A stretch of DNA of 47,462 bases from a virus, in the IMG/VR virus record IMGVR_UViG_3300050821_005468, positions 1-47,462 of that record, one strand, 5' to 3'. The notes under the pieces are model-generated. The model saw only the letters and a list, made by a program, of their open reading frames with translations. It ran no database searches and was not told the origin of the DNA. Positions 1 through 47,462 of the stretch are shown here, one piece after another (position 1 is the first letter of the stretch; each line of letters opens with the position of its first letter). A program made the position numbers and the translations under genes.

Positions 1-190
1 CTTCGGTCACAAGCTGCGCTTTCAGCACAGAGACAATCGGCTCAGCTGCAATCTCCAGGTCGCTTTGCGTGAGCCGGTAGGCGTCCATGAGCGCGCGCGC
101 CTTTTCGGCCGCCGCAAGCGCTTCAGCTTCAGTGCAGCCGTTGCTTGTGGTCTTTTCGAGCAGGGCGCGCACGCGGCGCGCGACGACTTC
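1..190. repeat. Left copy of terminal redundancy
   Basis: Bases 1-190 are repeated at 47275-47462 in the same orientation. The copies differ only in a GC dinucleotide run: five GC units at 91-100 here, four at 47365-47372 in the right copy. A coding gene (DUF2786) runs through the junction and is open only with the left version. This fits the overlap of a circular or circularly permuted assembly better than a true packaged terminal repeat, though the latter is not excluded. Confidence 0.93.
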
Positions 191-208
191 GCGGTCAATC
201 TCGGTCAC
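1..208 (-). CDS. DUF2786 domain protein, N-terminal part (gene crosses the sequence ends)
   Basis: The gene starts with GTG at 208, overlapping the stop of the upstream gene as GTGA, and reads to base 1. It continues at 47274 down to 47129, giving 117 residues in one frame. The N-terminal 40-odd residues contain a VRALLEKTTSNGCTEAEALA stretch followed by AAEKARALMDAYRL, which is the typical DUF2786 pattern (helix, NGCTEAEA, AAxKAxxLM). DUF2786 occurs widely in phages and bacteria, and its function is unknown. The protein is probably a small cytoplasmic early protein, last before the downstream gene at 46749-47132. Confidence 0.8.
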   Translation of the reverse strand, partial: MTEIDREVVARRVRALLEKTTSNGCTEAEALAAAEKARALMDAYRLTQSDLEIAAEPIVSVLKAQLVTE

Positions 209-381
209 TGTGTAATCTCCTCATCCTCATCGTCGTCGTCGGAGCCAAAATCCTCACTCTCGAAGGGCTCGATTTCCTTGTCACACTCCGGGCAGCGATC
301 GTTGTTCATGCAATCGCTTTCATCATCCCACCTCTCGCCGCAGTGCTCGTAGTGGTTGATGAAGCGGTAGGGGGTGCTCAT
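205..381 (-). CDS. Small zinc-ribbon-like protein with acidic tail
   Basis: This is a 58-residue protein of unknown function. The start at 381 has GGAGG a few bases upstream and overlaps the previous stop as ATGA. The middle holds cysteines at about residues 14 and 24 and a CPEC pair near 30, giving a possible zinc-binding knuckle. The last 20 residues are almost all Asp and Glu. Acidic small early proteins can mimic DNA or contact host factors, but nothing here proves such a role. Its stop overlaps the GTG of the DUF2786 gene. Confidence 0.6.
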   Translation of the reverse strand: MSTPYRFINHYEHCGERWDDESDCMNNDRCPECDKEIEPFESEDFGSDDDDEDEEITQ

Positions 382-473
382 GCTTGCCTCCGATAGCGCC
401 GGGCCGCGGCCTTGCGGCTGTAATGGCGCTGGTGCGTGTGCGGGTTGCGGTAGCTGCGACGCTGGGATTTCAT
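378..473 (-). CDS. Very small basic protein (31 aa)
   Basis: A 31-residue reading frame starts at 473 and overlaps both neighbours as ATGA. It is extremely basic (MKSQRRSYRNPHTHQ, then Arg- and Lys-rich). Both overlap junctions match the tight coupling seen throughout this operon, which is the main reason to believe it. Function is unknown; RNA or DNA binding is conceivable from charge alone. It could instead be a chance frame bridging its neighbours. Confidence 0.45.
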   Translation of the reverse strand: MKSQRRSYRNPHTHQRHYSRKAAARRYRRQA

Positions 474-649
474 GGCTGGTCTGAGCTCCAAATCTCGTTG
501 TCGTCGCGATCGTAGATGGCGACGTATCCGCTGCCCTGCAAGAGCTCTTCAGCGATTTTTCTCGCGCCGTCTTCCTCACTCGCATGCAAGGTGAGGATGC
601 GGCCGTCTGTGCGGCAGGCTAGGATGGTGTAGGTCGGATATGCGGGCAT
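470..649 (-). CDS. Hypothetical protein, first clear gene of the leftward operon
   Basis: A 59-residue protein begins at the ATG at 649 with GGAGG five bases upstream. A longer open frame continues upstream but lacks a good ribosome site. The sequence reads as a small alpha/beta domain (YTILACRTDGRIL, a helix EEDGARKIAEELL, then GYVAIYDRDDNEIW), resembling small phage proteins of unknown function. It is the most upstream leftward gene I can support, so it should be transcribed first from the region 650-1180. Confidence 0.6.
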   Translation of the reverse strand: MPAYPTYTILACRTDGRILTLHASEEDGARKIAEELLQGSGYVAIYDRDDNEIWSSDQP

Positions 650-944
650 CGCTGCCTCCACGGTTTCGGTGAGCCCGGAAGATGGCACGGCCGCGACGCG
701 GTGAGCAGCGCAGAGTTGGCAGGGCAGGCATGCGTCGAGCACATAGCTCGGGCATCGCAAGGCGCCGACGCGGCTATCACCGTCGCCCCTTGTGTGTGCG
801 CTTCGGGTGGCACAGGCGCGTAGCACTGCCGCGTCGCGGCGGGCAGTGCGGGAGGGGCCGGCGGGGACTTTCCTCCCACGTAAGTGATTGTTTCGGTGTG
901 GAGATCGCGGGACCCTACGCGGGCCAGCACGCTCCCCGTGTGGG

Positions 945-1003
945 AAATAAAAAAACCCGCATAGCGCGAGTTGAGGCAAAAAGGCCGGGCGCAGCAGCGG
1001 GTT
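945..1003 (-). terminator. Possible leftward attenuator/terminator in the leader
   Basis: AACCCGC at 954-960 pairs with GCGGGTT at 997-1003 across a 36-base loop. Read leftward, the hairpin is followed directly by seven T residues (A run at 949-955 on the plus strand). This is the arrangement of a rho-independent terminator for minus-strand transcription, although the loop is long. It lies upstream of the first leftward gene, so it would act as a leader attenuator or block antisense transcription from the terminase region. Confidence 0.4.
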
Positions 1004-1010
1004 GCGGAAA

Positions 1011-1051
1011 GGGCGGCGAAGCCACAGGGATCGTATCCCTCCCTGCCGCCC
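1011..1051. other. Compound stem-loop upstream of terS
   Basis: GGGCGGC at 1011-1017 pairs with GCCGCCC at 1045-1051. Inside it, AGGGAT at 1026-1031 pairs with ATCCCT at 1035-1040 over a CGT loop. The nested stems could form in RNA or single-stranded DNA. There is no T tract on either side, so it is not a standard terminator. Its position 130 bases before the small terminase gene makes a packaging recognition site or a 5' leader structure possible. Confidence 0.45.
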
Positions 1052-1146
1052 TGTATCCTACTCAGTCAGTCAAGCCCAGCAACCACTTATATGGGAGCTT
1101 ACCGGCGAGAGGCGGTACTTGCAAGCTGGTCGGAAAGTCTGCCAGA

Positions 1147-1185
1147 ATGGCGAGTAAATTCACGAGAAAGGCTGACCGTTCGTGA
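1147..1185 (+). CDS. Possible 12-residue leader peptide before terS
   Basis: ATG at 1147 opens a 12-codon frame (MASKFTRKADRS) whose TGA overlaps the GTG start of terS as GTGA. The overlap pattern equals that used across this genome, which suggests translational coupling, and GGAAAG lies about nine bases upstream. A frame this short can easily be chance. Confidence 0.25.
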   Translation: MASKFTRKADRS

Positions 1186-1736
1186 AACGTACTCTCATCC
1201 CAGGTCGGGAGCGCGAGGAGCGCGCTGCCGACGCCCCGAAGATCGGCCGGCCCAGCCGCGACGAAGTGCGGCAACGTCAGGTTGACATAATTTTAGAAAG
1301 GCACGCCGATGGCGAGCCACTGGTGGATATTTGTGCAGAGCTTGGGCTTCGGCCTGCTGTCTTTCGCAGCTGGTGTCGCAACGACCCTAGTCTGGCAGAC
1401 GACTGGAGAGCCGTCCGAGCAGATTACGTCGATGCGCTCTTTGACAAATTGGCTTCGGTTACGGCGCAACTGGCCGCCAGCGGAACCATCGACGCAGATG
1501 ACAAGGCAGCAAATGCGCGGGTCAACTCGCTCAAAGCCGCCCAAGACGGGCTCAAGCACATCACGGCACGACTGAAGCCGAGCGCCTACGGCGACAACAA
1601 GGCCACCGGGCCGGGGATGACGGTCATCTTCAACACGGACCTGCCGATTGGGCCGGGGCAGAGCCCCGGCGCCTCGGTGGATGGTGATTTCACGATCGTC
1701 CTACCGTCGCCGCAGAAGGTGCTGACACATGGCTGA
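1182..1736 (+). CDS. terS: Terminase small subunit
   Basis: The 184-residue protein is placed directly before the large terminase and overlaps it by eight bases. Residues around 40-80 form a helix-turn-helix-type segment (LVDICAELGLRPAVFRSWCR followed by a DDWRAVRADYVDALFDKL helix), as in small terminases that recognise the packaging site and load the large subunit. The start is a GTG at 1182; no ATG with a better ribosome site is nearby. The C-terminal 60 residues are Gly/Pro-rich and probably contact the large subunit. The call rests on the HTH-like segment and on gene order. Confidence 0.8.
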   Translation: MKRTLIPGREREERAADAPKIGRPSRDEVRQRQVDIILERHADGEPLVDICAELGLRPAVFRSWCRNDPSLADDWRAVRADYVDALFDKLASVTAQLAASGTIDADDKAANARVNSLKAAQDGLKHITARLKPSAYGDNKATGPGMTVIFNTDLPIGPGQSPGASVDGDFTIVLPSPQKVLTHG

Positions 1737-3147
1737 GGGCGAAATCCGCATCGAGTTCAAGCCGAACCCGACCCAACGCGCGTTCATCCAGTCGCAAGCC
1801 CAAGCGGACTTCTTCTCGACGCGGGTCGGCGAGGGCAAGAGCACCGCGCTCAATTGGGCGAACCTCTATCACACGATCCACAACCCCGGCGCCAAGTGGG
1901 CGATGATCCGGGATACGTGGGAGAACCTGCGCCGCACGACGCTGGCTTCCTTTTTCGAGCGTTTTCCTCCCGGCGTGATGGGAACGTGGCATGAGACGAA
2001 CAAAGAGTGGAATTGGGCCAGCGGGATCTGCGACGGAAAGATCATCTGGCTCGGAATGGACGATCCGAAGGACGCAGCCAAGCTGCAATCCCTCGAACTC
2101 GCCGGCTTCGGTGCCGATGAGGTCGCTCCCGCCGAAGGCAGCGGTGGCGTTCCCGAGTTGGTCTTTGATCTGGCGCTCACGCGGCTACGCCAATCAGGCA
2201 TGAATTGGTACGCGGCGAAGCTCGCGAGCAACAATTCGGACGATACACATTGGGTGCATAAGAGATTTGTCGATCCCGGCGCCGATGGGTTCAAATTGTG
2301 GCAGCCGGCGGGTTCGGAGAACGAAAAAAACCTCCCACCGGGCTACTACGAGATGCTTCGTAAGCAACTTCGCCATCGGCAGGACCTAGTTTCGCGGTTT
2401 ATCGACGGGCAGTTCGGGTTTCAGCAGATCGGGACGGCGGTGACGCCGCAATTTAACGAAAAGCTGCACCTCGCAACGGGTCTCGCGCCCGTCCGCGGCG
2501 CCGATTTGACCCTCTGCTGGGACTTCGGGCTCAATCCGACCTGCATCATCACCCAGGTTACTCCGCTCGGCTACTGGAACATCCTTCAGAGCATCGTAGG
2601 AGACGGCATTGGTGTCACAGAACTCATTCAGGAAGTGGTTAAGCCGCTTCTGGCCGCTCGATACTTCGGCTACCGCTGGAGGCACATCGGCGATCCCAAC
2701 GGGAACATGCGGGAGCAGTCATCTTCCAAGCAGTCCGCCGTCCGCGTCATACGGCAGGAACTTGGCGGTGCCTTCCGAGGCGGCCCTCCGGGATTTTTTG
2801 AGCGTGTTGAGCCCCTACGAGCAGTCCTGTCTCGCAGCGTTGGTGGCCGGGGGGTGGTGCAGGTTGATCGAACGCGGGCTAGAGATATCCACCTCGCGCT
2901 CCGTGGTGGATGGCACTTTAAGGAGACCTCCGGCGGCCTCCTCAGCACCGAGCCGGTGAAGGATATCCACAGCCATCCCGCAGATGCGCTGAGCTACGCC
3001 GCGGCCCGCCTCTTCCCGGTCGGCCGCTTGCAGCGGCAGGGTGGACAGAAGGCGTCTCCGCGCGCTACCTTCTTTGGAGGCCAACAGACGGCTTCCAAAC
3101 TGGTCATTCCGCGCGAAATGCGCGAACTTATGAAAGAGGGCTTCTGA
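1729..3147 (+). CDS. terL: Terminase large subunit
   Basis: The 472-residue packaging motor has an N-terminal ATPase and a C-terminal RNase H-like nuclease. Visible motifs are a Walker A-like loop RVGEGKSTAL near residue 33, a Walker B region FGADEVAPAE near 128, and nuclease acidic residues in LCWDFGLNP (about 265), HIGDPNGN (about 320) and HPADALSYAA (about 425). It pumps DNA into the procapsid through the portal and cuts the concatemer. Length matches podovirus large terminases. The gene overlaps terS at the start and touches the next gene (TGATG at 3145-3149). Confidence 0.92.
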   Translation: MAEGEIRIEFKPNPTQRAFIQSQAQADFFSTRVGEGKSTALNWANLYHTIHNPGAKWAMIRDTWENLRRTTLASFFERFPPGVMGTWHETNKEWNWASGICDGKIIWLGMDDPKDAAKLQSLELAGFGADEVAPAEGSGGVPELVFDLALTRLRQSGMNWYAAKLASNNSDDTHWVHKRFVDPGADGFKLWQPAGSENEKNLPPGYYEMLRKQLRHRQDLVSRFIDGQFGFQQIGTAVTPQFNEKLHLATGLAPVRGADLTLCWDFGLNPTCIITQVTPLGYWNILQSIVGDGIGVTELIQEVVKPLLAARYFGYRWRHIGDPNGNMREQSSSKQSAVRVIRQELGGAFRGGPPGFFERVEPLRAVLSRSVGGRGVVQVDRTRARDIHLALRGGWHFKETSGGLLSTEPVKDIHSHPADALSYAAARLFPVGRLQRQGGQKASPRATFFGGQQTASKLVIPREMRELMKEGF

Positions 3148-3533
3148 TGGCGAACGGTACTAGCGGCGTTGCCACGCAAAGCTACAGCAATTACCGCGAG
3201 AGTGTTGTGAACATCACCGGCATCGCGTACAACGCGGCCGGCGGCAGCAACTACAATCAGACCCCGAGCATCCGCGCGCGGGCGCAGAATGGCGGCAGCT
3301 TCGTCGTCTCCGGCACCTGGGCCACGAGCACCAGCGCGACCCTGCAGTTAGTCGGCAGCAACGATAACGTCTCGTGGGTAGCGCTCGGCGGCGGGCTCTC
3401 AGCGAGCTCCGGGACGGTCCCGCAGGCCGGCTCGATCAGCGGCGCTGGCTTCGACTTCCTCTTCTACGCGTTCCAGCTGACGGGCGGTGATAGCGGTACG
3501 GCGCTCGCGGTGCAAATGCTCCTTGGGCCATAA
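3147..3533 (+). CDS. Hypothetical head-region protein
   Basis: A 128-residue protein lies between terminase and portal, starting at the ATG that overlaps the terL stop. It is rich in Gly, Ser, Thr and Ala with alternating beta-strand character (GGSFVVSGTWATSTSATLQL, then SNDNVSWVALGGG). It resembles small beta-sandwich virion proteins such as decoration or head-fibre subunits, but no family motif is recognised. The late-operon position supports a virion or assembly role. Confidence 0.6.
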   Translation: MANGTSGVATQSYSNYRESVVNITGIAYNAAGGSNYNQTPSIRARAQNGGSFVVSGTWATSTSATLQLVGSNDNVSWVALGGGLSASSGTVPQAGSISGAGFDFLFYAFQLTGGDSGTALAVQMLLGP

Positions 3534-3535
3534 CG

Positions 3536-5590
3536 ATGGCTTTGGAGACGCCGGAATACCCGGCTCTAATCACCGGACAGCAGACGGACGCGCTCTCCGA
3601 GGTTGAGGTCGATGAGGCGCAGGGCGGTCCTGGCCCCGACGACCGCGAGCTAACGGATGACGAGATCGTCAGCATCCTCGAAGGGTATCGGACGGAGGCC
3701 GAGTATGCTCGGCTCGCCGGTCCGAACTCGCGCGATTTGACTTGGTTGCAGCACCTGGACTTGTACTACAATAGGTGGGACTTTTCTAAGAAGGCGCCGT
3801 GGCAAGCCCGTGAGGTCATGCCCGAATTCCCGCAGTACGTCGATCGGTTCGCCGCTGCGATGCGCATGGCGCTCGTCGCGCAACCCGAGTTCTTCTCGAT
3901 CTCGATCGACAACGACCAGGAAGGTGATCTCGCCTACGTGATCCGCAAGTTCATGAACGTGCAGTTGCGCCGGATCGGCCGGAATGCCACCGGGCAGCCA
4001 GTGGACTTCGCGGCGACGTTTGAGGAAGCGATGAAGATGGGCGCGCTGAGCATGCCCGTGTTCAAGACGAGCTTTAAGGACGACGAGAAGACCGGGTACA
4101 CCAGTCTGGAGGTCGTCGATCCGTACAATTTCTGGTTCGACCCGACCGGTCGCGGGCTCTACCGCATCCACCGGGAGGAGATGGACCTGCACGACCTCCG
4201 CACGATGATGGAATTGGATAAGAACGTGAACGACCCGCTGTTCAACCGGGAGGCGTGCGAGAGCGCGCTGGTTGACGGCGCTGCCGTGCAAGCGATCTTC
4301 CGGGCCGAGCGCGAGAAGCGCACCGGCACCGGGCAATGGTATCAGAGCAGCCGCAAGCCGATCGTCCTACATGAATACTACTGCACGCTCATCGACAATC
4401 AGGGTATCGTCAGAGGGAAGAATGTCCTATGCATCGTCGCGAACAACCGGTGGCTCATCCGCGGGCCCGAAGCCAACCCGTTCCTGCATGGCCGGGACTG
4501 GATGGTAGCTGCGCCGATCATCACCGTACCGCTTGCGCCATATGGGAGAGCCTACGCGGAGAACTTCTCGCAGCTGACGCGCACGTTCAACGAGATGACG
4601 AACCTTATCCTCGACGGAATTATGGCCACGACTATGAAAGTCTTCTCCGTCGTACCCGGCTATCTGGAGGATGCCAGCCAGCTTGAGGATGGGATCTACC
4701 CGAACGCGATGTTCCGGCTGATTGAGGGGATTACGTCCGAGGAGTTCATGAAGGCCGTGGATATGGGTTCGCTCGATCCCAACGCCTTCAACGTCTGGCA
4801 GATGCTGAAGAAAGAGTTGCAGGAAGGTGCCGCGTTTAACGATATGACGCTGGGGAATGCTGCCCCGCAGGCGCGGACCTCGGCAACCGAGATCAACACG
4901 GTTGACAGCAACTCGACGAGCTACATGCGCGCGATCGCGAGCAACATCGAAACGCTGCTGCTGGAGCCGACGCTCGATCTCATCTGGAAAACGAGCATCC
5001 AGCACTTCTCGATGAAGGATACGGAGCTTGTCCAGGCGATCGGCGAGCAGTGGGCGAAGACGTTTGTGAAGATGCGGAAGCAGTTCGCCGAATACAAGGT
5101 CACCTTCGTCTGCCGCGGGATCACCAGCCTGCTCGCGCGGAAGCAGAAGTTGCAGGAATTCCTCCAGTTTCTCCAAATCTGCGCGCAGAACCCGCAGATG
5201 TCCCAGGTGCTGACCAGCACATGGCCCCCGGAGAAGCTGTTCAAGTACCTCGCGATGCTGATGGATGTCGATGTGAACCAGTTGGAGGGTTCGCCGCGGG
5301 AGATGCAGATGCTGCAAATCTCGAACCAGAACAAGCAGCAGCAAGCGCAACAGGTCCAGGTCGCGGCCGAGAAGAGCAAGAACGATAGCAAGGAGGATGC
5401 GAAATACCGCACCCAGGCCAAGTTGGAGATGCTCAAGCACACCCTGACGCACATGGCTGCGAACCGGCAACAGCGTGCGGCGACCACCGCAGCCCTGGCG
5501 CCGACCCCATCCACGACCGCCGCATCCGCGGCCCCAGCCCAAGGAGCGGCCAATGGCCAGCAAGCGCCCGGCCCCGCCGGCCCCAGATAA
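3536..5590 (+). CDS. Portal protein (head-tail connector)
   Basis: The 684-residue protein lies immediately after terminase and is the usual size of podovirus portals. Features include WLQHLDLYYNRW (about 65), RFAAAMRMALVAQPEFFSIS (about 105), DPYNFWFDPTGRG (about 197), and a long helical Gln/Lys-rich C-terminal region (PREMQMLQISNQNKQQQAQQ) typical of the portal crown or barrel. It forms the dodecameric ring at the packaging vertex and the channel for DNA. The last 38 bases overlap the next gene in another frame. The assignment rests on position, size and composition, with no single catalytic motif. Confidence 0.82.
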   Translation: MALETPEYPALITGQQTDALSEVEVDEAQGGPGPDDRELTDDEIVSILEGYRTEAEYARLAGPNSRDLTWLQHLDLYYNRWDFSKKAPWQAREVMPEFPQYVDRFAAAMRMALVAQPEFFSISIDNDQEGDLAYVIRKFMNVQLRRIGRNATGQPVDFAATFEEAMKMGALSMPVFKTSFKDDEKTGYTSLEVVDPYNFWFDPTGRGLYRIHREEMDLHDLRTMMELDKNVNDPLFNREACESALVDGAAVQAIFRAEREKRTGTGQWYQSSRKPIVLHEYYCTLIDNQGIVRGKNVLCIVANNRWLIRGPEANPFLHGRDWMVAAPIITVPLAPYGRAYAENFSQLTRTFNEMTNLILDGIMATTMKVFSVVPGYLEDASQLEDGIYPNAMFRLIEGITSEEFMKAVDMGSLDPNAFNVWQMLKKELQEGAAFNDMTLGNAAPQARTSATEINTVDSNSTSYMRAIASNIETLLLEPTLDLIWKTSIQHFSMKDTELVQAIGEQWAKTFVKMRKQFAEYKVTFVCRGITSLLARKQKLQEFLQFLQICAQNPQMSQVLTSTWPPEKLFKYLAMLMDVDVNQLEGSPREMQMLQISNQNKQQQAQQVQVAAEKSKNDSKEDAKYRTQAKLEMLKHTLTHMAANRQQRAATTAALAPTPSTTAASAAPAQGAANGQQAPGPAGPR

Positions 5591-5819
5591 GTACGAAGTC
5601 GAGAGTGCCGCGCACACGATCAAACGCGCGCACGAGCACATGGCGAACAAGCGCCTTATGCGGCATGTGAAGAAGCATGTGCGCGGCGAGGCGAAGAATA
5701 TGGCCGCGTTCGCGAAGGCCCTCCAGGGCGGTGGCATGGCCTCGCCGAGCGGCGGGATGCCGGGCCAGCCGGACGAGCAGGCGCAAGCCAGCAGCAGCAT
5801 GGGAGCTTTCAATCCATGA
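5553..5819 (+). CDS. Hypothetical basic helical protein, overlaps portal end
   Basis: An 88-residue protein starts at the ATG at 5553 with AAGGAG at 5541-5546, inside the 3' end of the portal gene. A longer frame from 5475 would begin in Arg/Pro-rich shadow sequence. The product has a basic helical middle (HTIKRAHEHMANKRLMRHVKKH) and a Gly/Ser/Gln-rich tail. It is probably a small head-assembly or internal protein. It overlaps the next gene by four bases (ATGA at 5816). Confidence 0.65.
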   Translation: MASKRPAPPAPDKYEVESAAHTIKRAHEHMANKRLMRHVKKHVRGEAKNMAAFAKALQGGGMASPSGGMPGQPDEQAQASSSMGAFNP

Positions 5820-8476
5820 TCCGCGCAGCCTTCCTTGCGCTCGTGCTCCTGCTCGGGCTTGCAGCGTCCGGCAGCGCCGCGGACGATCATCCTCCATCCG
5901 CCTACGGCTTCCAGACCAACACAGCCTCGGCCACTGACGACGCTGTACCGCCCTCGGTCAACTGCCACATCACCAACGTCCGGGGCAGCGCGGACAGTCC
6001 CGTGCCGAATTGCTATGCCCACCAGACCAATGCCAGCAGCGGCACAACGGACGATGTGCCGCCTAGCTTGTATCTGCATATCACCAATCCAGGGGGTACA
6101 CCGGATAGCACGCTACCAGGTTTCACCGTCCATGTGACCAATTTCGCTTCCGGCTATGCTGGTTTGTTTGACGAGATCTCCGGCGGCTTCGCCGAATACA
6201 GTTTAGACCGTTCGCCAAGTGTGGATTATGCGGGTGCGCTCTTTCAGGTCTCCAATGGCAGCAGCACCGTCGATGCGCCGCAGAACACAAACCACACCGT
6301 CAACCTTACACCGCTCGCGGCTCTAGGATGCAGCTTCAACTCAACGGACGGGAACGGGGTGCAGACTTCGACTAATTGCACCTACAGCAAGATTTATGAT
6401 GGAAGTGGGAACGATAACACGCTGGTGCCGAACGCCTTCGGCGGCACCGCGGCGCCCTATGCAATCGAGGCGGCAACTGGCTTGCCGATCTTGGAGACGA
6501 CAGGGACACAATCCTACACACTCGCTAGCGATGGGAATGCGGTTGGGTTTACCGGCGGCACCGCGGCGCTAAGCGTCATCTACAACGGCAAGCAAGAGGC
6601 GACGGGGTACTGCTGCGGCCCGGTCGGGATCGGGCACAATCACACCGCCTCGGACGTGTTCGGCACGACGTTCTATATCTCTGCCGCCTACGGGTTCAAC
6701 GGAAACCAGAGCAATAACAACTGTGCGACCCCCACGACCTTCTGTACCGGGGCAGACGAAGAAAGCATCAACGACTTCGCTGACTACGCGTACAGTAACA
6801 TCGGCAGCATCTTCGCGATCACGAATTGGGGGGGCTCCGGCGCCAATGTCGTCAAGAACTACATCAACGGTGGCCTCGTTTCCACAGCGTCGCCGCCTGC
6901 CGCATCCCTGTGCAGCGGTTGTGGTGGCATCGACTTGCCCGGCTCCATCCATGCCTGCGCCGGCGGCGACCTTAGCGGGCCAGCCCATTGCCTCGTCAGA
7001 GAGTTTGGATTTGCAAACGGGGCAACGGCGGCGAACAACGCGGCCTACGCCAACGCCACCAGCTTCTTTTCCGGTCTGACATACACCAACTACGTGCCTC
7101 CGACAACGGCTGTGTCCGTGGTGCAGTCAAAGGCGTCACAGACGGCCGGGCCCGGCACTTCAGCGACGGCGACGTTCTCCAGCTCCACCGGCACGACTAA
7201 GCACGGGGTCGCCGTGGGGCTTACCTGGTGCAGTTCCACCGGCTGCGGCACGGCAACGGGCGATGTCTTCGCCAGCGGCGCGGGTGGGATTGCAGTGGCC
7301 GGCGGCGGCACGCAGCACAAGTCAGCGACAAGCGGCGGCGCCGGCACCGTCGAGACGGCGACCCTCCCAGCAGGCACTACCGCGGGCAACCTCGGGATCA
7401 TCGCGATCGGTTGGTGCGGGAATAACTCCGGCAACTGCAATCCGGCCGCTGTCAGTGATAACGCCGAGGACGTGGCGATTGGCACCTCTGCCTGCACCGA
7501 AGTCCCAGGCACCTACTCTGGCACGGCCAACGGCGGGAACCACGGCGCCTCCGTGATCTTTGTCTGCCCGAACCTCAATGCGAGCCAGAGCGTATGCACT
7601 GCGACCTTCCCTAGCACTGTGTACTACGAGACAGTGGCGTGCACGGAGGTTTCCGGCGCTCTGACGGTCTCCCCGGCCGAGGTCGGGAATAACAACGCAG
7701 GCACTTCTGGCACGCCCTCAATCACCACAAACGGGAATGTGTCTTCCTCGGGCGAGTTTATCTACTCCTTCATTAACGACCTCAGTGGGGATACTGTCAC
7801 GGCTGGGCAGACCGTTATCAACACGAATGTCGCCAGTTCCAAGGACGAGTACCAGATTGGCAGTTCCTCCGGGATCACCTACACCAATACCTGGACTGGT
7901 AATTCGGGTAGCTCCAAGGTTCAGTCCATCGTCGGGATCATCCCGACCTCCTCCTCCCCCGGCACCGTAACCGTGGGCTCCAACTCCTGCACCGAAGTTC
8001 CCAGCTCCTTCTTCTCCGGCTCCGGCGTCAGTGGCACGTATTATCAAGGGGAAATTTGGAACTGCCCGAACCTCGCGGCGGCCGGGACGCTAGTCACAGC
8101 GACAACCGCGGGCACCTCCGTGGAGGATCTGGGGATCACAGCGGATGAGCTGAGCTGCCCCACTTCGGGATGCACACTTGATGGCACCGCGGATGGTGGC
8201 ACAGGCCTGAGCCCTGGCACCTTCTGGTTCTGCAACGCGACGACCTCCGGCAACCTCGCGGCCAGTGGCGAGTTCCTCTACAGCGTCGGTATGGCGAGTG
8301 TGCCGCTCTATGCGCACGGGCAGGGCACCGGGCTGAGCAGTTTTGGTAGTGCTGCGCCCTACATCGCGGATCAGGGCGGCCCGGCCGGAGCTAGCGGGCA
8401 CGCGCCGACAGCACAGTTCCTCATCAACGCGTACACAGGCGGGATCGGGTGCGCGGTAGCGGCGATCGCACCATGA
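5816..8476 (+). CDS. Secreted, cysteine-rich GH54-like (arabinofuranosidase B-type) protein
   Basis: The 886-residue protein begins with a clear signal peptide (MIRAAFLALVLLLGLAASGSA, cleavage likely before ADDHPP). Residues about 135-425 resemble the alpha-L-arabinofuranosidase B catalytic domain of GH54: YAGALFQVSN, YSKIYDGSGNDNTL, YCCGPVGIGHNH and AGGDLSGPAH. The GGD aspartate aligns with the reported GH54 acid/base, but I cannot place the nucleophile Glu, so activity is uncertain. The C-terminal half carries two diverged repeats of roughly 170 residues, each with CTEVP and CPNL motifs. The many cysteines fit export and disulfides. Position between portal and capsid suggests a virion surface or secreted carbohydrate-binding role. 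Confidence 0.6.
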   Translation: MIRAAFLALVLLLGLAASGSAADDHPPSAYGFQTNTASATDDAVPPSVNCHITNVRGSADSPVPNCYAHQTNASSGTTDDVPPSLYLHITNPGGTPDSTLPGFTVHVTNFASGYAGLFDEISGGFAEYSLDRSPSVDYAGALFQVSNGSSTVDAPQNTNHTVNLTPLAALGCSFNSTDGNGVQTSTNCTYSKIYDGSGNDNTLVPNAFGGTAAPYAIEAATGLPILETTGTQSYTLASDGNAVGFTGGTAALSVIYNGKQEATGYCCGPVGIGHNHTASDVFGTTFYISAAYGFNGNQSNNNCATPTTFCTGADEESINDFADYAYSNIGSIFAITNWGGSGANVVKNYINGGLVSTASPPAASLCSGCGGIDLPGSIHACAGGDLSGPAHCLVREFGFANGATAANNAAYANATSFFSGLTYTNYVPPTTAVSVVQSKASQTAGPGTSATATFSSSTGTTKHGVAVGLTWCSSTGCGTATGDVFASGAGGIAVAGGGTQHKSATSGGAGTVETATLPAGTTAGNLGIIAIGWCGNNSGNCNPAAVSDNAEDVAIGTSACTEVPGTYSGTANGGNHGASVIFVCPNLNASQSVCTATFPSTVYYETVACTEVSGALTVSPAEVGNNNAGTSGTPSITTNGNVSSSGEFIYSFINDLSGDTVTAGQTVINTNVASSKDEYQIGSSSGITYTNTWTGNSGSSKVQSIVGIIPTSSSPGTVTVGSNSCTEVPSSFFSGSGVSGTYYQGEIWNCPNLAAAGTLVTATTAGTSVEDLGITADELSCPTSGCTLDGTADGGTGLSPGTFWFCNATTSGNLAASGEFLYSVGMASVPLYAHGQGTGLSSFGSAAPYIADQGGPAGASGHAPTAQFLINAYTGGIGCAVAAIAP

Positions 8477-8658
8477 GCGGCATCGCCCACGCATTTCCGA
8501 GCACGCCGAAGACCCCGCGGGCAAAGGCAAAGATCGCGAAGACGTTTCACGAATGGGGGCAGGGGAAGCTACACTCAGGGTCGAAGACTGGCCCGGTCGT
8601 CAAGAGCCAGGCGCAGGCCACTGCAATCGCCTTGAACCAAGCCCGGCGGAAAGGGTAA
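8473..8658 (+). CDS. Small basic protein, DUF6496-like
   Basis: A 61-residue protein starts at the ATG overlapping the previous stop (ATGA at 8473). The C-terminal half reads QGKLHSGSKTGPVVKSQAQATAIALNQARRKG (split here as GKLHSGSKTGPVVKS and QATAIALNQARRKG), matching the compact pattern GKLxSGSKxGPxVKSxxQAxAIAL of the family I know as DUF6496, common in phages and bacteria. Function is unknown. The upstream 24 residues after the new start belong to the same frame and look natural. Confidence 0.75.
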   Translation: MSGIAHAFPSTPKTPRAKAKIAKTFHEWGQGKLHSGSKTGPVVKSQAQATAIALNQARRKG

Positions 8659-8667
8659 GATCGTCAC

Positions 8668-9006
8668 ATGGCAAACATTCGTCTAGGGATCGTCGGCGGC
8701 CCGAAACCGCCGCAAGTGAAACTGCCCCCGATGCCCGGCTCGACGCCGGTGCATATGGCTTCGCGCATCCCCGGCGCAACCGGGATGCACAGCTACCTCG
8801 GGCACTTCGCGCAACGGCAGTTCCTCGAAGCTGGCCACAACACGAACTGGATTGCGAAGGCGACGAGCAACTCCCACGGCCAATTCCGCCGCAAGGCCGA
8901 GGCGGCTGGGATGAGCACGCGCGCTTACGCGGACAAGGAGGCTTCGGCCCCCGGCAAGACGGGCAAGCAAGCTCGGCTCGCTAAGACATTGATGGGGATG
9001 GGCTAA
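8668..9006 (+). CDS. Hypothetical protein with YLGHFAQR motif (copy 1)
   Basis: A 112-residue protein of unknown function. Residues about 38-60 read MHSYLGHFAQRQFLEAGHN, and nearly the same motif occurs in the gene at 9242-9466, suggesting a duplicated functional element. The C-terminal half is basic and helical (FRRKAEAAGMSTRAYADKEA). Its stop overlaps the next ATG (TAATGG at 9004). Position in the head cluster suggests a minor virion or assembly protein. Confidence 0.6.
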   Translation: MANIRLGIVGGPKPPQVKLPPMPGSTPVHMASRIPGATGMHSYLGHFAQRQFLEAGHNTNWIAKATSNSHGQFRRKAEAAGMSTRAYADKEASAPGKTGKQARLAKTLMGMG

Positions 9007-9245
9007 TGGCCACACCGTACAACAAGAAGGGCATCTTCGGGAACACCACGGACTTTGACGTGGATCTCGATGGCGGTTACTGCGGGATCATCGGTGGCGA
9101 GATGTGCGACCGGGATAGCGTCGGACCCGCGTGGGATTGGAACGCGGACAGTACCGACCTACCGCGCCCATCGGGCGGCAAGGTCCTCGGCCAGCTTGAC
9201 CACGGCGAGTTCCACACAGCGCGCGAAGGCACGCGCGGGAAATGA
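9006..9245 (+). CDS. Hypothetical protein
   Basis: A 79-residue protein starts at the ATG overlapping the previous stop and ends four bases into the next gene. It is acidic and Gly-rich (DFDVDLDGGYCGIIGGEMCD, AWDWNADSTDLPRP). No family recognised. The gene lies in a run of five short overlapping genes between the GH54-like protein and the scaffold-like protein, so it is probably co-translated and may be a minor head protein. Confidence 0.55.
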   Translation: MATPYNKKGIFGNTTDFDVDLDGGYCGIIGGEMCDRDSVGPAWDWNADSTDLPRPSGGKVLGQLDHGEFHTAREGTRGK

Positions 9246-9466
9246 AGACCGTAGCTGACCAGATCGCCGGCGAGCCCGGATACGGCTACCTCGGCCACTT
9301 CGCCCAGCGCCGCTGGCTCGAACTCGGCCACAACGATATCGACGCGTCGGGGAAGCAGAATGACGCCGACGACATGAATTCCTTCGTCGAGCAGAACACA
9401 GCGCAGAATGCGCCGGGCGTCGCCGGCGTCTACACACCGAGCACCGTAACGGGCTCGCCGCTATGA
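9242..9466 (+). CDS. Hypothetical protein with YLGHFAQR motif (copy 2)
   Basis: A 74-residue protein starting at the ATGA overlap with the previous gene. The N-terminal half contains GYGYLGHFAQRRWLELGHND, which repeats the motif in the gene at 8668-9006. The remainder is polar (NDADDMNSFVEQNTAQNAPG). The two proteins may be paralogues or bind the same partner. Function unknown. Confidence 0.6.
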   Translation: MKTVADQIAGEPGYGYLGHFAQRRWLELGHNDIDASGKQNDADDMNSFVEQNTAQNAPGVAGVYTPSTVTGSPL

Positions 9467-9741
9467 GCGCAGAACCGCGCGTCTCCGATTGGGCCGCGAT
9501 GAACGTCGCGACAGCCGCGCGTGATGCGCTAGCACTCATCGGCGAGGAGCTTGCGGCTGAGCAGTACAAGACCGATCAGCTTGCGTTCGCGCGGCTGAAC
9601 GCTGGGCATCTGACCGCGGATGAGGCGATCGGGTTCTGGCACAAGAAGAATGCACTCTACACCCTGCAAGTACGGCTGACGCAGAAGGCACGGCAGGGCG
9701 TGTCGGCTGCAAAACACATCGCGGAGAGCACCGATGGCTGA
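9463..9741 (+). CDS. Hypothetical helical protein
   Basis: A 92-residue, largely helical protein (AAMNVATAARDALALIGEEL, ADEAIGFWHKKNALYTLQVR) that overlaps both neighbours: ATGA at 9463 and eight bases with the scaffold-like gene. No family recognised. The position just before the scaffold-like gene suggests head assembly. Confidence 0.58.
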   Translation: MSAEPRVSDWAAMNVATAARDALALIGEELAAEQYKTDQLAFARLNAGHLTADEAIGFWHKKNALYTLQVRLTQKARQGVSAAKHIAESTDG

Positions 9742-10456
9742 CGACACCTACCTCCCAGAGACGATCTTCGAGACGGATGACGCCGACGCGGGCGACGCCG
9801 AGGAGACGAAGAGCGAAGCCGAGCGCTTGCTGGAAAAACTGCTTGGGTCGCAGAAAGAGCTTAACGAGCAGTTGATCCGCGCGCGCACCGAGCCGGCCCG
9901 CGGCCAGCCGTTGCAGCAAGAGCAGATCGCGCCCGAACTTTTCACCCTCGACGGCCTGCCGGACCCGCAGACTGACCTCGCCGGCTTTCACAAAGGCTAC
10001 GCCGAGCGTGCTAACCGCGCCGTAGGCACCGCGTTGCAGCAAGTCGAAAAGCGCGCTGCCGAGAACGCCCGCAGGATCTCCTCAGATGCCGAGGTGCAGG
10101 CCCGCGCCGACGCGATGATCAAGGCCGCGAACCCAAACCTCGACGACGACATCATTGGCTTCGCCGCGACCAAGGTGGCCGAGCGCTACCGCGCCGCTGG
10201 GCAAGACCCGATGGCCGTTCTCCGCGCCCGCACCGACGAAGTTGCGCAGGAAGTGCTTGATTACACGGACGAGATGGCGCAGAAGTTGGGCGGCGCCGGA
10301 CGGTCGCGGGCAGAAGCGCCGCGTAGCCGCACCGCCGGCCTTGTAGCACCGCGCGCTCGCACGGCGACGCAGCCGCGCAGCGGCGGCGAGAAGGAAGACC
10401 CGAAAGCCTTCTACAACGAGTTCACCGCCATGCAGAAAAAGGCGCGCATCTACTAA
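9734..10456 (+). CDS. Probable capsid scaffolding protein
   Basis: The 240-residue protein lies directly before the major capsid gene. It is highly charged and mostly helical (EETKSEAERLLEKLLGSQKE in the N-terminal part), with a basic, Arg-rich C-terminal segment (about residues 190-240, ending with FYNEFTAMQKKARIY). An acidic N-terminus, coiled middle and basic C-terminal helix are standard for scaffolding proteins, which template procapsid assembly through the basic end. The call rests on composition and gene order; no conserved family motif was seen. Confidence 0.65.
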   Translation: MADDTYLPETIFETDDADAGDAEETKSEAERLLEKLLGSQKELNEQLIRARTEPARGQPLQQEQIAPELFTLDGLPDPQTDLAGFHKGYAERANRAVGTALQQVEKRAAENARRISSDAEVQARADAMIKAANPNLDDDIIGFAATKVAERYRAAGQDPMAVLRARTDEVAQEVLDYTDEMAQKLGGAGRSRAEAPRSRTAGLVAPRARTATQPRSGGEKEDPKAFYNEFTAMQKKARIY

Positions 10457-10548
10457 GCGCCGAACTGTGTTGACACCGGCCCGGTGCTCCCGGCACACTG
10501 ACTGAGCACCTCCATCCTGGCGCCGTCCAGGGACATGAAAGGTAAGAG
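10457..10548 (+). promoter_or_regulatory. Palindrome and -35-like element before the capsid gene
   Basis: TTGACA occurs at 10470-10475 but the matching -10 region (GCACAC or CACACT) is weak. A perfect 13-base palindrome CACCGG-C-CCGGTG spans 10474-10486 and overlaps it. The ribosome site AAAGGTAAGAG precedes the capsid ATG at 10549. The segment could carry a capsid-module promoter with an operator, or an mRNA hairpin that stabilises the capsid transcript. Confidence 0.35.
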
Positions 10549-11472
10549 ATGACCTGGATGCTTGACGCCCCGGCAGGGGTTTACAAGAACCATGCCCTCT
10601 CGACGGATATCCGCCGGGAAGCCATGTACGACGTGCAGACCCTCAAATTTCTCCGCGCGGAGCCGGGCTTCGGCAAGCGTCGGGGCGACACGATCACCAT
10701 CACCCGCTTCATGCAGCTTCCGGTAGCCGGGCGCGTTGGAGAGCAGGACACACTGCCGCAGGGCCGTCCCGCGATCAACACCCGCTCGCTGACCGTCGGC
10801 GCTTGGGGCTTCAAGGTTCCGGTGACCGAGTTCGAGGAACTGCTGACCTCGTTCGACCTGAGCAACTACATCCAGCAGATGTTGCGCGATCAGATGTCCC
10901 TGACGATGGACCTGATGGCGACGACCGCGCTGAAAAAGACCTCCTACACCTACACCTGCCAAGTCGGCGGTGGGGCGTTCGAGACGAATGGCACCGCGGC
11001 CGGCACGGCCACCGCGAACCTCGCCATTGCCGACCTCCGGCAGATCCGCGACCAGCTGCGCAAGAACAAGGCCCCCTACTTCCGCTCCGGCAAGTATGTG
11101 GGTATCCTGAGCACGCGCGCCGCTCGTGGGATCAAGAACGATGTCGAGTACAAGGATTGGATCGCGCCGCACACCGACCAGCCGATGGTCGCCGGCTTGC
11201 TCCAGCCAGACATCGAGGGCTTCGAGCTTTACGAGACGAATAACGCCTACTCCTTCCTGGACCTTTTGGGCAACTCGACGGTCTGCGGTGATGGCATCTT
11301 CTTCGGCGCCGATCCGGGTTACACCGCGATCGTGCAGAACCCCGAGCTTCGTGCCGGCCTGCCGATGGAACTTGGCACCTTCCGCGAAGTGGGCTGGTGG
11401 GGCGTCATGGACGCGGATATCACTTGGGACCAGCCCTCGCTGAGCCGGGTCATCAAATTGGCCTCGAACTAA
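10549..11472 (+). CDS. Major capsid protein, N4-gp56 family
   Basis: The 307-residue protein has the hallmarks of the N4-gp56 capsid family: an early segment on RREAMYDVQTLKFLRAEPGF, then GDTITITRFMQLPVAG near residue 45, LTVGAWGFKVPVTEFEELL near 83, a central helix with IADLRQIRDQLRKNKAPYF near 160 and GKYVGILSTRAARGIKND near 182, and a C-terminal REVGWWGVMDADITW. It adopts the HK97-type shell fold by family knowledge. It follows the scaffold-like gene and precedes structural proteins separated by terminators, consistent with the need for high expression. Confidence 0.88.
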   Translation: MTWMLDAPAGVYKNHALSTDIRREAMYDVQTLKFLRAEPGFGKRRGDTITITRFMQLPVAGRVGEQDTLPQGRPAINTRSLTVGAWGFKVPVTEFEELLTSFDLSNYIQQMLRDQMSLTMDLMATTALKKTSYTYTCQVGGGAFETNGTAAGTATANLAIADLRQIRDQLRKNKAPYFRSGKYVGILSTRAARGIKNDVEYKDWIAPHTDQPMVAGLLQPDIEGFELYETNNAYSFLDLLGNSTVCGDGIFFGADPGYTAIVQNPELRAGLPMELGTFREVGWWGVMDADITWDQPSLSRVIKLASN

Positions 11473-11485
11473 GGGAACCGCAGAA

Positions 11486-12175
11486 ATGCTTAACGCTCTC
11501 CACAGGATGGTCCAGAACCCCGCCGAGGGTCTGGTCACCTCCCCGTTCATCCAGTTCGCGACGACTACCGCGATGCTGCTCTTCACGCCTTCCCGGCCCT
11601 GCCGGATCGTGCGTTGGGGCGTCGTCGTGGGGAATACGGCGCCTGTCGCCGGGTCCACCGTCACGTTGAAGTTCACTGGCGATGTCTTCGCGGCCCCCGG
11701 CGGGACGCAGACGACCGGCAGCACGACGAGCTTCGGCGGTGCGAGCACCTCCTACAACTCCAGCAACTCGCCGGTGTTCTATGTGGACACGGCTGGCGGC
11801 TCCCTGACCGTTCCCGTCGCCGCGATTACCGCCGCGACGCAGACCGTGGTCGCGGGTTCCGTCCTCTGGCACAACGTCAACCCGCAGACCTCACAGACCG
11901 GCGGCTACTACCCCGCGCCGACGACCGCGTTGATCTCGCCCGGTGGGGTGGACACGCAGCTGCTCATCTTCCCCGGCCAGCAGTTCCAGGTCACCTGTGC
12001 CACCGTCGGCACGACGACCGCGGGCTACGGCAAGATCTTCCTCGAAGTCGAGGAACAGGGCTTCGTCGCCGACTACAACAACAACCAGCTGGTCACCACC
12101 GGTGTCCTGCCGACTTCCATCCTGCCGACGCCTTCCAGCCCGCTCGCTTGGGCTTCGGTGAACGCGCAGAGCTAA
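11486..12175 (+). CDS. Probable abundant virion protein (decoration-type)
   Basis: The 229-residue protein follows the capsid gene by 13 bases with AAGGGAA upstream of its ATG. Composition is Thr/Ser/Gly/Val-rich with repeated beta-strand patterns (VGNTAPVAGSTVTLKFTGDV, QQFQVTCATVGTTTAGYGKI). A strong terminator follows at 12183. Close linkage to the capsid and the terminator suggest an abundant structural component such as a decoration or head-fibre protein. It shares style with the next gene; neither has a recognisable family signature. Confidence 0.6.
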   Translation: MLNALHRMVQNPAEGLVTSPFIQFATTTAMLLFTPSRPCRIVRWGVVVGNTAPVAGSTVTLKFTGDVFAAPGGTQTTGSTTSFGGASTSYNSSNSPVFYVDTAGGSLTVPVAAITAATQTVVAGSVLWHNVNPQTSQTGGYYPAPTTALISPGGVDTQLLIFPGQQFQVTCATVGTTTAGYGKIFLEVEEQGFVADYNNNQLVTTGVLPTSILPTPSSPLAWASVNAQS

Positions 12176-12182
12176 GCCGACC

Positions 12183-12210
12183 GGGGAGGCTTCGGCCTCC
12201 CCACTTTTCC
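12183..12210 (+). terminator. Rho-independent terminator after the capsid pair
   Basis: GGGGAGGC at 12183-12190 and GCCTCCCC at 12195-12202 form a perfect eight-base-pair stem closed by a TTCG tetraloop, followed by ACTTTTCC. This is a classic terminator, and it would isolate or stabilise the capsid and decoration-type transcript. Confidence 0.85.
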
Positions 12211-12233
12211 TGAACCCCAAGGAGGGTTTGTCG

Positions 12234-12881
12234 ATGGCCATTTATGGTGGAGTTCGCGAAGGCTGGGGTTATGCCTCTGGCCCGCGTTTCAATAACACGC
12301 TTTTCCGCGGCATTGCCACCTTCGCGTCGGCAGCCTCCGTCCTTGTCACCCTGCCCCTGCCCGCCCGTCTCGTCACTTGCGTTCCCGGCGTCGAGTTGAT
12401 CGACAACACCGCGCCGCCGAACGTCGAGTTCACGGTGAAGGTCGGGACCGGCAGCACCGCGAACGCTTTCACGATCTACGCTTGGCAGGTTGGCTCCGGC
12501 GCGTCCGCTGCCCCGCCCTCGGCGCAGGCCGTGACGATCGGCACCTCTCCCTACAGCTACACCTCGGGCACCTCCGGCCCCGCGGCGCCGAACGGCGAGT
12601 TTGTCGTTATCGGCGGCGATGCCACGGCGACCTCATCCTTCACGATCACCCGCGGCTCGGTGACGACGGCAGCTACGGTTGTCGGCGCGGCCACCACGGA
12701 CGCGGCCTCGGTCGTGCTCTTCCACGGCGATGTGCTGGCGCTGACTTACGCGTCCGGCACCCCGACCGTCACATCCTTCCCGTTCCCCGCGCCGTCCTCG
12801 GCCGTCTCCACGGCCTACAGCAACTCGCTGTCGGTGTACTGGGAGGCGTGGGGCGATTGTTCAGGCGGGCAAGGCTACTAA
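12234..12881 (+). CDS. Probable virion protein, related in style to the previous gene
   Basis: The best start is ATG at 12234, with AAGGAGG ending eight to nine bases upstream; a TTG at 12228 lies too close to that site. The 215-residue product is Ala/Ser/Thr/Val-rich and beta-type (FASAASVLVTLPLPARLVTC, APPNVEFTVKVGTGSTANAF). It is followed by a GC hairpin. With its own strong ribosome site between two hairpins, it behaves as a separately expressed structural gene, possibly a head decoration or fibre subunit. Confidence 0.6.
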   Translation: MAIYGGVREGWGYASGPRFNNTLFRGIATFASAASVLVTLPLPARLVTCVPGVELIDNTAPPNVEFTVKVGTGSTANAFTIYAWQVGSGASAAPPSAQAVTIGTSPYSYTSGTSGPAAPNGEFVVIGGDATATSSFTITRGSVTTAATVVGAATTDAASVVLFHGDVLALTYASGTPTVTSFPFPAPSSAVSTAYSNSLSVYWEAWGDCSGGQGY

Positions 12882-12896
12882 CCCATCCCAGAGCGC

Positions 12897-12912
12897 GCGG
12901 GCTCCGGCCCGC
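12897..12912 (+). terminator. Weak GC hairpin, possible terminator
   Basis: GCGGGC at 12897-12902 pairs with GCCCGC at 12907-12912 around a TCCG loop. The following CACTTCCCC is not T-rich, so termination would be partial at best; mRNA processing or 3'-end stabilisation is an alternative. Confidence 0.4.
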
Positions 12913-12943
12913 CACTTCCCCACTTGCTCGCGGAGGCTGACCC

Positions 12944-13474
12944 ATGAGCGAAATGCGCGATTTCAACGCCAATCCCGAAGGGTGGCAACAGGTTACGCCC
13001 CTTTCCGGCACGGCCTACAAGGTCGATATCGATACGCCTGGTGGCGCCCAGATCCGCTTCACCAGGGATGGCATGGCCGTGTACATGCTGCATTCCGACC
13101 CCGGCGTTTATCTGAACGACCATAACAAGAAGATCCCACCGGCCATCGCTGCCGAGGCGGGTTTCGATATCGCACGTTGGGCGCGGCTGAAGAAACGGAA
13201 TGATGCACGCCGGCTCGCCAACCAGGCGATCGACCTCGAATTCGACCAAGCTGCTGATGAGGCCCGCGTGGTCGTCTCGTTTGAGGAATATGCGGTTGTC
13301 GAGATACAGGAAGGCGTCTGCAATATCACCTTTGATGGAGAACCCCTGAACGTCCGGCCAGTCTCGCTCGAAGTGGCTCTCCGACGCTTTGAGGAATTGA
13401 CCGGCGTAGCTGCCCCGGCGGACGCAAGTCAGCCGGTGGACGCCGAGGTAGCCGCGACGCAGAAAAAGCGGTAA
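12944..13474 (+). CDS. Hypothetical structural-module protein
   Basis: A 176-residue protein begins at ATG 12944 with CGGAGG upstream. The N-terminal part contains YKVDIDTPGGAQIRFTRDGM and the middle is helical and charged (DIARWARLKKRNDARRLANQ). No family recognised; the composition is unlike the preceding beta-rich proteins. It stands between two hairpins and just before the tail adaptor, so a head-completion or neck-assembly role is possible. Confidence 0.55.
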   Translation: MSEMRDFNANPEGWQQVTPLSGTAYKVDIDTPGGAQIRFTRDGMAVYMLHSDPGVYLNDHNKKIPPAIAAEAGFDIARWARLKKRNDARRLANQAIDLEFDQAADEARVVVSFEEYAVVEIQEGVCNITFDGEPLNVRPVSLEVALRRFEELTGVAAPADASQPVDAEVAATQKKR

Positions 13475-13499
13475 GCTAAGCCGCAAGCGTCGAAAAGCG

Positions 13500-13530
13500 A
13501 AGGTCCGGCGCACCCCGCCGGACCTTTTCT
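13500..13530 (+). terminator. Strong rho-independent terminator before the tail module
   Basis: AGGTCCGGCG at 13501-13510 pairs perfectly with CGCCGGACCT at 13516-13525 over a five-base CACCC loop; an extra A-T pair flanks it, and TTTTCT follows. It separates the head module from the adaptor and tail genes. Confidence 0.88.
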
Positions 13531-13537
13531 CCGTGGA

Positions 13538-14362
13538 GTGTCGAATTTGGCCAATTTTTCTGCCATCCAAGCGCGCGTTCAGGCGAACCTGATCGACATA
13601 CCTTCGTCGCTGGCGCAGTTCACCGGGACTTGGGTGAATGCTGCGATCTCTGTCCTCCAGACCATGCACAGTTTCCAGGTGCAAGAGGCCGAGGGGCAGT
13701 ATGTGACGACCTCGACGCCCGCTCTCGGCGCCAACCAGACACACGTCTTCGGCTACATCCCGGCAGACTGGAAGAGCAAGCGTGGGATGCCCTACTACGT
13801 CCGGTATATCGGCAGCACGCGGATGCTCGTTTGGCAGGCCGAGCGCCAGATGATGTACCGGACCTGGAACCCCACGGACGTGAACCAGATCGGGGAACCC
13901 TGCGACCTTCTGATTGGGGAGCCCGAGAACGCCCAGGTGCCGCCGACAGGGGGCAGCCCCAGCAACCAATTAACCGGCCTCACGATGGAGGTCTACCCAT
14001 TCCCGGACGGCTCCTCCGACTGGTCGGACGGCAACTACCGGATCAACATCCCGTACTATCGCTACCTGCCGGCCCTCGTCGCCGCAACCGACAGCAACTG
14101 GTTCACCCTCGACGGCATCCAGGCCGAGTATGTTTCGTCCTACGCGACCTGGATGGGCTTCATGTTCAACGAGGACGAACAACGTGCCCAAGCCTGGAAG
14201 GCGATGGCCGTCGGCGTCCAGTTCGACGGCAGCAACGAGGCGACCCTCGGTGGCTTCGGCCGCATGGTCGTGAACGCCGACAAGGGCATCAAGTCGCAGC
14301 CGGCCCGGCAACTCGCAATGCGGCGCGACGTTTACGCGCTGCGCGATCAGTGGAGGCAGTAG
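13538..14362 (+). CDS. Head-tail adaptor (P22 gp4-like role)
   Basis: The 274-residue protein from GTG 13538 (271 from TTG 13547) follows the head genes. TTG is attractive because GGAG at 13535-13538 is spaced eight bases from it, but overlaps the GTG. Motifs include FTGTWVNAAISVLQTMHSFQ near residue 27, IPYYRYLPALVAATDSNWFT near 168, and an aromatic C-terminal region. Proteins of this size and position in podoviruses form the ring below the portal. Identification relies mainly on gene order and general likeness to phage adaptor proteins. Confidence 0.6.
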   Translation: MSNLANFSAIQARVQANLIDIPSSLAQFTGTWVNAAISVLQTMHSFQVQEAEGQYVTTSTPALGANQTHVFGYIPADWKSKRGMPYYVRYIGSTRMLVWQAERQMMYRTWNPTDVNQIGEPCDLLIGEPENAQVPPTGGSPSNQLTGLTMEVYPFPDGSSDWSDGNYRINIPYYRYLPALVAATDSNWFTLDGIQAEYVSSYATWMGFMFNEDEQRAQAWKAMAVGVQFDGSNEATLGGFGRMVVNADKGIKSQPARQLAMRRDVYALRDQWRQ

Positions 14363-14371
14363 GAGCACAAC

Positions 14372-14659
14372 ATGGCAACACCCCCGTATAACTTCGACAC
14401 CAGCAACCCCGCAGCGACCGCGGACCCCAGCGCCTTTCCGACGAACGAACAAGCCTTTCGCGGCACTGTGCAGAGCGCCTTTGAAGACGTGATGGACCCG
14501 ACGACCGGGTTTGGCCCGATCTTGCAAATCCTGACAACCACGCAGCAGAATGCCCTGGTCAACCCTCCGACCGGGATGCTGATCTACAACACGACAATCC
14601 CCAGCCTCACTATCAACACCGGAACGCCGGGCTCGCCGACCTGGACCTCCGCGGCGTAA
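14372..14659 (+). CDS. Small tail-associated protein
   Basis: A 95-residue protein starts nine bases after the adaptor, with AGGAG upstream. The C-terminal half carries LTTTQQNALVNPPTGMLIYN, a phrase pattern (TxxQRNALxNPxxGMxIYNT) seen at the ends of many phage tail-fibre and collar proteins. It is probably a tail or fibre-attachment component. Function is inferred. Confidence 0.6.
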   Translation: MATPPYNFDTSNPAATADPSAFPTNEQAFRGTVQSAFEDVMDPTTGFGPILQILTTTQQNALVNPPTGMLIYNTTIPSLTINTGTPGSPTWTSAA

Positions 14660-14662
14660 CCG

Positions 14663-16864
14663 ATGGCGAACGTCGATCCCGGTACACCCCCACAGAACCA
14701 GGACGTTGGTGCCCCGATCCAGGGGCTCTTCCTCGATCGCCCAGCCTGGAAAATCCCGCCCGGCGGCTTCTCCGCATGCAACAACGTGCGGATTGAGTTT
14801 GGCCGGGTGCGCGCGGACCTGCTCGGCTGGTCGGCAAGCGACCAACCGGCGACCATCGGCAAGCCGATCGTCTACAGCACCAGCTTCGTCAGTTCGTTCA
14901 ACGGCGAGACGCCGATCTTCGCCACGACCACGGACCTGCTGATCGCGGCGGCCGGCGCCTGGCAATACATCACACCGACTTACACCTTTGGCACCGTTTC
15001 CGTCTCCAACGGTGGGCAAACGGTGACCGGCGACGGACGTTGCCGCTGGGCACAGGACATTGGTGAGCAGGCAACGGTGACCGCCGTCGGCACATTTGCC
15101 GCCGGCGCCACGACAATTGAAGTCTCAGCCGCGACGAACATGATCTACAACGGGTTGGTTATTGCCGACGCGGAGAATGCGGAAGCGATCCCTCCCGGCA
15201 CCTACACCGTTTTCAACTATGTGAACACCAGCGGCAAATACTTCATCGAGCTTTCGCAAGCCCTAACCGCAACGATTTCCAACGGGGATACGATCAACAT
15301 TGGGCAGGGTGCATCGCTGCGCCCGATCGTCCGTGCCGGCGACCAAATCAGCTTTGGGAGCAACCAGCAAAATAGCCCCTCGGCCACTTGGTACACAGTC
15401 GAGAGCGTAGCAAGCAACAACTCGTTGACCCTGACGGCACCCTATGTGGGCAGCAACCTCTCGGGGGCCGAGTACACCGTGCGGGAAGTGCTGACAGACC
15501 TCACCGCCGCCACTCCTCCGGCCCTACCCGAGTGCTCCAGCACAAACTTCCCGGCGGCGGGCGGCTACGCCTCCGGCGACCAATGGTACTTCACCAACGG
15601 CATAGACCCTCTGATCGTCTGGAACCCGACATTCGCAGGGAACGCGAATAACGTCGTTGCGGGAGGCGCATTCTTCGTCCGCACCTCGCCTAACCAGACG
15701 TGCAACGCCGTGGAGCAGAAGCAGGGGCTGCTTATCCTCGGTGGCTTAACGCAGGGAGGCACCCTCTACGGCACCAGCATCGCTTCCTCCGACAACGGCT
15801 TCCCAATGCAGTTTGCAGGCGGCGTGAGCTTCCAGGGCATAGCCTCCGACGGCCCGTTCATCATCACCCGACTGGGCATCCTCGGCAGCACCCTGATGAT
15901 CTACCAATCAGGCAAATGGGGCGGCGGTCCCGACGGCAGCGACGACGAAAGCGGCGCTGTGACGACCGCCAGCTTCGTCGGATACCCCACGATTTGGGCC
16001 TTCTCCGACGTGATTAAGACGCGGGGTCCGCTGGCCGGGGGCCTCGTCGCCGAGTTTCCCGATCGCCACCAGTTCCTCAGCATCGACGGTGAGTACCGCT
16101 ACAACGGGCTGTTCATCCAGGTGATGAACGATCAGGTGTGGCGATCCGTCATGAAGAGCTTCGACGCGACACGCCCCTGGGCTGCCTACTGCATGATCGT
16201 ACCGACTTACGGCGACCTCATTTGGGCGATCCCTCTGACGACCGACCCGGCTGGCCAACTATACAGCAAGACCGCGTATGTCGAAGCCTACATGGAGCAG
16301 GCCAACTCCTATCTGTTCAAGCCGATCACGCAGCGCGATTTCCCGTTCCTTTCATCCGCGGCCATCAACGTGCCGATCCAGCCTACGTGGAACTCCTGGG
16401 CAGGCAACCAGTGGAACCTCATCAACGCCCCCTGGAACTCCTTCGGCTATGGCGCCGCAGCCCCGACCTACCTGGCCTGCGACTACCTTGGAAATGTCTG
16501 GAACCTTTACCAGAGCAACACGCAAGCGGGAACCCCGGCCCTCTGCACCGTGACCTGGGGCAGCAAGGTCATCGGGAACGCGCGTAGCCGCGCCCTGGTG
16601 AAGCGCGTCTACCCGGAAATCGAGTACATCGCGTCCCCGCCGAGCGACATTACGGTGACCTTGACCCTCGCGGACGCCCTCGGCGGTCCCACGGTGATCA
16701 CAGACACGCAGACCTTCAACCCCAGCTACTCGAACTCGGACATCTTCTTCACCACGCACTACCGGCGCGGGCGTCTCGCGACTGTGACGGTTTCCGACGA
16801 CGCGGGCCTCGGCTGGGTTGCCGACGGCTGGGACATGGACTGGGTTCCGGGAGGGTTGCGATGA
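14663..16864 (+). CDS. Large tail tube/nozzle-type protein
   Basis: The 733-residue protein is beta-rich with many Gly-Asn-Trp turns. Segments such as PWAAYCMIVPTYGDLIWAIP, LLILGGLTQGGTLYGTSIAS and HQFLSIDGEYRYNGLFIQ suggest a beta-propeller, as in P22 gp10-like nozzle proteins, and the size and position after the adaptor agree. It would extend the tail below the adaptor and hold fibres or spikes. It overlaps the next small gene (ATGA at 16861). Without structure prediction, nozzle is a role assignment, not a proven homology. Confidence 0.6.
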   Translation: MANVDPGTPPQNQDVGAPIQGLFLDRPAWKIPPGGFSACNNVRIEFGRVRADLLGWSASDQPATIGKPIVYSTSFVSSFNGETPIFATTTDLLIAAAGAWQYITPTYTFGTVSVSNGGQTVTGDGRCRWAQDIGEQATVTAVGTFAAGATTIEVSAATNMIYNGLVIADAENAEAIPPGTYTVFNYVNTSGKYFIELSQALTATISNGDTINIGQGASLRPIVRAGDQISFGSNQQNSPSATWYTVESVASNNSLTLTAPYVGSNLSGAEYTVREVLTDLTAATPPALPECSSTNFPAAGGYASGDQWYFTNGIDPLIVWNPTFAGNANNVVAGGAFFVRTSPNQTCNAVEQKQGLLILGGLTQGGTLYGTSIASSDNGFPMQFAGGVSFQGIASDGPFIITRLGILGSTLMIYQSGKWGGGPDGSDDESGAVTTASFVGYPTIWAFSDVIKTRGPLAGGLVAEFPDRHQFLSIDGEYRYNGLFIQVMNDQVWRSVMKSFDATRPWAAYCMIVPTYGDLIWAIPLTTDPAGQLYSKTAYVEAYMEQANSYLFKPITQRDFPFLSSAAINVPIQPTWNSWAGNQWNLINAPWNSFGYGAAAPTYLACDYLGNVWNLYQSNTQAGTPALCTVTWGSKVIGNARSRALVKRVYPEIEYIASPPSDITVTLTLADALGGPTVITDTQTFNPSYSNSDIFFTTHYRRGRLATVTVSDDAGLGWVADGWDMDWVPGGLR

Positions 16865-17031
16865 CGCAGAAGGAGTTTGAGGCCCTCGCCGCCGCCGCGA
16901 AGGTGCCATCCCCCGAACAGATCGAGGACTACAACGAGACCCTGCGGGTGTGGCGCGCGACGTGCCAGGTCTGCGGAGAGACGATCGTCGGCCCCCTCTC
17001 GAAGCTACGGCAGCACCGTCATGGCAACTAA
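16861..17031 (+). CDS. 56-residue C2H2-like zinc-finger protein inside the tail module
   Basis: This small frame starts at ATG 16861, overlapping the previous stop as ATGA, and ends at 17031, ten bases into the tail-fibre gene. The second half reads CQVCGETIVGPLSKLRQHRH: a CxxC pair, an 11-residue spacer and HxH, which could bind one zinc ion. The overlap pattern on both sides argues that it is translated. A nucleic-acid-binding regulator among tail genes is unexpected; a zinc-stabilised virion microprotein is the alternative. Confidence 0.6.
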   Translation: MTQKEFEALAAAAKVPSPEQIEDYNETLRVWRATCQVCGETIVGPLSKLRQHRHGN

Positions 17032-17905
17032 ACCGCCGAACATCCCCTATTCGATCGGGGTGCCTGGGGGCGCTCCGAACACACTGCTCGGCGTCGCCGG
17101 CTTCCTCAGCCAACTTGTGATTGCCCTCAACCAGTGGGTCTACAAGGTCGCGAATGCGCTGAACAACGTGCTGCTGGTAGCCGGGCCGGGCACCGTGACC
17201 GAGGTAAACACTGGAACCGGCCTCGCTGGCGGACCGATTACCGAGGCTGGGACGATTTCGCTCGCGGCCTCTGGCATCGCCGCAGGCACCTACCAGGGGA
17301 TCACATTCAACACGGAGGGGCAGGCCACCTCGGCGTCCAACGAGAGCTACCTCACCGCCAACCAGACGATCACGCTCGCTGGCGACGCCTCCGGCAGCGG
17401 CACCACAGCTATCACGGCAACCCTCGCGACGGTAAACTCCAACACCGGCACATTTTCCGGGCTTACTGTCAACGGCAAAGGGCTGGTAACCGCCGCGCTC
17501 GTCCGGGCATCTGCCACAAAAACGGTCGCGTCGCCAGTCCTTGTTACCGGCTCGACGTTTCTGATGCAGGGGCTCAATTTGCCGATCACGCCCAATACCA
17601 GCGGGCAGGTGTTTTTCAGCATTTCCGGGAACGTGGTAACGGGCACAGCCGCCACTCTCGCCCAAATACAAGGACGCTACGGCAGCGGCGGCGCGCCATC
17701 TAACGGCGGGACGCTCACCGGCACGCAAACGGGTCTGACTTTGCAATCGGGGAGCACAGCTGTCACCCCATTCTGCCTATCCGGCATCATCTTCGGACTG
17801 ACGGCCGGCACGGCCTATTGGATCGACCTCGCGCTCGCGAACAACACGGCGGGAGACACGGCAACCCTGACAAACGTGTTCCTTTCGGCAGTGGAAATCC
17901 GGTAA
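17021..17905 (+). CDS. Tail fibre protein
   Basis: The 294-residue protein starts at ATG 17021, within the end of the zinc-finger frame; a longer upstream frame is Arg/Pro-rich shadow. It has typical fibre repeats: VTEVNTGTGLAGGPITEAGT near residue 60, then AAGTYQGITFNTEGQATSAS and SGLTVNGKGLVTAA, each a strand-turn-strand unit of trimeric shafts. The C-terminal domain is compact and Gly/Thr-rich and may bind the receptor or a partner spike. Its stop overlaps the next gene start (TAATG at 17903). Confidence 0.75.
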   Translation: MATKPPNIPYSIGVPGGAPNTLLGVAGFLSQLVIALNQWVYKVANALNNVLLVAGPGTVTEVNTGTGLAGGPITEAGTISLAASGIAAGTYQGITFNTEGQATSASNESYLTANQTITLAGDASGSGTTAITATLATVNSNTGTFSGLTVNGKGLVTAALVRASATKTVASPVLVTGSTFLMQGLNLPITPNTSGQVFFSISGNVVTGTAATLAQIQGRYGSGGAPSNGGTLTGTQTGLTLQSGSTAVTPFCLSGIIFGLTAGTAYWIDLALANNTAGDTATLTNVFLSAVEIR

Positions 17906-18558
17906 TGGACCTCTATCGAGGCTACTACAACGCCTACGGCCCCGGCGGCTCCGACTGGTGGGGCATGGGCTACTTCTACCTCGGCCCCATCCGCATACCG
18001 CCGACCCCGCCAACCGTCGGGATGACCGACCGCGCGGGCACCGGCCAGGTCTGGTATCTGATGTGGGACGGGGAAAACCACCTCGTCCTGACGGATGAGC
18101 TTCCGCAATATGCGGCTGGAGACTACTACGTGTTCCCGCCCTACGATGGCCCTTACCTCGGCGCGACCGGCTGGCGCATGGGGGTGACCACGGCCACGCA
18201 GCCGGGGGCCTTGCTGCCAGCCGGCACACCGCACCTCGTCATCGACTTCCCAAGCAGCAATGGTGGCGGGGCTCCCGGCGCCGGCTATCCGCACCACGAT
18301 CACCCGCTAGTCGCGCCGAACATCAACGCGCCGGGCCAGCAGAGCTACCCGGAAAGCACTGGCTGGCCCTCGCCGCAGCCGCCGACTGTGCCCGGCATCC
18401 CCTCGTCCTCCCCTGTACCCACGGGCGGCGGCTTCGCGGCCTTCCAAGCGGCATTTGCAACCAACTCACCACCTCTGGTAAGCTCTACCTATGTGACCGG
18501 TGTTACCGGCGTTCTCCAGCCCTACCATATCGCCCAGTGGGGCGGAGGTTCCGAATGA
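17905..18558 (+). CDS. Gly/Pro-rich tail-associated protein
   Basis: The 217-residue protein starts at ATG 17905. The N-terminus is rich in Tyr, Gly and Trp (YRGYYNAYGPGGSDWWGMGY). The middle reads GTGQVWYLMWDGENHLVLTD, and residues about 140-185 are Pro/Gly/Ser-rich with histidines (GAGYPHHDHPLVAP). Such sequences form flexible linkers in tail appendages. No family recognised. It overlaps the next gene as ATGA at 18555. Confidence 0.55.
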   Translation: MDLYRGYYNAYGPGGSDWWGMGYFYLGPIRIPPTPPTVGMTDRAGTGQVWYLMWDGENHLVLTDELPQYAAGDYYVFPPYDGPYLGATGWRMGVTTATQPGALLPAGTPHLVIDFPSSNGGGAPGAGYPHHDHPLVAPNINAPGQQSYPESTGWPSPQPPTVPGIPSSSPVPTGGGFAAFQAAFATNSPPLVSSTYVTGVTGVLQPYHIAQWGGGSE

Positions 18559-18872
18559 CCGTGTTTGTGGTCGCCAACCTCGGCGACGCTGCCCTGACTG
18601 TTCCCTCGGGCACCGTCAACGGGACGACGACGATCTCCGACGGCGGGGTAACCTTCGTCGATAACACATCCGCCGCCCCGATCGTGCTAACCCTCGACAC
18701 CGCACTCGACGGGTTCGTGCTGCTGAAAGATGTTGCCGGAAACGCGGGCGAGTACCCGATTACGATTTCGTGCTCGGCCGGCATCGACGGCGGCACAACC
18801 CTCGTCATGGCCGTGCCCTACCAGTGGGCATGGCTCTTCTGGAACGGCTCTTCTTACTCGGTGATCGGCTGA
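18555..18872 (+). CDS. Small beta-rich protein before the tailspike
   Basis: A 105-residue protein starts at ATG 18555 with GGAGG at 18544-18548. It is almost entirely beta-type (LTVPSGTVNGTTTISDGGVT, APIVLTLDTALDGFVLLKDV) and ends with AVPYQWAWLFWNGSSYSVIG, similar in style to C-terminal fibre caps. It is directly coupled to the tailspike gene, so it may be a spike adaptor or decoration. Function is inferred from position. Confidence 0.55.
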   Translation: MTVFVVANLGDAALTVPSGTVNGTTTISDGGVTFVDNTSAAPIVLTLDTALDGFVLLKDVAGNAGEYPITISCSAGIDGGTTLVMAVPYQWAWLFWNGSSYSVIG

Positions 18873-20743
18873 TGCAACGCTTTCTCAAATACCTGGCCCT
18901 GAGCGGATGGGGCGCGATCGCGCTCGCCGTCCTGATTGCGGGCATTCCGGTACAAAACACGCATGTCATCGTCCCGAATACGACTATGCTCGCCGAGACC
19001 TCAATCTTGGCCGGGTCGCCCGTCGGCTACGTCACACGTGCTACGGACGGGGCTGCAAACGCGCCGCCGATGGATTTCACCGGAGCCTCGGGATCGTGCG
19101 CCGCCTCTTCCCTGACCAACGATGGCGCAAGCTGCGTGGACAACACGACCGAGGGCAGCCATTGGGTCGGCATCTTTCCAGGCAACACCTACGACCCCCG
19201 CCAATTCGGTGCGGTGATAGGCGGAGCCGCGGACGCAACCACGGCCATGCAAGCGGCACTGAATGCGGCCGGCGCCACTAACGGCGTCTTGCACCTGAGT
19301 GGGTATCTCTACGGGATCGACAGTTCCGGCCTTACATGCGCGGCTCCAGTAACGATTGACGGGGGCAACCCCAACGCCCAGAACACCTCGGCAACCGTCG
19401 GCAGCGGCGGCTTCCTGACACTCAGCCAGAACAACACCATCCTCACGCTGGCGTCCGGTTGCAAGGGCGCCCGCATCCAAAATCTCTACATTGGGATGGA
19501 AGGCTTCGGCGAGAACACATCGGGCGCCGCGATTTCCATGAGCGGGTATCCCTCCCTCGTCCTCATGGACAATGTTTCCATCTACGGCCCGTGCATCGGG
19601 ATCGACCTCTCCGGGAACAGTGACTGGGTAACGCGCTCGTTGATTGCCCAGGTGCAGGGAGGGGTAGCCTCGGGTTGCGCCGGCATCCGCTACGGCAACT
19701 ATGGCGGCACCGCGAATATCGGCGGTGGCATCCTGACGACGACTGTTCAGGGCAACGGCAACTCGACCACCACGGCCGAGTATGGGATGCAGTTCGTGCA
19801 GGTCGGCGGCGCCTACGTAGCAGATGATGATATCCTCTACACCTACTATGGGACAGCACTGACCCCCGGAGCCTCACAAGGCGTCCAATTCTTCTTCGGC
19901 ACTAATACCGTCCTTGGAGATACCACGGCGAGCTCCCCGCTCTACATCAACCCCACCTCGTCGTCCGGGAAGGTGGTGGGGTTCCACTGCATCAACTGCT
20001 GGATGTCTACAACGTCGAGCGGCACAGAGTTTGGCGCGGGAAACACGCACCCGAACGCACAAATCCTAAACTCCAGCAGCGGCACCGTGACGGGCATCGT
20101 CCTTGTGGGCGGCTGGAATTATGGCGGCTACGACAACATGCTAATCGGCACGGGCGTCGCAAGTGTGGATGTCGAAGACAGCCATCTCTGCGCCTTGGCG
20201 ATCGGCGCCGCAAGCGGCACCTACTACGGCGTCGAGTTACAAACTGACGTGTCGCATGCCAAGTTCCTCGGAGACACGATCTCCCCTAGCTGCGACGGGC
20301 AGACCGGCGGAAGCGAGGCAGCCGGCTACGCGTTTGGCTTCGACAGCGGCACGCAGACAGGGGTTACCATTATCGGCAATGACCTCGCCGGGAACATCAG
20401 CGGCCCCTACAGCGGCACCCCCACCTACACGAATGGCACAGCCGTCTCGAATGAGATTGTCAACAACTCGGGTGTTGTTGGGCAGGGCACAACCAGTTCC
20501 GCGACGACCGTGGCGATCACCACCCCAACAGACAATGTTACCCTCTCGGGGACAACCACGGTCGAGACGCTGACGCAATGCTGGCCGGGGCGTGAGTTGT
20601 GGATAAACAGCACCGGGAACACGCCCTTCGGCACTTCCGGGAATATCAAGAATGCCCTGACCATGACAGCAGGAACCCCGGTCCTCGGGAAATGCACATA
20701 CGGGGGCACTGGCAACCCCGGCATTTGGTGGCTCGTCCCTTGA
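18872..20743 (+). CDS. Tailspike with pectate-lyase-type beta-helix and N-terminal membrane-like segment
   Basis: The 623-residue protein starts at ATG 18872. Residues about 105-135 contain YDPRQFGAVIGGAADATTAM followed by an AALNAAGATNGVLHLSGYL segment, the usual entry to phage right-handed beta-helix spikes (pectate lyase 3-like). Later Gly/Asn/Val-rich turns are consistent with helix rungs to about 560. Such spikes bind or cut surface polysaccharide. Unusually, the first 35 residues form a hydrophobic helix (YLALSGWGAIALAVLIAGIP) resembling a signal peptide or anchor. Catalytic residues cannot be placed by eye. Confidence 0.75.
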   Translation: MQRFLKYLALSGWGAIALAVLIAGIPVQNTHVIVPNTTMLAETSILAGSPVGYVTRATDGAANAPPMDFTGASGSCAASSLTNDGASCVDNTTEGSHWVGIFPGNTYDPRQFGAVIGGAADATTAMQAALNAAGATNGVLHLSGYLYGIDSSGLTCAAPVTIDGGNPNAQNTSATVGSGGFLTLSQNNTILTLASGCKGARIQNLYIGMEGFGENTSGAAISMSGYPSLVLMDNVSIYGPCIGIDLSGNSDWVTRSLIAQVQGGVASGCAGIRYGNYGGTANIGGGILTTTVQGNGNSTTTAEYGMQFVQVGGAYVADDDILYTYYGTALTPGASQGVQFFFGTNTVLGDTTASSPLYINPTSSSGKVVGFHCINCWMSTTSSGTEFGAGNTHPNAQILNSSSGTVTGIVLVGGWNYGGYDNMLIGTGVASVDVEDSHLCALAIGAASGTYYGVELQTDVSHAKFLGDTISPSCDGQTGGSEAAGYAFGFDSGTQTGVTIIGNDLAGNISGPYSGTPTYTNGTAVSNEIVNNSGVVGQGTTSSATTVAITTPTDNVTLSGTTTVETLTQCWPGRELWINSTGNTPFGTSGNIKNALTMTAGTPVLGKCTYGGTGNPGIWWLVP

Positions 20744-20750
20744 TCCGCGC

Positions 20751-21194
20751 ATGCTAATCGAGCGGGTAACGGTGCCGGCCGTCCTCCGGCACCCTACGCT
20801 TCGGCCTTGGCTCTGGTGGACGGTGAGTAAGGTGGCCGGGCGTTGCGAACCAATCGCCCCGCACATCGAGGAGATCTGCGGCGAGCCGCATACGCAGGTG
20901 CTTGTGGGGGTGGAGGATGATGCGCTTCACGCGCTCCTCGTAACCCAACTCCCCACCCCGTTCATGTTGCTACCGACCGTCCTCTTTGGATACAATGACG
21001 GAAGCCGCAACCTCGGCCACGCGATGATGGCGGAAGCCGCATCTTGGGCGCGGGAGCACGGTTTCGAGAAACTGCTCATGGTCAACCGATCCGGCCGGAG
21101 CGATGCAGCGTACGCGCGCACACTTCGACGGATCGGCATGATCACCGGGCGGGCATCCGTCTTCGAGGTACAACCAAATGCGGTTCCACACTGA
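20751..21194 (+). CDS. GNAT-like acetyltransferase, putative
   Basis: The 147-residue protein has the proportions of a single GNAT domain. After beta-strand segments (TQVLVGVEDDALHALLVTQL) it has LGHAMMAEAASWAREHGFEK, which fits GNAT helix alpha-3, and ends with RTLRRIGMITGRASVFEVQP. The canonical Q/RxxGxG/A acetyl-CoA loop is not obvious (NDGSRNLGHAM may replace it), so activity is uncertain. Similar proteins occur near tail genes of other podoviruses. The gene overlaps the next by 17 bases. Confidence 0.45.
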   Translation: MLIERVTVPAVLRHPTLRPWLWWTVSKVAGRCEPIAPHIEEICGEPHTQVLVGVEDDALHALLVTQLPTPFMLLPTVLFGYNDGSRNLGHAMMAEAASWAREHGFEKLLMVNRSGRSDAAYARTLRRIGMITGRASVFEVQPNAVPH

Positions 21195-22155
21195 CGCACT
21201 CGGGCTCGAATTCGACCCAACCCTTCGCGGGTGCCTGATCTCCGGCGGCAGCCAGCAATCCGCCTCCCAGAGCACCGGCAACGGGCAGAGCACGTCCGCG
21301 ACCCTCCCGCTGAACCTACAGAACCCCGCGTTTACCGCCTCGGCGGGGAATACCGCGTACCAGGAAAACAACATCGCGAACGGGGAGGGCACTCAGGTTG
21401 GCCTCGGCGGGCTCAATCCGCTAGAGGTCCAGGGCATCGCCTCGAACTCCGCAGCCAACCCCCTCGTCGCGCCGGTCACCGCCGCACAGGGACAGACGCT
21501 TAGCGGTATAGGCAACCTGGTGAATGGGCTGCCGCAGACACTCGCCGGCGCCTTCTCGACGATTAGCGGCGAGATGAACCCGAATTTCGCGAGCAACCTC
21601 GCGACCTCGCCGCAGACGGAGGCAGCGATCTCGGCCGCCGAAGCGCCGGTCACGAATACCTTCAACACGCAGACGGTGCCCGGCCTCCAGGGCAGCTTCA
21701 CCCAGGCCGGTCAGCGCGTTGGCAGCGCTGGGAACAACGGCAGTTCCGCATTCGACAACGCCTTCGCCTCGGCACAGGGCGGCGAACTCGCGACCGAAGC
21801 GGCGACTGCCGGCAGCATCGCGAACAACGCGTACCAGACCGGGCTCAACATCCAGGCCAACGCGCCCGCGCAGATGGCCTCGCTCTCAAGCTCCGAACTC
21901 TCCCAGATGGTCAGCGGGTTGAACGCGCAAGCGCTACCCCAACTAACCCAGCAGTACGGCATCTCGGCCGGCACCGCGCTCTATCAGCAGCAAATGTCCA
22001 CGATCCTCCAAGCGCTGGGCCTGAGCACGCAGGGCGAGCAGCCGAGCATCGGTTACGACAGCAACAGCCAGAGCACGAGCACGGAGCAGAGCACCGGCAG
22101 TTCCAGCGGCTCAAGCTTCGGCCTCTCCAACCCATTCGGCTCGATCCCGAGCTAA
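21178..22155 (+). CDS. Internal virion (ejection) protein, small
   Basis: The 325-residue protein is Ser/Gln/Ala/Asn-rich and mostly helical in its central part (QMASLSSSELSQMVSGLNAQ, TALYQQQMSTILQALGLSTQ), with a Ser-rich tail. Its position as the first of three consecutive large genes before the lysis cassette matches the ejection-protein block of podoviruses. These proteins are packaged in the head and form a trans-envelope conduit. No conserved family motif recognised. Confidence 0.55.
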   Translation: MRFHTDALGLEFDPTLRGCLISGGSQQSASQSTGNGQSTSATLPLNLQNPAFTASAGNTAYQENNIANGEGTQVGLGGLNPLEVQGIASNSAANPLVAPVTAAQGQTLSGIGNLVNGLPQTLAGAFSTISGEMNPNFASNLATSPQTEAAISAAEAPVTNTFNTQTVPGLQGSFTQAGQRVGSAGNNGSSAFDNAFASAQGGELATEAATAGSIANNAYQTGLNIQANAPAQMASLSSSELSQMVSGLNAQALPQLTQQYGISAGTALYQQQMSTILQALGLSTQGEQPSIGYDSNSQSTSTEQSTGSSSGSSFGLSNPFGSIPS

Positions 22156-22164
22156 GGACAGCAC

Positions 22165-24246
22165 ATGGCCCAGAACAACGGCGCATCGCCGATCCCGTAC
22201 GTTGTCCGCGAAGCGATGCGCGGCGCCGGTGGGGGCGCGAAGATCAACCGCGCTGTTATCGAGCGCGGGCAAGCGGCCGGCCACGGCGGCAAGATCCCCG
22301 GCGGCGGTATGAAAGCGTTCGGCGGCGGCGAGGGCGGCGGCGCGCCGCTGCGCGGCGGCTCGGCCGGGGCTGGCGACCCCGCACTGACCGGCGATTACGA
22401 CCGCGGCCGGATCGCGACCATCTTCGGCATCCCCACGGCGAACGAAGGCTCGCTGACCACGCTCGGGAAGCAGCAGCAGGCAGACCACGATGCGATCCAA
22501 GGCGGCGCGAAGGCGTACGCCGCAGCGCTGCAAGGCGGCGCGACTTCTGTCGAGGCGATGCGCGCCGCGGTGAAGAGCGGCGGCACCAACTTCCTCACCG
22601 CGCTCATGGCGCACCCGACAGCCTTGCAGAATATGCAGAACCTCGGACAAGTGCTCTCGCAAAGCGCCGGCCCGCTGTACGGCCAGGTGACCGCGGGCGG
22701 ACAACAGATAGCGTATGACCCGAGCAGCGGGAAGGCCCTCTCGGCCGAGACCGTGCCGGGCTTCGCGGCACAGCCGAAGAGCGGCGATTGGCAGATTATG
22801 CAGACGGACAAGGGCCTGATGCGTGTGAATAAGGTGTCCGGCGAGGCAGAGCCGGTGACGGCTGGCGGCGATGCCGGCGGCATCCTGGCCCCGCAGACGT
22901 TGAATAAGGCGGGCGCGGGTGGCGCGAAGAGCAACGGCTACACGGCGAGCGATATCGGTGCGGGGCCGCAGGCCCCCGACGCACGCCCCGACGGCAAGCC
23001 TCCGATCTCCTCCCCGGTGGACATGCGGTTCATCCGCGCGATCCCCGGCGTTTCCCAAGCGCTCGATACGATCCAGAAGCTGGCGCCGCAAGTCGCCGGC
23101 CTCGGGCGGAGCACCGTCAGCATCGCGGCTGGCAACTACCTCGGCACCAACTCGGCCGGCCAACAGATGTCCCAGGCGTTCAAGCAGATCAACGCGCTCG
23201 CGCCTGACCTCGCGCAGCGTGGCGCGAAAGTGCCAACGGCGAATTGGGAGGCGCTCGCGGGCTCGCCCGCGCAAGCCCCAAGCGCGCTGACCGCGTATGC
23301 GCAGCAGTTCAAGAGCGTCTTGCGTACGACCGGCCAGCAGGCCGCCGACGACGTGACGCAACGGATGGGCGCGCGCTTCCCGCTGACCTCGGCCCAGGCG
23401 CTGATGAAGGCTGGGATTTTCCCGAACGGCTACCAGACCTCGCAGTACACGATGCACAACCCGGACCCGACGATTAACGAGCAGGGCGCGTGGTGGCAGG
23501 CCCGGAACTTCCCACAGGGGATGACCGATGACCAACGCAATCAGGTGATCCAGCAAGCGACCGCCACCGGCAAGACCAAGGCCGCGCGGCAACAAGCGCT
23601 CGGCGATGATTACAACGTGGTGGCCGGGATTGCGACCGGGTTGCAGCAGGGCGCGCGAGCGCAGAGCCAGCAGGCGGCTTCCAGCGCCGCAGCAGCGAGC
23701 GCGCAAGAGCGCCAGACGCCCCCACCGGCCGGTACAAACCAGCAACCTGCTCCCGGAACCGCTCAAAGCCCCGCTGGTGAGAGTGCGGCCTCCGCGGCTA
23801 CCACACCAGCCGGCCCACCCGCTTCCCCCACGCCCGCGCCCGCCCAGCAGGGCGCCGCAGGCACCGGCACGCCCAGCAACCCCGCCAGCGATTACACCGC
23901 GGAAACGGCACAGCAGCCCGGCACCGGCGTTCCCGCGCCCCTACCCTCCGCCGCCACGGCTCCCGGCAGCATCGTCCCTGGCACGCCGACCTCGCAAGGG
24001 ATCACCCCGCCGGCACCCGCGCCGCTCTCGCAGACGACCCTGCCCGGCGGTGCCCCACCGAACCCGAGCACCGCGGCAACGGTCACGCAGCAGACCCAGG
24101 CGGCTGCCGCAACCCAGCAGACCCAGGCAGCGGCCGGCGCCGCCGCACTGCCGCTCGTCCAGGCCGCGCAAGCTGCGGCCGCAAGCGCGCAACCCGCTGC
24201 CGACAGCGCCGAGGCCAACCAGCCCGGCACCTCCGAAGGTGAGTAA
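22165..24246 (+). CDS. Internal virion (ejection) protein, middle
   Basis: The 693-residue protein starts at ATG 22165 after AAGGA. The N-terminal third is Gly/Ala-rich, the centre is helical (VSQALDTIQKLAPQVAGLGR, SQAFKQINALAPDLAQRGAK), and the last 170 residues are an Ala/Pro/Gln/Thr-rich low-complexity region with repeated TQQTQAAA units. Such disordered tails are common in proteins that unfold to pass the tail. It touches the next gene (TAATG at 24244). Role assigned from gene order and composition. Confidence 0.55.
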   Translation: MAQNNGASPIPYVVREAMRGAGGGAKINRAVIERGQAAGHGGKIPGGGMKAFGGGEGGGAPLRGGSAGAGDPALTGDYDRGRIATIFGIPTANEGSLTTLGKQQQADHDAIQGGAKAYAAALQGGATSVEAMRAAVKSGGTNFLTALMAHPTALQNMQNLGQVLSQSAGPLYGQVTAGGQQIAYDPSSGKALSAETVPGFAAQPKSGDWQIMQTDKGLMRVNKVSGEAEPVTAGGDAGGILAPQTLNKAGAGGAKSNGYTASDIGAGPQAPDARPDGKPPISSPVDMRFIRAIPGVSQALDTIQKLAPQVAGLGRSTVSIAAGNYLGTNSAGQQMSQAFKQINALAPDLAQRGAKVPTANWEALAGSPAQAPSALTAYAQQFKSVLRTTGQQAADDVTQRMGARFPLTSAQALMKAGIFPNGYQTSQYTMHNPDPTINEQGAWWQARNFPQGMTDDQRNQVIQQATATGKTKAARQQALGDDYNVVAGIATGLQQGARAQSQQAASSAAAASAQERQTPPPAGTNQQPAPGTAQSPAGESAASAATTPAGPPASPTPAPAQQGAAGTGTPSNPASDYTAETAQQPGTGVPAPLPSAATAPGSIVPGTPTSQGITPPAPAPLSQTTLPGGAPPNPSTAATVTQQTQAAAATQQTQAAAGAAALPLVQAAQAAAASAQPAADSAEANQPGTSEGE

Positions 24247-27200
24247 TGGCTGACCAGACCCCTTACGATACGCCGGATACCGAAGCTACCGCGCCCGCGG
24301 TGGACGTGCCCGCGGCTCCCGCAGCGCCCGCCGCGCCCCAACTCTCCCCGAACGCGCAGAGGTATGCACAGACGGCGATGCAGATGGGCGGCTACTCGGA
24401 TGCCCAGGTCGCCGGCATGCTCGGCACCCGCGCGTTCGAGAGCGGGATGAACCCGCAAGCGGTGAACCAGTCGAGCGGCGCGACCGGGATCTCCCAAGAC
24501 CTCGGCTCCCGCGCAGAGGGTTTCGCCGCGTATGCGAAGGCTGCGGGAAAGGACCCGAACGACCCGGCCACCCAGGCAACCTACGATATCATGGAGATGC
24601 ACGGGCACACGCCCGGCTACACGGACGAGCGTAACGCCGGCGCAAACCTCTGGAATGCGCAGACGGCCGAGCAGGCCGCAGCCTCGCAAGTCCACGACTT
24701 CGAGCGGCCCGGCGCAGCCGCCGAACAGACGGAAATCCCCACGGCGCAGCGGTACGCGGAGCAGGCTCTGCCCGCGGTGGCCGCGTTCCGCGCTTCCCTG
24801 GGGCAGCAGACGCAGGCCGCGCCGCCGAACCTCCAGGCGCGTGCGGCAGCACAAGCCTTCCTCGCGGACGATGCCGCGCCGGTGCAAGCGGGCGGGCAGT
24901 TCGACCATCTCAGCGTCCCGGCGACGGTGCAACCGAACAAGCCGGCGCACGCGCTGGACGCGGCGCAAGACTTCCTGGCCCCCGACCCGGCAGAGGCGCA
25001 AGGCGCGGCCGTAGCGGCGCAGCCTGGCACCGCAGTCTCCCAGGACACCGCCAACTTCGGCACGCTCTCGCACGCGTTGACGACGATCCCCGGCTCCCTC
25101 TACTCCGGTGCCACGTGGCTGCCCGCGCATCTGCTGGATGGGTGGAACGCGATCCAGCACTACTATCAAGCCAACCCCGGCGCGCTGATGCAGAGCCAGG
25201 ACGTGGCGGCAGGCGGCGGCGTGCAGGACCCGCAGGCCGGTGTGCTCGATCCGAACACTGGCGGCATCTCGAAGAACCCACATGCGCAAGCCGACCTCAA
25301 CCTCATCCGCAGCATTCCGGGTATCGGCCCGGCACTTGTCGGTGGCCCGCAAGGGCAGGGCTCGGCCCTTGCGGCGCAGGGCGCGAAGGCGCTCGGGTTG
25401 GAAACGCGCTCGCCGCCCGAATACGGCGACACAAGCATCCTGGATAACCTGGTCGCGGGCGGCGCGAACCTCGTCGGCGCTTCGTTGCAGCCGGGCGGCT
25501 TGGCCCGCGAAGGCGCGGCCGTCGCCGGCTCGCTCGCGGACGGCGCGCTCAACGCCGCCGGCAAGTCAGCCCTCTCCCTCCTCTGGCGCCATGTCGCCGA
25601 GCCCGCGCTGCTTGAGCCGGGTGTGGCACTGGCGGAAGATGTGGCCGGGCGGATGACCTCGGACCCACGCGCGCAAGCGGCCGCGCAAGCGGCAGCGATC
25701 CCGGTGGGCCTCGGCCTCCGCGGGGCGATGCTCGCGGGTGTGGAGAAGGCAGCGCAAGTCGGACTGGCCGGTTTCTCCAAGGCGTCCTCCGCGGCGCAGG
25801 GCGAGAACCTTGCACGCTCCGCACTCGACAAAGCGTTTGTGGGGGAAGCTGGTGGGGGCCCCGCGGCCACGCCGGCCGAGAATGCCACGGCGCGCACCGC
25901 CGCGGATACAGCGAAAGCGGCTGCCGCCGCGCAGGCCGGCGCGCTGGCGAGAGCACCCGACCTCATGTTCTCCGCGGAGCCGGGGCAGGTGCCCGGCCCG
26001 GCAGCGCCCCTGCCCAGCGGCACAAGCGTGCCAGCCGCCCTGCAAACCTCCTCGGCGCCGTTGCAGAAAATGGCCTACAACATTCTCCACCGCGGGGATG
26101 AGATCCAGAACAACTTCGTCAACGGCGACCAGCCGCGCAATCTCGCCGCGATGAATGCGCTGCGGCCCCAGGGCGACGCGCAGGATGCCGTCCAGGCGGT
26201 GCAAAACCACCAGTCGGCTGCGCAGACGATCGTCACACAGCGGGTTGCACTCGCCGAGGCCGAAGCCCGCATGCGGATCGGCCAGCTGAGCACCGGCGCG
26301 ACCGGCCAGCAGCTTGCGGAAGGTGATGTCGGGAACGAAGTTGACCTCGCGGCCGAGACGATCAATCAGCTGAAAGCGGCCCGCGACGACAGCAAGACGA
26401 TGGTGGATGACGGGTATGCCGTCGCACGTGCGCAAGGCCAACTCGACGCCACGCACGACACCGCGCCGCTCTACTCCGCACTGGAGAGCACGCTCGGTCA
26501 GGCGAAGGCCCGCGGCAATCTACCGAAGGACATTCCGACCGCCGAGGTCGCCTCGCTCTACAAGGACGGCAATCCTGGCGGCATGTGGGATCAGCAAGGC
26601 AACCGCAATCCCGCGACGATGGGCTCACAGTTCACGGCCGGCAGTAACGCCGCCTTCCCGCAGCAGATGTCGATCGACCGGGCGCTCTCGCTGGAGACAA
26701 ACCTGGGCAACTCGTACCGGCAGGAACAGGACAAGCTCACCGCGGCGGACGGCTCAGGCTCGCGCATCCGGCTCGCAAACCTCGCGGCGATGCAGGGCGC
26801 CGTACGGGGCTGGATTGACAAAGCGTCCCTGCTGAACGGGAACTACGCCTCACTGCTCGCCGCGCGTAGCACCGCCGCGACGCACCACGCGACCTTCGAG
26901 ACGGGGCCGGTCGGCGACCTGCTCAACCAAAGCTCCCTCGTCTCGCCGGCCCAGGCGATCCAGAAGTACGTCGGCAAGTCGCAGTACGCCGGCCAGATGG
27001 CAGACGAGCTTTCCAAGGCGTTGCAGTTCAGGACGGGCGCCGCGGACGCGGCCGCGCAAGCGCCGGGCACCTTCGACCCGACCGCACCGGGGATGGGCAG
27101 TGCCGTACCGGGCGTCGGGGGCAATCCCGGCATCGCACCGATTGATCAGGCGAAGAATACAATTGCAGATTACCTGCACCAGAGCTACCTGAACTCCCGC

Positions 27201-28175
27201 GTTGCCGGAGGGAAGAACCTCGGCGATGCATGGCTGCGCAACCGCCAGCCGTTCTTCCAGAACCTTCAACAAGACCCAACCTTCTCCGAGCTTCACGGTC
27301 GGCTAATGCAGTATCAGAACCTGATGGATCACCAGCTACCCCAGGTGGGGGCAGCTGCCTCAGATGACCTCGATGCCATCCAACGCAGCGCCGCGAACGA
27401 GTTCCTCGGCGGCGAGGCCGGACCCCGGCTGGACAGTGTGCTGAACGGGAAGGCACCGGTCAGCGGCATGCGCCAGCTGCTCGGCATCGTCAAGCAGGGC
27501 GGGCAGGCCAGCTACCGCGGCTTCCAGGGCATGCTTTGGGACCGCGCGTACACGGCCGGCGAGAGCCAGTCACCGACAACGATGGGCAGTACCGTCAGCG
27601 GCGCGGCGATCAAGCAGTTCCTGGCCCGGCCCGGCGTTGCCGCCGCGTACTCCCTCGCCAAAGCAGACGACCCGGCTTGGGGCGATCGGTTCGACCGGAT
27701 GGTGAATGGCGCGGTCTTGCAGGACCGGCTGAACACCGCGCCCAACGTCAACCTGCCGCAGTCGGTGCAGCAAGCGACGGGGAAGGGGCCGCTCGCGGAT
27801 GCCGCCGAAGCGCTCTTCCGCATCGCGGCGACGCAGACCCTCGGGCACAAGCTGAACGTCGGCGGTGGCATCCAGGTGCCCGCGATCGTTAGTAGCTTGA
27901 GCGGCAAGTGGTTCCCGCAGATCTCTTCCGGCCTCTCGCGCGTGCTCGGCCGGGTTGACCCGGCGAGCGCGACCCGCGCAGCCTTGCGCCAAGCCCTGCA
28001 AGACCCGGAGAAGCTGCGCGCCCTCCTCGCGCCGGTCCAAGGCGGGCCGTCGCAGCAGAAATGGGCCGGCGGGATTTCCCCTTGGCTCCAGGGCCTTGGG
28101 ATCACCGCGGCGCGCTCGATGCTGGACCCCGCGCCGTCCACGCCGAACCTCGGCCAAGGGCAGGTCAGCCCTTAG
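24246..28175 (+). CDS. Large internal virion protein with phage tail lysozyme domain
   Basis: At 1309 residues this is the longest gene. Residues about 30-155 match the phage tail lysozyme pattern: YSDAQVAGMLGTRAFESGMN, then ATGISQDLGSRAEGFAAYAK, DPNDPATQATYDIM, and a closing QAAASQVHDFERPG. The Glu in FESG is the likely catalytic acid. This domain would open peptidoglycan during DNA entry. The rest is Ala/Gln/Gly-rich, long-helical sequence typical of giant ejection proteins. It ends the ejection block; the lysis cassette follows. Confidence 0.75.
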   Translation: MADQTPYDTPDTEATAPAVDVPAAPAAPAAPQLSPNAQRYAQTAMQMGGYSDAQVAGMLGTRAFESGMNPQAVNQSSGATGISQDLGSRAEGFAAYAKAAGKDPNDPATQATYDIMEMHGHTPGYTDERNAGANLWNAQTAEQAAASQVHDFERPGAAAEQTEIPTAQRYAEQALPAVAAFRASLGQQTQAAPPNLQARAAAQAFLADDAAPVQAGGQFDHLSVPATVQPNKPAHALDAAQDFLAPDPAEAQGAAVAAQPGTAVSQDTANFGTLSHALTTIPGSLYSGATWLPAHLLDGWNAIQHYYQANPGALMQSQDVAAGGGVQDPQAGVLDPNTGGISKNPHAQADLNLIRSIPGIGPALVGGPQGQGSALAAQGAKALGLETRSPPEYGDTSILDNLVAGGANLVGASLQPGGLAREGAAVAGSLADGALNAAGKSALSLLWRHVAEPALLEPGVALAEDVAGRMTSDPRAQAAAQAAAIPVGLGLRGAMLAGVEKAAQVGLAGFSKASSAAQGENLARSALDKAFVGEAGGGPAATPAENATARTAADTAKAAAAAQAGALARAPDLMFSAEPGQVPGPAAPLPSGTSVPAALQTSSAPLQKMAYNILHRGDEIQNNFVNGDQPRNLAAMNALRPQGDAQDAVQAVQNHQSAAQTIVTQRVALAEAEARMRIGQLSTGATGQQLAEGDVGNEVDLAAETINQLKAARDDSKTMVDDGYAVARAQGQLDATHDTAPLYSALESTLGQAKARGNLPKDIPTAEVASLYKDGNPGGMWDQQGNRNPATMGSQFTAGSNAAFPQQMSIDRALSLETNLGNSYRQEQDKLTAADGSGSRIRLANLAAMQGAVRGWIDKASLLNGNYASLLAARSTAATHHATFETGPVGDLLNQSSLVSPAQAIQKYVGKSQYAGQMADELSKALQFRTGAADAAAQAPGTFDPTAPGMGSAVPGVGGNPGIAPIDQAKNTIADYLHQSYLNSRVAGGKNLGDAWLRNRQPFFQNLQQDPTFSELHGRLMQYQNLMDHQLPQVGAAASDDLDAIQRSAANEFLGGEAGPRLDSVLNGKAPVSGMRQLLGIVKQGGQASYRGFQGMLWDRAYTAGESQSPTTMGSTVSGAAIKQFLARPGVAAAYSLAKADDPAWGDRFDRMVNGAVLQDRLNTAPNVNLPQSVQQATGKGPLADAAEALFRIAATQTLGHKLNVGGGIQVPAIVSSLSGKWFPQISSGLSRVLGRVDPASATRAALRQALQDPEKLRALLAPVQGGPSQQKWAGGISPWLQGLGITAARSMLDPAPSTPNLGQGQVSP

Positions 28176-28220
28176 CTTTTTATTAACCAGCGCCCCAGCT
28201 GGCGCACCGTCTCGGCCGTC

Positions 28221-28248
28221 TGCTATGATGCTCGTGTCAAAAAAGGGA
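28221..28248 (+). promoter_or_regulatory. Extended -10 promoter candidate and ribosome site for the lysis cassette
   Basis: TGC-TATGAT at 28221-28229 has the TGnTATnnT form of an extended -10 promoter, in an intergenic gap after the giant internal protein. No good -35 is visible, which extended -10 promoters can tolerate. AAGGGA at 28243-28248 lies six bases before the ATG at 28255. Confidence 0.4.
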
Positions 28249-28254
28249 CTACCA

Positions 28255-28431
28255 ATGCCGCACCATCCCTGGGTAGATGCCCTCCAGGGCGGGCTGGGCT
28301 TGTTGGGGGGCGTGCTCGGCGCTGTCTACCAGGACCTCTTCCCCGTCTTCTCCTTTACCGCAGTTACCTGCGGTGCTATCCTGGGTCTGCATGGCGTCTG
28401 GCGCTTGCTCCACGGAAAGGTTCCGAAATGA
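28255..28431 (+). CDS. Small membrane protein, holin candidate
   Basis: A 58-residue protein with two hydrophobic stretches (LQGGLGLLGGVLGAVYQDLF and FSFTAVTCGAILGLHGVW) and a basic C-terminus (LLHGKVPK). The length and two short membrane segments suit a small holin. It is the first gene of a short cassette just before the late terminator, and it overlaps a lipoprotein gene as ATGA at 28428. The start at 28255 is chosen for its ribosome site; an upstream in-frame ATG lies inside the promoter-like sequence. Confidence 0.5.
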   Translation: MPHHPWVDALQGGLGLLGGVLGAVYQDLFPVFSFTAVTCGAILGLHGVWRLLHGKVPK

Positions 28432-28685
28432 TGCGTAATCTCCTCTTCCTCGGCGCGCTCGCCGGCATGCTCGCTGCCTGCCAGCCCGTCAACGACGGCA
28501 CTTCCGGTGCCCGTTTCTTCGCCGACTGCGACATGGGCGCGGTCGCGGCACACGTGACCACCGGGCATGTGACGGTTGATTGCATCGGCGTCAGCACCAG
28601 CGGCGCGACCACAAGCACACCGACCACCACGACGACCCCGACCACGAACGTGAGTGTGCCGGTCAGCGCTGCTGGCGGGCTGTGA
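28428..28685 (+). CDS. Small lipoprotein, outer-membrane spanin candidate
   Basis: The 85-residue protein has a clear lipoprotein signal: MMRNLLFLGALAGMLAAC with a LAAC lipobox, giving a mature lipid-anchored cysteine at residue 18. The mature part is short with a Thr/Ser-rich tail (STSGATTSTPTTTTTPTTNV). Location beside a holin-like gene suggests an o-spanin-type role in outer-membrane disruption, but classical Rz1 proteins are proline-rich and nested in Rz, which is not the case here. A superinfection-exclusion lipoprotein is an alternative. Confidence 0.6.
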   Translation: MMRNLLFLGALAGMLAACQPVNDGTSGARFFADCDMGAVAAHVTTGHVTVDCIGVSTSGATTSTPTTTTTPTTNVSVPVSAAGGL

Positions 28686-28714
28686 TCTTCTCCTTCCCTC
28701 ACCGCGGAGGTTCC

Positions 28715-28918
28715 ATGCCAAAGGTATTCGATTACGTCACGTCACACGCCGCGATGTTCCTCTACGCCGCGACGATCACCGCGAAGCAGATTGCTCCCGC
28801 ATTCCCCCACGCGCACGCCGCGCTAGAAGCCATCGGCGACACGTGCTTCCAGCTTGCCTTGCTCGCGACCGACCCTTCGGCCGCTCTGCGGGCCCTGCAA
28901 TCGAAGCCGGCTGCGTAG
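28715..28918 (+). CDS. Small late protein, possibly membrane-active
   Basis: A 67-residue protein starts at ATG 28715 with GCGGAGG at 28704-28710. It has moderately hydrophobic helices (YVTSHAAMFLYAATITAKQI and LEAIGDTCFQLALLATDPSA). No family recognised. It is the last rightward gene, ending 23 bases before the strong terminator. With its neighbours it may belong to the lysis cassette, for example as a second holin or antiholin. Confidence 0.5.
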   Translation: MPKVFDYVTSHAAMFLYAATITAKQIAPAFPHAHAALEAIGDTCFQLALLATDPSAALRALQSKPAA

Positions 28919-28941
28919 CTCTCGGCCCCCACACACAAACG

Positions 28942-28972
28942 AAGAGAGCCCCGCGATGGGGCTCTCTTTTTG
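28942..28972. terminator. Strong terminator at the convergence point
   Basis: AAGAGAGCCCC at 28942-28952 pairs with GGGGCTCTCTT at 28958-28968 around GCGAT, and T residues follow to 28971. It ends the rightward late operon 23 bases after its last gene. The leftward operon ends at 28997, so the hairpin can also stop leftward transcription, though its T tract in that direction is weak. Confidence 0.88.
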
Positions 28973-28996
28973 TCTGCGCTAGGCCGCGCGGCGGCG

Positions 28997-29584
28997 TTAC
29001 CAGGGGTGTGCCGGGGTGAAGCTGCCTGGGTTCGACATGAAGCTGCCACCTTCACCCGCGTCGTGGATTTCAGCGAGCGGCGAAGGCATCCCTGGTGGCT
29101 CGACAGGCACCGGACGGTCCGGCTCCGGGGGGTGCTGCGGCAAGCCGGGCTTCTGCCACTGACCCAGGACGGTAGGCATCGCCCCGGCAGGCGGGCGGTT
29201 GTCGATCAGGAAGCCGCCCGTCTGCGCATCCACCAAGATCGCCAAGCACGAGAGGGCGTGGGCCAGATGGGGCAACTCGCTGTCGTCCGCCAATTCCTCC
29301 CCGTCCTGCCATGCGAGCAGGTGGCGCAGCGCCGCGCCGATGTAGGTCTGCGCCTCGACGCTGGTCTGCCGCCAGTTGAACGGGCCGTACTTCACGGCGC
29401 CGTCCCGGAAGCCCAGCGCCATGTAGGCGAGGGCCGCGGGCGGGTTTAGGTGCAAGGGCACCTTCCGATCCCCGTAGGCTTGCTTGGGGTTCGGCGATCC
29501 CGCAGCCGACAGCGGGCTAGCACATAGGTGCCCGAGCATCTTCGACACCCTCTCCCCACAGTCCAGGCACACGTAGCTGCTCAT
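28997..29584 (-). CDS. DUF5664-type nucleotide diphosphohydrolase-like protein
   Basis: The 195-residue protein has an N-terminal CxxC (VCLDCGERV) followed by the DUF5664 core at about residues 35-120: GDRKVPLHLNPPAALAYMAL, DGAVKYGPFNWRQT, AALRHLLAWQDGEE and SELPHLAHALSCLAILVD. This family is named dATP/dGTP diphosphohydrolase N-terminal domain and is often found in phages. The E/H residues of RHLLAWQDGEE and LPHLAHA are candidate metal ligands. The C-terminal 75 residues are Pro-rich and probably disordered. It may tune dNTP pools. It is the last gene of the leftward operon. Confidence 0.7.
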   Translation of the reverse strand: MSSYVCLDCGERVSKMLGHLCASPLSAAGSPNPKQAYGDRKVPLHLNPPAALAYMALGFRDGAVKYGPFNWRQTSVEAQTYIGAALRHLLAWQDGEELADDSELPHLAHALSCLAILVDAQTGGFLIDNRPPAGAMPTVLGQWQKPGLPQHPPEPDRPVPVEPPGMPSPLAEIHDAGEGGSFMSNPGSFTPAHPW

Positions 29585-29922
29585 GCGTCACCTCCCACCC
29601 GGCCGCGGTGTGCGGCTAGGATCGCATCGAGGCGTGCGGGGTCGAGCGCGACGTGCTTCACCCGGCCGTGCATGGCCACGCGAAGCTCGCTTGCCTGATG
29701 CTGCGCTGCGAGCTCGCCGCAGTACCGCGCATACTCGGCTTCCGTCGGTTCGCGCATGCCGCTGCCAACCTCCGCAAGCTCCGCGTAGACCTTCCGGGCT
29801 GCCTCGGCGATGTCCGTCACATCATCGTCCAGGGCGATCGGCAGCCCGCCGACGTTCCCGTCCGCCTCGCGGATCACGAGTAGGTAGAGGCCGTGGACGA
29901 TGTAGGGTGGTAACTTGGCCAT
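29581..29922 (-). CDS. Hypothetical protein
   Basis: A 113-residue protein overlaps the downstream gene as ATGA at 29584 and the metallophosphoesterase stop at 29922. The N-terminal strand region (PPYIVHGLYLLVIREADGN) is followed by long helices (DIAEAARKVYAELAEVGSGM, EAEYARYCGELAAQHQASEL). No family recognised. Coupling to nucleotide-metabolism-like neighbours gives little firm information about its role. Confidence 0.55.
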   Translation of the reverse strand: MAKLPPYIVHGLYLLVIREADGNVGGLPIALDDDVTDIAEAARKVYAELAEVGSGMREPTEAEYARYCGELAAQHQASELRVAMHGRVKHVALDPARLDAILAAHRGRVGGDA

Positions 29923-30734
29923 CAGATCACCTCTGTCTGAACCACGCCGCGGAATACGGTCGTGCGCTTGGCTTCGTCAAGGACGTGTAGTTGCTCGGGA
30001 GGCAGAAGCGTGCCGTCCCAAAAGGTCAGCACGGTCACCGCGCTGCGCCAGTTCACCGGGTTGGCTTCTGTGTAGTGGATGAACTGCTCGTCGTAGGGCA
30101 CGGCGATGCAGCCCGTGTCCACACCGTAGCGCACGCCGTTGTAATCGTTATATGGTGTGACCTTCGCGTTGTGCAAGTGGCCGGTGACGATCGAGCAGCC
30201 GGCGCCGACCGCATTGTTGTAGCTCGCGTGCGCGCCGCTCTTCCACCGGTGCTTGATCCGGCAAGCGCCCGTCCCACGTTTCTGGTTGATCTCCAGCATC
30301 CAGCAGGGGAACCACTCGGGGAAGTGGTCGTGGAGGTGGAAGCCTTGAAGCTCCGCGTACTCGCCGGCGACTTTCGCAAGGTTAGTCTCGAAGCGTAGAT
30401 CGTGGTTGCCCGCGGTCCAGTAGAGCAGCGCTTGCATGTCCTCGAACTCGGCTAGGCGCTCGTGCGCGACGGCAATCTCCCCGGCGACGCTCGGCCGATC
30501 TTCCCAGCCGATGCTCGGGTGCTTAGAGATTGTGGGGAAGTCCATCACGTCGCCATTGGCGACGATAGCGCGAGGCCGCAGTAGGTGGCCGAGCCGCACC
30601 CAAGCGGCATGCGCTGTAGAGCGCGGCTGCCCCGGCCGGTAGTGGCAATCGCTCCCGACGAGGATCACCCCGTCGCGGATGTTGATTTGCTGCACTGCCT
30701 TGTGCCAAATCGGTGGGCGAGAGGGATGGGTCAT
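29922..30734 (-). CDS. Calcineurin-like metallophosphoesterase
   Basis: The 270-residue protein (from ATG 30734; an upstream start at 30779 is possible) shows the metallophosphoesterase motifs: VGSDCHYRPG near residue 25 (D-x-H), NGDVMDFPT near 59, GNHDLRFE near 107, a histidine-bearing central region, and TGHLHNAK near 183. These residues hold a two-metal centre that cleaves phosphoesters. Phage members are often DNA or RNA phosphodiesterases or phosphatases. It is overlapped over 200 bases by the zinc-finger frame at 30523-30939, which is exceptional for this genome. Confidence 0.85.
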   Translation of the reverse strand: MTHPSRPPIWHKAVQQINIRDGVILVGSDCHYRPGQPRSTAHAAWVRLGHLLRPRAIVANGDVMDFPTISKHPSIGWEDRPSVAGEIAVAHERLAEFEDMQALLYWTAGNHDLRFETNLAKVAGEYAELQGFHLHDHFPEWFPCWMLEINQKRGTGACRIKHRWKSGAHASYNNAVGAGCSIVTGHLHNAKVTPYNDYNGVRYGVDTGCIAVPYDEQFIHYTEANPVNWRSAVTVLTFWDGTLLPPEQLHVLDEAKRTTVFRGVVQTEVI

Positions 30735-30939
30735 GAGCTTGAGTTTCCTCTGTTGGGGGCAGCGGGGTGAGGCCGGCACGCACGGCGGCTTTAGCTAGGT
30801 CGCGGATGCGCTGGTCGTGCGCAGCGACGGCAGCGTGGGCGCAGAGCTTGCAGTAAGACTGCAACCCATCCGCGCGCCGGGTTTGCCTGTAGAAGTCGGA
30901 GAGCGCCTTCGTCTCCCCGCAACGGCGGCAAGTCTTCAC
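30523..30939 (-). CDS. Zinc-finger protein, possibly frameshift-linked to the metallophosphoesterase
   Basis: The frame starts at ATG 30939, overlapping the polymerase stop as ATGA, so the start looks real. Residues 1-33 form a treble-clef-type zinc motif: CRRCGETKALSDFY, then QSYCKLC, as at the N-termini of many phage HNH/endonuclease VII-like proteins. After about residue 68 the frame runs through metallophosphoesterase DNA and has shadow composition (HPRRGDPRRERLPLPAG). A single-base shift at the C run opposite 30755-30759 would fuse the zinc motif to the phosphoesterase. Confidence 0.6.
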   Translation of the reverse strand: MKTCRRCGETKALSDFYRQTRRADGLQSYCKLCAHAAVAAHDQRIRDLAKAAVRAGLTPLPPTEETQAHDPSLSPTDLAQGSAANQHPRRGDPRRERLPLPAGAAALYSACRLGAARPPTAASRYRRQWRRDGLPHNL

Positions 30940-32549
30940 AGCTTCACCTTTACAAGTTGATCGTGTCGCCAGTTGGTGCCGACGCAGATCTCGGCGCGGA
31001 TGCGGACAAGGTGACCCTGCACCACGATGGGAGTTTCCATGATTTCCCGCACGCGACGCAGCGCATCAACGTCCCCTGGCCGTACGAGGCCGAGGATAGC
31101 GTCATGGATTTGGCCAAGCAGCCACACTCGATTTGGATCACCGGGGCGCGGAGTGCTTCGGATATTGAGGCGCGTGTCAAGTTCATTCCACACTCTCCAC
31201 ATTGCTAGGTTCAGCATCCAAGCGACGGTGCTCTGCTGGATTTGGGCGAGAGCTTCACGCTGAACGTCATCCTCCCAAAGACGGCCGAGGAAACGTCGAG
31301 TGTTCCCGAGCGGTCCGACAAGCACACCTGTATCTCGAACAGTTCGGCGGATCTCCATCTGGCGCGCAAGGTTTTCGGGGTAGCGTTGAAAGTACCGCGC
31401 GCGCATGTCCTTGCCGATGGCTCGGCTAACGTGCAGCTGCCGGGCAACGCCGTTGTCGGACATGCCGATGTTAGTACCGTGTCGGGTGACCTTGGCGATT
31501 TGCCTGTAGATGGCTGACTGGCTGCCGCCGCCCCAGGGGGTTGGCATGTCGGCAACCTGCCGGTCGGGTAGGCTTCCCCAGGGGAGATCGGGAAATAGCG
31601 TCTTCGCGAGGAAGGTATGGGCATCGCCATTGGCATGGTCCTCGATGTCCTGCGGGCATTGTGCGTCGTGCGCGATCAGCGTGCTTTCCGCAGCCTCCAA
31701 GTCGGCATAGAACATCACGAGGCCAGGGTCGGCGACGAAGATGCCGCGGTTCTTGTCGCTGATGTTCTGCATGTTGCTCGCGGTGCGGTAAGGCGATTTG
31801 CTGCTGCTCATCCGCCCCGTCTCCGCGGCGCACACATTGAACGTCGAGCGCCACCGGCCGTCGGGATCGAGCCGCGCATCGAGCGCGGACTTCTGCTTGC
31901 GCAGCCCACGCGCGCGGAGAATGTGATCGACGAGCGCCGCGTGCTCGGGGTACTTGTTCGCGAGCGCTTCCAGGGCCTCGTCGTCCGTGGTCACAACGCG
32001 TTGGCCGTTCTCGTTCGCCTTCCGCGAGTACCGACGCTTCAGGTCAAGGAGGTCGTAGAAGAGGTGGGCGCATTGGGAAGGGCTGTGAGGGTTGAAAGCT
32101 TGTCCAACCAAGCGTCCGCCTCCGCACGATTTGCAAACCTGGCTTTCAGGGGCACCACCACGAGGTATCCAGTTGTGCCGTCTTCGCGATACACCTTCGG
32201 GAAGCCCGCAATTATCACCGGTTGGCCGTGGACCTTTGACATCCCAAATCTCCAGAAGCTTGGGGTCGGAGTTGAGCGCGGCGACCGCCGCGGCCTCGTC
32301 CTTCCCACATTGCACGATCGCGGCCCGGCGCACCGGTTCATCGATGCGGGTGCCACGGAGGGTCATCGCGAGGCACGGCGCCTGGAAGGCGAAGGCCGCA
32401 CGGTAGAGCTTAAGGTCGTCGCCGGCGAGTTGCGGGTGGAGAACGTCAAAGCACATGCGCGTGCCAAGGCAGTCATTCGCGCCGTAGAGCCAATACCGCT
32501 GCTGCGCGTCGAGGCCCTGCTCGGCCGGGTCAGTTACCAGCAACATCAC
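30936..32549 (-). CDS. DNA polymerase A, polymerase domain only
   Basis: The 537-residue protein is the palm-fingers-thumb half of a family A polymerase. Motif A is FYADLEAAESTLIAHD (Asp and the +5 Glu kept). Motif B is RQIAKVTRHGTNIGMS, keeping R and K but with His where E. coli Pol I has Phe762 and Ile where it has Tyr766. Motif C is GQIHDAILG, with Ala after HD in place of the usual Glu. A cysteine cluster (VCKSCGGG) lies in the thumb region. The start at 32549 follows the stop region of the gene at 32530. The exonuclease half is encoded separately at 32923-34053. Confidence 0.88.
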   Translation of the reverse strand: MMLLVTDPAEQGLDAQQRYWLYGANDCLGTRMCFDVLHPQLAGDDLKLYRAAFAFQAPCLAMTLRGTRIDEPVRRAAIVQCGKDEAAAVAALNSDPKLLEIWDVKGPRPTGDNCGLPEGVSRRRHNWIPRGGAPESQVCKSCGGGRLVGQAFNPHSPSQCAHLFYDLLDLKRRYSRKANENGQRVVTTDDEALEALANKYPEHAALVDHILRARGLRKQKSALDARLDPDGRWRSTFNVCAAETGRMSSSKSPYRTASNMQNISDKNRGIFVADPGLVMFYADLEAAESTLIAHDAQCPQDIEDHANGDAHTFLAKTLFPDLPWGSLPDRQVADMPTPWGGGSQSAIYRQIAKVTRHGTNIGMSDNGVARQLHVSRAIGKDMRARYFQRYPENLARQMEIRRTVRDTGVLVGPLGNTRRFLGRLWEDDVQREALAQIQQSTVAWMLNLAMWRVWNELDTRLNIRSTPRPGDPNRVWLLGQIHDAILGLVRPGDVDALRRVREIMETPIVVQGHLVRIRAEICVGTNWRHDQLVKVKL

Positions 32550-32748
32550 GCACCGCCCGGACGAGCGCTTCGGTGATATGCCGAGCCGCGTAATCAGCCC
32601 ATGCGTGCTGCTGGCCACGCCCGATCATCGCAACCTCGTAGTCGGAGATTGCCATGCGCAAGCTATGTGTGCGCTTGCCTGGCGCGCGGATATAGATTTC
32701 CACCTCGGTCCACGGCAACACAACGCCGTCACTCTTCAAGTCCTGCAT
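32530..32748 (-). CDS. Small protein between the polymerase halves
   Basis: A 72-residue protein overlaps the gene upstream by 20 bases and the polymerase start by 20 bases. It has a strand-rich N-terminus (DGVVLPWTEVEIYIRAPGKR) and a helical C-terminus (QQHAWADYAARHITEALVRA). No family recognised. Position between the two polymerase genes suggests a replication accessory factor, but this is inference from context only. Confidence 0.5.
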   Translation of the reverse strand: MQDLKSDGVVLPWTEVEIYIRAPGKRTHSLRMAISDYEVAMIGRGQQHAWADYAARHITEALVRAVRDVAGN

Positions 32749-32923
32749 CTGGCAACCTTTCTATGTCTGCGGAGACAAGCTCCCCGCCAAGGAGGAAGCG
32801 GGACCAAAGGTGCAGCGGCATGCGCATCTCGTACCAGTCGCCGCCGAGTTCCACGTCGATGACCAGCTGCGTCGCCGGGTCATTCATCGCCTCGGGCAGC
32901 GGTGTGTGAAGGAAGAGTTGCAT
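32729..32923 (-). CDS. Small protein between the polymerase halves
   Basis: A 64-residue protein starts at ATG 32923, overlapping the exonuclease stop in TGATG form. It is acidic (TQLVIDVELGGDWYEMRMPL, ELVSADIERLPDAGLEE) and probably a small beta-alpha fold. An upstream start at 32980 would lie within the exonuclease frame and is less likely. No family recognised. Confidence 0.5.
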   Translation of the reverse strand: MQLFLHTPLPEAMNDPATQLVIDVELGGDWYEMRMPLHLWSRFLLGGELVSADIERLPDAGLEE

Positions 32924-34053
32924 CACGCGTCCCTCTTGTCCGCCGTGCCGCCCTGGCCGTGGTGCACGTCCGACTTCCACCTCGGCATCCCGGTGTACAT
33001 CGAGCCCATGAAGGCGAGGCTCTTCGGCAGTTCCGGCTGGAGGATGTGGTGGATCAGGCGAAGGTCCTCCGCGTAGTTGCGGATGCCGAACCCGACCTTA
33101 TCCAACAGCCAGAAGGCGTCGTAGGCTGCGAAGTTCTGCCCGAGCTTCGGCTGCGGCGTGTCCAAGACCTGCCTCAGCCAATCCCATGCCAACTGCTCGT
33201 CTCGCTCAGACTGCCAGTAGCTTCGGTCGGACTTGCGGTAATCGACAAAGGGTAGGACGAGGGCAGTCCGGGCGTCGGCGCCGATCTGAACGCAGACGAT
33301 TTGTCCGGCTGCTGTCTCGATGTCGAGGGTGATGAGCCGGCTCGGCGCAACGTGATCTCGGTAGAAGTCCGCCAGGTCCGCCAAGTCAGGCTCCAACCAA
33401 ACGGCAACCACACTCGGCGTGTATTCAGGGGAAGCAGCTTCATGTCGCACCTTCATCAGGTCCGCGATGAGCGGGACGAGCAGCTTGTACTGCTTGAGCA
33501 CGCGCTCGGGCGGGTAGGTTGGGAGGATCTTAAGGGCAGATAGTACCGTCTGCTGCTCGGCAGTAGCGACGCTCATAATCGGCGCGTTCGGCGCGACGAG
33601 CCGCGCGGCCCCGCGCCAATCGTCGATCGAGGTCCGCCCAGTGACGCTCCAAAGCGCGCCCTCCCCGAGAGGCACCAGCACGTTCGGCCGCGTCCGGCAG
33701 AGCCACGCCGCCGCCTGCTGGAGGTCCGACGCGGTAATAGGGGTCCCAACCCCCACCGGTGTCAGGCATGCGGCCACGTCCTGCCGATCTCGTTCAGCAC
33801 CTCCCGCATAAAGACACGCGAACGAGTGCGCGCGACGTTCCCAGAGCAGCCGGCGAGTTTCGCCGAGAGCCGCGTGCTCAAAGCCAGCAGGGATATCGTC
33901 AGGTAGAGCAAGGCCACTTGCGCGCAGAGCACGGGAAAAAAGATGCCCATCACTACCAACCAGCGGCAAGCCTTTGATATCGTCTTCGTCGGACGGGCGG
34001 TCGAGCAAAAAGAATACGCCATGCTTCTGCTCCGAAAGTTGTTGGCGGATCAT
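32923..34053 (-). CDS. DNA polymerase A N-terminal half: UDG-like domain plus 3'-5' exonuclease
   Basis: The 376-residue protein starts at ATG 34053 (ATGA overlap). Residues about 20-170 resemble the uracil-DNA glycosylase-like superfamily: GLPLVGSDGHLFSRALRASG, and later PNVLVPLGEGALWSVTGRTS. Residues about 220-370 are a DnaQ/PolA exonuclease: Exo I ITLDIETAAGQIVC, Exo II KLGQNFAAYDAFWLL, Exo III-like EDLRLIHHILQPELPKSLAF. UDG-like plus exonuclease domains usually precede the polymerase domain in one phage protein. Here the polymerase is separate, so this is a split enzyme. UDG catalytic residues cannot be confirmed by eye. Confidence 0.82.
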   Translation of the reverse strand: MIRQQLSEQKHGVFFLLDRPSDEDDIKGLPLVGSDGHLFSRALRASGLALPDDIPAGFEHAALGETRRLLWERRAHSFACLYAGGAERDRQDVAACLTPVGVGTPITASDLQQAAAWLCRTRPNVLVPLGEGALWSVTGRTSIDDWRGAARLVAPNAPIMSVATAEQQTVLSALKILPTYPPERVLKQYKLLVPLIADLMKVRHEAASPEYTPSVVAVWLEPDLADLADFYRDHVAPSRLITLDIETAAGQIVCVQIGADARTALVLPFVDYRKSDRSYWQSERDEQLAWDWLRQVLDTPQPKLGQNFAAYDAFWLLDKVGFGIRNYAEDLRLIHHILQPELPKSLAFMGSMYTGMPRWKSDVHHGQGGTADKRDA

Positions 34054-34238
34054 AGGCTTCCGCCTTCTGTCGCGGCCGGCCAATCGCTCCACGGCATGTC
34101 GATGATCTCGCCTGCGATGACCGCGCGGTCGCACATCATGCGCAACCACCTGCCGACCATGATGAACTCGGAAGCGGTGGGGTTACGGTCAGGGATTTGG
34201 GCAATTTGCTGCCCAGGGCCAGGGGCTCGAACGATCAT
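34050..34238 (-). CDS. Small hypothetical protein
   Basis: A 62-residue protein is read from ATG 34238, chosen because AAGGGA lies eight bases upstream; the longer frame to 34316 would run through a hairpin. The sequence (GPGQQIAQIPDRNPTASEFI, MVGRWLRMMCDRAVIAGEII) suggests a small helical fold. It overlaps the split polymerase gene as ATGA. No family recognised. Confidence 0.5.
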   Translation of the reverse strand: MIVRAPGPGQQIAQIPDRNPTASEFIMVGRWLRMMCDRAVIAGEIIDMPWSDWPAATEGGSL

Positions 34239-34303
34239 TTTCGTGATCCCTTGGAAATCCGGCCAGCAAAAAGTGCCGGCTATGCGAATTGTGGCAAAAG
34301 TGT

Positions 34304-34320
34304 GGGGGCCTTGCACCCCC
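34304..34320 (-). terminator. Possible leftward hairpin terminator after the SSB-like gene
   Basis: On the minus strand GGGGG (34320-34316) and CCCCC (34308-34304) flank a TGCAAGG loop, followed by ACACTTTTG. The stem is short and the T run imperfect, so this may be a partial terminator that lowers readthrough into the polymerase genes. It lies in the largest leftward gap within this part of the operon. Confidence 0.4.
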
Positions 34321-34385
34321 TCGCCGCGGGAACCTGAGGTCGCTTACGCGGTCTAGCGCTTTCAGGGTACTGTCTAGCTCAGCCC

Positions 34386-34892
34386 TTAGAGCGCAAAGCC
34401 ATGCGCGGTGCCGACTTTCGCCCAGCTGCGCACCTTCTGCTCGACGCCATCGCTGCCGTCGTTGCGCTTGAAGTCCCGGTTGAAGATTTCGCCCGAGGCA
34501 ACCTTGCCCTTGACGAGATTGCCGTCCACGATCGCTTGCAGCGAGGTGTCGGAGGGAATGCCGAAAGCGGTCATCGCTGCGGACATCGTGGTCATGTCGC
34601 TGCGGAACGCATCGGAGTAGCGCAGGAACAGGCGCTTGCCTTCGTAGGAGGGCTTGCCGGTCGCGGCGTCGATCTCGGCCAAGGCGTCCGGGTCAACCGA
34701 GGAGGACGGCTCGACGGCCTCGGCGCTCAGCGTGAACTCGACGGCCTCGAACTCTTCGCCGTCCCGGTTGGTCTTCGTGACCTCTTTCGCGGTCAGCTTG
34801 ATCCCGCGGATCTTATTCCACAAGCCCGTCGGGATATTCCCAGCCGGCTTGCTGAGATCGGCGAGGGTGCGGTGCATCAGATTGATCGACAT
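34386..34892 (-). CDS. Single-stranded DNA-binding-like protein, putative
   Basis: The 168-residue protein has a beta-rich core (GLWNKIRGIKLTAKEVTKTN, EEFEAVEFTLSAEAVE), a charged central loop, and GNLVKGKVASGEIFNRDFKR near the end. Strand-rich small proteins beside Sak4-like ATPases in phages are often SSBs, and this position between recombination and polymerase genes fits. It lacks a classical acidic SSB tail, ending in AHGFAL. The start at 34892 has AAGGAAA upstream. Assignment is contextual. Confidence 0.45.
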   Translation of the reverse strand: MSINLMHRTLADLSKPAGNIPTGLWNKIRGIKLTAKEVTKTNRDGEEFEAVEFTLSAEAVEPSSSVDPDALAEIDAATGKPSYEGKRLFLRYSDAFRSDMTTMSAAMTAFGIPSDTSLQAIVDGNLVKGKVASGEIFNRDFKRNDGSDGVEQKVRSWAKVGTAHGFAL

Positions 34893-34951
34893 GAGGGGAT
34901 TTCCTTACGCTTCGGGGTGCTGCGGAACCGCCGCGGCTCGGTAAGGGCGGA

Positions 34952-35317
34952 CTAGAGGGCGGTTAGCCCTAGCTTGCTGGGGAAGTACGGGAAGCTGTTG
35001 ACCGGCTGGTCGATCGGCTCGGCCGCGACCGGCTCTTCGGCGGCCGGCATCACCTCGAAAGAGAGCACGGCATGCTCGAAGCTGATACCGTCGCGGAGCA
35101 GGTTGCGCAGGTCGGTCAGGAAGAGCCGGCCGAACTCGGCGCTATCGTTGAGTTGGTCGCTGAGGGCCGCGAAAACACGCTCGCAAGTGTCGCGCACGTC
35201 GCGACGCCGTGGGTATTTCTGCATCTGGTTCTCCTTGACATAGTTGATAGCTGGACCTGCTGTGAGCACCGCTGCGGCAAGCTGCTCACAAGTGTCGCAA
35301 GGGCCGTGGATCAGCAT
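34952..35317 (-). CDS. Hypothetical protein with two possible starts
   Basis: The 121-residue frame starts at ATG 35317 with a TGATG overlap with the preceding gene. An internal ATG at 35224 has a strong AAGGAG spaced six bases away and would give a 90-residue protein (MQKYPRRRDVRDTCERVF). Both forms may be made. The common part is helical and acidic toward the C-terminus (AAEEPVAAEPIDQPVNSFPY). The first 31 residues include CDTCEQL. Function unknown. Confidence 0.55.
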   Translation of the reverse strand: MLIHGPCDTCEQLAAAVLTAGPAINYVKENQMQKYPRRRDVRDTCERVFAALSDQLNDSAEFGRLFLTDLRNLLRDGISFEHAVLSFEVMPAAEEPVAAEPIDQPVNSFPYFPSKLGLTAL

Positions 35318-35544
35318 CACTGACCCCCCTTCACATACCCCCGGAACAGCGGGGGCGGCAGCAGACGCCGGCTCGGCTGCAATGGGCAATACGACCAGAC
35401 GCGCCGCAGGTCCCGGCTCCACAGGAAGTGCGGGAAGTGCCCGAAACCCGATCGACGCACGAGGAGATAGCCGCCGCGCTTCCACAGCCGGGCGAGCGCC
35501 CACAGCAGGCAGTTGGACCACTGCGGCGCCCTTAGCTTGCACAT
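35317..35544 (-). CDS. Small Trp/Arg-rich protein
   Basis: A 75-residue basic aromatic protein (APQWSNCLLWALARLWKRGG, YLLVRRSGFGHFPHFLWSRD). The pattern resembles small phage proteins of unknown function with a WSNCLLWAL-type helix followed by an aromatic PHFLWS segment. It starts ten bases after the Sak4-like gene. It may bind the membrane or nucleic acid through its aromatic and basic residues, but no function is established. Confidence 0.55.
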   Translation of the reverse strand: MCKLRAPQWSNCLLWALARLWKRGGYLLVRRSGFGHFPHFLWSRDLRRVWSYCPLQPSRRLLPPPLFRGYVKGGQ

Positions 35545-35554
35545 TTGACCCCCG

Positions 35555-36451
35555 TCAGGGAGCGCCGGTAACGGCGCGGAAGATCTCAAGCAGGCCAGTC
35601 TCGATGCTTAGTGTCTGTGCAAGCTGGCCAGCCCGCACCGGCACACCGCTATCCCGCACCGCGGATGGCGCGAGGTTGAAGATGCGCCGGCCGTCCTGGG
35701 TCACCTCGGCCCAAACGACCGTCGGGAAGTGCCGGAGCAGGTTCCGCGAGAGGTTCCGGCCGATGCTCATCGGGACTTGCTTCGTCGGGATGAGGTCTTT
35801 CTCCAACTCGCGCAACTCGTTATTGTACTGCGATTTCGCGCGGTTGTTCTTATCCTCGTCCTCGAACTCGCGCGGCCCTTGAACGTACCAGTGGGAGAGC
35901 ACAACGAGGTGGTAGGCGTAGGCAGACGCGGCCATCTGGATCAGCACGTCATCAACCTCGTCAGCCGCGAGGCCCCAATCCCGTCGGGTCTTCGACTGCT
36001 TGTTCCGGCCTTGCATGTGGAGGAGGCGCGCGAAGGCCGCGGTGCTCATGCTGCTGACGTTATCGACGACCAGAAAGGTGTCCGCGCCCCAGGCGGCGCT
36101 ATCCCCGAGGTCAACAATCTCGCCGCCCTGGCAGGCCGCACGACGCGCCTTCCCGGTGTTGAGGAAATCGACGAATTTGGGGAACGCGACGGGATCGCCG
36201 ACGAGGCCCACGGTGATCTTGCTGCTCGGGCCGGCAAAGCCGCGCCGATCCTCGAACGGGAGGATGATGAGGTTTTCGCGTTTGTCCGGCTCGACGAGGT
36301 TGAGCAGGATGTCATAGCCGGGGTCGAAGGCCGCGAGGATGACGCGGTATCCGGCGTTGACGATCGCCGCGACCGAGCCGGTCTTGCCGGTTTTCGGCGC
36401 CGCAACGATGCAGGCTTTCCAGCGCTGCGAAGGGGTCCAGAGTTCGGGCAT
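35555..36451 (-). CDS. Sak4-like RecA-type ATPase
   Basis: The 298-residue protein has a RecA-like core: Walker A AAPKTGKTGS near residue 18 and a Walker B-type strand ADTFLVVDNVSS near 123. Later parts include LVVLSHWYVQGPREF near 180 and a C-terminal strand region. Single-domain RecA-like ATPases of this length with APKTGKT loops are the Sak4 annealase/recombinase group of phages. It would assist homologous recombination, replication restart and concatemer formation together with the nearby SSB-like protein and nuclease. Confidence 0.75.
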   Translation of the reverse strand: MPELWTPSQRWKACIVAAPKTGKTGSVAAIVNAGYRVILAAFDPGYDILLNLVEPDKRENLIILPFEDRRGFAGPSSKITVGLVGDPVAFPKFVDFLNTGKARRAACQGGEIVDLGDSAAWGADTFLVVDNVSSMSTAAFARLLHMQGRNKQSKTRRDWGLAADEVDDVLIQMAASAYAYHLVVLSHWYVQGPREFEDEDKNNRAKSQYNNELRELEKDLIPTKQVPMSIGRNLSRNLLRHFPTVVWAEVTQDGRRIFNLAPSAVRDSGVPVRAGQLAQTLSIETGLLEIFRAVTGAP

Positions 36452-36550
36452 GTAAGCTCCTCGGGGTTTGTGTCATCGAGGGGAGGGCGGGGCGGGGCTA
36501 ACGTTTAACGTGTGTAAGCCCCCAGCCACACGGCACGCCAGGACGTGCAC
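36452..36550. promoter_or_regulatory. Intergenic gap with short palindromes
   Basis: About 100 bases separate the nuclease and Sak4 genes. They contain AACGTTTAACGT near 36501-36512, and a perfect CACTT-A-AAGTG palindrome overlaps the nuclease stop codon at 36550-36560. The Sak4 ribosome site (GAGGAG) follows. No clear promoter is visible; the repeats could bind a regulator or mark an RNA processing site. Confidence 0.3.
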
Positions 36551-37789
36551 TTAAAGTGTCTGTGCAGCCGCGCCCTTGGCGCCGATGGGGTTCCAGCGGT
36601 CCTCGTGGAAGTTGTCGGCAATGAAGCGCTCGCGGTCTGTAGGGTCTTGGCGGCAGAAGTCGCGGAAGGGGCAGGGCGTGGTCGGGGCTCCGGGGAGCCC
36701 GTTGCAAGCTGTCAGCCGGCGCGGGTAGGCCGCGGCCGGATCTTCCCCGCGCGCGTCGAGGTCCTGCGCGAGCTTCGCCCGCAGTTCGGCCTCTTGCACG
36801 TAATGTTCGATCTCCCCCTGCCACTCGGCGAGCGCCGCGGGTGACATGTAGACCGGTTTCTGGAAGATCTCTGAGAACTGCGGGTTGACGTGGATGACAT
36901 AGAGCATGACGCGCGAGCCCTTGCCGAACTCCCCGTCGAGGGCCCAGCCGTAGGTGTGGACTTGGGGTGACATCGTGAGCGCGGAGAAGAACGCCTCGTC
37001 CGGGTTGCGCCGGGTGGTCTTGTACTCCGGCCCGAGCGTGCGCACGCCGGGCGCCGAGGCCACGCCGTCGAAGCTGCCGGACATGAGGTATGGGCTGCCG
37101 TCCGGCGAGGCAATCGAGAGCTCGCGAAACCAGCGGTACTCGCTGCCGATCCGGCCATCCGCCATCGTCAGCGGGCGGACGCTGCCAGCGGTGAGGTGGT
37201 CGCAGAGCCGGACGACCGAGCGCGCGAGGGTGCGCCGGTTTTTCGTCTTCTCTGTGCAGAGATAGGTGAGGCGGAGGCTGGCCGGCTTGCGGCAGTGGGG
37301 GCAAATCGGCTGGCCGCAGTCGTCCGCCTCACTGCCGTCGGCAAGGTGCTCCTTGTAGCTCCAGGGGCACCGGACGATGCCCTTCTTCGTCACGGTGCGC
37401 GTGCGGTCAGAGCACTGCCAGACGTTGCCGTAGAAGCCGCCGAAGACATCGCGCTCGGCGTCCGCGGGCCAGGAAGCGGTGAGCGTGTGTGAGAGGGCCA
37501 AGCCGGTTGCCTCTTCGGCCCCCAAGCCCACGGCGACCGCTTTGGTGTACACGTCCACGCCATCATGGATCAGGCTCCCAAAGGTGAGGTCGATCGGTGC
37601 GAGGCCCCAAGGCCCAACATTCGGCCGCAGGCCTCGGATACCGGCGTAAAGGAAGTGGCGCCAACAATGCACTGCTTGCTGGTAAGCTGTGTTATCCCAG
37701 ATACTTAGGGTCCAAGGCAACGCCTTGCTCCAAGGGCTGGGGTCCATCCCCGCTCCGGGGTGCAGCGTGCTCGGCGAGATATGCGTCAT
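36551..37789 (-). CDS. PD-(D/E)XK nuclease, Cas4/RecB-like, with probable Fe-S cluster
   Basis: The 412-residue protein has the nuclease signature SGSFDGVASAPG (Asp) followed by TLGPEYKTTRR (ExK) near residues 240-262 and a downstream Gln in MSPQVHTYGW. An early cysteine in HCWRHFLY near 43 and a C-terminal set TACNGLPGAPTTPCPFRDFC could bind a 4Fe-4S cluster as in AddB and Cas4 proteins. An inserted CGQPICPHCRKP segment near 160 may bind zinc. It probably resects DNA ends for Sak4. It overlaps the glycosyltransferase gene as ATGA. Confidence 0.8.
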   Translation of the reverse strand: MTHISPSTLHPGAGMDPSPWSKALPWTLSIWDNTAYQQAVHCWRHFLYAGIRGLRPNVGPWGLAPIDLTFGSLIHDGVDVYTKAVAVGLGAEEATGLALSHTLTASWPADAERDVFGGFYGNVWQCSDRTRTVTKKGIVRCPWSYKEHLADGSEADDCGQPICPHCRKPASLRLTYLCTEKTKNRRTLARSVVRLCDHLTAGSVRPLTMADGRIGSEYRWFRELSIASPDGSPYLMSGSFDGVASAPGVRTLGPEYKTTRRNPDEAFFSALTMSPQVHTYGWALDGEFGKGSRVMLYVIHVNPQFSEIFQKPVYMSPAALAEWQGEIEHYVQEAELRAKLAQDLDARGEDPAAAYPRRLTACNGLPGAPTTPCPFRDFCRQDPTDRERFIADNFHEDRWNPIGAKGAAAQTL

Positions 37790-38484
37790 GACGGTACAGT
37801 CTCCATGTTCGCCCCGAGCGGGATGAGCCCGAGATCCCAGCGCAGCACGGCGCTGCCGATATGCGCGACCTTGCGGGAGGTGGCGAAATCGCAGAAAGTG
37901 GGGAAGCCCGCGAGCCGCGCCTTGCGACAGAAGCTCGCGTCATTCCCGACTTGGCACGCCGGGTCATCCTGCGTCTCGAAGCGTGGGGGCGCGACGGCTT
38001 CCACCGCGCGACGGCTGACCATCAGCATCCCGGTCGCGACGAAATCGACTTCGCGCACGCCGGTATCCCAGGTTCCGCTGAAGTTGTCGGCGCTGCCGGG
38101 GGTCGGCGGGTTGCCCCCTTCGTCGCGCCCTTGGCCGGGCAGGTGCTTTGCCGTGAACACGCGCGGGTCCTTGCGTGTACGATAATTGCAACCCACAACG
38201 TCGCGGCGCCGCCGAAGCAAATCCACGCCAACGTCCCGGCCAAAGAACATATCGCTGTCAATGTACCAGATATGGTCATTGGCGCTGTCCGCGAGGAAGA
38301 GGGTTGCAAGGTGGTCCTGGTTCCAGCCTACCATCGTCCCGCACTGGTTGATCCACGAGACGGCGTAGCCGGCGCGATCGAGCGCGAAGGCCGCGTTGAT
38401 CAGGCACATGGCCGTGGCCGCTTTGATCTCCTCGCCGCTCGGGATCGCCATGAGCACACCCGGCTTGCGCTTGGCGGCGCTCAT
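37786..38484 (-). CDS. Glycosyltransferase, GT-A type
   Basis: The 232-residue protein starts at ATG 38484, coupled to the small membrane gene. It has a nucleotide-sugar domain: PSGEEIKAATAMCLINAAFA, then the DxD-type motif HIWYIDSDMFFGRDV near residue 70, and QVGNDASFCRKARLAGFPTF near 190, where the acidic residue is the likely catalytic base region. Similar glycosyltransferases occur in many phages and may modify phage DNA, host surface sugars or a virion protein. The acceptor cannot be deduced. An early-operon location favours a role during infection over virion decoration. Confidence 0.75.
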   Translation of the reverse strand: MSAAKRKPGVLMAIPSGEEIKAATAMCLINAAFALDRAGYAVSWINQCGTMVGWNQDHLATLFLADSANDHIWYIDSDMFFGRDVGVDLLRRRRDVVGCNYRTRKDPRVFTAKHLPGQGRDEGGNPPTPGSADNFSGTWDTGVREVDFVATGMLMVSRRAVEAVAPPRFETQDDPACQVGNDASFCRKARLAGFPTFCDFATSRKVAHIGSAVLRWDLGLIPLGANMETVPS

Positions 38485-38603
38485 CGCACACCTCCGCAGA
38501 GTAAGAGCATCCCGACGGTGCCGAGGAGGATGCCGAGGCAGCCACCGAGCAGGCAGCCAAGCGCGAAGGCGCAAGCCACGTCTTCAGCCAGCGCGCGGAT
38601 CAC
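38481..38603 (-). CDS. 40-residue glycine-zipper membrane protein
   Basis: A GTG at 38603 overlaps the upstream stop as GTGA, and the stop overlaps the glycosyltransferase ATG as ATGA. The product is one long hydrophobic segment with small residues at regular spacing (CAFALGCLLGGCLGILLGTV, then GMLLLCGG). GxxxG-like spacing favours helix packing and oligomerisation. Being two genes downstream of the endolysin gene, it could be a holin or antiholin; a small inner-membrane effector is the alternative. Confidence 0.55.
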   Translation of the reverse strand: MIRALAEDVACAFALGCLLGGCLGILLGTVGMLLLCGGVR

Positions 38604-38785
38604 AGCCCGCGCTCCGCGAGCGCATCGGCATAGCCGGCGAGGTAGGGCACTTCGAGGTCGCCGGCGTCCTTCTGCGACGCGCCGACGCTGCCGTCATCGT
38701 AGCCTACGTCGTAAGCCGCATCCCAAAGCTCTTCGATCGCGGCAACTGCGGCTTCGCCGAAGCAAAATTCCAGAACGTTTGCCAT
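38600..38785 (-). CDS. Small acidic protein after the endolysin
   Basis: A 61-residue protein starts at ATG 38785 with TAGGAG eight bases upstream. It is acidic with a helix (GEAAVAAIEELWDAAYDVGY) and a terminal AGYADALAERGL segment. Small proteins of the form DAAYDxGYxxG occur in phages as hypothetical proteins. It lies between the endolysin and the tiny membrane gene. Function unknown. Confidence 0.55.
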   Translation of the reverse strand: MANVLEFCFGEAAVAAIEELWDAAYDVGYDDGSVGASQKDAGDLEVPYLAGYADALAERGL

Positions 38786-38795
38786 TCGCGAACTC

Positions 38796-39314
38796 CTAGA
38801 CCACCAGGGCATTCGCGGCCGCGCGACGGGCAAGCGTGCGTGCCTGCCAGCCTTTGCCGTAACGGCCCCAGCCGGGCAGTCCTACGTAGTAGAAGTGCTG
38901 CATCCACTCAAGCCCCGCGATGAGGTCCGTGGCTGCGGCAACCTCACGCACCCGCGCAAGCGTCTCCGGGCCGAACTCGCCGTCGGTGCGGATGCCGAGC
39001 ACCCGCTGTAGGAGCTCGATGCTGCGGCGCGGCCCGGCATTCACACCCATGTCGAAGACCGAGAGATCGACGCCCGCGGGCAACTCATCCCCGCGCACTG
39101 GCTGCCAGTAGCGCTCGCGGTAGATTGCGGCAACCACGAGCGGCGAAATCCGCTGCAAGTCGCCGACCGTCTCCCCACCACCGCCGTAGGCGCGGAAGGT
39201 TTCGAGCGTGATGCCGTGGTTCGTCGGACCGCCCGGATCGTATGGGTCATCGACGAAGCCGCCTTCGGCCCCGAGCGTGAAGGCCAGGGCGGCCGGGAAG
39301 CTCGCCGCACTCAT
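38796..39314 (-). CDS. Endolysin, glycoside hydrolase 108 type
   Basis: The 172-residue protein begins at ATG 39314, coupled (ATGA) to the upstream gene. The N-terminal catalytic domain shows FTLGAEGGFVDDPYDPGGPT followed by NHGITLETFRAYGG; the Glu in AEGGFV is the expected catalytic acid. Then come IYRERYWQPVRGDELPAGVD and FDMGVNAGPRRSIELLQRVL, and a C-terminal PG_binding_3-like part (TDGEFGPETLARVRE). It cleaves peptidoglycan glycan strands at lysis. No signal peptide is seen, so a holin is needed. It sits in the leftward operon, away from the late lysis cassette. Confidence 0.88.
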   Translation of the reverse strand: MSAASFPAALAFTLGAEGGFVDDPYDPGGPTNHGITLETFRAYGGGGETVGDLQRISPLVVAAIYRERYWQPVRGDELPAGVDLSVFDMGVNAGPRRSIELLQRVLGIRTDGEFGPETLARVREVAAATDLIAGLEWMQHFYYVGLPGWGRYGKGWQARTLARRAAANALVV

Positions 39315-39658
39315 GCTACGCGCTCCACAAACACCCACACGCCGCCCATGCCGGCCCACACGCCGCCGATCGGCTGCATCTGGATTTCAGGCCCGCCAAG
39401 GGAGACCGGCGGCGCCTCGCCCTCCAGAGCGACGACGTAGCGCCACTGCTGCGCGCCGAGGCGCTTCGGTGCGGCAAGCTGCGGCTGCCCGTCCGGGCCG
39501 AGCAGGCCGCTGCGCGCCGGCGCGGGCTGGCCGTCGCAGAGCGTGAGGATTGCGATACCCTTCGGCGATGCCGTGGTGCCGTAGAAGGTCACCACGTCCG
39601 CCTCGAAGAAACCCTCGCGGGCATTTACCGGGACGACGAAGGTGCGGAGAGTGCTCAT
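39311..39658 (-). CDS. Hypothetical beta-rich protein
   Basis: A 115-residue protein overlaps both neighbours as ATGA. It is beta-rich (TFVVPVNAREGFFEADVVTF, GIAILTLCDGQPAPARSGLL) with a Gly/Trp/Val C-terminus (GVWAGMGGVWVFVERVA). No family recognised. It might act with the coupled endolysin, but the only evidence is adjacency. Confidence 0.5.
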   Translation of the reverse strand: MSTLRTFVVPVNAREGFFEADVVTFYGTTASPKGIAILTLCDGQPAPARSGLLGPDGQPQLAAPKRLGAQQWRYVVALEGEAPPVSLGGPEIQMQPIGGVWAGMGGVWVFVERVA

Positions 39659-39843
39659 GCGGGCACCTGGACCGGCTTAGTCGCAGCGAGCGCAACCTTC
39701 ACCGCGTTGACGAGGGTGGTGGTGTGCGGGCCCTCGCTGGTGTGCTCGGCGAGCAGCTGCTCGGCCTCGTTCGCGTCGAGTTGCACGGTGATCGAGGCGA
39801 CTTGTGCCTGGACAACAGTTTGGAAGGTCGGGGTGATTTTCAT
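39655..39843 (-). CDS. Small hypothetical protein
   Basis: A 62-residue protein with a strand-rich start (MKITPTFQTVVQAQVASITV) and a helix (DANEAEQLLAEHTSEG), overlapping both neighbours as ATGA. Its opening MKI and charge pattern resemble the next upstream protein of 61 residues, so the two could be diverged duplicates. Function unknown. Confidence 0.5.
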   Translation of the reverse strand: MKITPTFQTVVQAQVASITVQLDANEAEQLLAEHTSEGPHTTTLVNAVKVALAATKPVQVPA

Positions 39844-40025
39844 AGGGATGTCTCCTTGTGAAGATCGAGGCGGAAGCGGCGGATGAACTCGTCATGGCTG
39901 ACGGGCTTGTTGTAGATTTCGTCGTTGTAGAGATAGTCTTCCAAGGCTTTGGCTTCGCCGGGTGTTAGGACGATCGTAACCCGTTCCCTGAAGCTCAGAC
40001 GCCAGCCTATTCGGCGGATCTTCAT
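39840..40025 (-). CDS. Small basic hypothetical protein
   Basis: A 61-residue protein starts at ATG 40025 with GGAGGG upstream. It has a basic strand segment (IRRIGWRLSFRERVTIVLTP) followed by helices (GEAKALEDYLYNDEIYNKPV, DEFIRRFRLDLHKE). This could be a small DNA-binding or regulatory protein, but no family motif is recognised. Confidence 0.5.
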   Translation of the reverse strand: MKIRRIGWRLSFRERVTIVLTPGEAKALEDYLYNDEIYNKPVSHDEFIRRFRLDLHKETSL

Positions 40026-40039
40026 CAGCTGCCCTCCAG

Positions 40040-40651
40040 TCAGAACGGAATTTCGTCATCCTCGGCCGGTGTGCGGACAATCGGCCAGCCCAGCTTCTGC
40101 GCGTACTTCAGCGCGCGCTTCGTGTTGTTCTCGGTAGGCGCAGGGCGCATGATGGTGACCGTGTGCGCAACGAGGTCCGCGAGCGCGGGCGGTGCGATGA
40201 TCGTGAAGCCGGTTGCGAAGAGGTAGCCGACTTGGCACACGCCGAGGTCGAAGTGGCGCAGCACCTCGGCCGGCGCGTTGAAGCTGGAAAAGACGATGTC
40301 GATCGCTTCGCCGTTCCGCGTCACTTTGAAGTTCTGGGAGGCGCCCATAGCCGGGTCGTACGCGCTGGACACTTCCGACACTTCCGGCCACCGCGCCACC
40401 GCCGCCGCCTGGGGCGAGTGGATGACTTCCGTCGCCCCACGGGAGGACAGCCAGGACAGCGCCGCCGACGTTGGCTCGCCGAAGATGAACAAGTCGGTAT
40501 CCTTGGTCGGAAAGGCGGGGAAGAGCGTTTGCAGCGCCCGGCCACCCGCGACGAAACCCTCGTTCGCCGCGTAACCCATACCGAGCAAGTGGATTTGCGC
40601 GGCGATAAGGGCCCGGTGGTTGTCGCTGACGCGTTCTGCAGTCGTCGTCAT
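40040..40651 (-). CDS. Nucleotidyltransferase-fold protein
   Basis: The 203-residue protein starts at ATG 40651 with AAAGGAG upstream; the longer frame to 41077 is shadow. Residues about 30-55 read GFVAGGRALQTLFPAFPTKD followed by TDLFIFGEP, the GG...DxD pattern of pol-beta-type nucleotidyltransferases, and a third acidic residue follows in EAIDIVFSSFNAP near 120. Such minimal enzymes add nucleotides to RNA, proteins or small molecules. Together with the glycosyltransferase it could serve modification of DNA or host targets; the substrate is unknown. Confidence 0.6.
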   Translation of the reverse strand: MTTTAERVSDNHRALIAAQIHLLGMGYAANEGFVAGGRALQTLFPAFPTKDTDLFIFGEPTSAALSWLSSRGATEVIHSPQAAAVARWPEVSEVSSAYDPAMGASQNFKVTRNGEAIDIVFSSFNAPAEVLRHFDLGVCQVGYLFATGFTIIAPPALADLVAHTVTIMRPAPTENNTKRALKYAQKLGWPIVRTPAEDDEIPF

Positions 40652-40854
40652 TCCTCTGTCTCCTTTGCGGCTCTGCGCTGGTCCCGCGCATCCCCCCACG
40701 CACACCGCTCGCGCCGCCAGAGAGCGATCTGCGCGGCAAGCTGCGCTTGCGAGTAAGGCGTACGCCGGGACATCAGCACGTCCAGATTTTGTACACATTC
40801 TTCGGCGCTCAGGGACGCCAAGGCGTCCTGGACCGTCTCGGGCTCTGCGCTCAT
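40648..40854 (-). CDS. Small hypothetical protein
   Basis: A 68-residue helical protein (AEPETVQDALASLSAEECVQ, QAQLAAQIALWRRERCAWGD) coupled on both sides by ATGA. The longer frame upstream to 40998 is out of pattern and ignored. No family recognised. Confidence 0.5.
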   Translation of the reverse strand: MSAEPETVQDALASLSAEECVQNLDVLMSRRTPYSQAQLAAQIALWRRERCAWGDARDQRRAAKETEE

Positions 40855-41105
40855 GCGGCCATCTCCGCCGTCCGGGTTGCGATGTAGTCGAAGCCGGAGA
40901 GTGCGTGGCCGTCCATCCCATACAGCCGGCGCTGGCTGAGAATGACCAGCCCCGCCTCCGATGCCCGCCACACGTCCGCGGCGAGCTTGTCGATCCACTC
41001 GGCGGCCGGGTAGCGGTGGCGATCCTCAGTGAGATTGCCAGTGTGGTAGATGTAGGTTTTGCCGACTGCGGCTGCAAGGAGCCAAGAGCGGAAAGCTGGG
41101 GTCAT
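40851..41105 (-). CDS. Small hypothetical protein
   Basis: An 84-residue protein coupled to both neighbours by ATGA overlaps. It has mixed strands and helices (FRSWLLAAAVGKTYIYHTGN, AAEWIDKLAADVWRASEAGL, VILSQRRLYGMDGHALSGFD). The GLVILSQRR strand and YIATR ending resemble small phage proteins with a winged fold, but no firm family can be named. Confidence 0.5.
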   Translation of the reverse strand: MTPAFRSWLLAAAVGKTYIYHTGNLTEDRHRYPAAEWIDKLAADVWRASEAGLVILSQRRLYGMDGHALSGFDYIATRTAEMAA

Positions 41106-41458
41106 GCGGGGAATTCCTCAGAAAGATCGGAAAGGCTGATAAAATCGGGCTCGGGCAGGACCGGCAGCACCCGCGCGGCTGGCCTGGGGCACCAAGGCGC
41201 GGCCACGCCGTAAGCTTCGGGCACCCCGTCGCACCAAACCTGCCAGTCGCTGCCTGCGCGGTCCAGCCACTGCGCGAGGGTGGCGATCTGGTAGGTGACC
41301 GCGGGAGCGGGCCGTGATAGGTGCGCGGCGATTTCCGCGATCGTCAGCCCATCCCGCACCCCGCGCCGCGCATGCAGCAGTCGCGCCACGGCACTGCCGC
41401 GGAGGCAGTGGGCCGGGAAGGGCTCGCCGACGGCAGCGTTGGCGCGGTAGCTTTGCAT
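41102..41458 (-). CDS. Putative DNA-binding protein with HTH-like segment
   Basis: The 118-residue protein is read from ATG 41458; the longer frame to 41662 is Arg-rich shadow. Residues about 35-65 (RDGLTIAEIAAHLSRPAPAV and TYQIATLAQWL) resemble a winged helix-turn-helix, with GLTIAEIAAHL as helix two and TYQIATLAQWL as recognition helix. The C-terminal part is Pro-rich and acidic. It may regulate early transcription or act at the origin; this is inferred. Confidence 0.5.
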   Translation of the reverse strand: MQSYRANAAVGEPFPAHCLRGSAVARLLHARRGVRDGLTIAEIAAHLSRPAPAVTYQIATLAQWLDRAGSDWQVWCDGVPEAYGVAAPWCPRPAARVLPVLPEPDFISLSDLSEEFPA

Positions 41459-41507
41459 GCTCGGACCCCCAAGGCGTAGCGCGCCGTTGTGCGCGCGGGC
41501 ATTCCGC

Positions 41508-41753
41508 CTACAGTGTCTGTGCACGGTCCTGCCAGCCCCAACCCTCCCGGTCGAATTGCTCCGGGTACGCGAGCGCGAGCCACGTGTTGCGATGGATTGC
41601 GCTGAGCGCACCGTTGTTCGTGCCGCGACGATCGCGGTTCCCCGCGCCCTTGTGCGCGGCACAAGCGACGCACGTGCGATTGCTCGCGTAGCGCGCCGTG
41701 CCGCCGCAGGCGGCGCAGGGCTTGCCGAGGTAGCGTCCTGGGGGTGTGTCCAT
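41508..41753 (-). CDS. Zinc-finger protein, HNH-adjacent type
   Basis: The 81-residue protein carries two CxxC pairs (KPCAACGGTARYAS, RTCVACAAHKGA) in its first 33 residues, consistent with a zinc ribbon. The second half (NTWLALAYPEQFDREGWGWQ) is typical of small phage proteins that pair a treble-clef zinc motif with a short helical tail. It is the first gene after the inverted-repeat region 41754-41897. Nucleic-acid binding is likely by family style, function unknown. Confidence 0.6.
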   Translation of the reverse strand: MDTPPGRYLGKPCAACGGTARYASNRTCVACAAHKGAGNRDRRGTNNGALSAIHRNTWLALAYPEQFDREGWGWQDRAQTL

Positions 41754-41897
41754 GTGTCAATCTCCTAGCATTGCGGTAGTCGGGGAACCCCCCTCCCTGA
41801 CGGGGGGTGACCCCTACGAAGCAGTCCGTTACAGCTATTTTTTCTTTATAAGGGCGTGAAACACCGTAACGGGCATCCCACCTACTACATCTTGTGC
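41754..41897 (-). promoter_or_regulatory. Inverted repeat, AT-rich core and C/G hairpin between operon segments
   Basis: CCGTTAC at 41826-41832 and GTAACGG at 41866-41872 flank a 33-base AT-rich core. On the minus strand the core holds TATAAA (41850-41845), a good -10, but no good -35. A second hairpin near 41790-41810 pairs ACCCCCC with GGGGGGT. The gap separates the ATPase gene from the zinc-finger gene and is the best candidate for an internal leftward promoter/operator, or an iteron-poor origin. Confidence 0.45.
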
Positions 41898-42899
41898 CTA
41901 CGGCTCTCCGGCCGTCGCCTCGCACAAGTCGGCAAGCGTCGGCTCGATCCCGTCCTTTTTCAGCCACCGGGAGACGGTGACGTAGTTCGCGCCGACTTCC
42001 TTGCCGATCTCGCGGAGGGAGAGGCCGTGACCGGATAGCTCGCGCGCCCGTTCGAGCCACTTCGGCGCATCCGCGGCCAGCTTGTTCTCCCGCCGCTGCC
42101 AGTTGCCATCTTCGATCCACGCGCGCGCCGCTTCGTCGTCGTAGACAAGGGAGAAATCGGTGCTTAGCTCGGCCGGCGTGAACCCGCGGAACTTCTCATA
42201 GGTCAGCCGGAGCGGCACCCGCCCGTCGCTGGGCTTCGCCGTCTCGTCAAGCTGTAGCACCGCGTCCATGAGATCCTCCCGCTTGCTCGCGCCACGCTGC
42301 CGCAGCCGCCCTTCGATGTCGCGCTTGCCGGCATGGTGGATGAGGAGGGACGCGATGTTCTCCCGCCGCAGCTTGAGCAGCCATTCCGCCGCGGTTACCC
42401 AGCTGTCATTGCTGTTTTCCTCGCCCGAGCGAAAGAGCGCGCTTATGTTGTCGAGGATCACAAGGTCAGCCTTGTGCATCGCCAGCGCCCACTCGATCAG
42501 TTGCTGGCCGGCGCCGCCCGGAGCGTGCAGGTCAGGAATGCCGTGCTCATAGTCCGCGTGCGTGAGCACGGCGAGGTTCGGCGTCTCCCAAACCCCCGGC
42601 ATCCCAGCGAGCAGCTTGCGCAACCGCTTCTGCACGTCCGTCGGCGCCATTTCCCCATCGACGTAGAGCACACGGCGCGGCTGGGGCGCATACATTTCCC
42701 CGAGCAGCGACACGCCACAGGCAACCGCGAGCGCCGTTGCAAGTGTGACCCCGGTTTTACCGCCCCCACGAGCCCCGTAGAGCATGGTAATCCCACCGGA
42801 GGGCAACCAGGGCCGCAGCAACAACTCCGGCTCTACACGGGGCTGGGAGAGGAAGTCAGGTAGAGTGTGGTAGCGGTGGAGCGTCATCAGTGTTCTCAC
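41898..42899 (-). CDS. RepA-like AAA/RecA-fold ATPase (replicative helicase or loader)
   Basis: The 333-residue protein starts at GTG 42899, overlapping the upstream stop as GTGA. It has Walker A MLYGARGGGKTGVTLA near residue 40, VLYVDGEMAPTDVQKRLRKL near 78, a Walker B strand ADLVILDNISALFRSG near 143, and LLIHHAGKRDIEGRLRQRGA, the conserved HH/K region of RepA-type (AAA_25) ATPases. A C-terminal helix-turn-helix reads GLSLREIGKEVGANYVTVSR. It is the best candidate for the replication helicase, with the HTH perhaps recognising the origin. No separate primase is seen. Confidence 0.82.
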   Translation of the reverse strand: MRTLMTLHRYHTLPDFLSQPRVEPELLLRPWLPSGGITMLYGARGGGKTGVTLATALAVACGVSLLGEMYAPQPRRVLYVDGEMAPTDVQKRLRKLLAGMPGVWETPNLAVLTHADYEHGIPDLHAPGGAGQQLIEWALAMHKADLVILDNISALFRSGEENSNDSWVTAAEWLLKLRRENIASLLIHHAGKRDIEGRLRQRGASKREDLMDAVLQLDETAKPSDGRVPLRLTYEKFRGFTPAELSTDFSLVYDDEAARAWIEDGNWQRRENKLAADAPKWLERARELSGHGLSLREIGKEVGANYVTVSRWLKKDGIEPTLADLCEATAGEP

Positions 42900-43072
42900 T
42901 TCTCCCGGTTTGCCATCTTCGCCGGCTTTTTCGCCGCGCCCAGCTGCCGCACGGCCACTTCACGCAGGTTCGCCGTGCCGCGCACTCCGCCGCGGCCGCG
43001 CCCTGTCTTCGGACCAAGCCGGTCCTGCCGCGCGGCCTTCCGCCGCGCCTTCGCCGTTGCGCATACGCTCAT
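42896..43072 (-). CDS. Small highly basic protein
   Basis: A 58-residue frame starts at ATG 43072 and overlaps the ATPase start as GTGA. It is strongly basic (KARRKAARQDRLGPKTGRGR, VRQLGAAKKPAKMANREK). It is probably a nucleic-acid-binding accessory of the coupled helicase-like protein. Its reality is supported by the exact overlap and by the gap it fills. Confidence 0.5.
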   Translation of the reverse strand: MSVCATAKARRKAARQDRLGPKTGRGRGGVRGTANLREVAVRQLGAAKKPAKMANREK

Positions 43073-43085
43073 GTGGGCATTCCTT

Positions 43086-43418
43086 CTACTTTGAGTTCAG
43101 GGCAGCGCCGGCAGTGCCGGCAGGGTCACGCCCGCGGTGAGTGCGCCGGTGGCAGAGGTAGAGAGTGAGCAGAGAGACGCAAGCCAGCGCGAGCAGCAGC
43201 AGCAGGCTGCTTGGCTCAGGAACCGCTATGGGGGCCGCTGGCGCACGAAACGCCGCGGCGGGCACATGGGGCGCGGAAATCGCTACCACCACACAGCCGC
43301 CCGCCAGGGAGGCCGCCACGGCATGCGCCGCGGCCCAGCCAGGATGCGCGATGCGCCAAGCGCGCCAAGCGGCGAGGACGCCCGGCCGGTGCCAGCCGCA
43401 GGGCATGCGCGCGCTCAT
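43086..43418 (-). CDS. Two-segment membrane protein with PEP-CTERM-like tail
   Basis: The 110-residue protein starts at ATG 43418 (ATGA overlap). An N-terminal membrane segment (AHAVAASLAGGCVVVAISAP) is followed by an Ala/Pro-rich linker, then VPEPSSLLLLLALACVSLLT and LYLCHRRTHRGR. The order PEP, hydrophobic helix, Arg cluster is that of the PEP-CTERM sorting tail recognised by exosortases, except that about 18 residues follow. It may instead be a two-helix holin or an inner-membrane partner of the lysis system. The PEP motif could be chance. Confidence 0.55.
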   Translation of the reverse strand: MSARMPCGWHRPGVLAAWRAWRIAHPGWAAAHAVAASLAGGCVVVAISAPHVPAAAFRAPAAPIAVPEPSSLLLLLALACVSLLTLYLCHRRTHRGRDPAGTAGAALNSK

Positions 43419-43552
43419 AGCAACTTCCCTTCCTGCGCCGCGCGGTCCGCCTCCTCGGCGACATCGCGCAAGCGCGCCTTGCGCGTCTCCAACAGCCGGA
43501 GGTAATTCCAGAGCCGGCGCGCGTTGTAGGCGTCGAGAGCGTAGCCGGTCAT
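43415..43552 (-). CDS. Small helical protein (45 aa)
   Basis: A 45-residue frame starts at ATG 43552 and overlaps both neighbours as ATGA. It is a single amphipathic charged helix (YNARRLWNYLRLLETRKARL, then RDVAEEADRAAQEGKLL), with coiled-coil potential. Being coupled to the PEP-CTERM-like membrane gene, it could be a cytoplasmic partner. No family recognised. Confidence 0.5.
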   Translation of the reverse strand: MTGYALDAYNARRLWNYLRLLETRKARLRDVAEEADRAAQEGKLL

Positions 43553-43788
43553 GGCGCACTCCCCGAGGTATGCGCTTTGGCCAGCAGCCCTTGCCCGCCC
43601 CGAGCAACCTGCTCGCCTAGGCCGTGCTCACGCGCGTCGCGCGGTTGCGGCCGGGTTTGCGGATGGAAGATTGCGATAGGCGCACCGCGCCCCGGTTGAT
43701 TGCGGACATTGCTTACATAGCAACCTGCGAACTTGTACATCACCATCGCGTATTCGTTCGCGATACGTTGCGCGGTTTCGTCGGTCAT
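43549..43788 (-). CDS. Small hypothetical protein
   Basis: A 79-residue protein from ATG 43788, which overlaps the protease stop as ATGA. The N-terminal half is helical (ETAQRIANEYAMVMYKFAGC) and the rest polar with Arg/Gln/Pro (AIFHPQTRPQPRDAREHGLG). An alternative start lies upstream in shadow sequence. No family recognised. Confidence 0.5.
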   Translation of the reverse strand: MTDETAQRIANEYAMVMYKFAGCYVSNVRNQPGRGAPIAIFHPQTRPQPRDAREHGLGEQVARGGQGLLAKAHTSGSAP

Positions 43789-44255
43789 TCGCCTAGCTCC
43801 AAAGTGTGTGCCGTGAAACCGAATGTGGGGAACGCGCGGAGGACATTCAAGCCCAAGGCCGGCAAATCTTTGTCCCCGCCCACCCAAGCCTGCGCGTTCA
43901 GCACGGTCACGGCGCCGAGGTGCACCTTGTCGATGAAGATGGTCGGCGCGCTCACGCGCTCACCACTCGCGAGCACGGCGACGATCGCCGGGCCACGCGT
44001 CGCTTCGTGCTTGAGCAGCAGCAGCGCAGCTTCGTTCGCTGGCACCGTACATATGCCCGCGCCGGTATCCACAAGCAAGTCCATCCCGCCCGGTAGGGTG
44101 CCGAGGTGCGCGGTGACATAGATCCCTTGCCCGTCCGGCGCCGAGTGTGTGGGCACCGACGTTGCGGCCGCGGGGATTGTCCATACGGCGAGCGCGAGCG
44201 AGGCCGCCTGGACGGCGCAGAAGCGCGCGACGCGATGTGCGCGATGCGCGCGCAT
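43785..44255 (-). CDS. Secreted retropepsin-like aspartic protease
   Basis: The 156-residue protein has a basic N-terminus and hydrophobic signal (RVARFCAVQAASLALAVWTI, then PAAATS). The domain shows GGMDLLVDTGAGICTVPANE with the catalytic DTGA near residue 62, an intermediate strand and flap region (SGERVSAPTIFIDKVHLGAV), and LPALGLNVLRAFPTFGF, matching the hydrophobic-hydrophobic-Gly motif of clan AA retropepsin-like enzymes. Such single-domain proteases act as dimers. A periplasmic, virion-unlinked position suggests cleavage of an envelope protein or of the neighbouring membrane proteins. TGATG overlap places the start at 44255. Confidence 0.75.
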   Translation of the reverse strand: MRAHRAHRVARFCAVQAASLALAVWTIPAAATSVPTHSAPDGQGIYVTAHLGTLPGGMDLLVDTGAGICTVPANEAALLLLKHEATRGPAIVAVLASGERVSAPTIFIDKVHLGAVTVLNAQAWVGGDKDLPALGLNVLRAFPTFGFTAHTLELGE

Positions 44256-44452
44256 CAGACGCAATCCCAGTCGCGCGCTTTGCGCGGCGGGTAGAGCAGC
44301 TTCTGCAATTCGCCCACAAGTTCCACGGCTTGCGCCGCTTCAAGCGCGATCACGTGCCCGGCCTGCCGGATGCGATAGCTGCCATCGTCAAGCCGCGCGA
44401 CGGCTGGCGAAGGGTAGCGCGCGACCCGCGCGACCCGCGCGCCGGCGCTCAT
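44255..44452 (-). CDS. Small hypothetical protein
   Basis: A 65-residue protein from ATG 44452 (ATGA overlap). It has a strand segment (DDGSYRIRQAGHVIALEAAQ) and a helix (AVELVGELQKLLYPPRKARD), a common layout among small phage early proteins. Function unknown. Confidence 0.5.
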   Translation of the reverse strand: MSAGARVARVARYPSPAVARLDDGSYRIRQAGHVIALEAAQAVELVGELQKLLYPPRKARDWDCV

Positions 44453-44628
44453 AACCGCACCCATCCGCGCGAGGTAGGCTCCGCGGGCACCGGCTGCCGC
44501 GCATAGCTGCCCTTACGGCTCTGCCGCGTTCCCGGCTCCATCGTGTGCTTGCCAAGGGTTACCGTCCGGCCGTCGATGGTGACTTTCGTCTCGCCCTTTT
44601 GCGCGGGCCGCGCGGTCGTGCTGCTCAC
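44449..44628 (-). CDS. Small basic hypothetical protein
   Basis: A 59-residue frame begins at GTG 44628 overlapping the previous stop as GTGA. It is basic with a strand (ETKVTIDGRTVTLGKHTMEP) and an Arg/Ser/Pro-rich end. No family recognised. It fills what would otherwise be a gap in the tight operon. Confidence 0.48.
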   Translation of the reverse strand: MSSTTARPAQKGETKVTIDGRTVTLGKHTMEPGTRQSRKGSYARQPVPAEPTSRGWVRL

Positions 44629-44804
44629 AATGCATCCCTTTCGTCAGAGGTGATATCGCCAAGCTCGACTTGCAGGGCGACACGTGCGCGCTCACGGTCC
44701 GCGCGTCGTGACATGCTGCGGGTGACGAGCACGGTAACCGCGTCGTCGAAGCTGGCGCGACCTTGCGCATCCAGCTGGCAGAGGTATGGGAACCGGGCGC
44801 GCAT
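44625..44804 (-). CDS. Small hypothetical protein
   Basis: A 59-residue protein from ATG 44804 (TGATG overlap). It reads RARFPYLCQLDAQGRASFDD, then helices, ending GDITSDERDAL. The longer frame to 44909 lies in the neighbour's coding region. No family recognised. Confidence 0.48.
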   Translation of the reverse strand: MRARFPYLCQLDAQGRASFDDAVTVLVTRSMSRRADRERARVALQVELGDITSDERDAL

Positions 44805-45007
44805 CAGCCGATACTCACAACGATGTACGCTTCGCCAGGCAAGAGGTCCCACGGTCCCTGCCCTGCGCTCGTGTCCGTGTCGTCGCGGACGCCAGTGATC
44901 GGGTCGCACGCGCCGGAGCGGCTATCCCGGACGCAAACGGTGGCATCGCCGAAACCTACCCGCTGCAAGTCAACAAGATCGCGGATGAAGTCGTTCAAGC
45001 TATGCAT
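44804..45007 (-). CDS. Small hypothetical protein
   Basis: A 67-residue protein from ATG 45007. The N-terminus is helical (MHSLNDFIRDLVDLQRVGFG) and the rest strand-rich (DATVCVRDSRSGACDPITGV, LLPGEAYIVVSIG). It overlaps the previous gene by eight bases. No family recognised. Confidence 0.5.
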   Translation of the reverse strand: MHSLNDFIRDLVDLQRVGFGDATVCVRDSRSGACDPITGVRDDTDTSAGQGPWDLLPGEAYIVVSIG

Positions 45008-45227
45008 TTTCTTTCTCCCATGCGCGGTGCGCTTCGTAGGCGGCATGCATCTGCGGCACTATGATGCGGTAATACTCGTTATGGTTCATGCCAGTGAAGT
45101 CGATGGCGAAGGAAGGGGCTGGCTTGGTGCGTTGGCGCGCTTCCGCTTGCAGCTGCTCAATCAGGTCCGCGATTTGCATATCTGACAGGAAGCGGATCGG
45201 ACGGTCTAGGTTGCTGGTCTGACGCAT
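45000..45227 (-). CDS. Small hypothetical protein
   Basis: A 75-residue protein starts at ATG 45227 with AAGGAG eight bases upstream, one of the clearer ribosome sites of this cluster. The sequence is helical and charged (RFLSDMQIADLIEQLQAEAR, MNHNEYYRIIVPQMHAAYEA). Function unknown. Confidence 0.52.
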   Translation of the reverse strand: MRQTSNLDRPIRFLSDMQIADLIEQLQAEARQRTKPAPSFAIDFTGMNHNEYYRIIVPQMHAAYEAHRAWEKENA

Positions 45228-45231
45228 CAGC

Positions 45232-45924
45232 TTAACTCCTTGGGGTGGGGGTGGCGAGCAGGGATGCTTTACGCGCGGTAGCGCCGTGCGCGGGAAAACC
45301 AACGATCACCTTGCGGTCGCGGACTTGGCACAACGCGCATGTCGCGCAGCTGACATCCGCCATGTGGGTAGCAGGGCAAACGACGACGCGCCGGCCCGCT
45401 GGCGTATGCAGGTTTGTGCGGCCGTGTACTTCCTGCGGCAGCAACGTCACAACCGGCCCAATCTCCAAGTCGGCAAGCCGATCCGCGTGCTCGAGATTGT
45501 TCGCTGATAGGTTCACGGTGAAGCCGTGATAGTTCGCGCTCTGTACCGAACAGTTGTTACCGACGTTCGCACCGTCAACCGGCTTGTGCGTGTAGGTCCA
45601 GCCGCGCTTGCCTTTGTTCGCCTCAACTAGCTCGGCGAGCATATGCGGGTCGATGTAGTCGCCGTCGCCCGGTAGGTCGCCGGCCTGATTATGCCTCCAA
45701 AGCTGGTCGCTCGGCAGCGCTCGCACGGCGCTGAGCAAGCCTTGCCATGTTCCGCCAAGGTCGCCGGCGACATTGCGCCAGTGCATTGACAACGGACCGT
45801 GCTCTGCATAGCAGCCGCTACCTTGCAGCGGGCACGCGGGCGGGCAGGTATCCGCGCTTGACGTGCTGACCGGGATTGGGCCCGTCTTCTTGTTCTTAGA
45901 TTTCAGGGTCAGATAGAATTTCAT
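45232..45924 (-). CDS. Conserved Cys-rich phage protein (DUF7227-like)
   Basis: The 230-residue protein has KTGPIPVSTSSADTCPPACP and QGSGCYAEHGPLSMHWR near residues 12-50, LWRHNQAGDLPGDGDYID near 77, GWTYTHKP, GFTVNLSANNLEHADRL near 133, VVVCPATHMADVSCATCALC near 185, and KVIVGFPAHG. This motif series marks a conserved family in phages and plasmids that I associate with DUF7227. The cysteines resemble a radical-SAM or Fe-S layout (CPxxCPxxGxGCYA), so metal binding is likely. Function unknown. Confidence 0.7.
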   Translation of the reverse strand: MKFYLTLKSKNKKTGPIPVSTSSADTCPPACPLQGSGCYAEHGPLSMHWRNVAGDLGGTWQGLLSAVRALPSDQLWRHNQAGDLPGDGDYIDPHMLAELVEANKGKRGWTYTHKPVDGANVGNNCSVQSANYHGFTVNLSANNLEHADRLADLEIGPVVTLLPQEVHGRTNLHTPAGRRVVVCPATHMADVSCATCALCQVRDRKVIVGFPAHGATARKASLLATPTPRS

Positions 45925-46211
45925 GTGCCTAACTCCGGCCGCGCGTGAGCATGAGGTGGGCGCGTTCTGTCGCGTCGCAATCCACGCAGCGCCGGCCTGG
46001 GAATTTGTGCGCTCACCGCATCCGCAGGCACGAATACAAGGTAATATCGCGGATCATGGGTGTTGCCCGTTAGTGCGGCCAATAGGCCGGGATTGCTGAC
46101 GGCATAATGCGTCTCGCCGCGCCCATCTTTGACCGGGCGCACAATCGTCCCGGTTGGGATCACAACATTGGTGTGCCATAAGCACATCGGTAGATCGCGC
46201 AGGGTGTGCAT
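45921..46211 (-). CDS. Hypothetical protein
   Basis: A 96-residue protein from ATG 46211, coupled downstream by ATGA. The N-terminal 65 residues look natural (HTNVVIPTGTIVRPVKDGRG, then YYLVFVPADAVSAQ); the last 30 are Arg/Pro/His-rich. No family recognised. Confidence 0.5.
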   Translation of the reverse strand: MHTLRDLPMCLWHTNVVIPTGTIVRPVKDGRGETHYAVSNPGLLAALTGNTHDPRYYLVFVPADAVSAQIPRPALRGLRRDRTRPPHAHARPELGT

Positions 46212-46222
46212 CTCTCACTTTC

Positions 46223-46561
46223 CTATTGCTGGGCTGGCGGGTTATGCGCGGCAAGGTGGGCGCGTTCCGCGGCATCGCAATCCGTGCAATGCCGGCAAGG
46301 GAAGTCGTGGGTGCAGCCGCTGACCGCTTCGGCGCTTCGGACCGCGCGTCGCGCGGTCGCAGCACGCAGACAATCTGCGGTAGCTGCTAGCTCCTCGCGT
46401 GCCTTTGCGGCTTCATAGCTCGCCTTGCAGCGGGCTTGCGCGAGAGCGGCCGCGCGCTTGCGTGTGCTGGGATGCGCTTCGGCGCCATCGACGACCAGCC
46501 AAAGCACGTGATTGAGGAAATCGTCGTCGCTCATCGCGGCGGCGCCGTTCGCTGCGCTCAT
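46223..46561 (-). CDS. Hypothetical helical protein with C-terminal zinc-knuckle-like motif
   Basis: The 112-residue protein starts at ATG 46561 (ATGA overlap; a second ATG nine codons on is possible). The middle is a long Ala/Arg/Glu helix (RAAALAQARCKASYEAAKAR, EELAATADCLRAATARRAVR). Near residue 85 CTHDFPCRHCTDCDAAERAH offers four cysteines and two histidines for metal binding. Adjacent gene 45921-46211 DNA contains a similar stretch out of frame. Function unknown. Confidence 0.5.
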   Translation of the reverse strand: MSAANGAAAMSDDDFLNHVLWLVVDGAEAHPSTRKRAAALAQARCKASYEAAKAREELAATADCLRAATARRAVRSAEAVSGCTHDFPCRHCTDCDAAERAHLAAHNPPAQQ

Positions 46562-46719
46562 GCCGCGACACTCCCAGCCGCGCGGATGCGAAGAATGCGC
46601 ACATCCTGCGCCCCTTGCTTCCTTGCCAGTGCGGCCGCGCGGTCAGCCGCGTCGAAACCGGCGCACGAGATAACCACTTTGCCTTTCGGCGAGTTGTAAG
46701 TGACGTGATGGGTTGTCAT
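46558..46719 (-). CDS. Small hypothetical protein (53 aa)
   Basis: A 53-residue frame starts at ATG 46719 with GAGGAAG upstream and ends overlapping the next ATG as ATGA. It reads THHVTYNSPKGKVVISCAGF, then DAADRAAALARKQGAQDVRI, giving a compact strand-helix-strand pattern. No family recognised. Confidence 0.5.
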   Translation of the reverse strand: MTTHHVTYNSPKGKVVISCAGFDAADRAAALARKQGAQDVRILRIRAAGSVAA

Positions 46720-46748
46720 TTGCGTGTCGCTTCCTCGGGGTGGGTTAG

Positions 46749-47132
46749 TCAGTCGAATATGACCGCATCGGCGAGAGATTGCGCGTGCTGAATTTGCGCA
46801 TCAGCCATGCAAAAAGTGACTTGCCAGTCTCCAACATCCACAAACGTTTCGGGTACGTCATACTCGGCGAGCGCCAACGGCAAGCTGCGGAAATAGGCGC
46901 GCACATCCTTGGGGAACCACTGTTCAAGCTGTATCAGCGTTGCAAAGCCGCAATACCTATCCGCGCCGATACGCAAGTCGCCGTCTTCGTCCGGGCTTGG
47001 CGGAGTGTGCAAATCCGCATACATCGCGCTAGGCATTTTCGCCGCGCGCAGCCAAGAGCAAGTAGGGTCGTCTGCCGGCCCGCCCGAGAACGGGCCACGC
47101 CCGTCCGGCCCTTCGATGCGCCAAACTCTCAT
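46749..47132 (-). CDS. Hypothetical early protein
   Basis: The 127-residue protein starts at ATG 47132, overlapping the DUF2786 stop as ATGA. It begins VWRIEGPDGRGPFSGGP, a pattern seen in many small phage proteins (RIExxxGxGPF), followed by ADRYCGFATLIQLEQWFPKD and a strand region (TFVDVGDWQVTFCMADAQIQ). Its role is unknown; family relatives are common in siphovirus and podovirus early regions. Confidence 0.6.
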   Translation of the reverse strand: MRVWRIEGPDGRGPFSGGPADDPTCSWLRAAKMPSAMYADLHTPPSPDEDGDLRIGADRYCGFATLIQLEQWFPKDVRAYFRSLPLALAEYDVPETFVDVGDWQVTFCMADAQIQHAQSLADAVIFD

Positions 47133-47389
47133 GCAAGCCTCCCGCGCACTCCGTACCCGCCGACGGGACGTTGCAGGTTGACCGAATTGCCCGCTTCGCG
47201 CCCTGCGTCGAAGCTGCTGCCAGGCTGCAAGCCAGCCGAGTAGCGTTTCGCGCGCAAGCCAAGCTTCGCATAAGCTTCGGTCACAAGCTGCGCTTTCAGC
47301 ACAGAGACAATCGGCTCAGCTGCAATCTCCAGGTCGCTTTGCGTGAGCCGGTAGGCGTCCATGAGCGCGCGCCTTTTCGGCCGCCGCAA
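47129..47389 (-). CDS. DUF2786 domain protein, C-terminal part plus frameshifted redundant start
   Basis: Bases 47129-47274 encode the C-terminal half of the DUF2786 protein that begins at base 208 on the other side of the junction. Bases 47275-47389 repeat the left end but carry a 2-bp deletion in the GC run at 47365-47372, so the apparent ORF here begins with a wrong N-terminus (MRRPKRRA) before entering the correct frame at ALMDAYRL. The stop at 47129 overlaps the ATG of the next gene at 47132 as ATGA. The frameshift is most likely a sequencing or assembly error, not a real mutation. Confidence 0.78.
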   Translation of the reverse strand: MRRPKRRALMDAYRLTQSDLEIAAEPIVSVLKAQLVTEAYAKLGLRAKRYSAGLQPGSSFDAGREAGNSVNLQRPVGGYGVRGRLA

Positions 47390-47462
47390 GCGCTTCAGCT
47401 TCAGTGCAGCCGTTGCTTGTGGTCTTTTCGAGCAGGGCGCGCACGCGGCGCGCGACGACTTC
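47275..47462. repeat. Right copy of terminal redundancy
   Basis: This 188-base segment matches bases 1-190 apart from a missing GC unit in the run at 47365-47372. The loss shifts the minus-strand DUF2786 frame, so this copy looks like the erroneous one. Merging the copies gives a unit of about 47,274 bp. Confidence 0.93.

Follow-up and report, generated by a model that had tools for sequence, protein, structure and literature searches.

The family-A DNA polymerase (PolA) encoded by IMG/VR virus record IMGVR_UViG_3300050821_005468, all 47,462 bases of which are referred to here as the window, is very probably a two-subunit enzyme with a composite proofreading site, derived from an ancestral gene that was divided and whose gap is now filled by passenger genes. 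The direct basis for this reading is a break whose position is conserved among relatives, catalytic residues that are intact on both sides of that break, inserted genes that vary between loci, and a predicted joint fold.

Gene layout and position of the break

Four separate open reading frames (ORFs) occupy positions 34053-30936 on the minus strand. The first (32923..34053, 376 aa) encodes a UDG-like domain and the N-terminal half of the exonuclease, including Exo motifs I and II, and was assigned through the matches of its relatives to Pfam UDG and DNA_pol_A_exo1, an AF2 model and Foldseek. Small ORF 1 (32729..32923, 64 aa) and small ORF 2 (32530..32748, 72 aa) follow, and the fourth ORF (30936..32546, 536 aa) comprises the Exo III segment with the thumb, palm and fingers of the polymerase, matching Pfam DNA_pol_A (E=3e-33) and PHROG 17. 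Successive genes overlap by 1 nt (exonuclease half and small ORF 1), 20 nt (the two small ORFs) and 17 nt (small ORF 2 and polymerase), and the first stop and second start are fused in TGATG; these junctions confirm a preliminary, sequence-only reading, which had placed two small ORFs in other frames and with coupled starts between the halves. The small ORFs have a coding-like composition, with codon signatures of 0.21 and 0.22 bits/codon compared with 0.23 for the exonuclease and polymerase genes, while in the same region every other forward frame scores negative, as do two of the three frames in reverse, the last being approximately zero. Since the ORFs overlap and the small ones share the codon make-up of the phage, the four-ORF arrangement is real. 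An endonuclease-VII/HNH-like ORF (window 30523-30939) overlaps the end of the polymerase gene and is followed by a metallophosphatase gene (29922-30779); in L002, the nearest relative, a similar phosphatase ORF also comes after the polymerase.

The motifs of the enzyme, all on the minus strand, are distributed over the first and last genes. Exo motif I (DIETA, 33310..33324; D244, E246) has its D and E in 136/136 relatives with data, and Exo motif II (NFAAYDAF, 33112..33135; N307, D312) retains N and D in all 137 relatives; HHILQPELPKSL is found alongside them in the exonuclease gene, which ends in a C-terminal tail, VHHGQGGTADKRDA (32923..32967), that is disordered in the AF2 model (residues 362-376, pLDDT < 50). 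According to a tail census, the exonuclease half of relatives typically ends near ...TIKRDE. Exo motif III, a YxxxD motif (YGAND) within YGANDCLGT (32460..32486), lies at residues 21-25 of the polymerase gene (Y21, D25), with Y and D present in 136/136 relatives with data. Polymerases of the split loci have a short new N-terminal lead, typically M-x-I-I-x-T-x-x-L (e.g. MKIIxTxxL), situated approximately 20-25 residues ahead of Exo III. Polymerase motifs A (31686..31709; aspartate in 130/130 with data), B (RQIAKVTRHGTNI, 31467..31505) and C (QIHDAI, 31095..31112; D in 127/127 and H in 126/127 with data) are all on the polymerase gene, between 31709 and 31095. The residue of motif B equivalent to position 762, judged by the spacing R-x3-K-x3-x, is His in the window and in 128/129 split members with data, and both the window and L002 have Ile at the usual Tyr766 position.

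The exonuclease domain is therefore interrupted, in the loop that links Exo II to Exo III. The sequence-only reading had PolA divided into a UDG-like/exonuclease gene and a polymerase gene; the split itself is real, but because Exo III is carried by the polymerase gene, it is the exonuclease active site itself that is divided between two genes. A profile of the exonuclease half built from 12 relatives corresponds to residues 14-127 of the Klenow chain and the clade profile of the polymerase half to residues 169-603; since these matches are consecutive and do not overlap, the two genes represent successive stretches of a single enzyme. Motifs A, B and C with their catalytic aspartates identify a family-A DNA polymerase (PF00476), and the DEDDy proofreading signature (Exo I DxE, Exo II D, Exo III YxxxD) is complete across two genes, exonuclease and polymerase being encoded on two polypeptides and not on one.

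Distribution and history of the split

The isolated Caulobacter phage Kuura has the same gene order and the same break, with Kuura_029 (annotated as hypothetical) as the exonuclease half, two small genes (028 and 027) and Kuura_026 as the polymerase. L002, with 72% polymerase identity to the window, has the same break and a single small gene. Each profile scan of IMG/VR yielded more than 500 relatives, from which the best 80 per scan were kept. One odd locus aside, we examined 138 distinct loci in detail, among them the window, L002, Kuura and, from bacterial MAGs, the contigs L182 and L183; a further 42 were classed in the last scan, making 180 in total, nearly all of them IMG/VR contigs from a large and mostly uncultured phage group. 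The gene is split in 180/180 of these distinct loci, taken from the best 80 per scan of more than 500. Fused homologues, which the sequence-only reading had named as a sign of misassembly, were not found within reach of the split profiles (180 loci; best 80 of more than 500 per scan), and fused members of the split clade lying beyond the best 80 could have been missed. A scan with fused proteins recovered a sister clade (L184-L263), in which the gene is fused in 79 of the best 80 loci.

A polymerase tree with 60 rows places every split row except L182, 45 in number, to one side of a single branch. Support for that branch is 90 (not starred), and the branch of the window lineage is long. An earlier tree contained L005, L006, L011 and L013 and was rebuilt without them because their long branches met that of the window. 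A single origin of the split that includes L182 is disfavoured (p-AU 0.0475 for the constraint holding L182 with the split rows); on this weak rejection, L182 may represent a second origin. The L182 locus (JAGWIG010000017.1, 5929-8866) is split in the same loop, belongs to a different polymerase lineage beside Desulfofustis phage L010, and holds two other tiny ORFs in its gap. Within the fused clade, L215 (2186-4642) carries one in-frame TGA in the Exo II-Exo III loop, perhaps a third split event or else a sequencing error. Two other loci are broken elsewhere: PolA of Vibrio phage VS-ABTNL-3 (L009, 2456-5590) is interrupted inside the polymerase domain, with a 185-aa ORF in between, and in ctLwi270 (L012, 1727-4364) PolA is present as two ORFs with the break after Exo III.

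Predicted fold, catalytic residues and contents of the gap

The exonuclease-half gene of the window was modelled by AF2 with a pLDDT of 85 and a pTM of 0.83, and in Foldseek this model matches family-4 UDG/UdgX and the exonucleases of PolA (Klenow). At one locus (L145) the two halves are in one frame with a single stop between them; a chain read through this stop, modelled from an alignment that combined 18 rows of fused sisters with unpaired rows from split loci, forms a complete and compact UDG and Klenow fold (pLDDT 94, pTM 0.91). Low confidence or disorder is confined to residues 1-4 and to the junction (339-353), and the new N-terminal polymerase lead is a beta strand. Compared by Foldseek with Klenow and Bst polymerase, the model has a target-normalised TM-score of 0.73-0.78 over approximately 650 columns. 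Because the chain was read through the stop with fused sisters in the alignment, the model indicates that the fold is compatible with the break and is not a demonstration that separate chains bind.

Nine of 12 clade members match PF03167 (best 1e-23); the window itself scores E=0.013, under the curated cut-off, and is placed in the UDG superfamily by its predicted fold (family-4 UDG/UdgX) together with the profile matches of its relatives, on which grounds the original UDG/exonuclease assignment holds. The catalytic motifs GExxG and HP are absent from the window, which has LDRPS and PP instead; relatives mostly keep them (E of GE in 122/137, H in 110/137). With both motifs lost, the UDG-like domain of the window (33439-34026) is probably not an active glycosylase. 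The UDG-like domain of L002 likewise has neither GExxG nor HP and is probably inactive too.

Each of the 135 complete loci preserves all five exonuclease residues (D, E and D on the first gene, Y and D on the second), two further loci being without data at some of these positions. As they persist despite divergence of these proteins to approximately 25-30% identity, we regard the residue census as strong evidence for selection of an exonuclease site spanning two chains. The exonuclease half might instead have become independent of the polymerase, for example as a DNA-binding UDG-like protein, leaving a polymerase that does not proofread; separate genes do permit separate fates, and the degenerate UDG-like domain of the window would suit such a history. 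Yet an abandoned site would not be expected to keep its Exo I, II and III residues jointly over both genes, nor would an exonuclease half that lacks Exo III be expected to act alone, and this alternative is very unlikely.

The distance from exonuclease stop to polymerase start has a median of 520 nt and ranges from -4 to 1998. There is no gene in the gap in 12 of the 138 loci, ten of which have halves that overlap or are at most 30 nt apart, nor in 13 of the 42 further loci (judged by distance to the polymerase profile), which gives approximately 25 gene-free gaps among 180; other loci hold up to six genes. The 227 inserted ORFs form 119 clusters, counts that are approximate since the ORFs were called mechanically. 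The largest cluster, present in 70 loci, is DUF1937/DUF7768/DUF4406-like by Pfam, which we take to be nucleoside-deoxyribosyltransferase-like; other families include HNH endonucleases (8/138 loci by motif), MazG and a deoxynucleotide monophosphate kinase. The window's own gap has no homing endonuclease gene. Even close relatives differ in their inserts: L065 has none and L086 one of 129 aa (84% polymerase identity), L058 has an HNH-like insert and L068 none (78%), and inserts also differ between L123 and L124 (97%) and between the window and L002 (72%).

It had been suggested from the sequence that the two small proteins are functional subunits, bridging the halves or conferring processivity. 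They do look coding and translationally coupled, and L002 carries a weakly similar homologue of small ORF 1 in the corresponding position (29% identity, E=1e-4 for a single comparison). However, small ORF 1 has no other link among the 227 inserts, small ORF 2 has no relative among them and no counterpart in L002, and about one locus in seven manages with no intervening gene. As gaps may be empty, as unrelated genes (deoxyribosyltransferase-like, HNH, MazG) take the place of the small ORFs, and as close relatives differ, the window's small ORFs are best read from these comparisons as replaceable passengers; a bridging or processivity role is highly improbable.

An intron or split intein could in principle interrupt the coding sequence, RNA or protein splicing then yielding one fused polymerase. 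Group I introns and inteins are known from phage polymerase genes (PMC6892783 and PMC10580990), and the polymerases of two related loci, one split and one fused (L069, 7993-10380, and L260), each carry an intein-like insertion, in frame, at an identical position in motif B (HG^C...N^TNY). Against this, Rfam yielded no intron match in the window region, nor any at the gathering threshold in 11 loci; no intein motifs were seen by eye at the junction; gaps contain whole unrelated genes or nothing; and the IKRDE-like C-termini of exonuclease halves and the leads of the polymerases recur as real termini. Splicing is on these grounds scarcely credible. Misassembly is excluded by the same break in an isolate genome and approximately 180 distinct loci, which likewise bear out the initial view that no single point frameshift is responsible.

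Proposed mechanism and comparison with known systems

The two-subunit PolA with its divided proofreading site probably arose as follows. In an ancestor of this phage group, a family-A polymerase with an N-terminal UDG-like domain (the SPO1/PaBG-type order) would have been divided into two genes by a cut in the Exo II-Exo III loop. The first gene would have retained the UDG-like domain and an exonuclease core containing Exo I and II, and the second the Exo III segment, thumb, palm and fingers, acquiring a new, short N-terminal lead. We infer physical association of the chains, exonuclease activity and this manner of origin: most likely, a single coupled message gives both proteins, which associate non-covalently during translation and restore a Klenow-like enzyme; its proofreading site would combine Exo I and II of the first protein with Exo III of the second. 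The gap tolerates insertions, and unrelated small genes such as HNH endonucleases and nucleotide-metabolism genes have repeatedly entered and left it. By analogy with Aeh1 nrdA, the HNH genes in some gaps suggest that the cut originated in the insertion of a homing endonuclease; they may equally be later invaders of an existing gap, some relatives having no insert at all. A more tentative picture, less likely than not, is of an entire widespread clade whose family-A replicase works only as two subunits; proofreading would then depend on their association, which might also tune it, and the gap would be a permanent point of entry for mobile and nucleotide-metabolism genes beside the replicase.

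Full-text literature searches, with subscription papers mostly outside their scope, returned no published description of a split between Exo II and Exo III or of its stability across a clade; a paper on cyanophage Mic1, considered as a precedent, concerns an intron-broken polymerase gamma. This appears to be a natural two-part proofreading polymerase that is testable in the isolate Kuura, and the loci range from fused through abutting halves to halves separated by one to six genes, a natural series that bears on how genes in pieces arise and persist. There is also a consequence for annotation, as the parts are easily overlooked in metagenome surveys that rely on full-length PolA.

One-chain enzymes with the same domain order and motifs are found in SPO1-like phages, in Pseudomonas phage PaBG (gp205, a UDG-exonuclease-polymerase chain; PMC7412058), in Microcystis phage Mel-JY34 and in the sister clade; these are encoded by one gene, whereas in the window's clade a cut separates Exo II from Exo III. 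The OM43 phages MEP401 and MEP402 likewise have PolA in two ORFs with a small ORF between, but in their case the break is inside the polymerase domain and the authors suggest an intron (PMC10580990); the passages describing it mention no UDG domain. The PolB gene of phage MIJ3 (PMC6892783) is also broken and carries a split intein, no sign of which was seen here. Further parallels are gp43A/43B of Aeromonas phages 25 and 44RR and NrdA of Aeh1, in which an essential replication gene is in pieces, some with a homing endonuclease in the gap, and the separate chains reassemble, as described for Aeh1 NrdA and phage 25 gp43A/43B (PMC2988022); the clade described here is known from sequence and predicted fold. 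Those cases involve a T4-type polymerase or a ribonucleotide reductase in a few phages, whereas here a family-A enzyme is divided clade-wide, with varied inserts or none. Split replicases have so far been scattered oddities; in this case the split is stable over a diverse clade and passes through a catalytic site whose residues are fixed on both chains.
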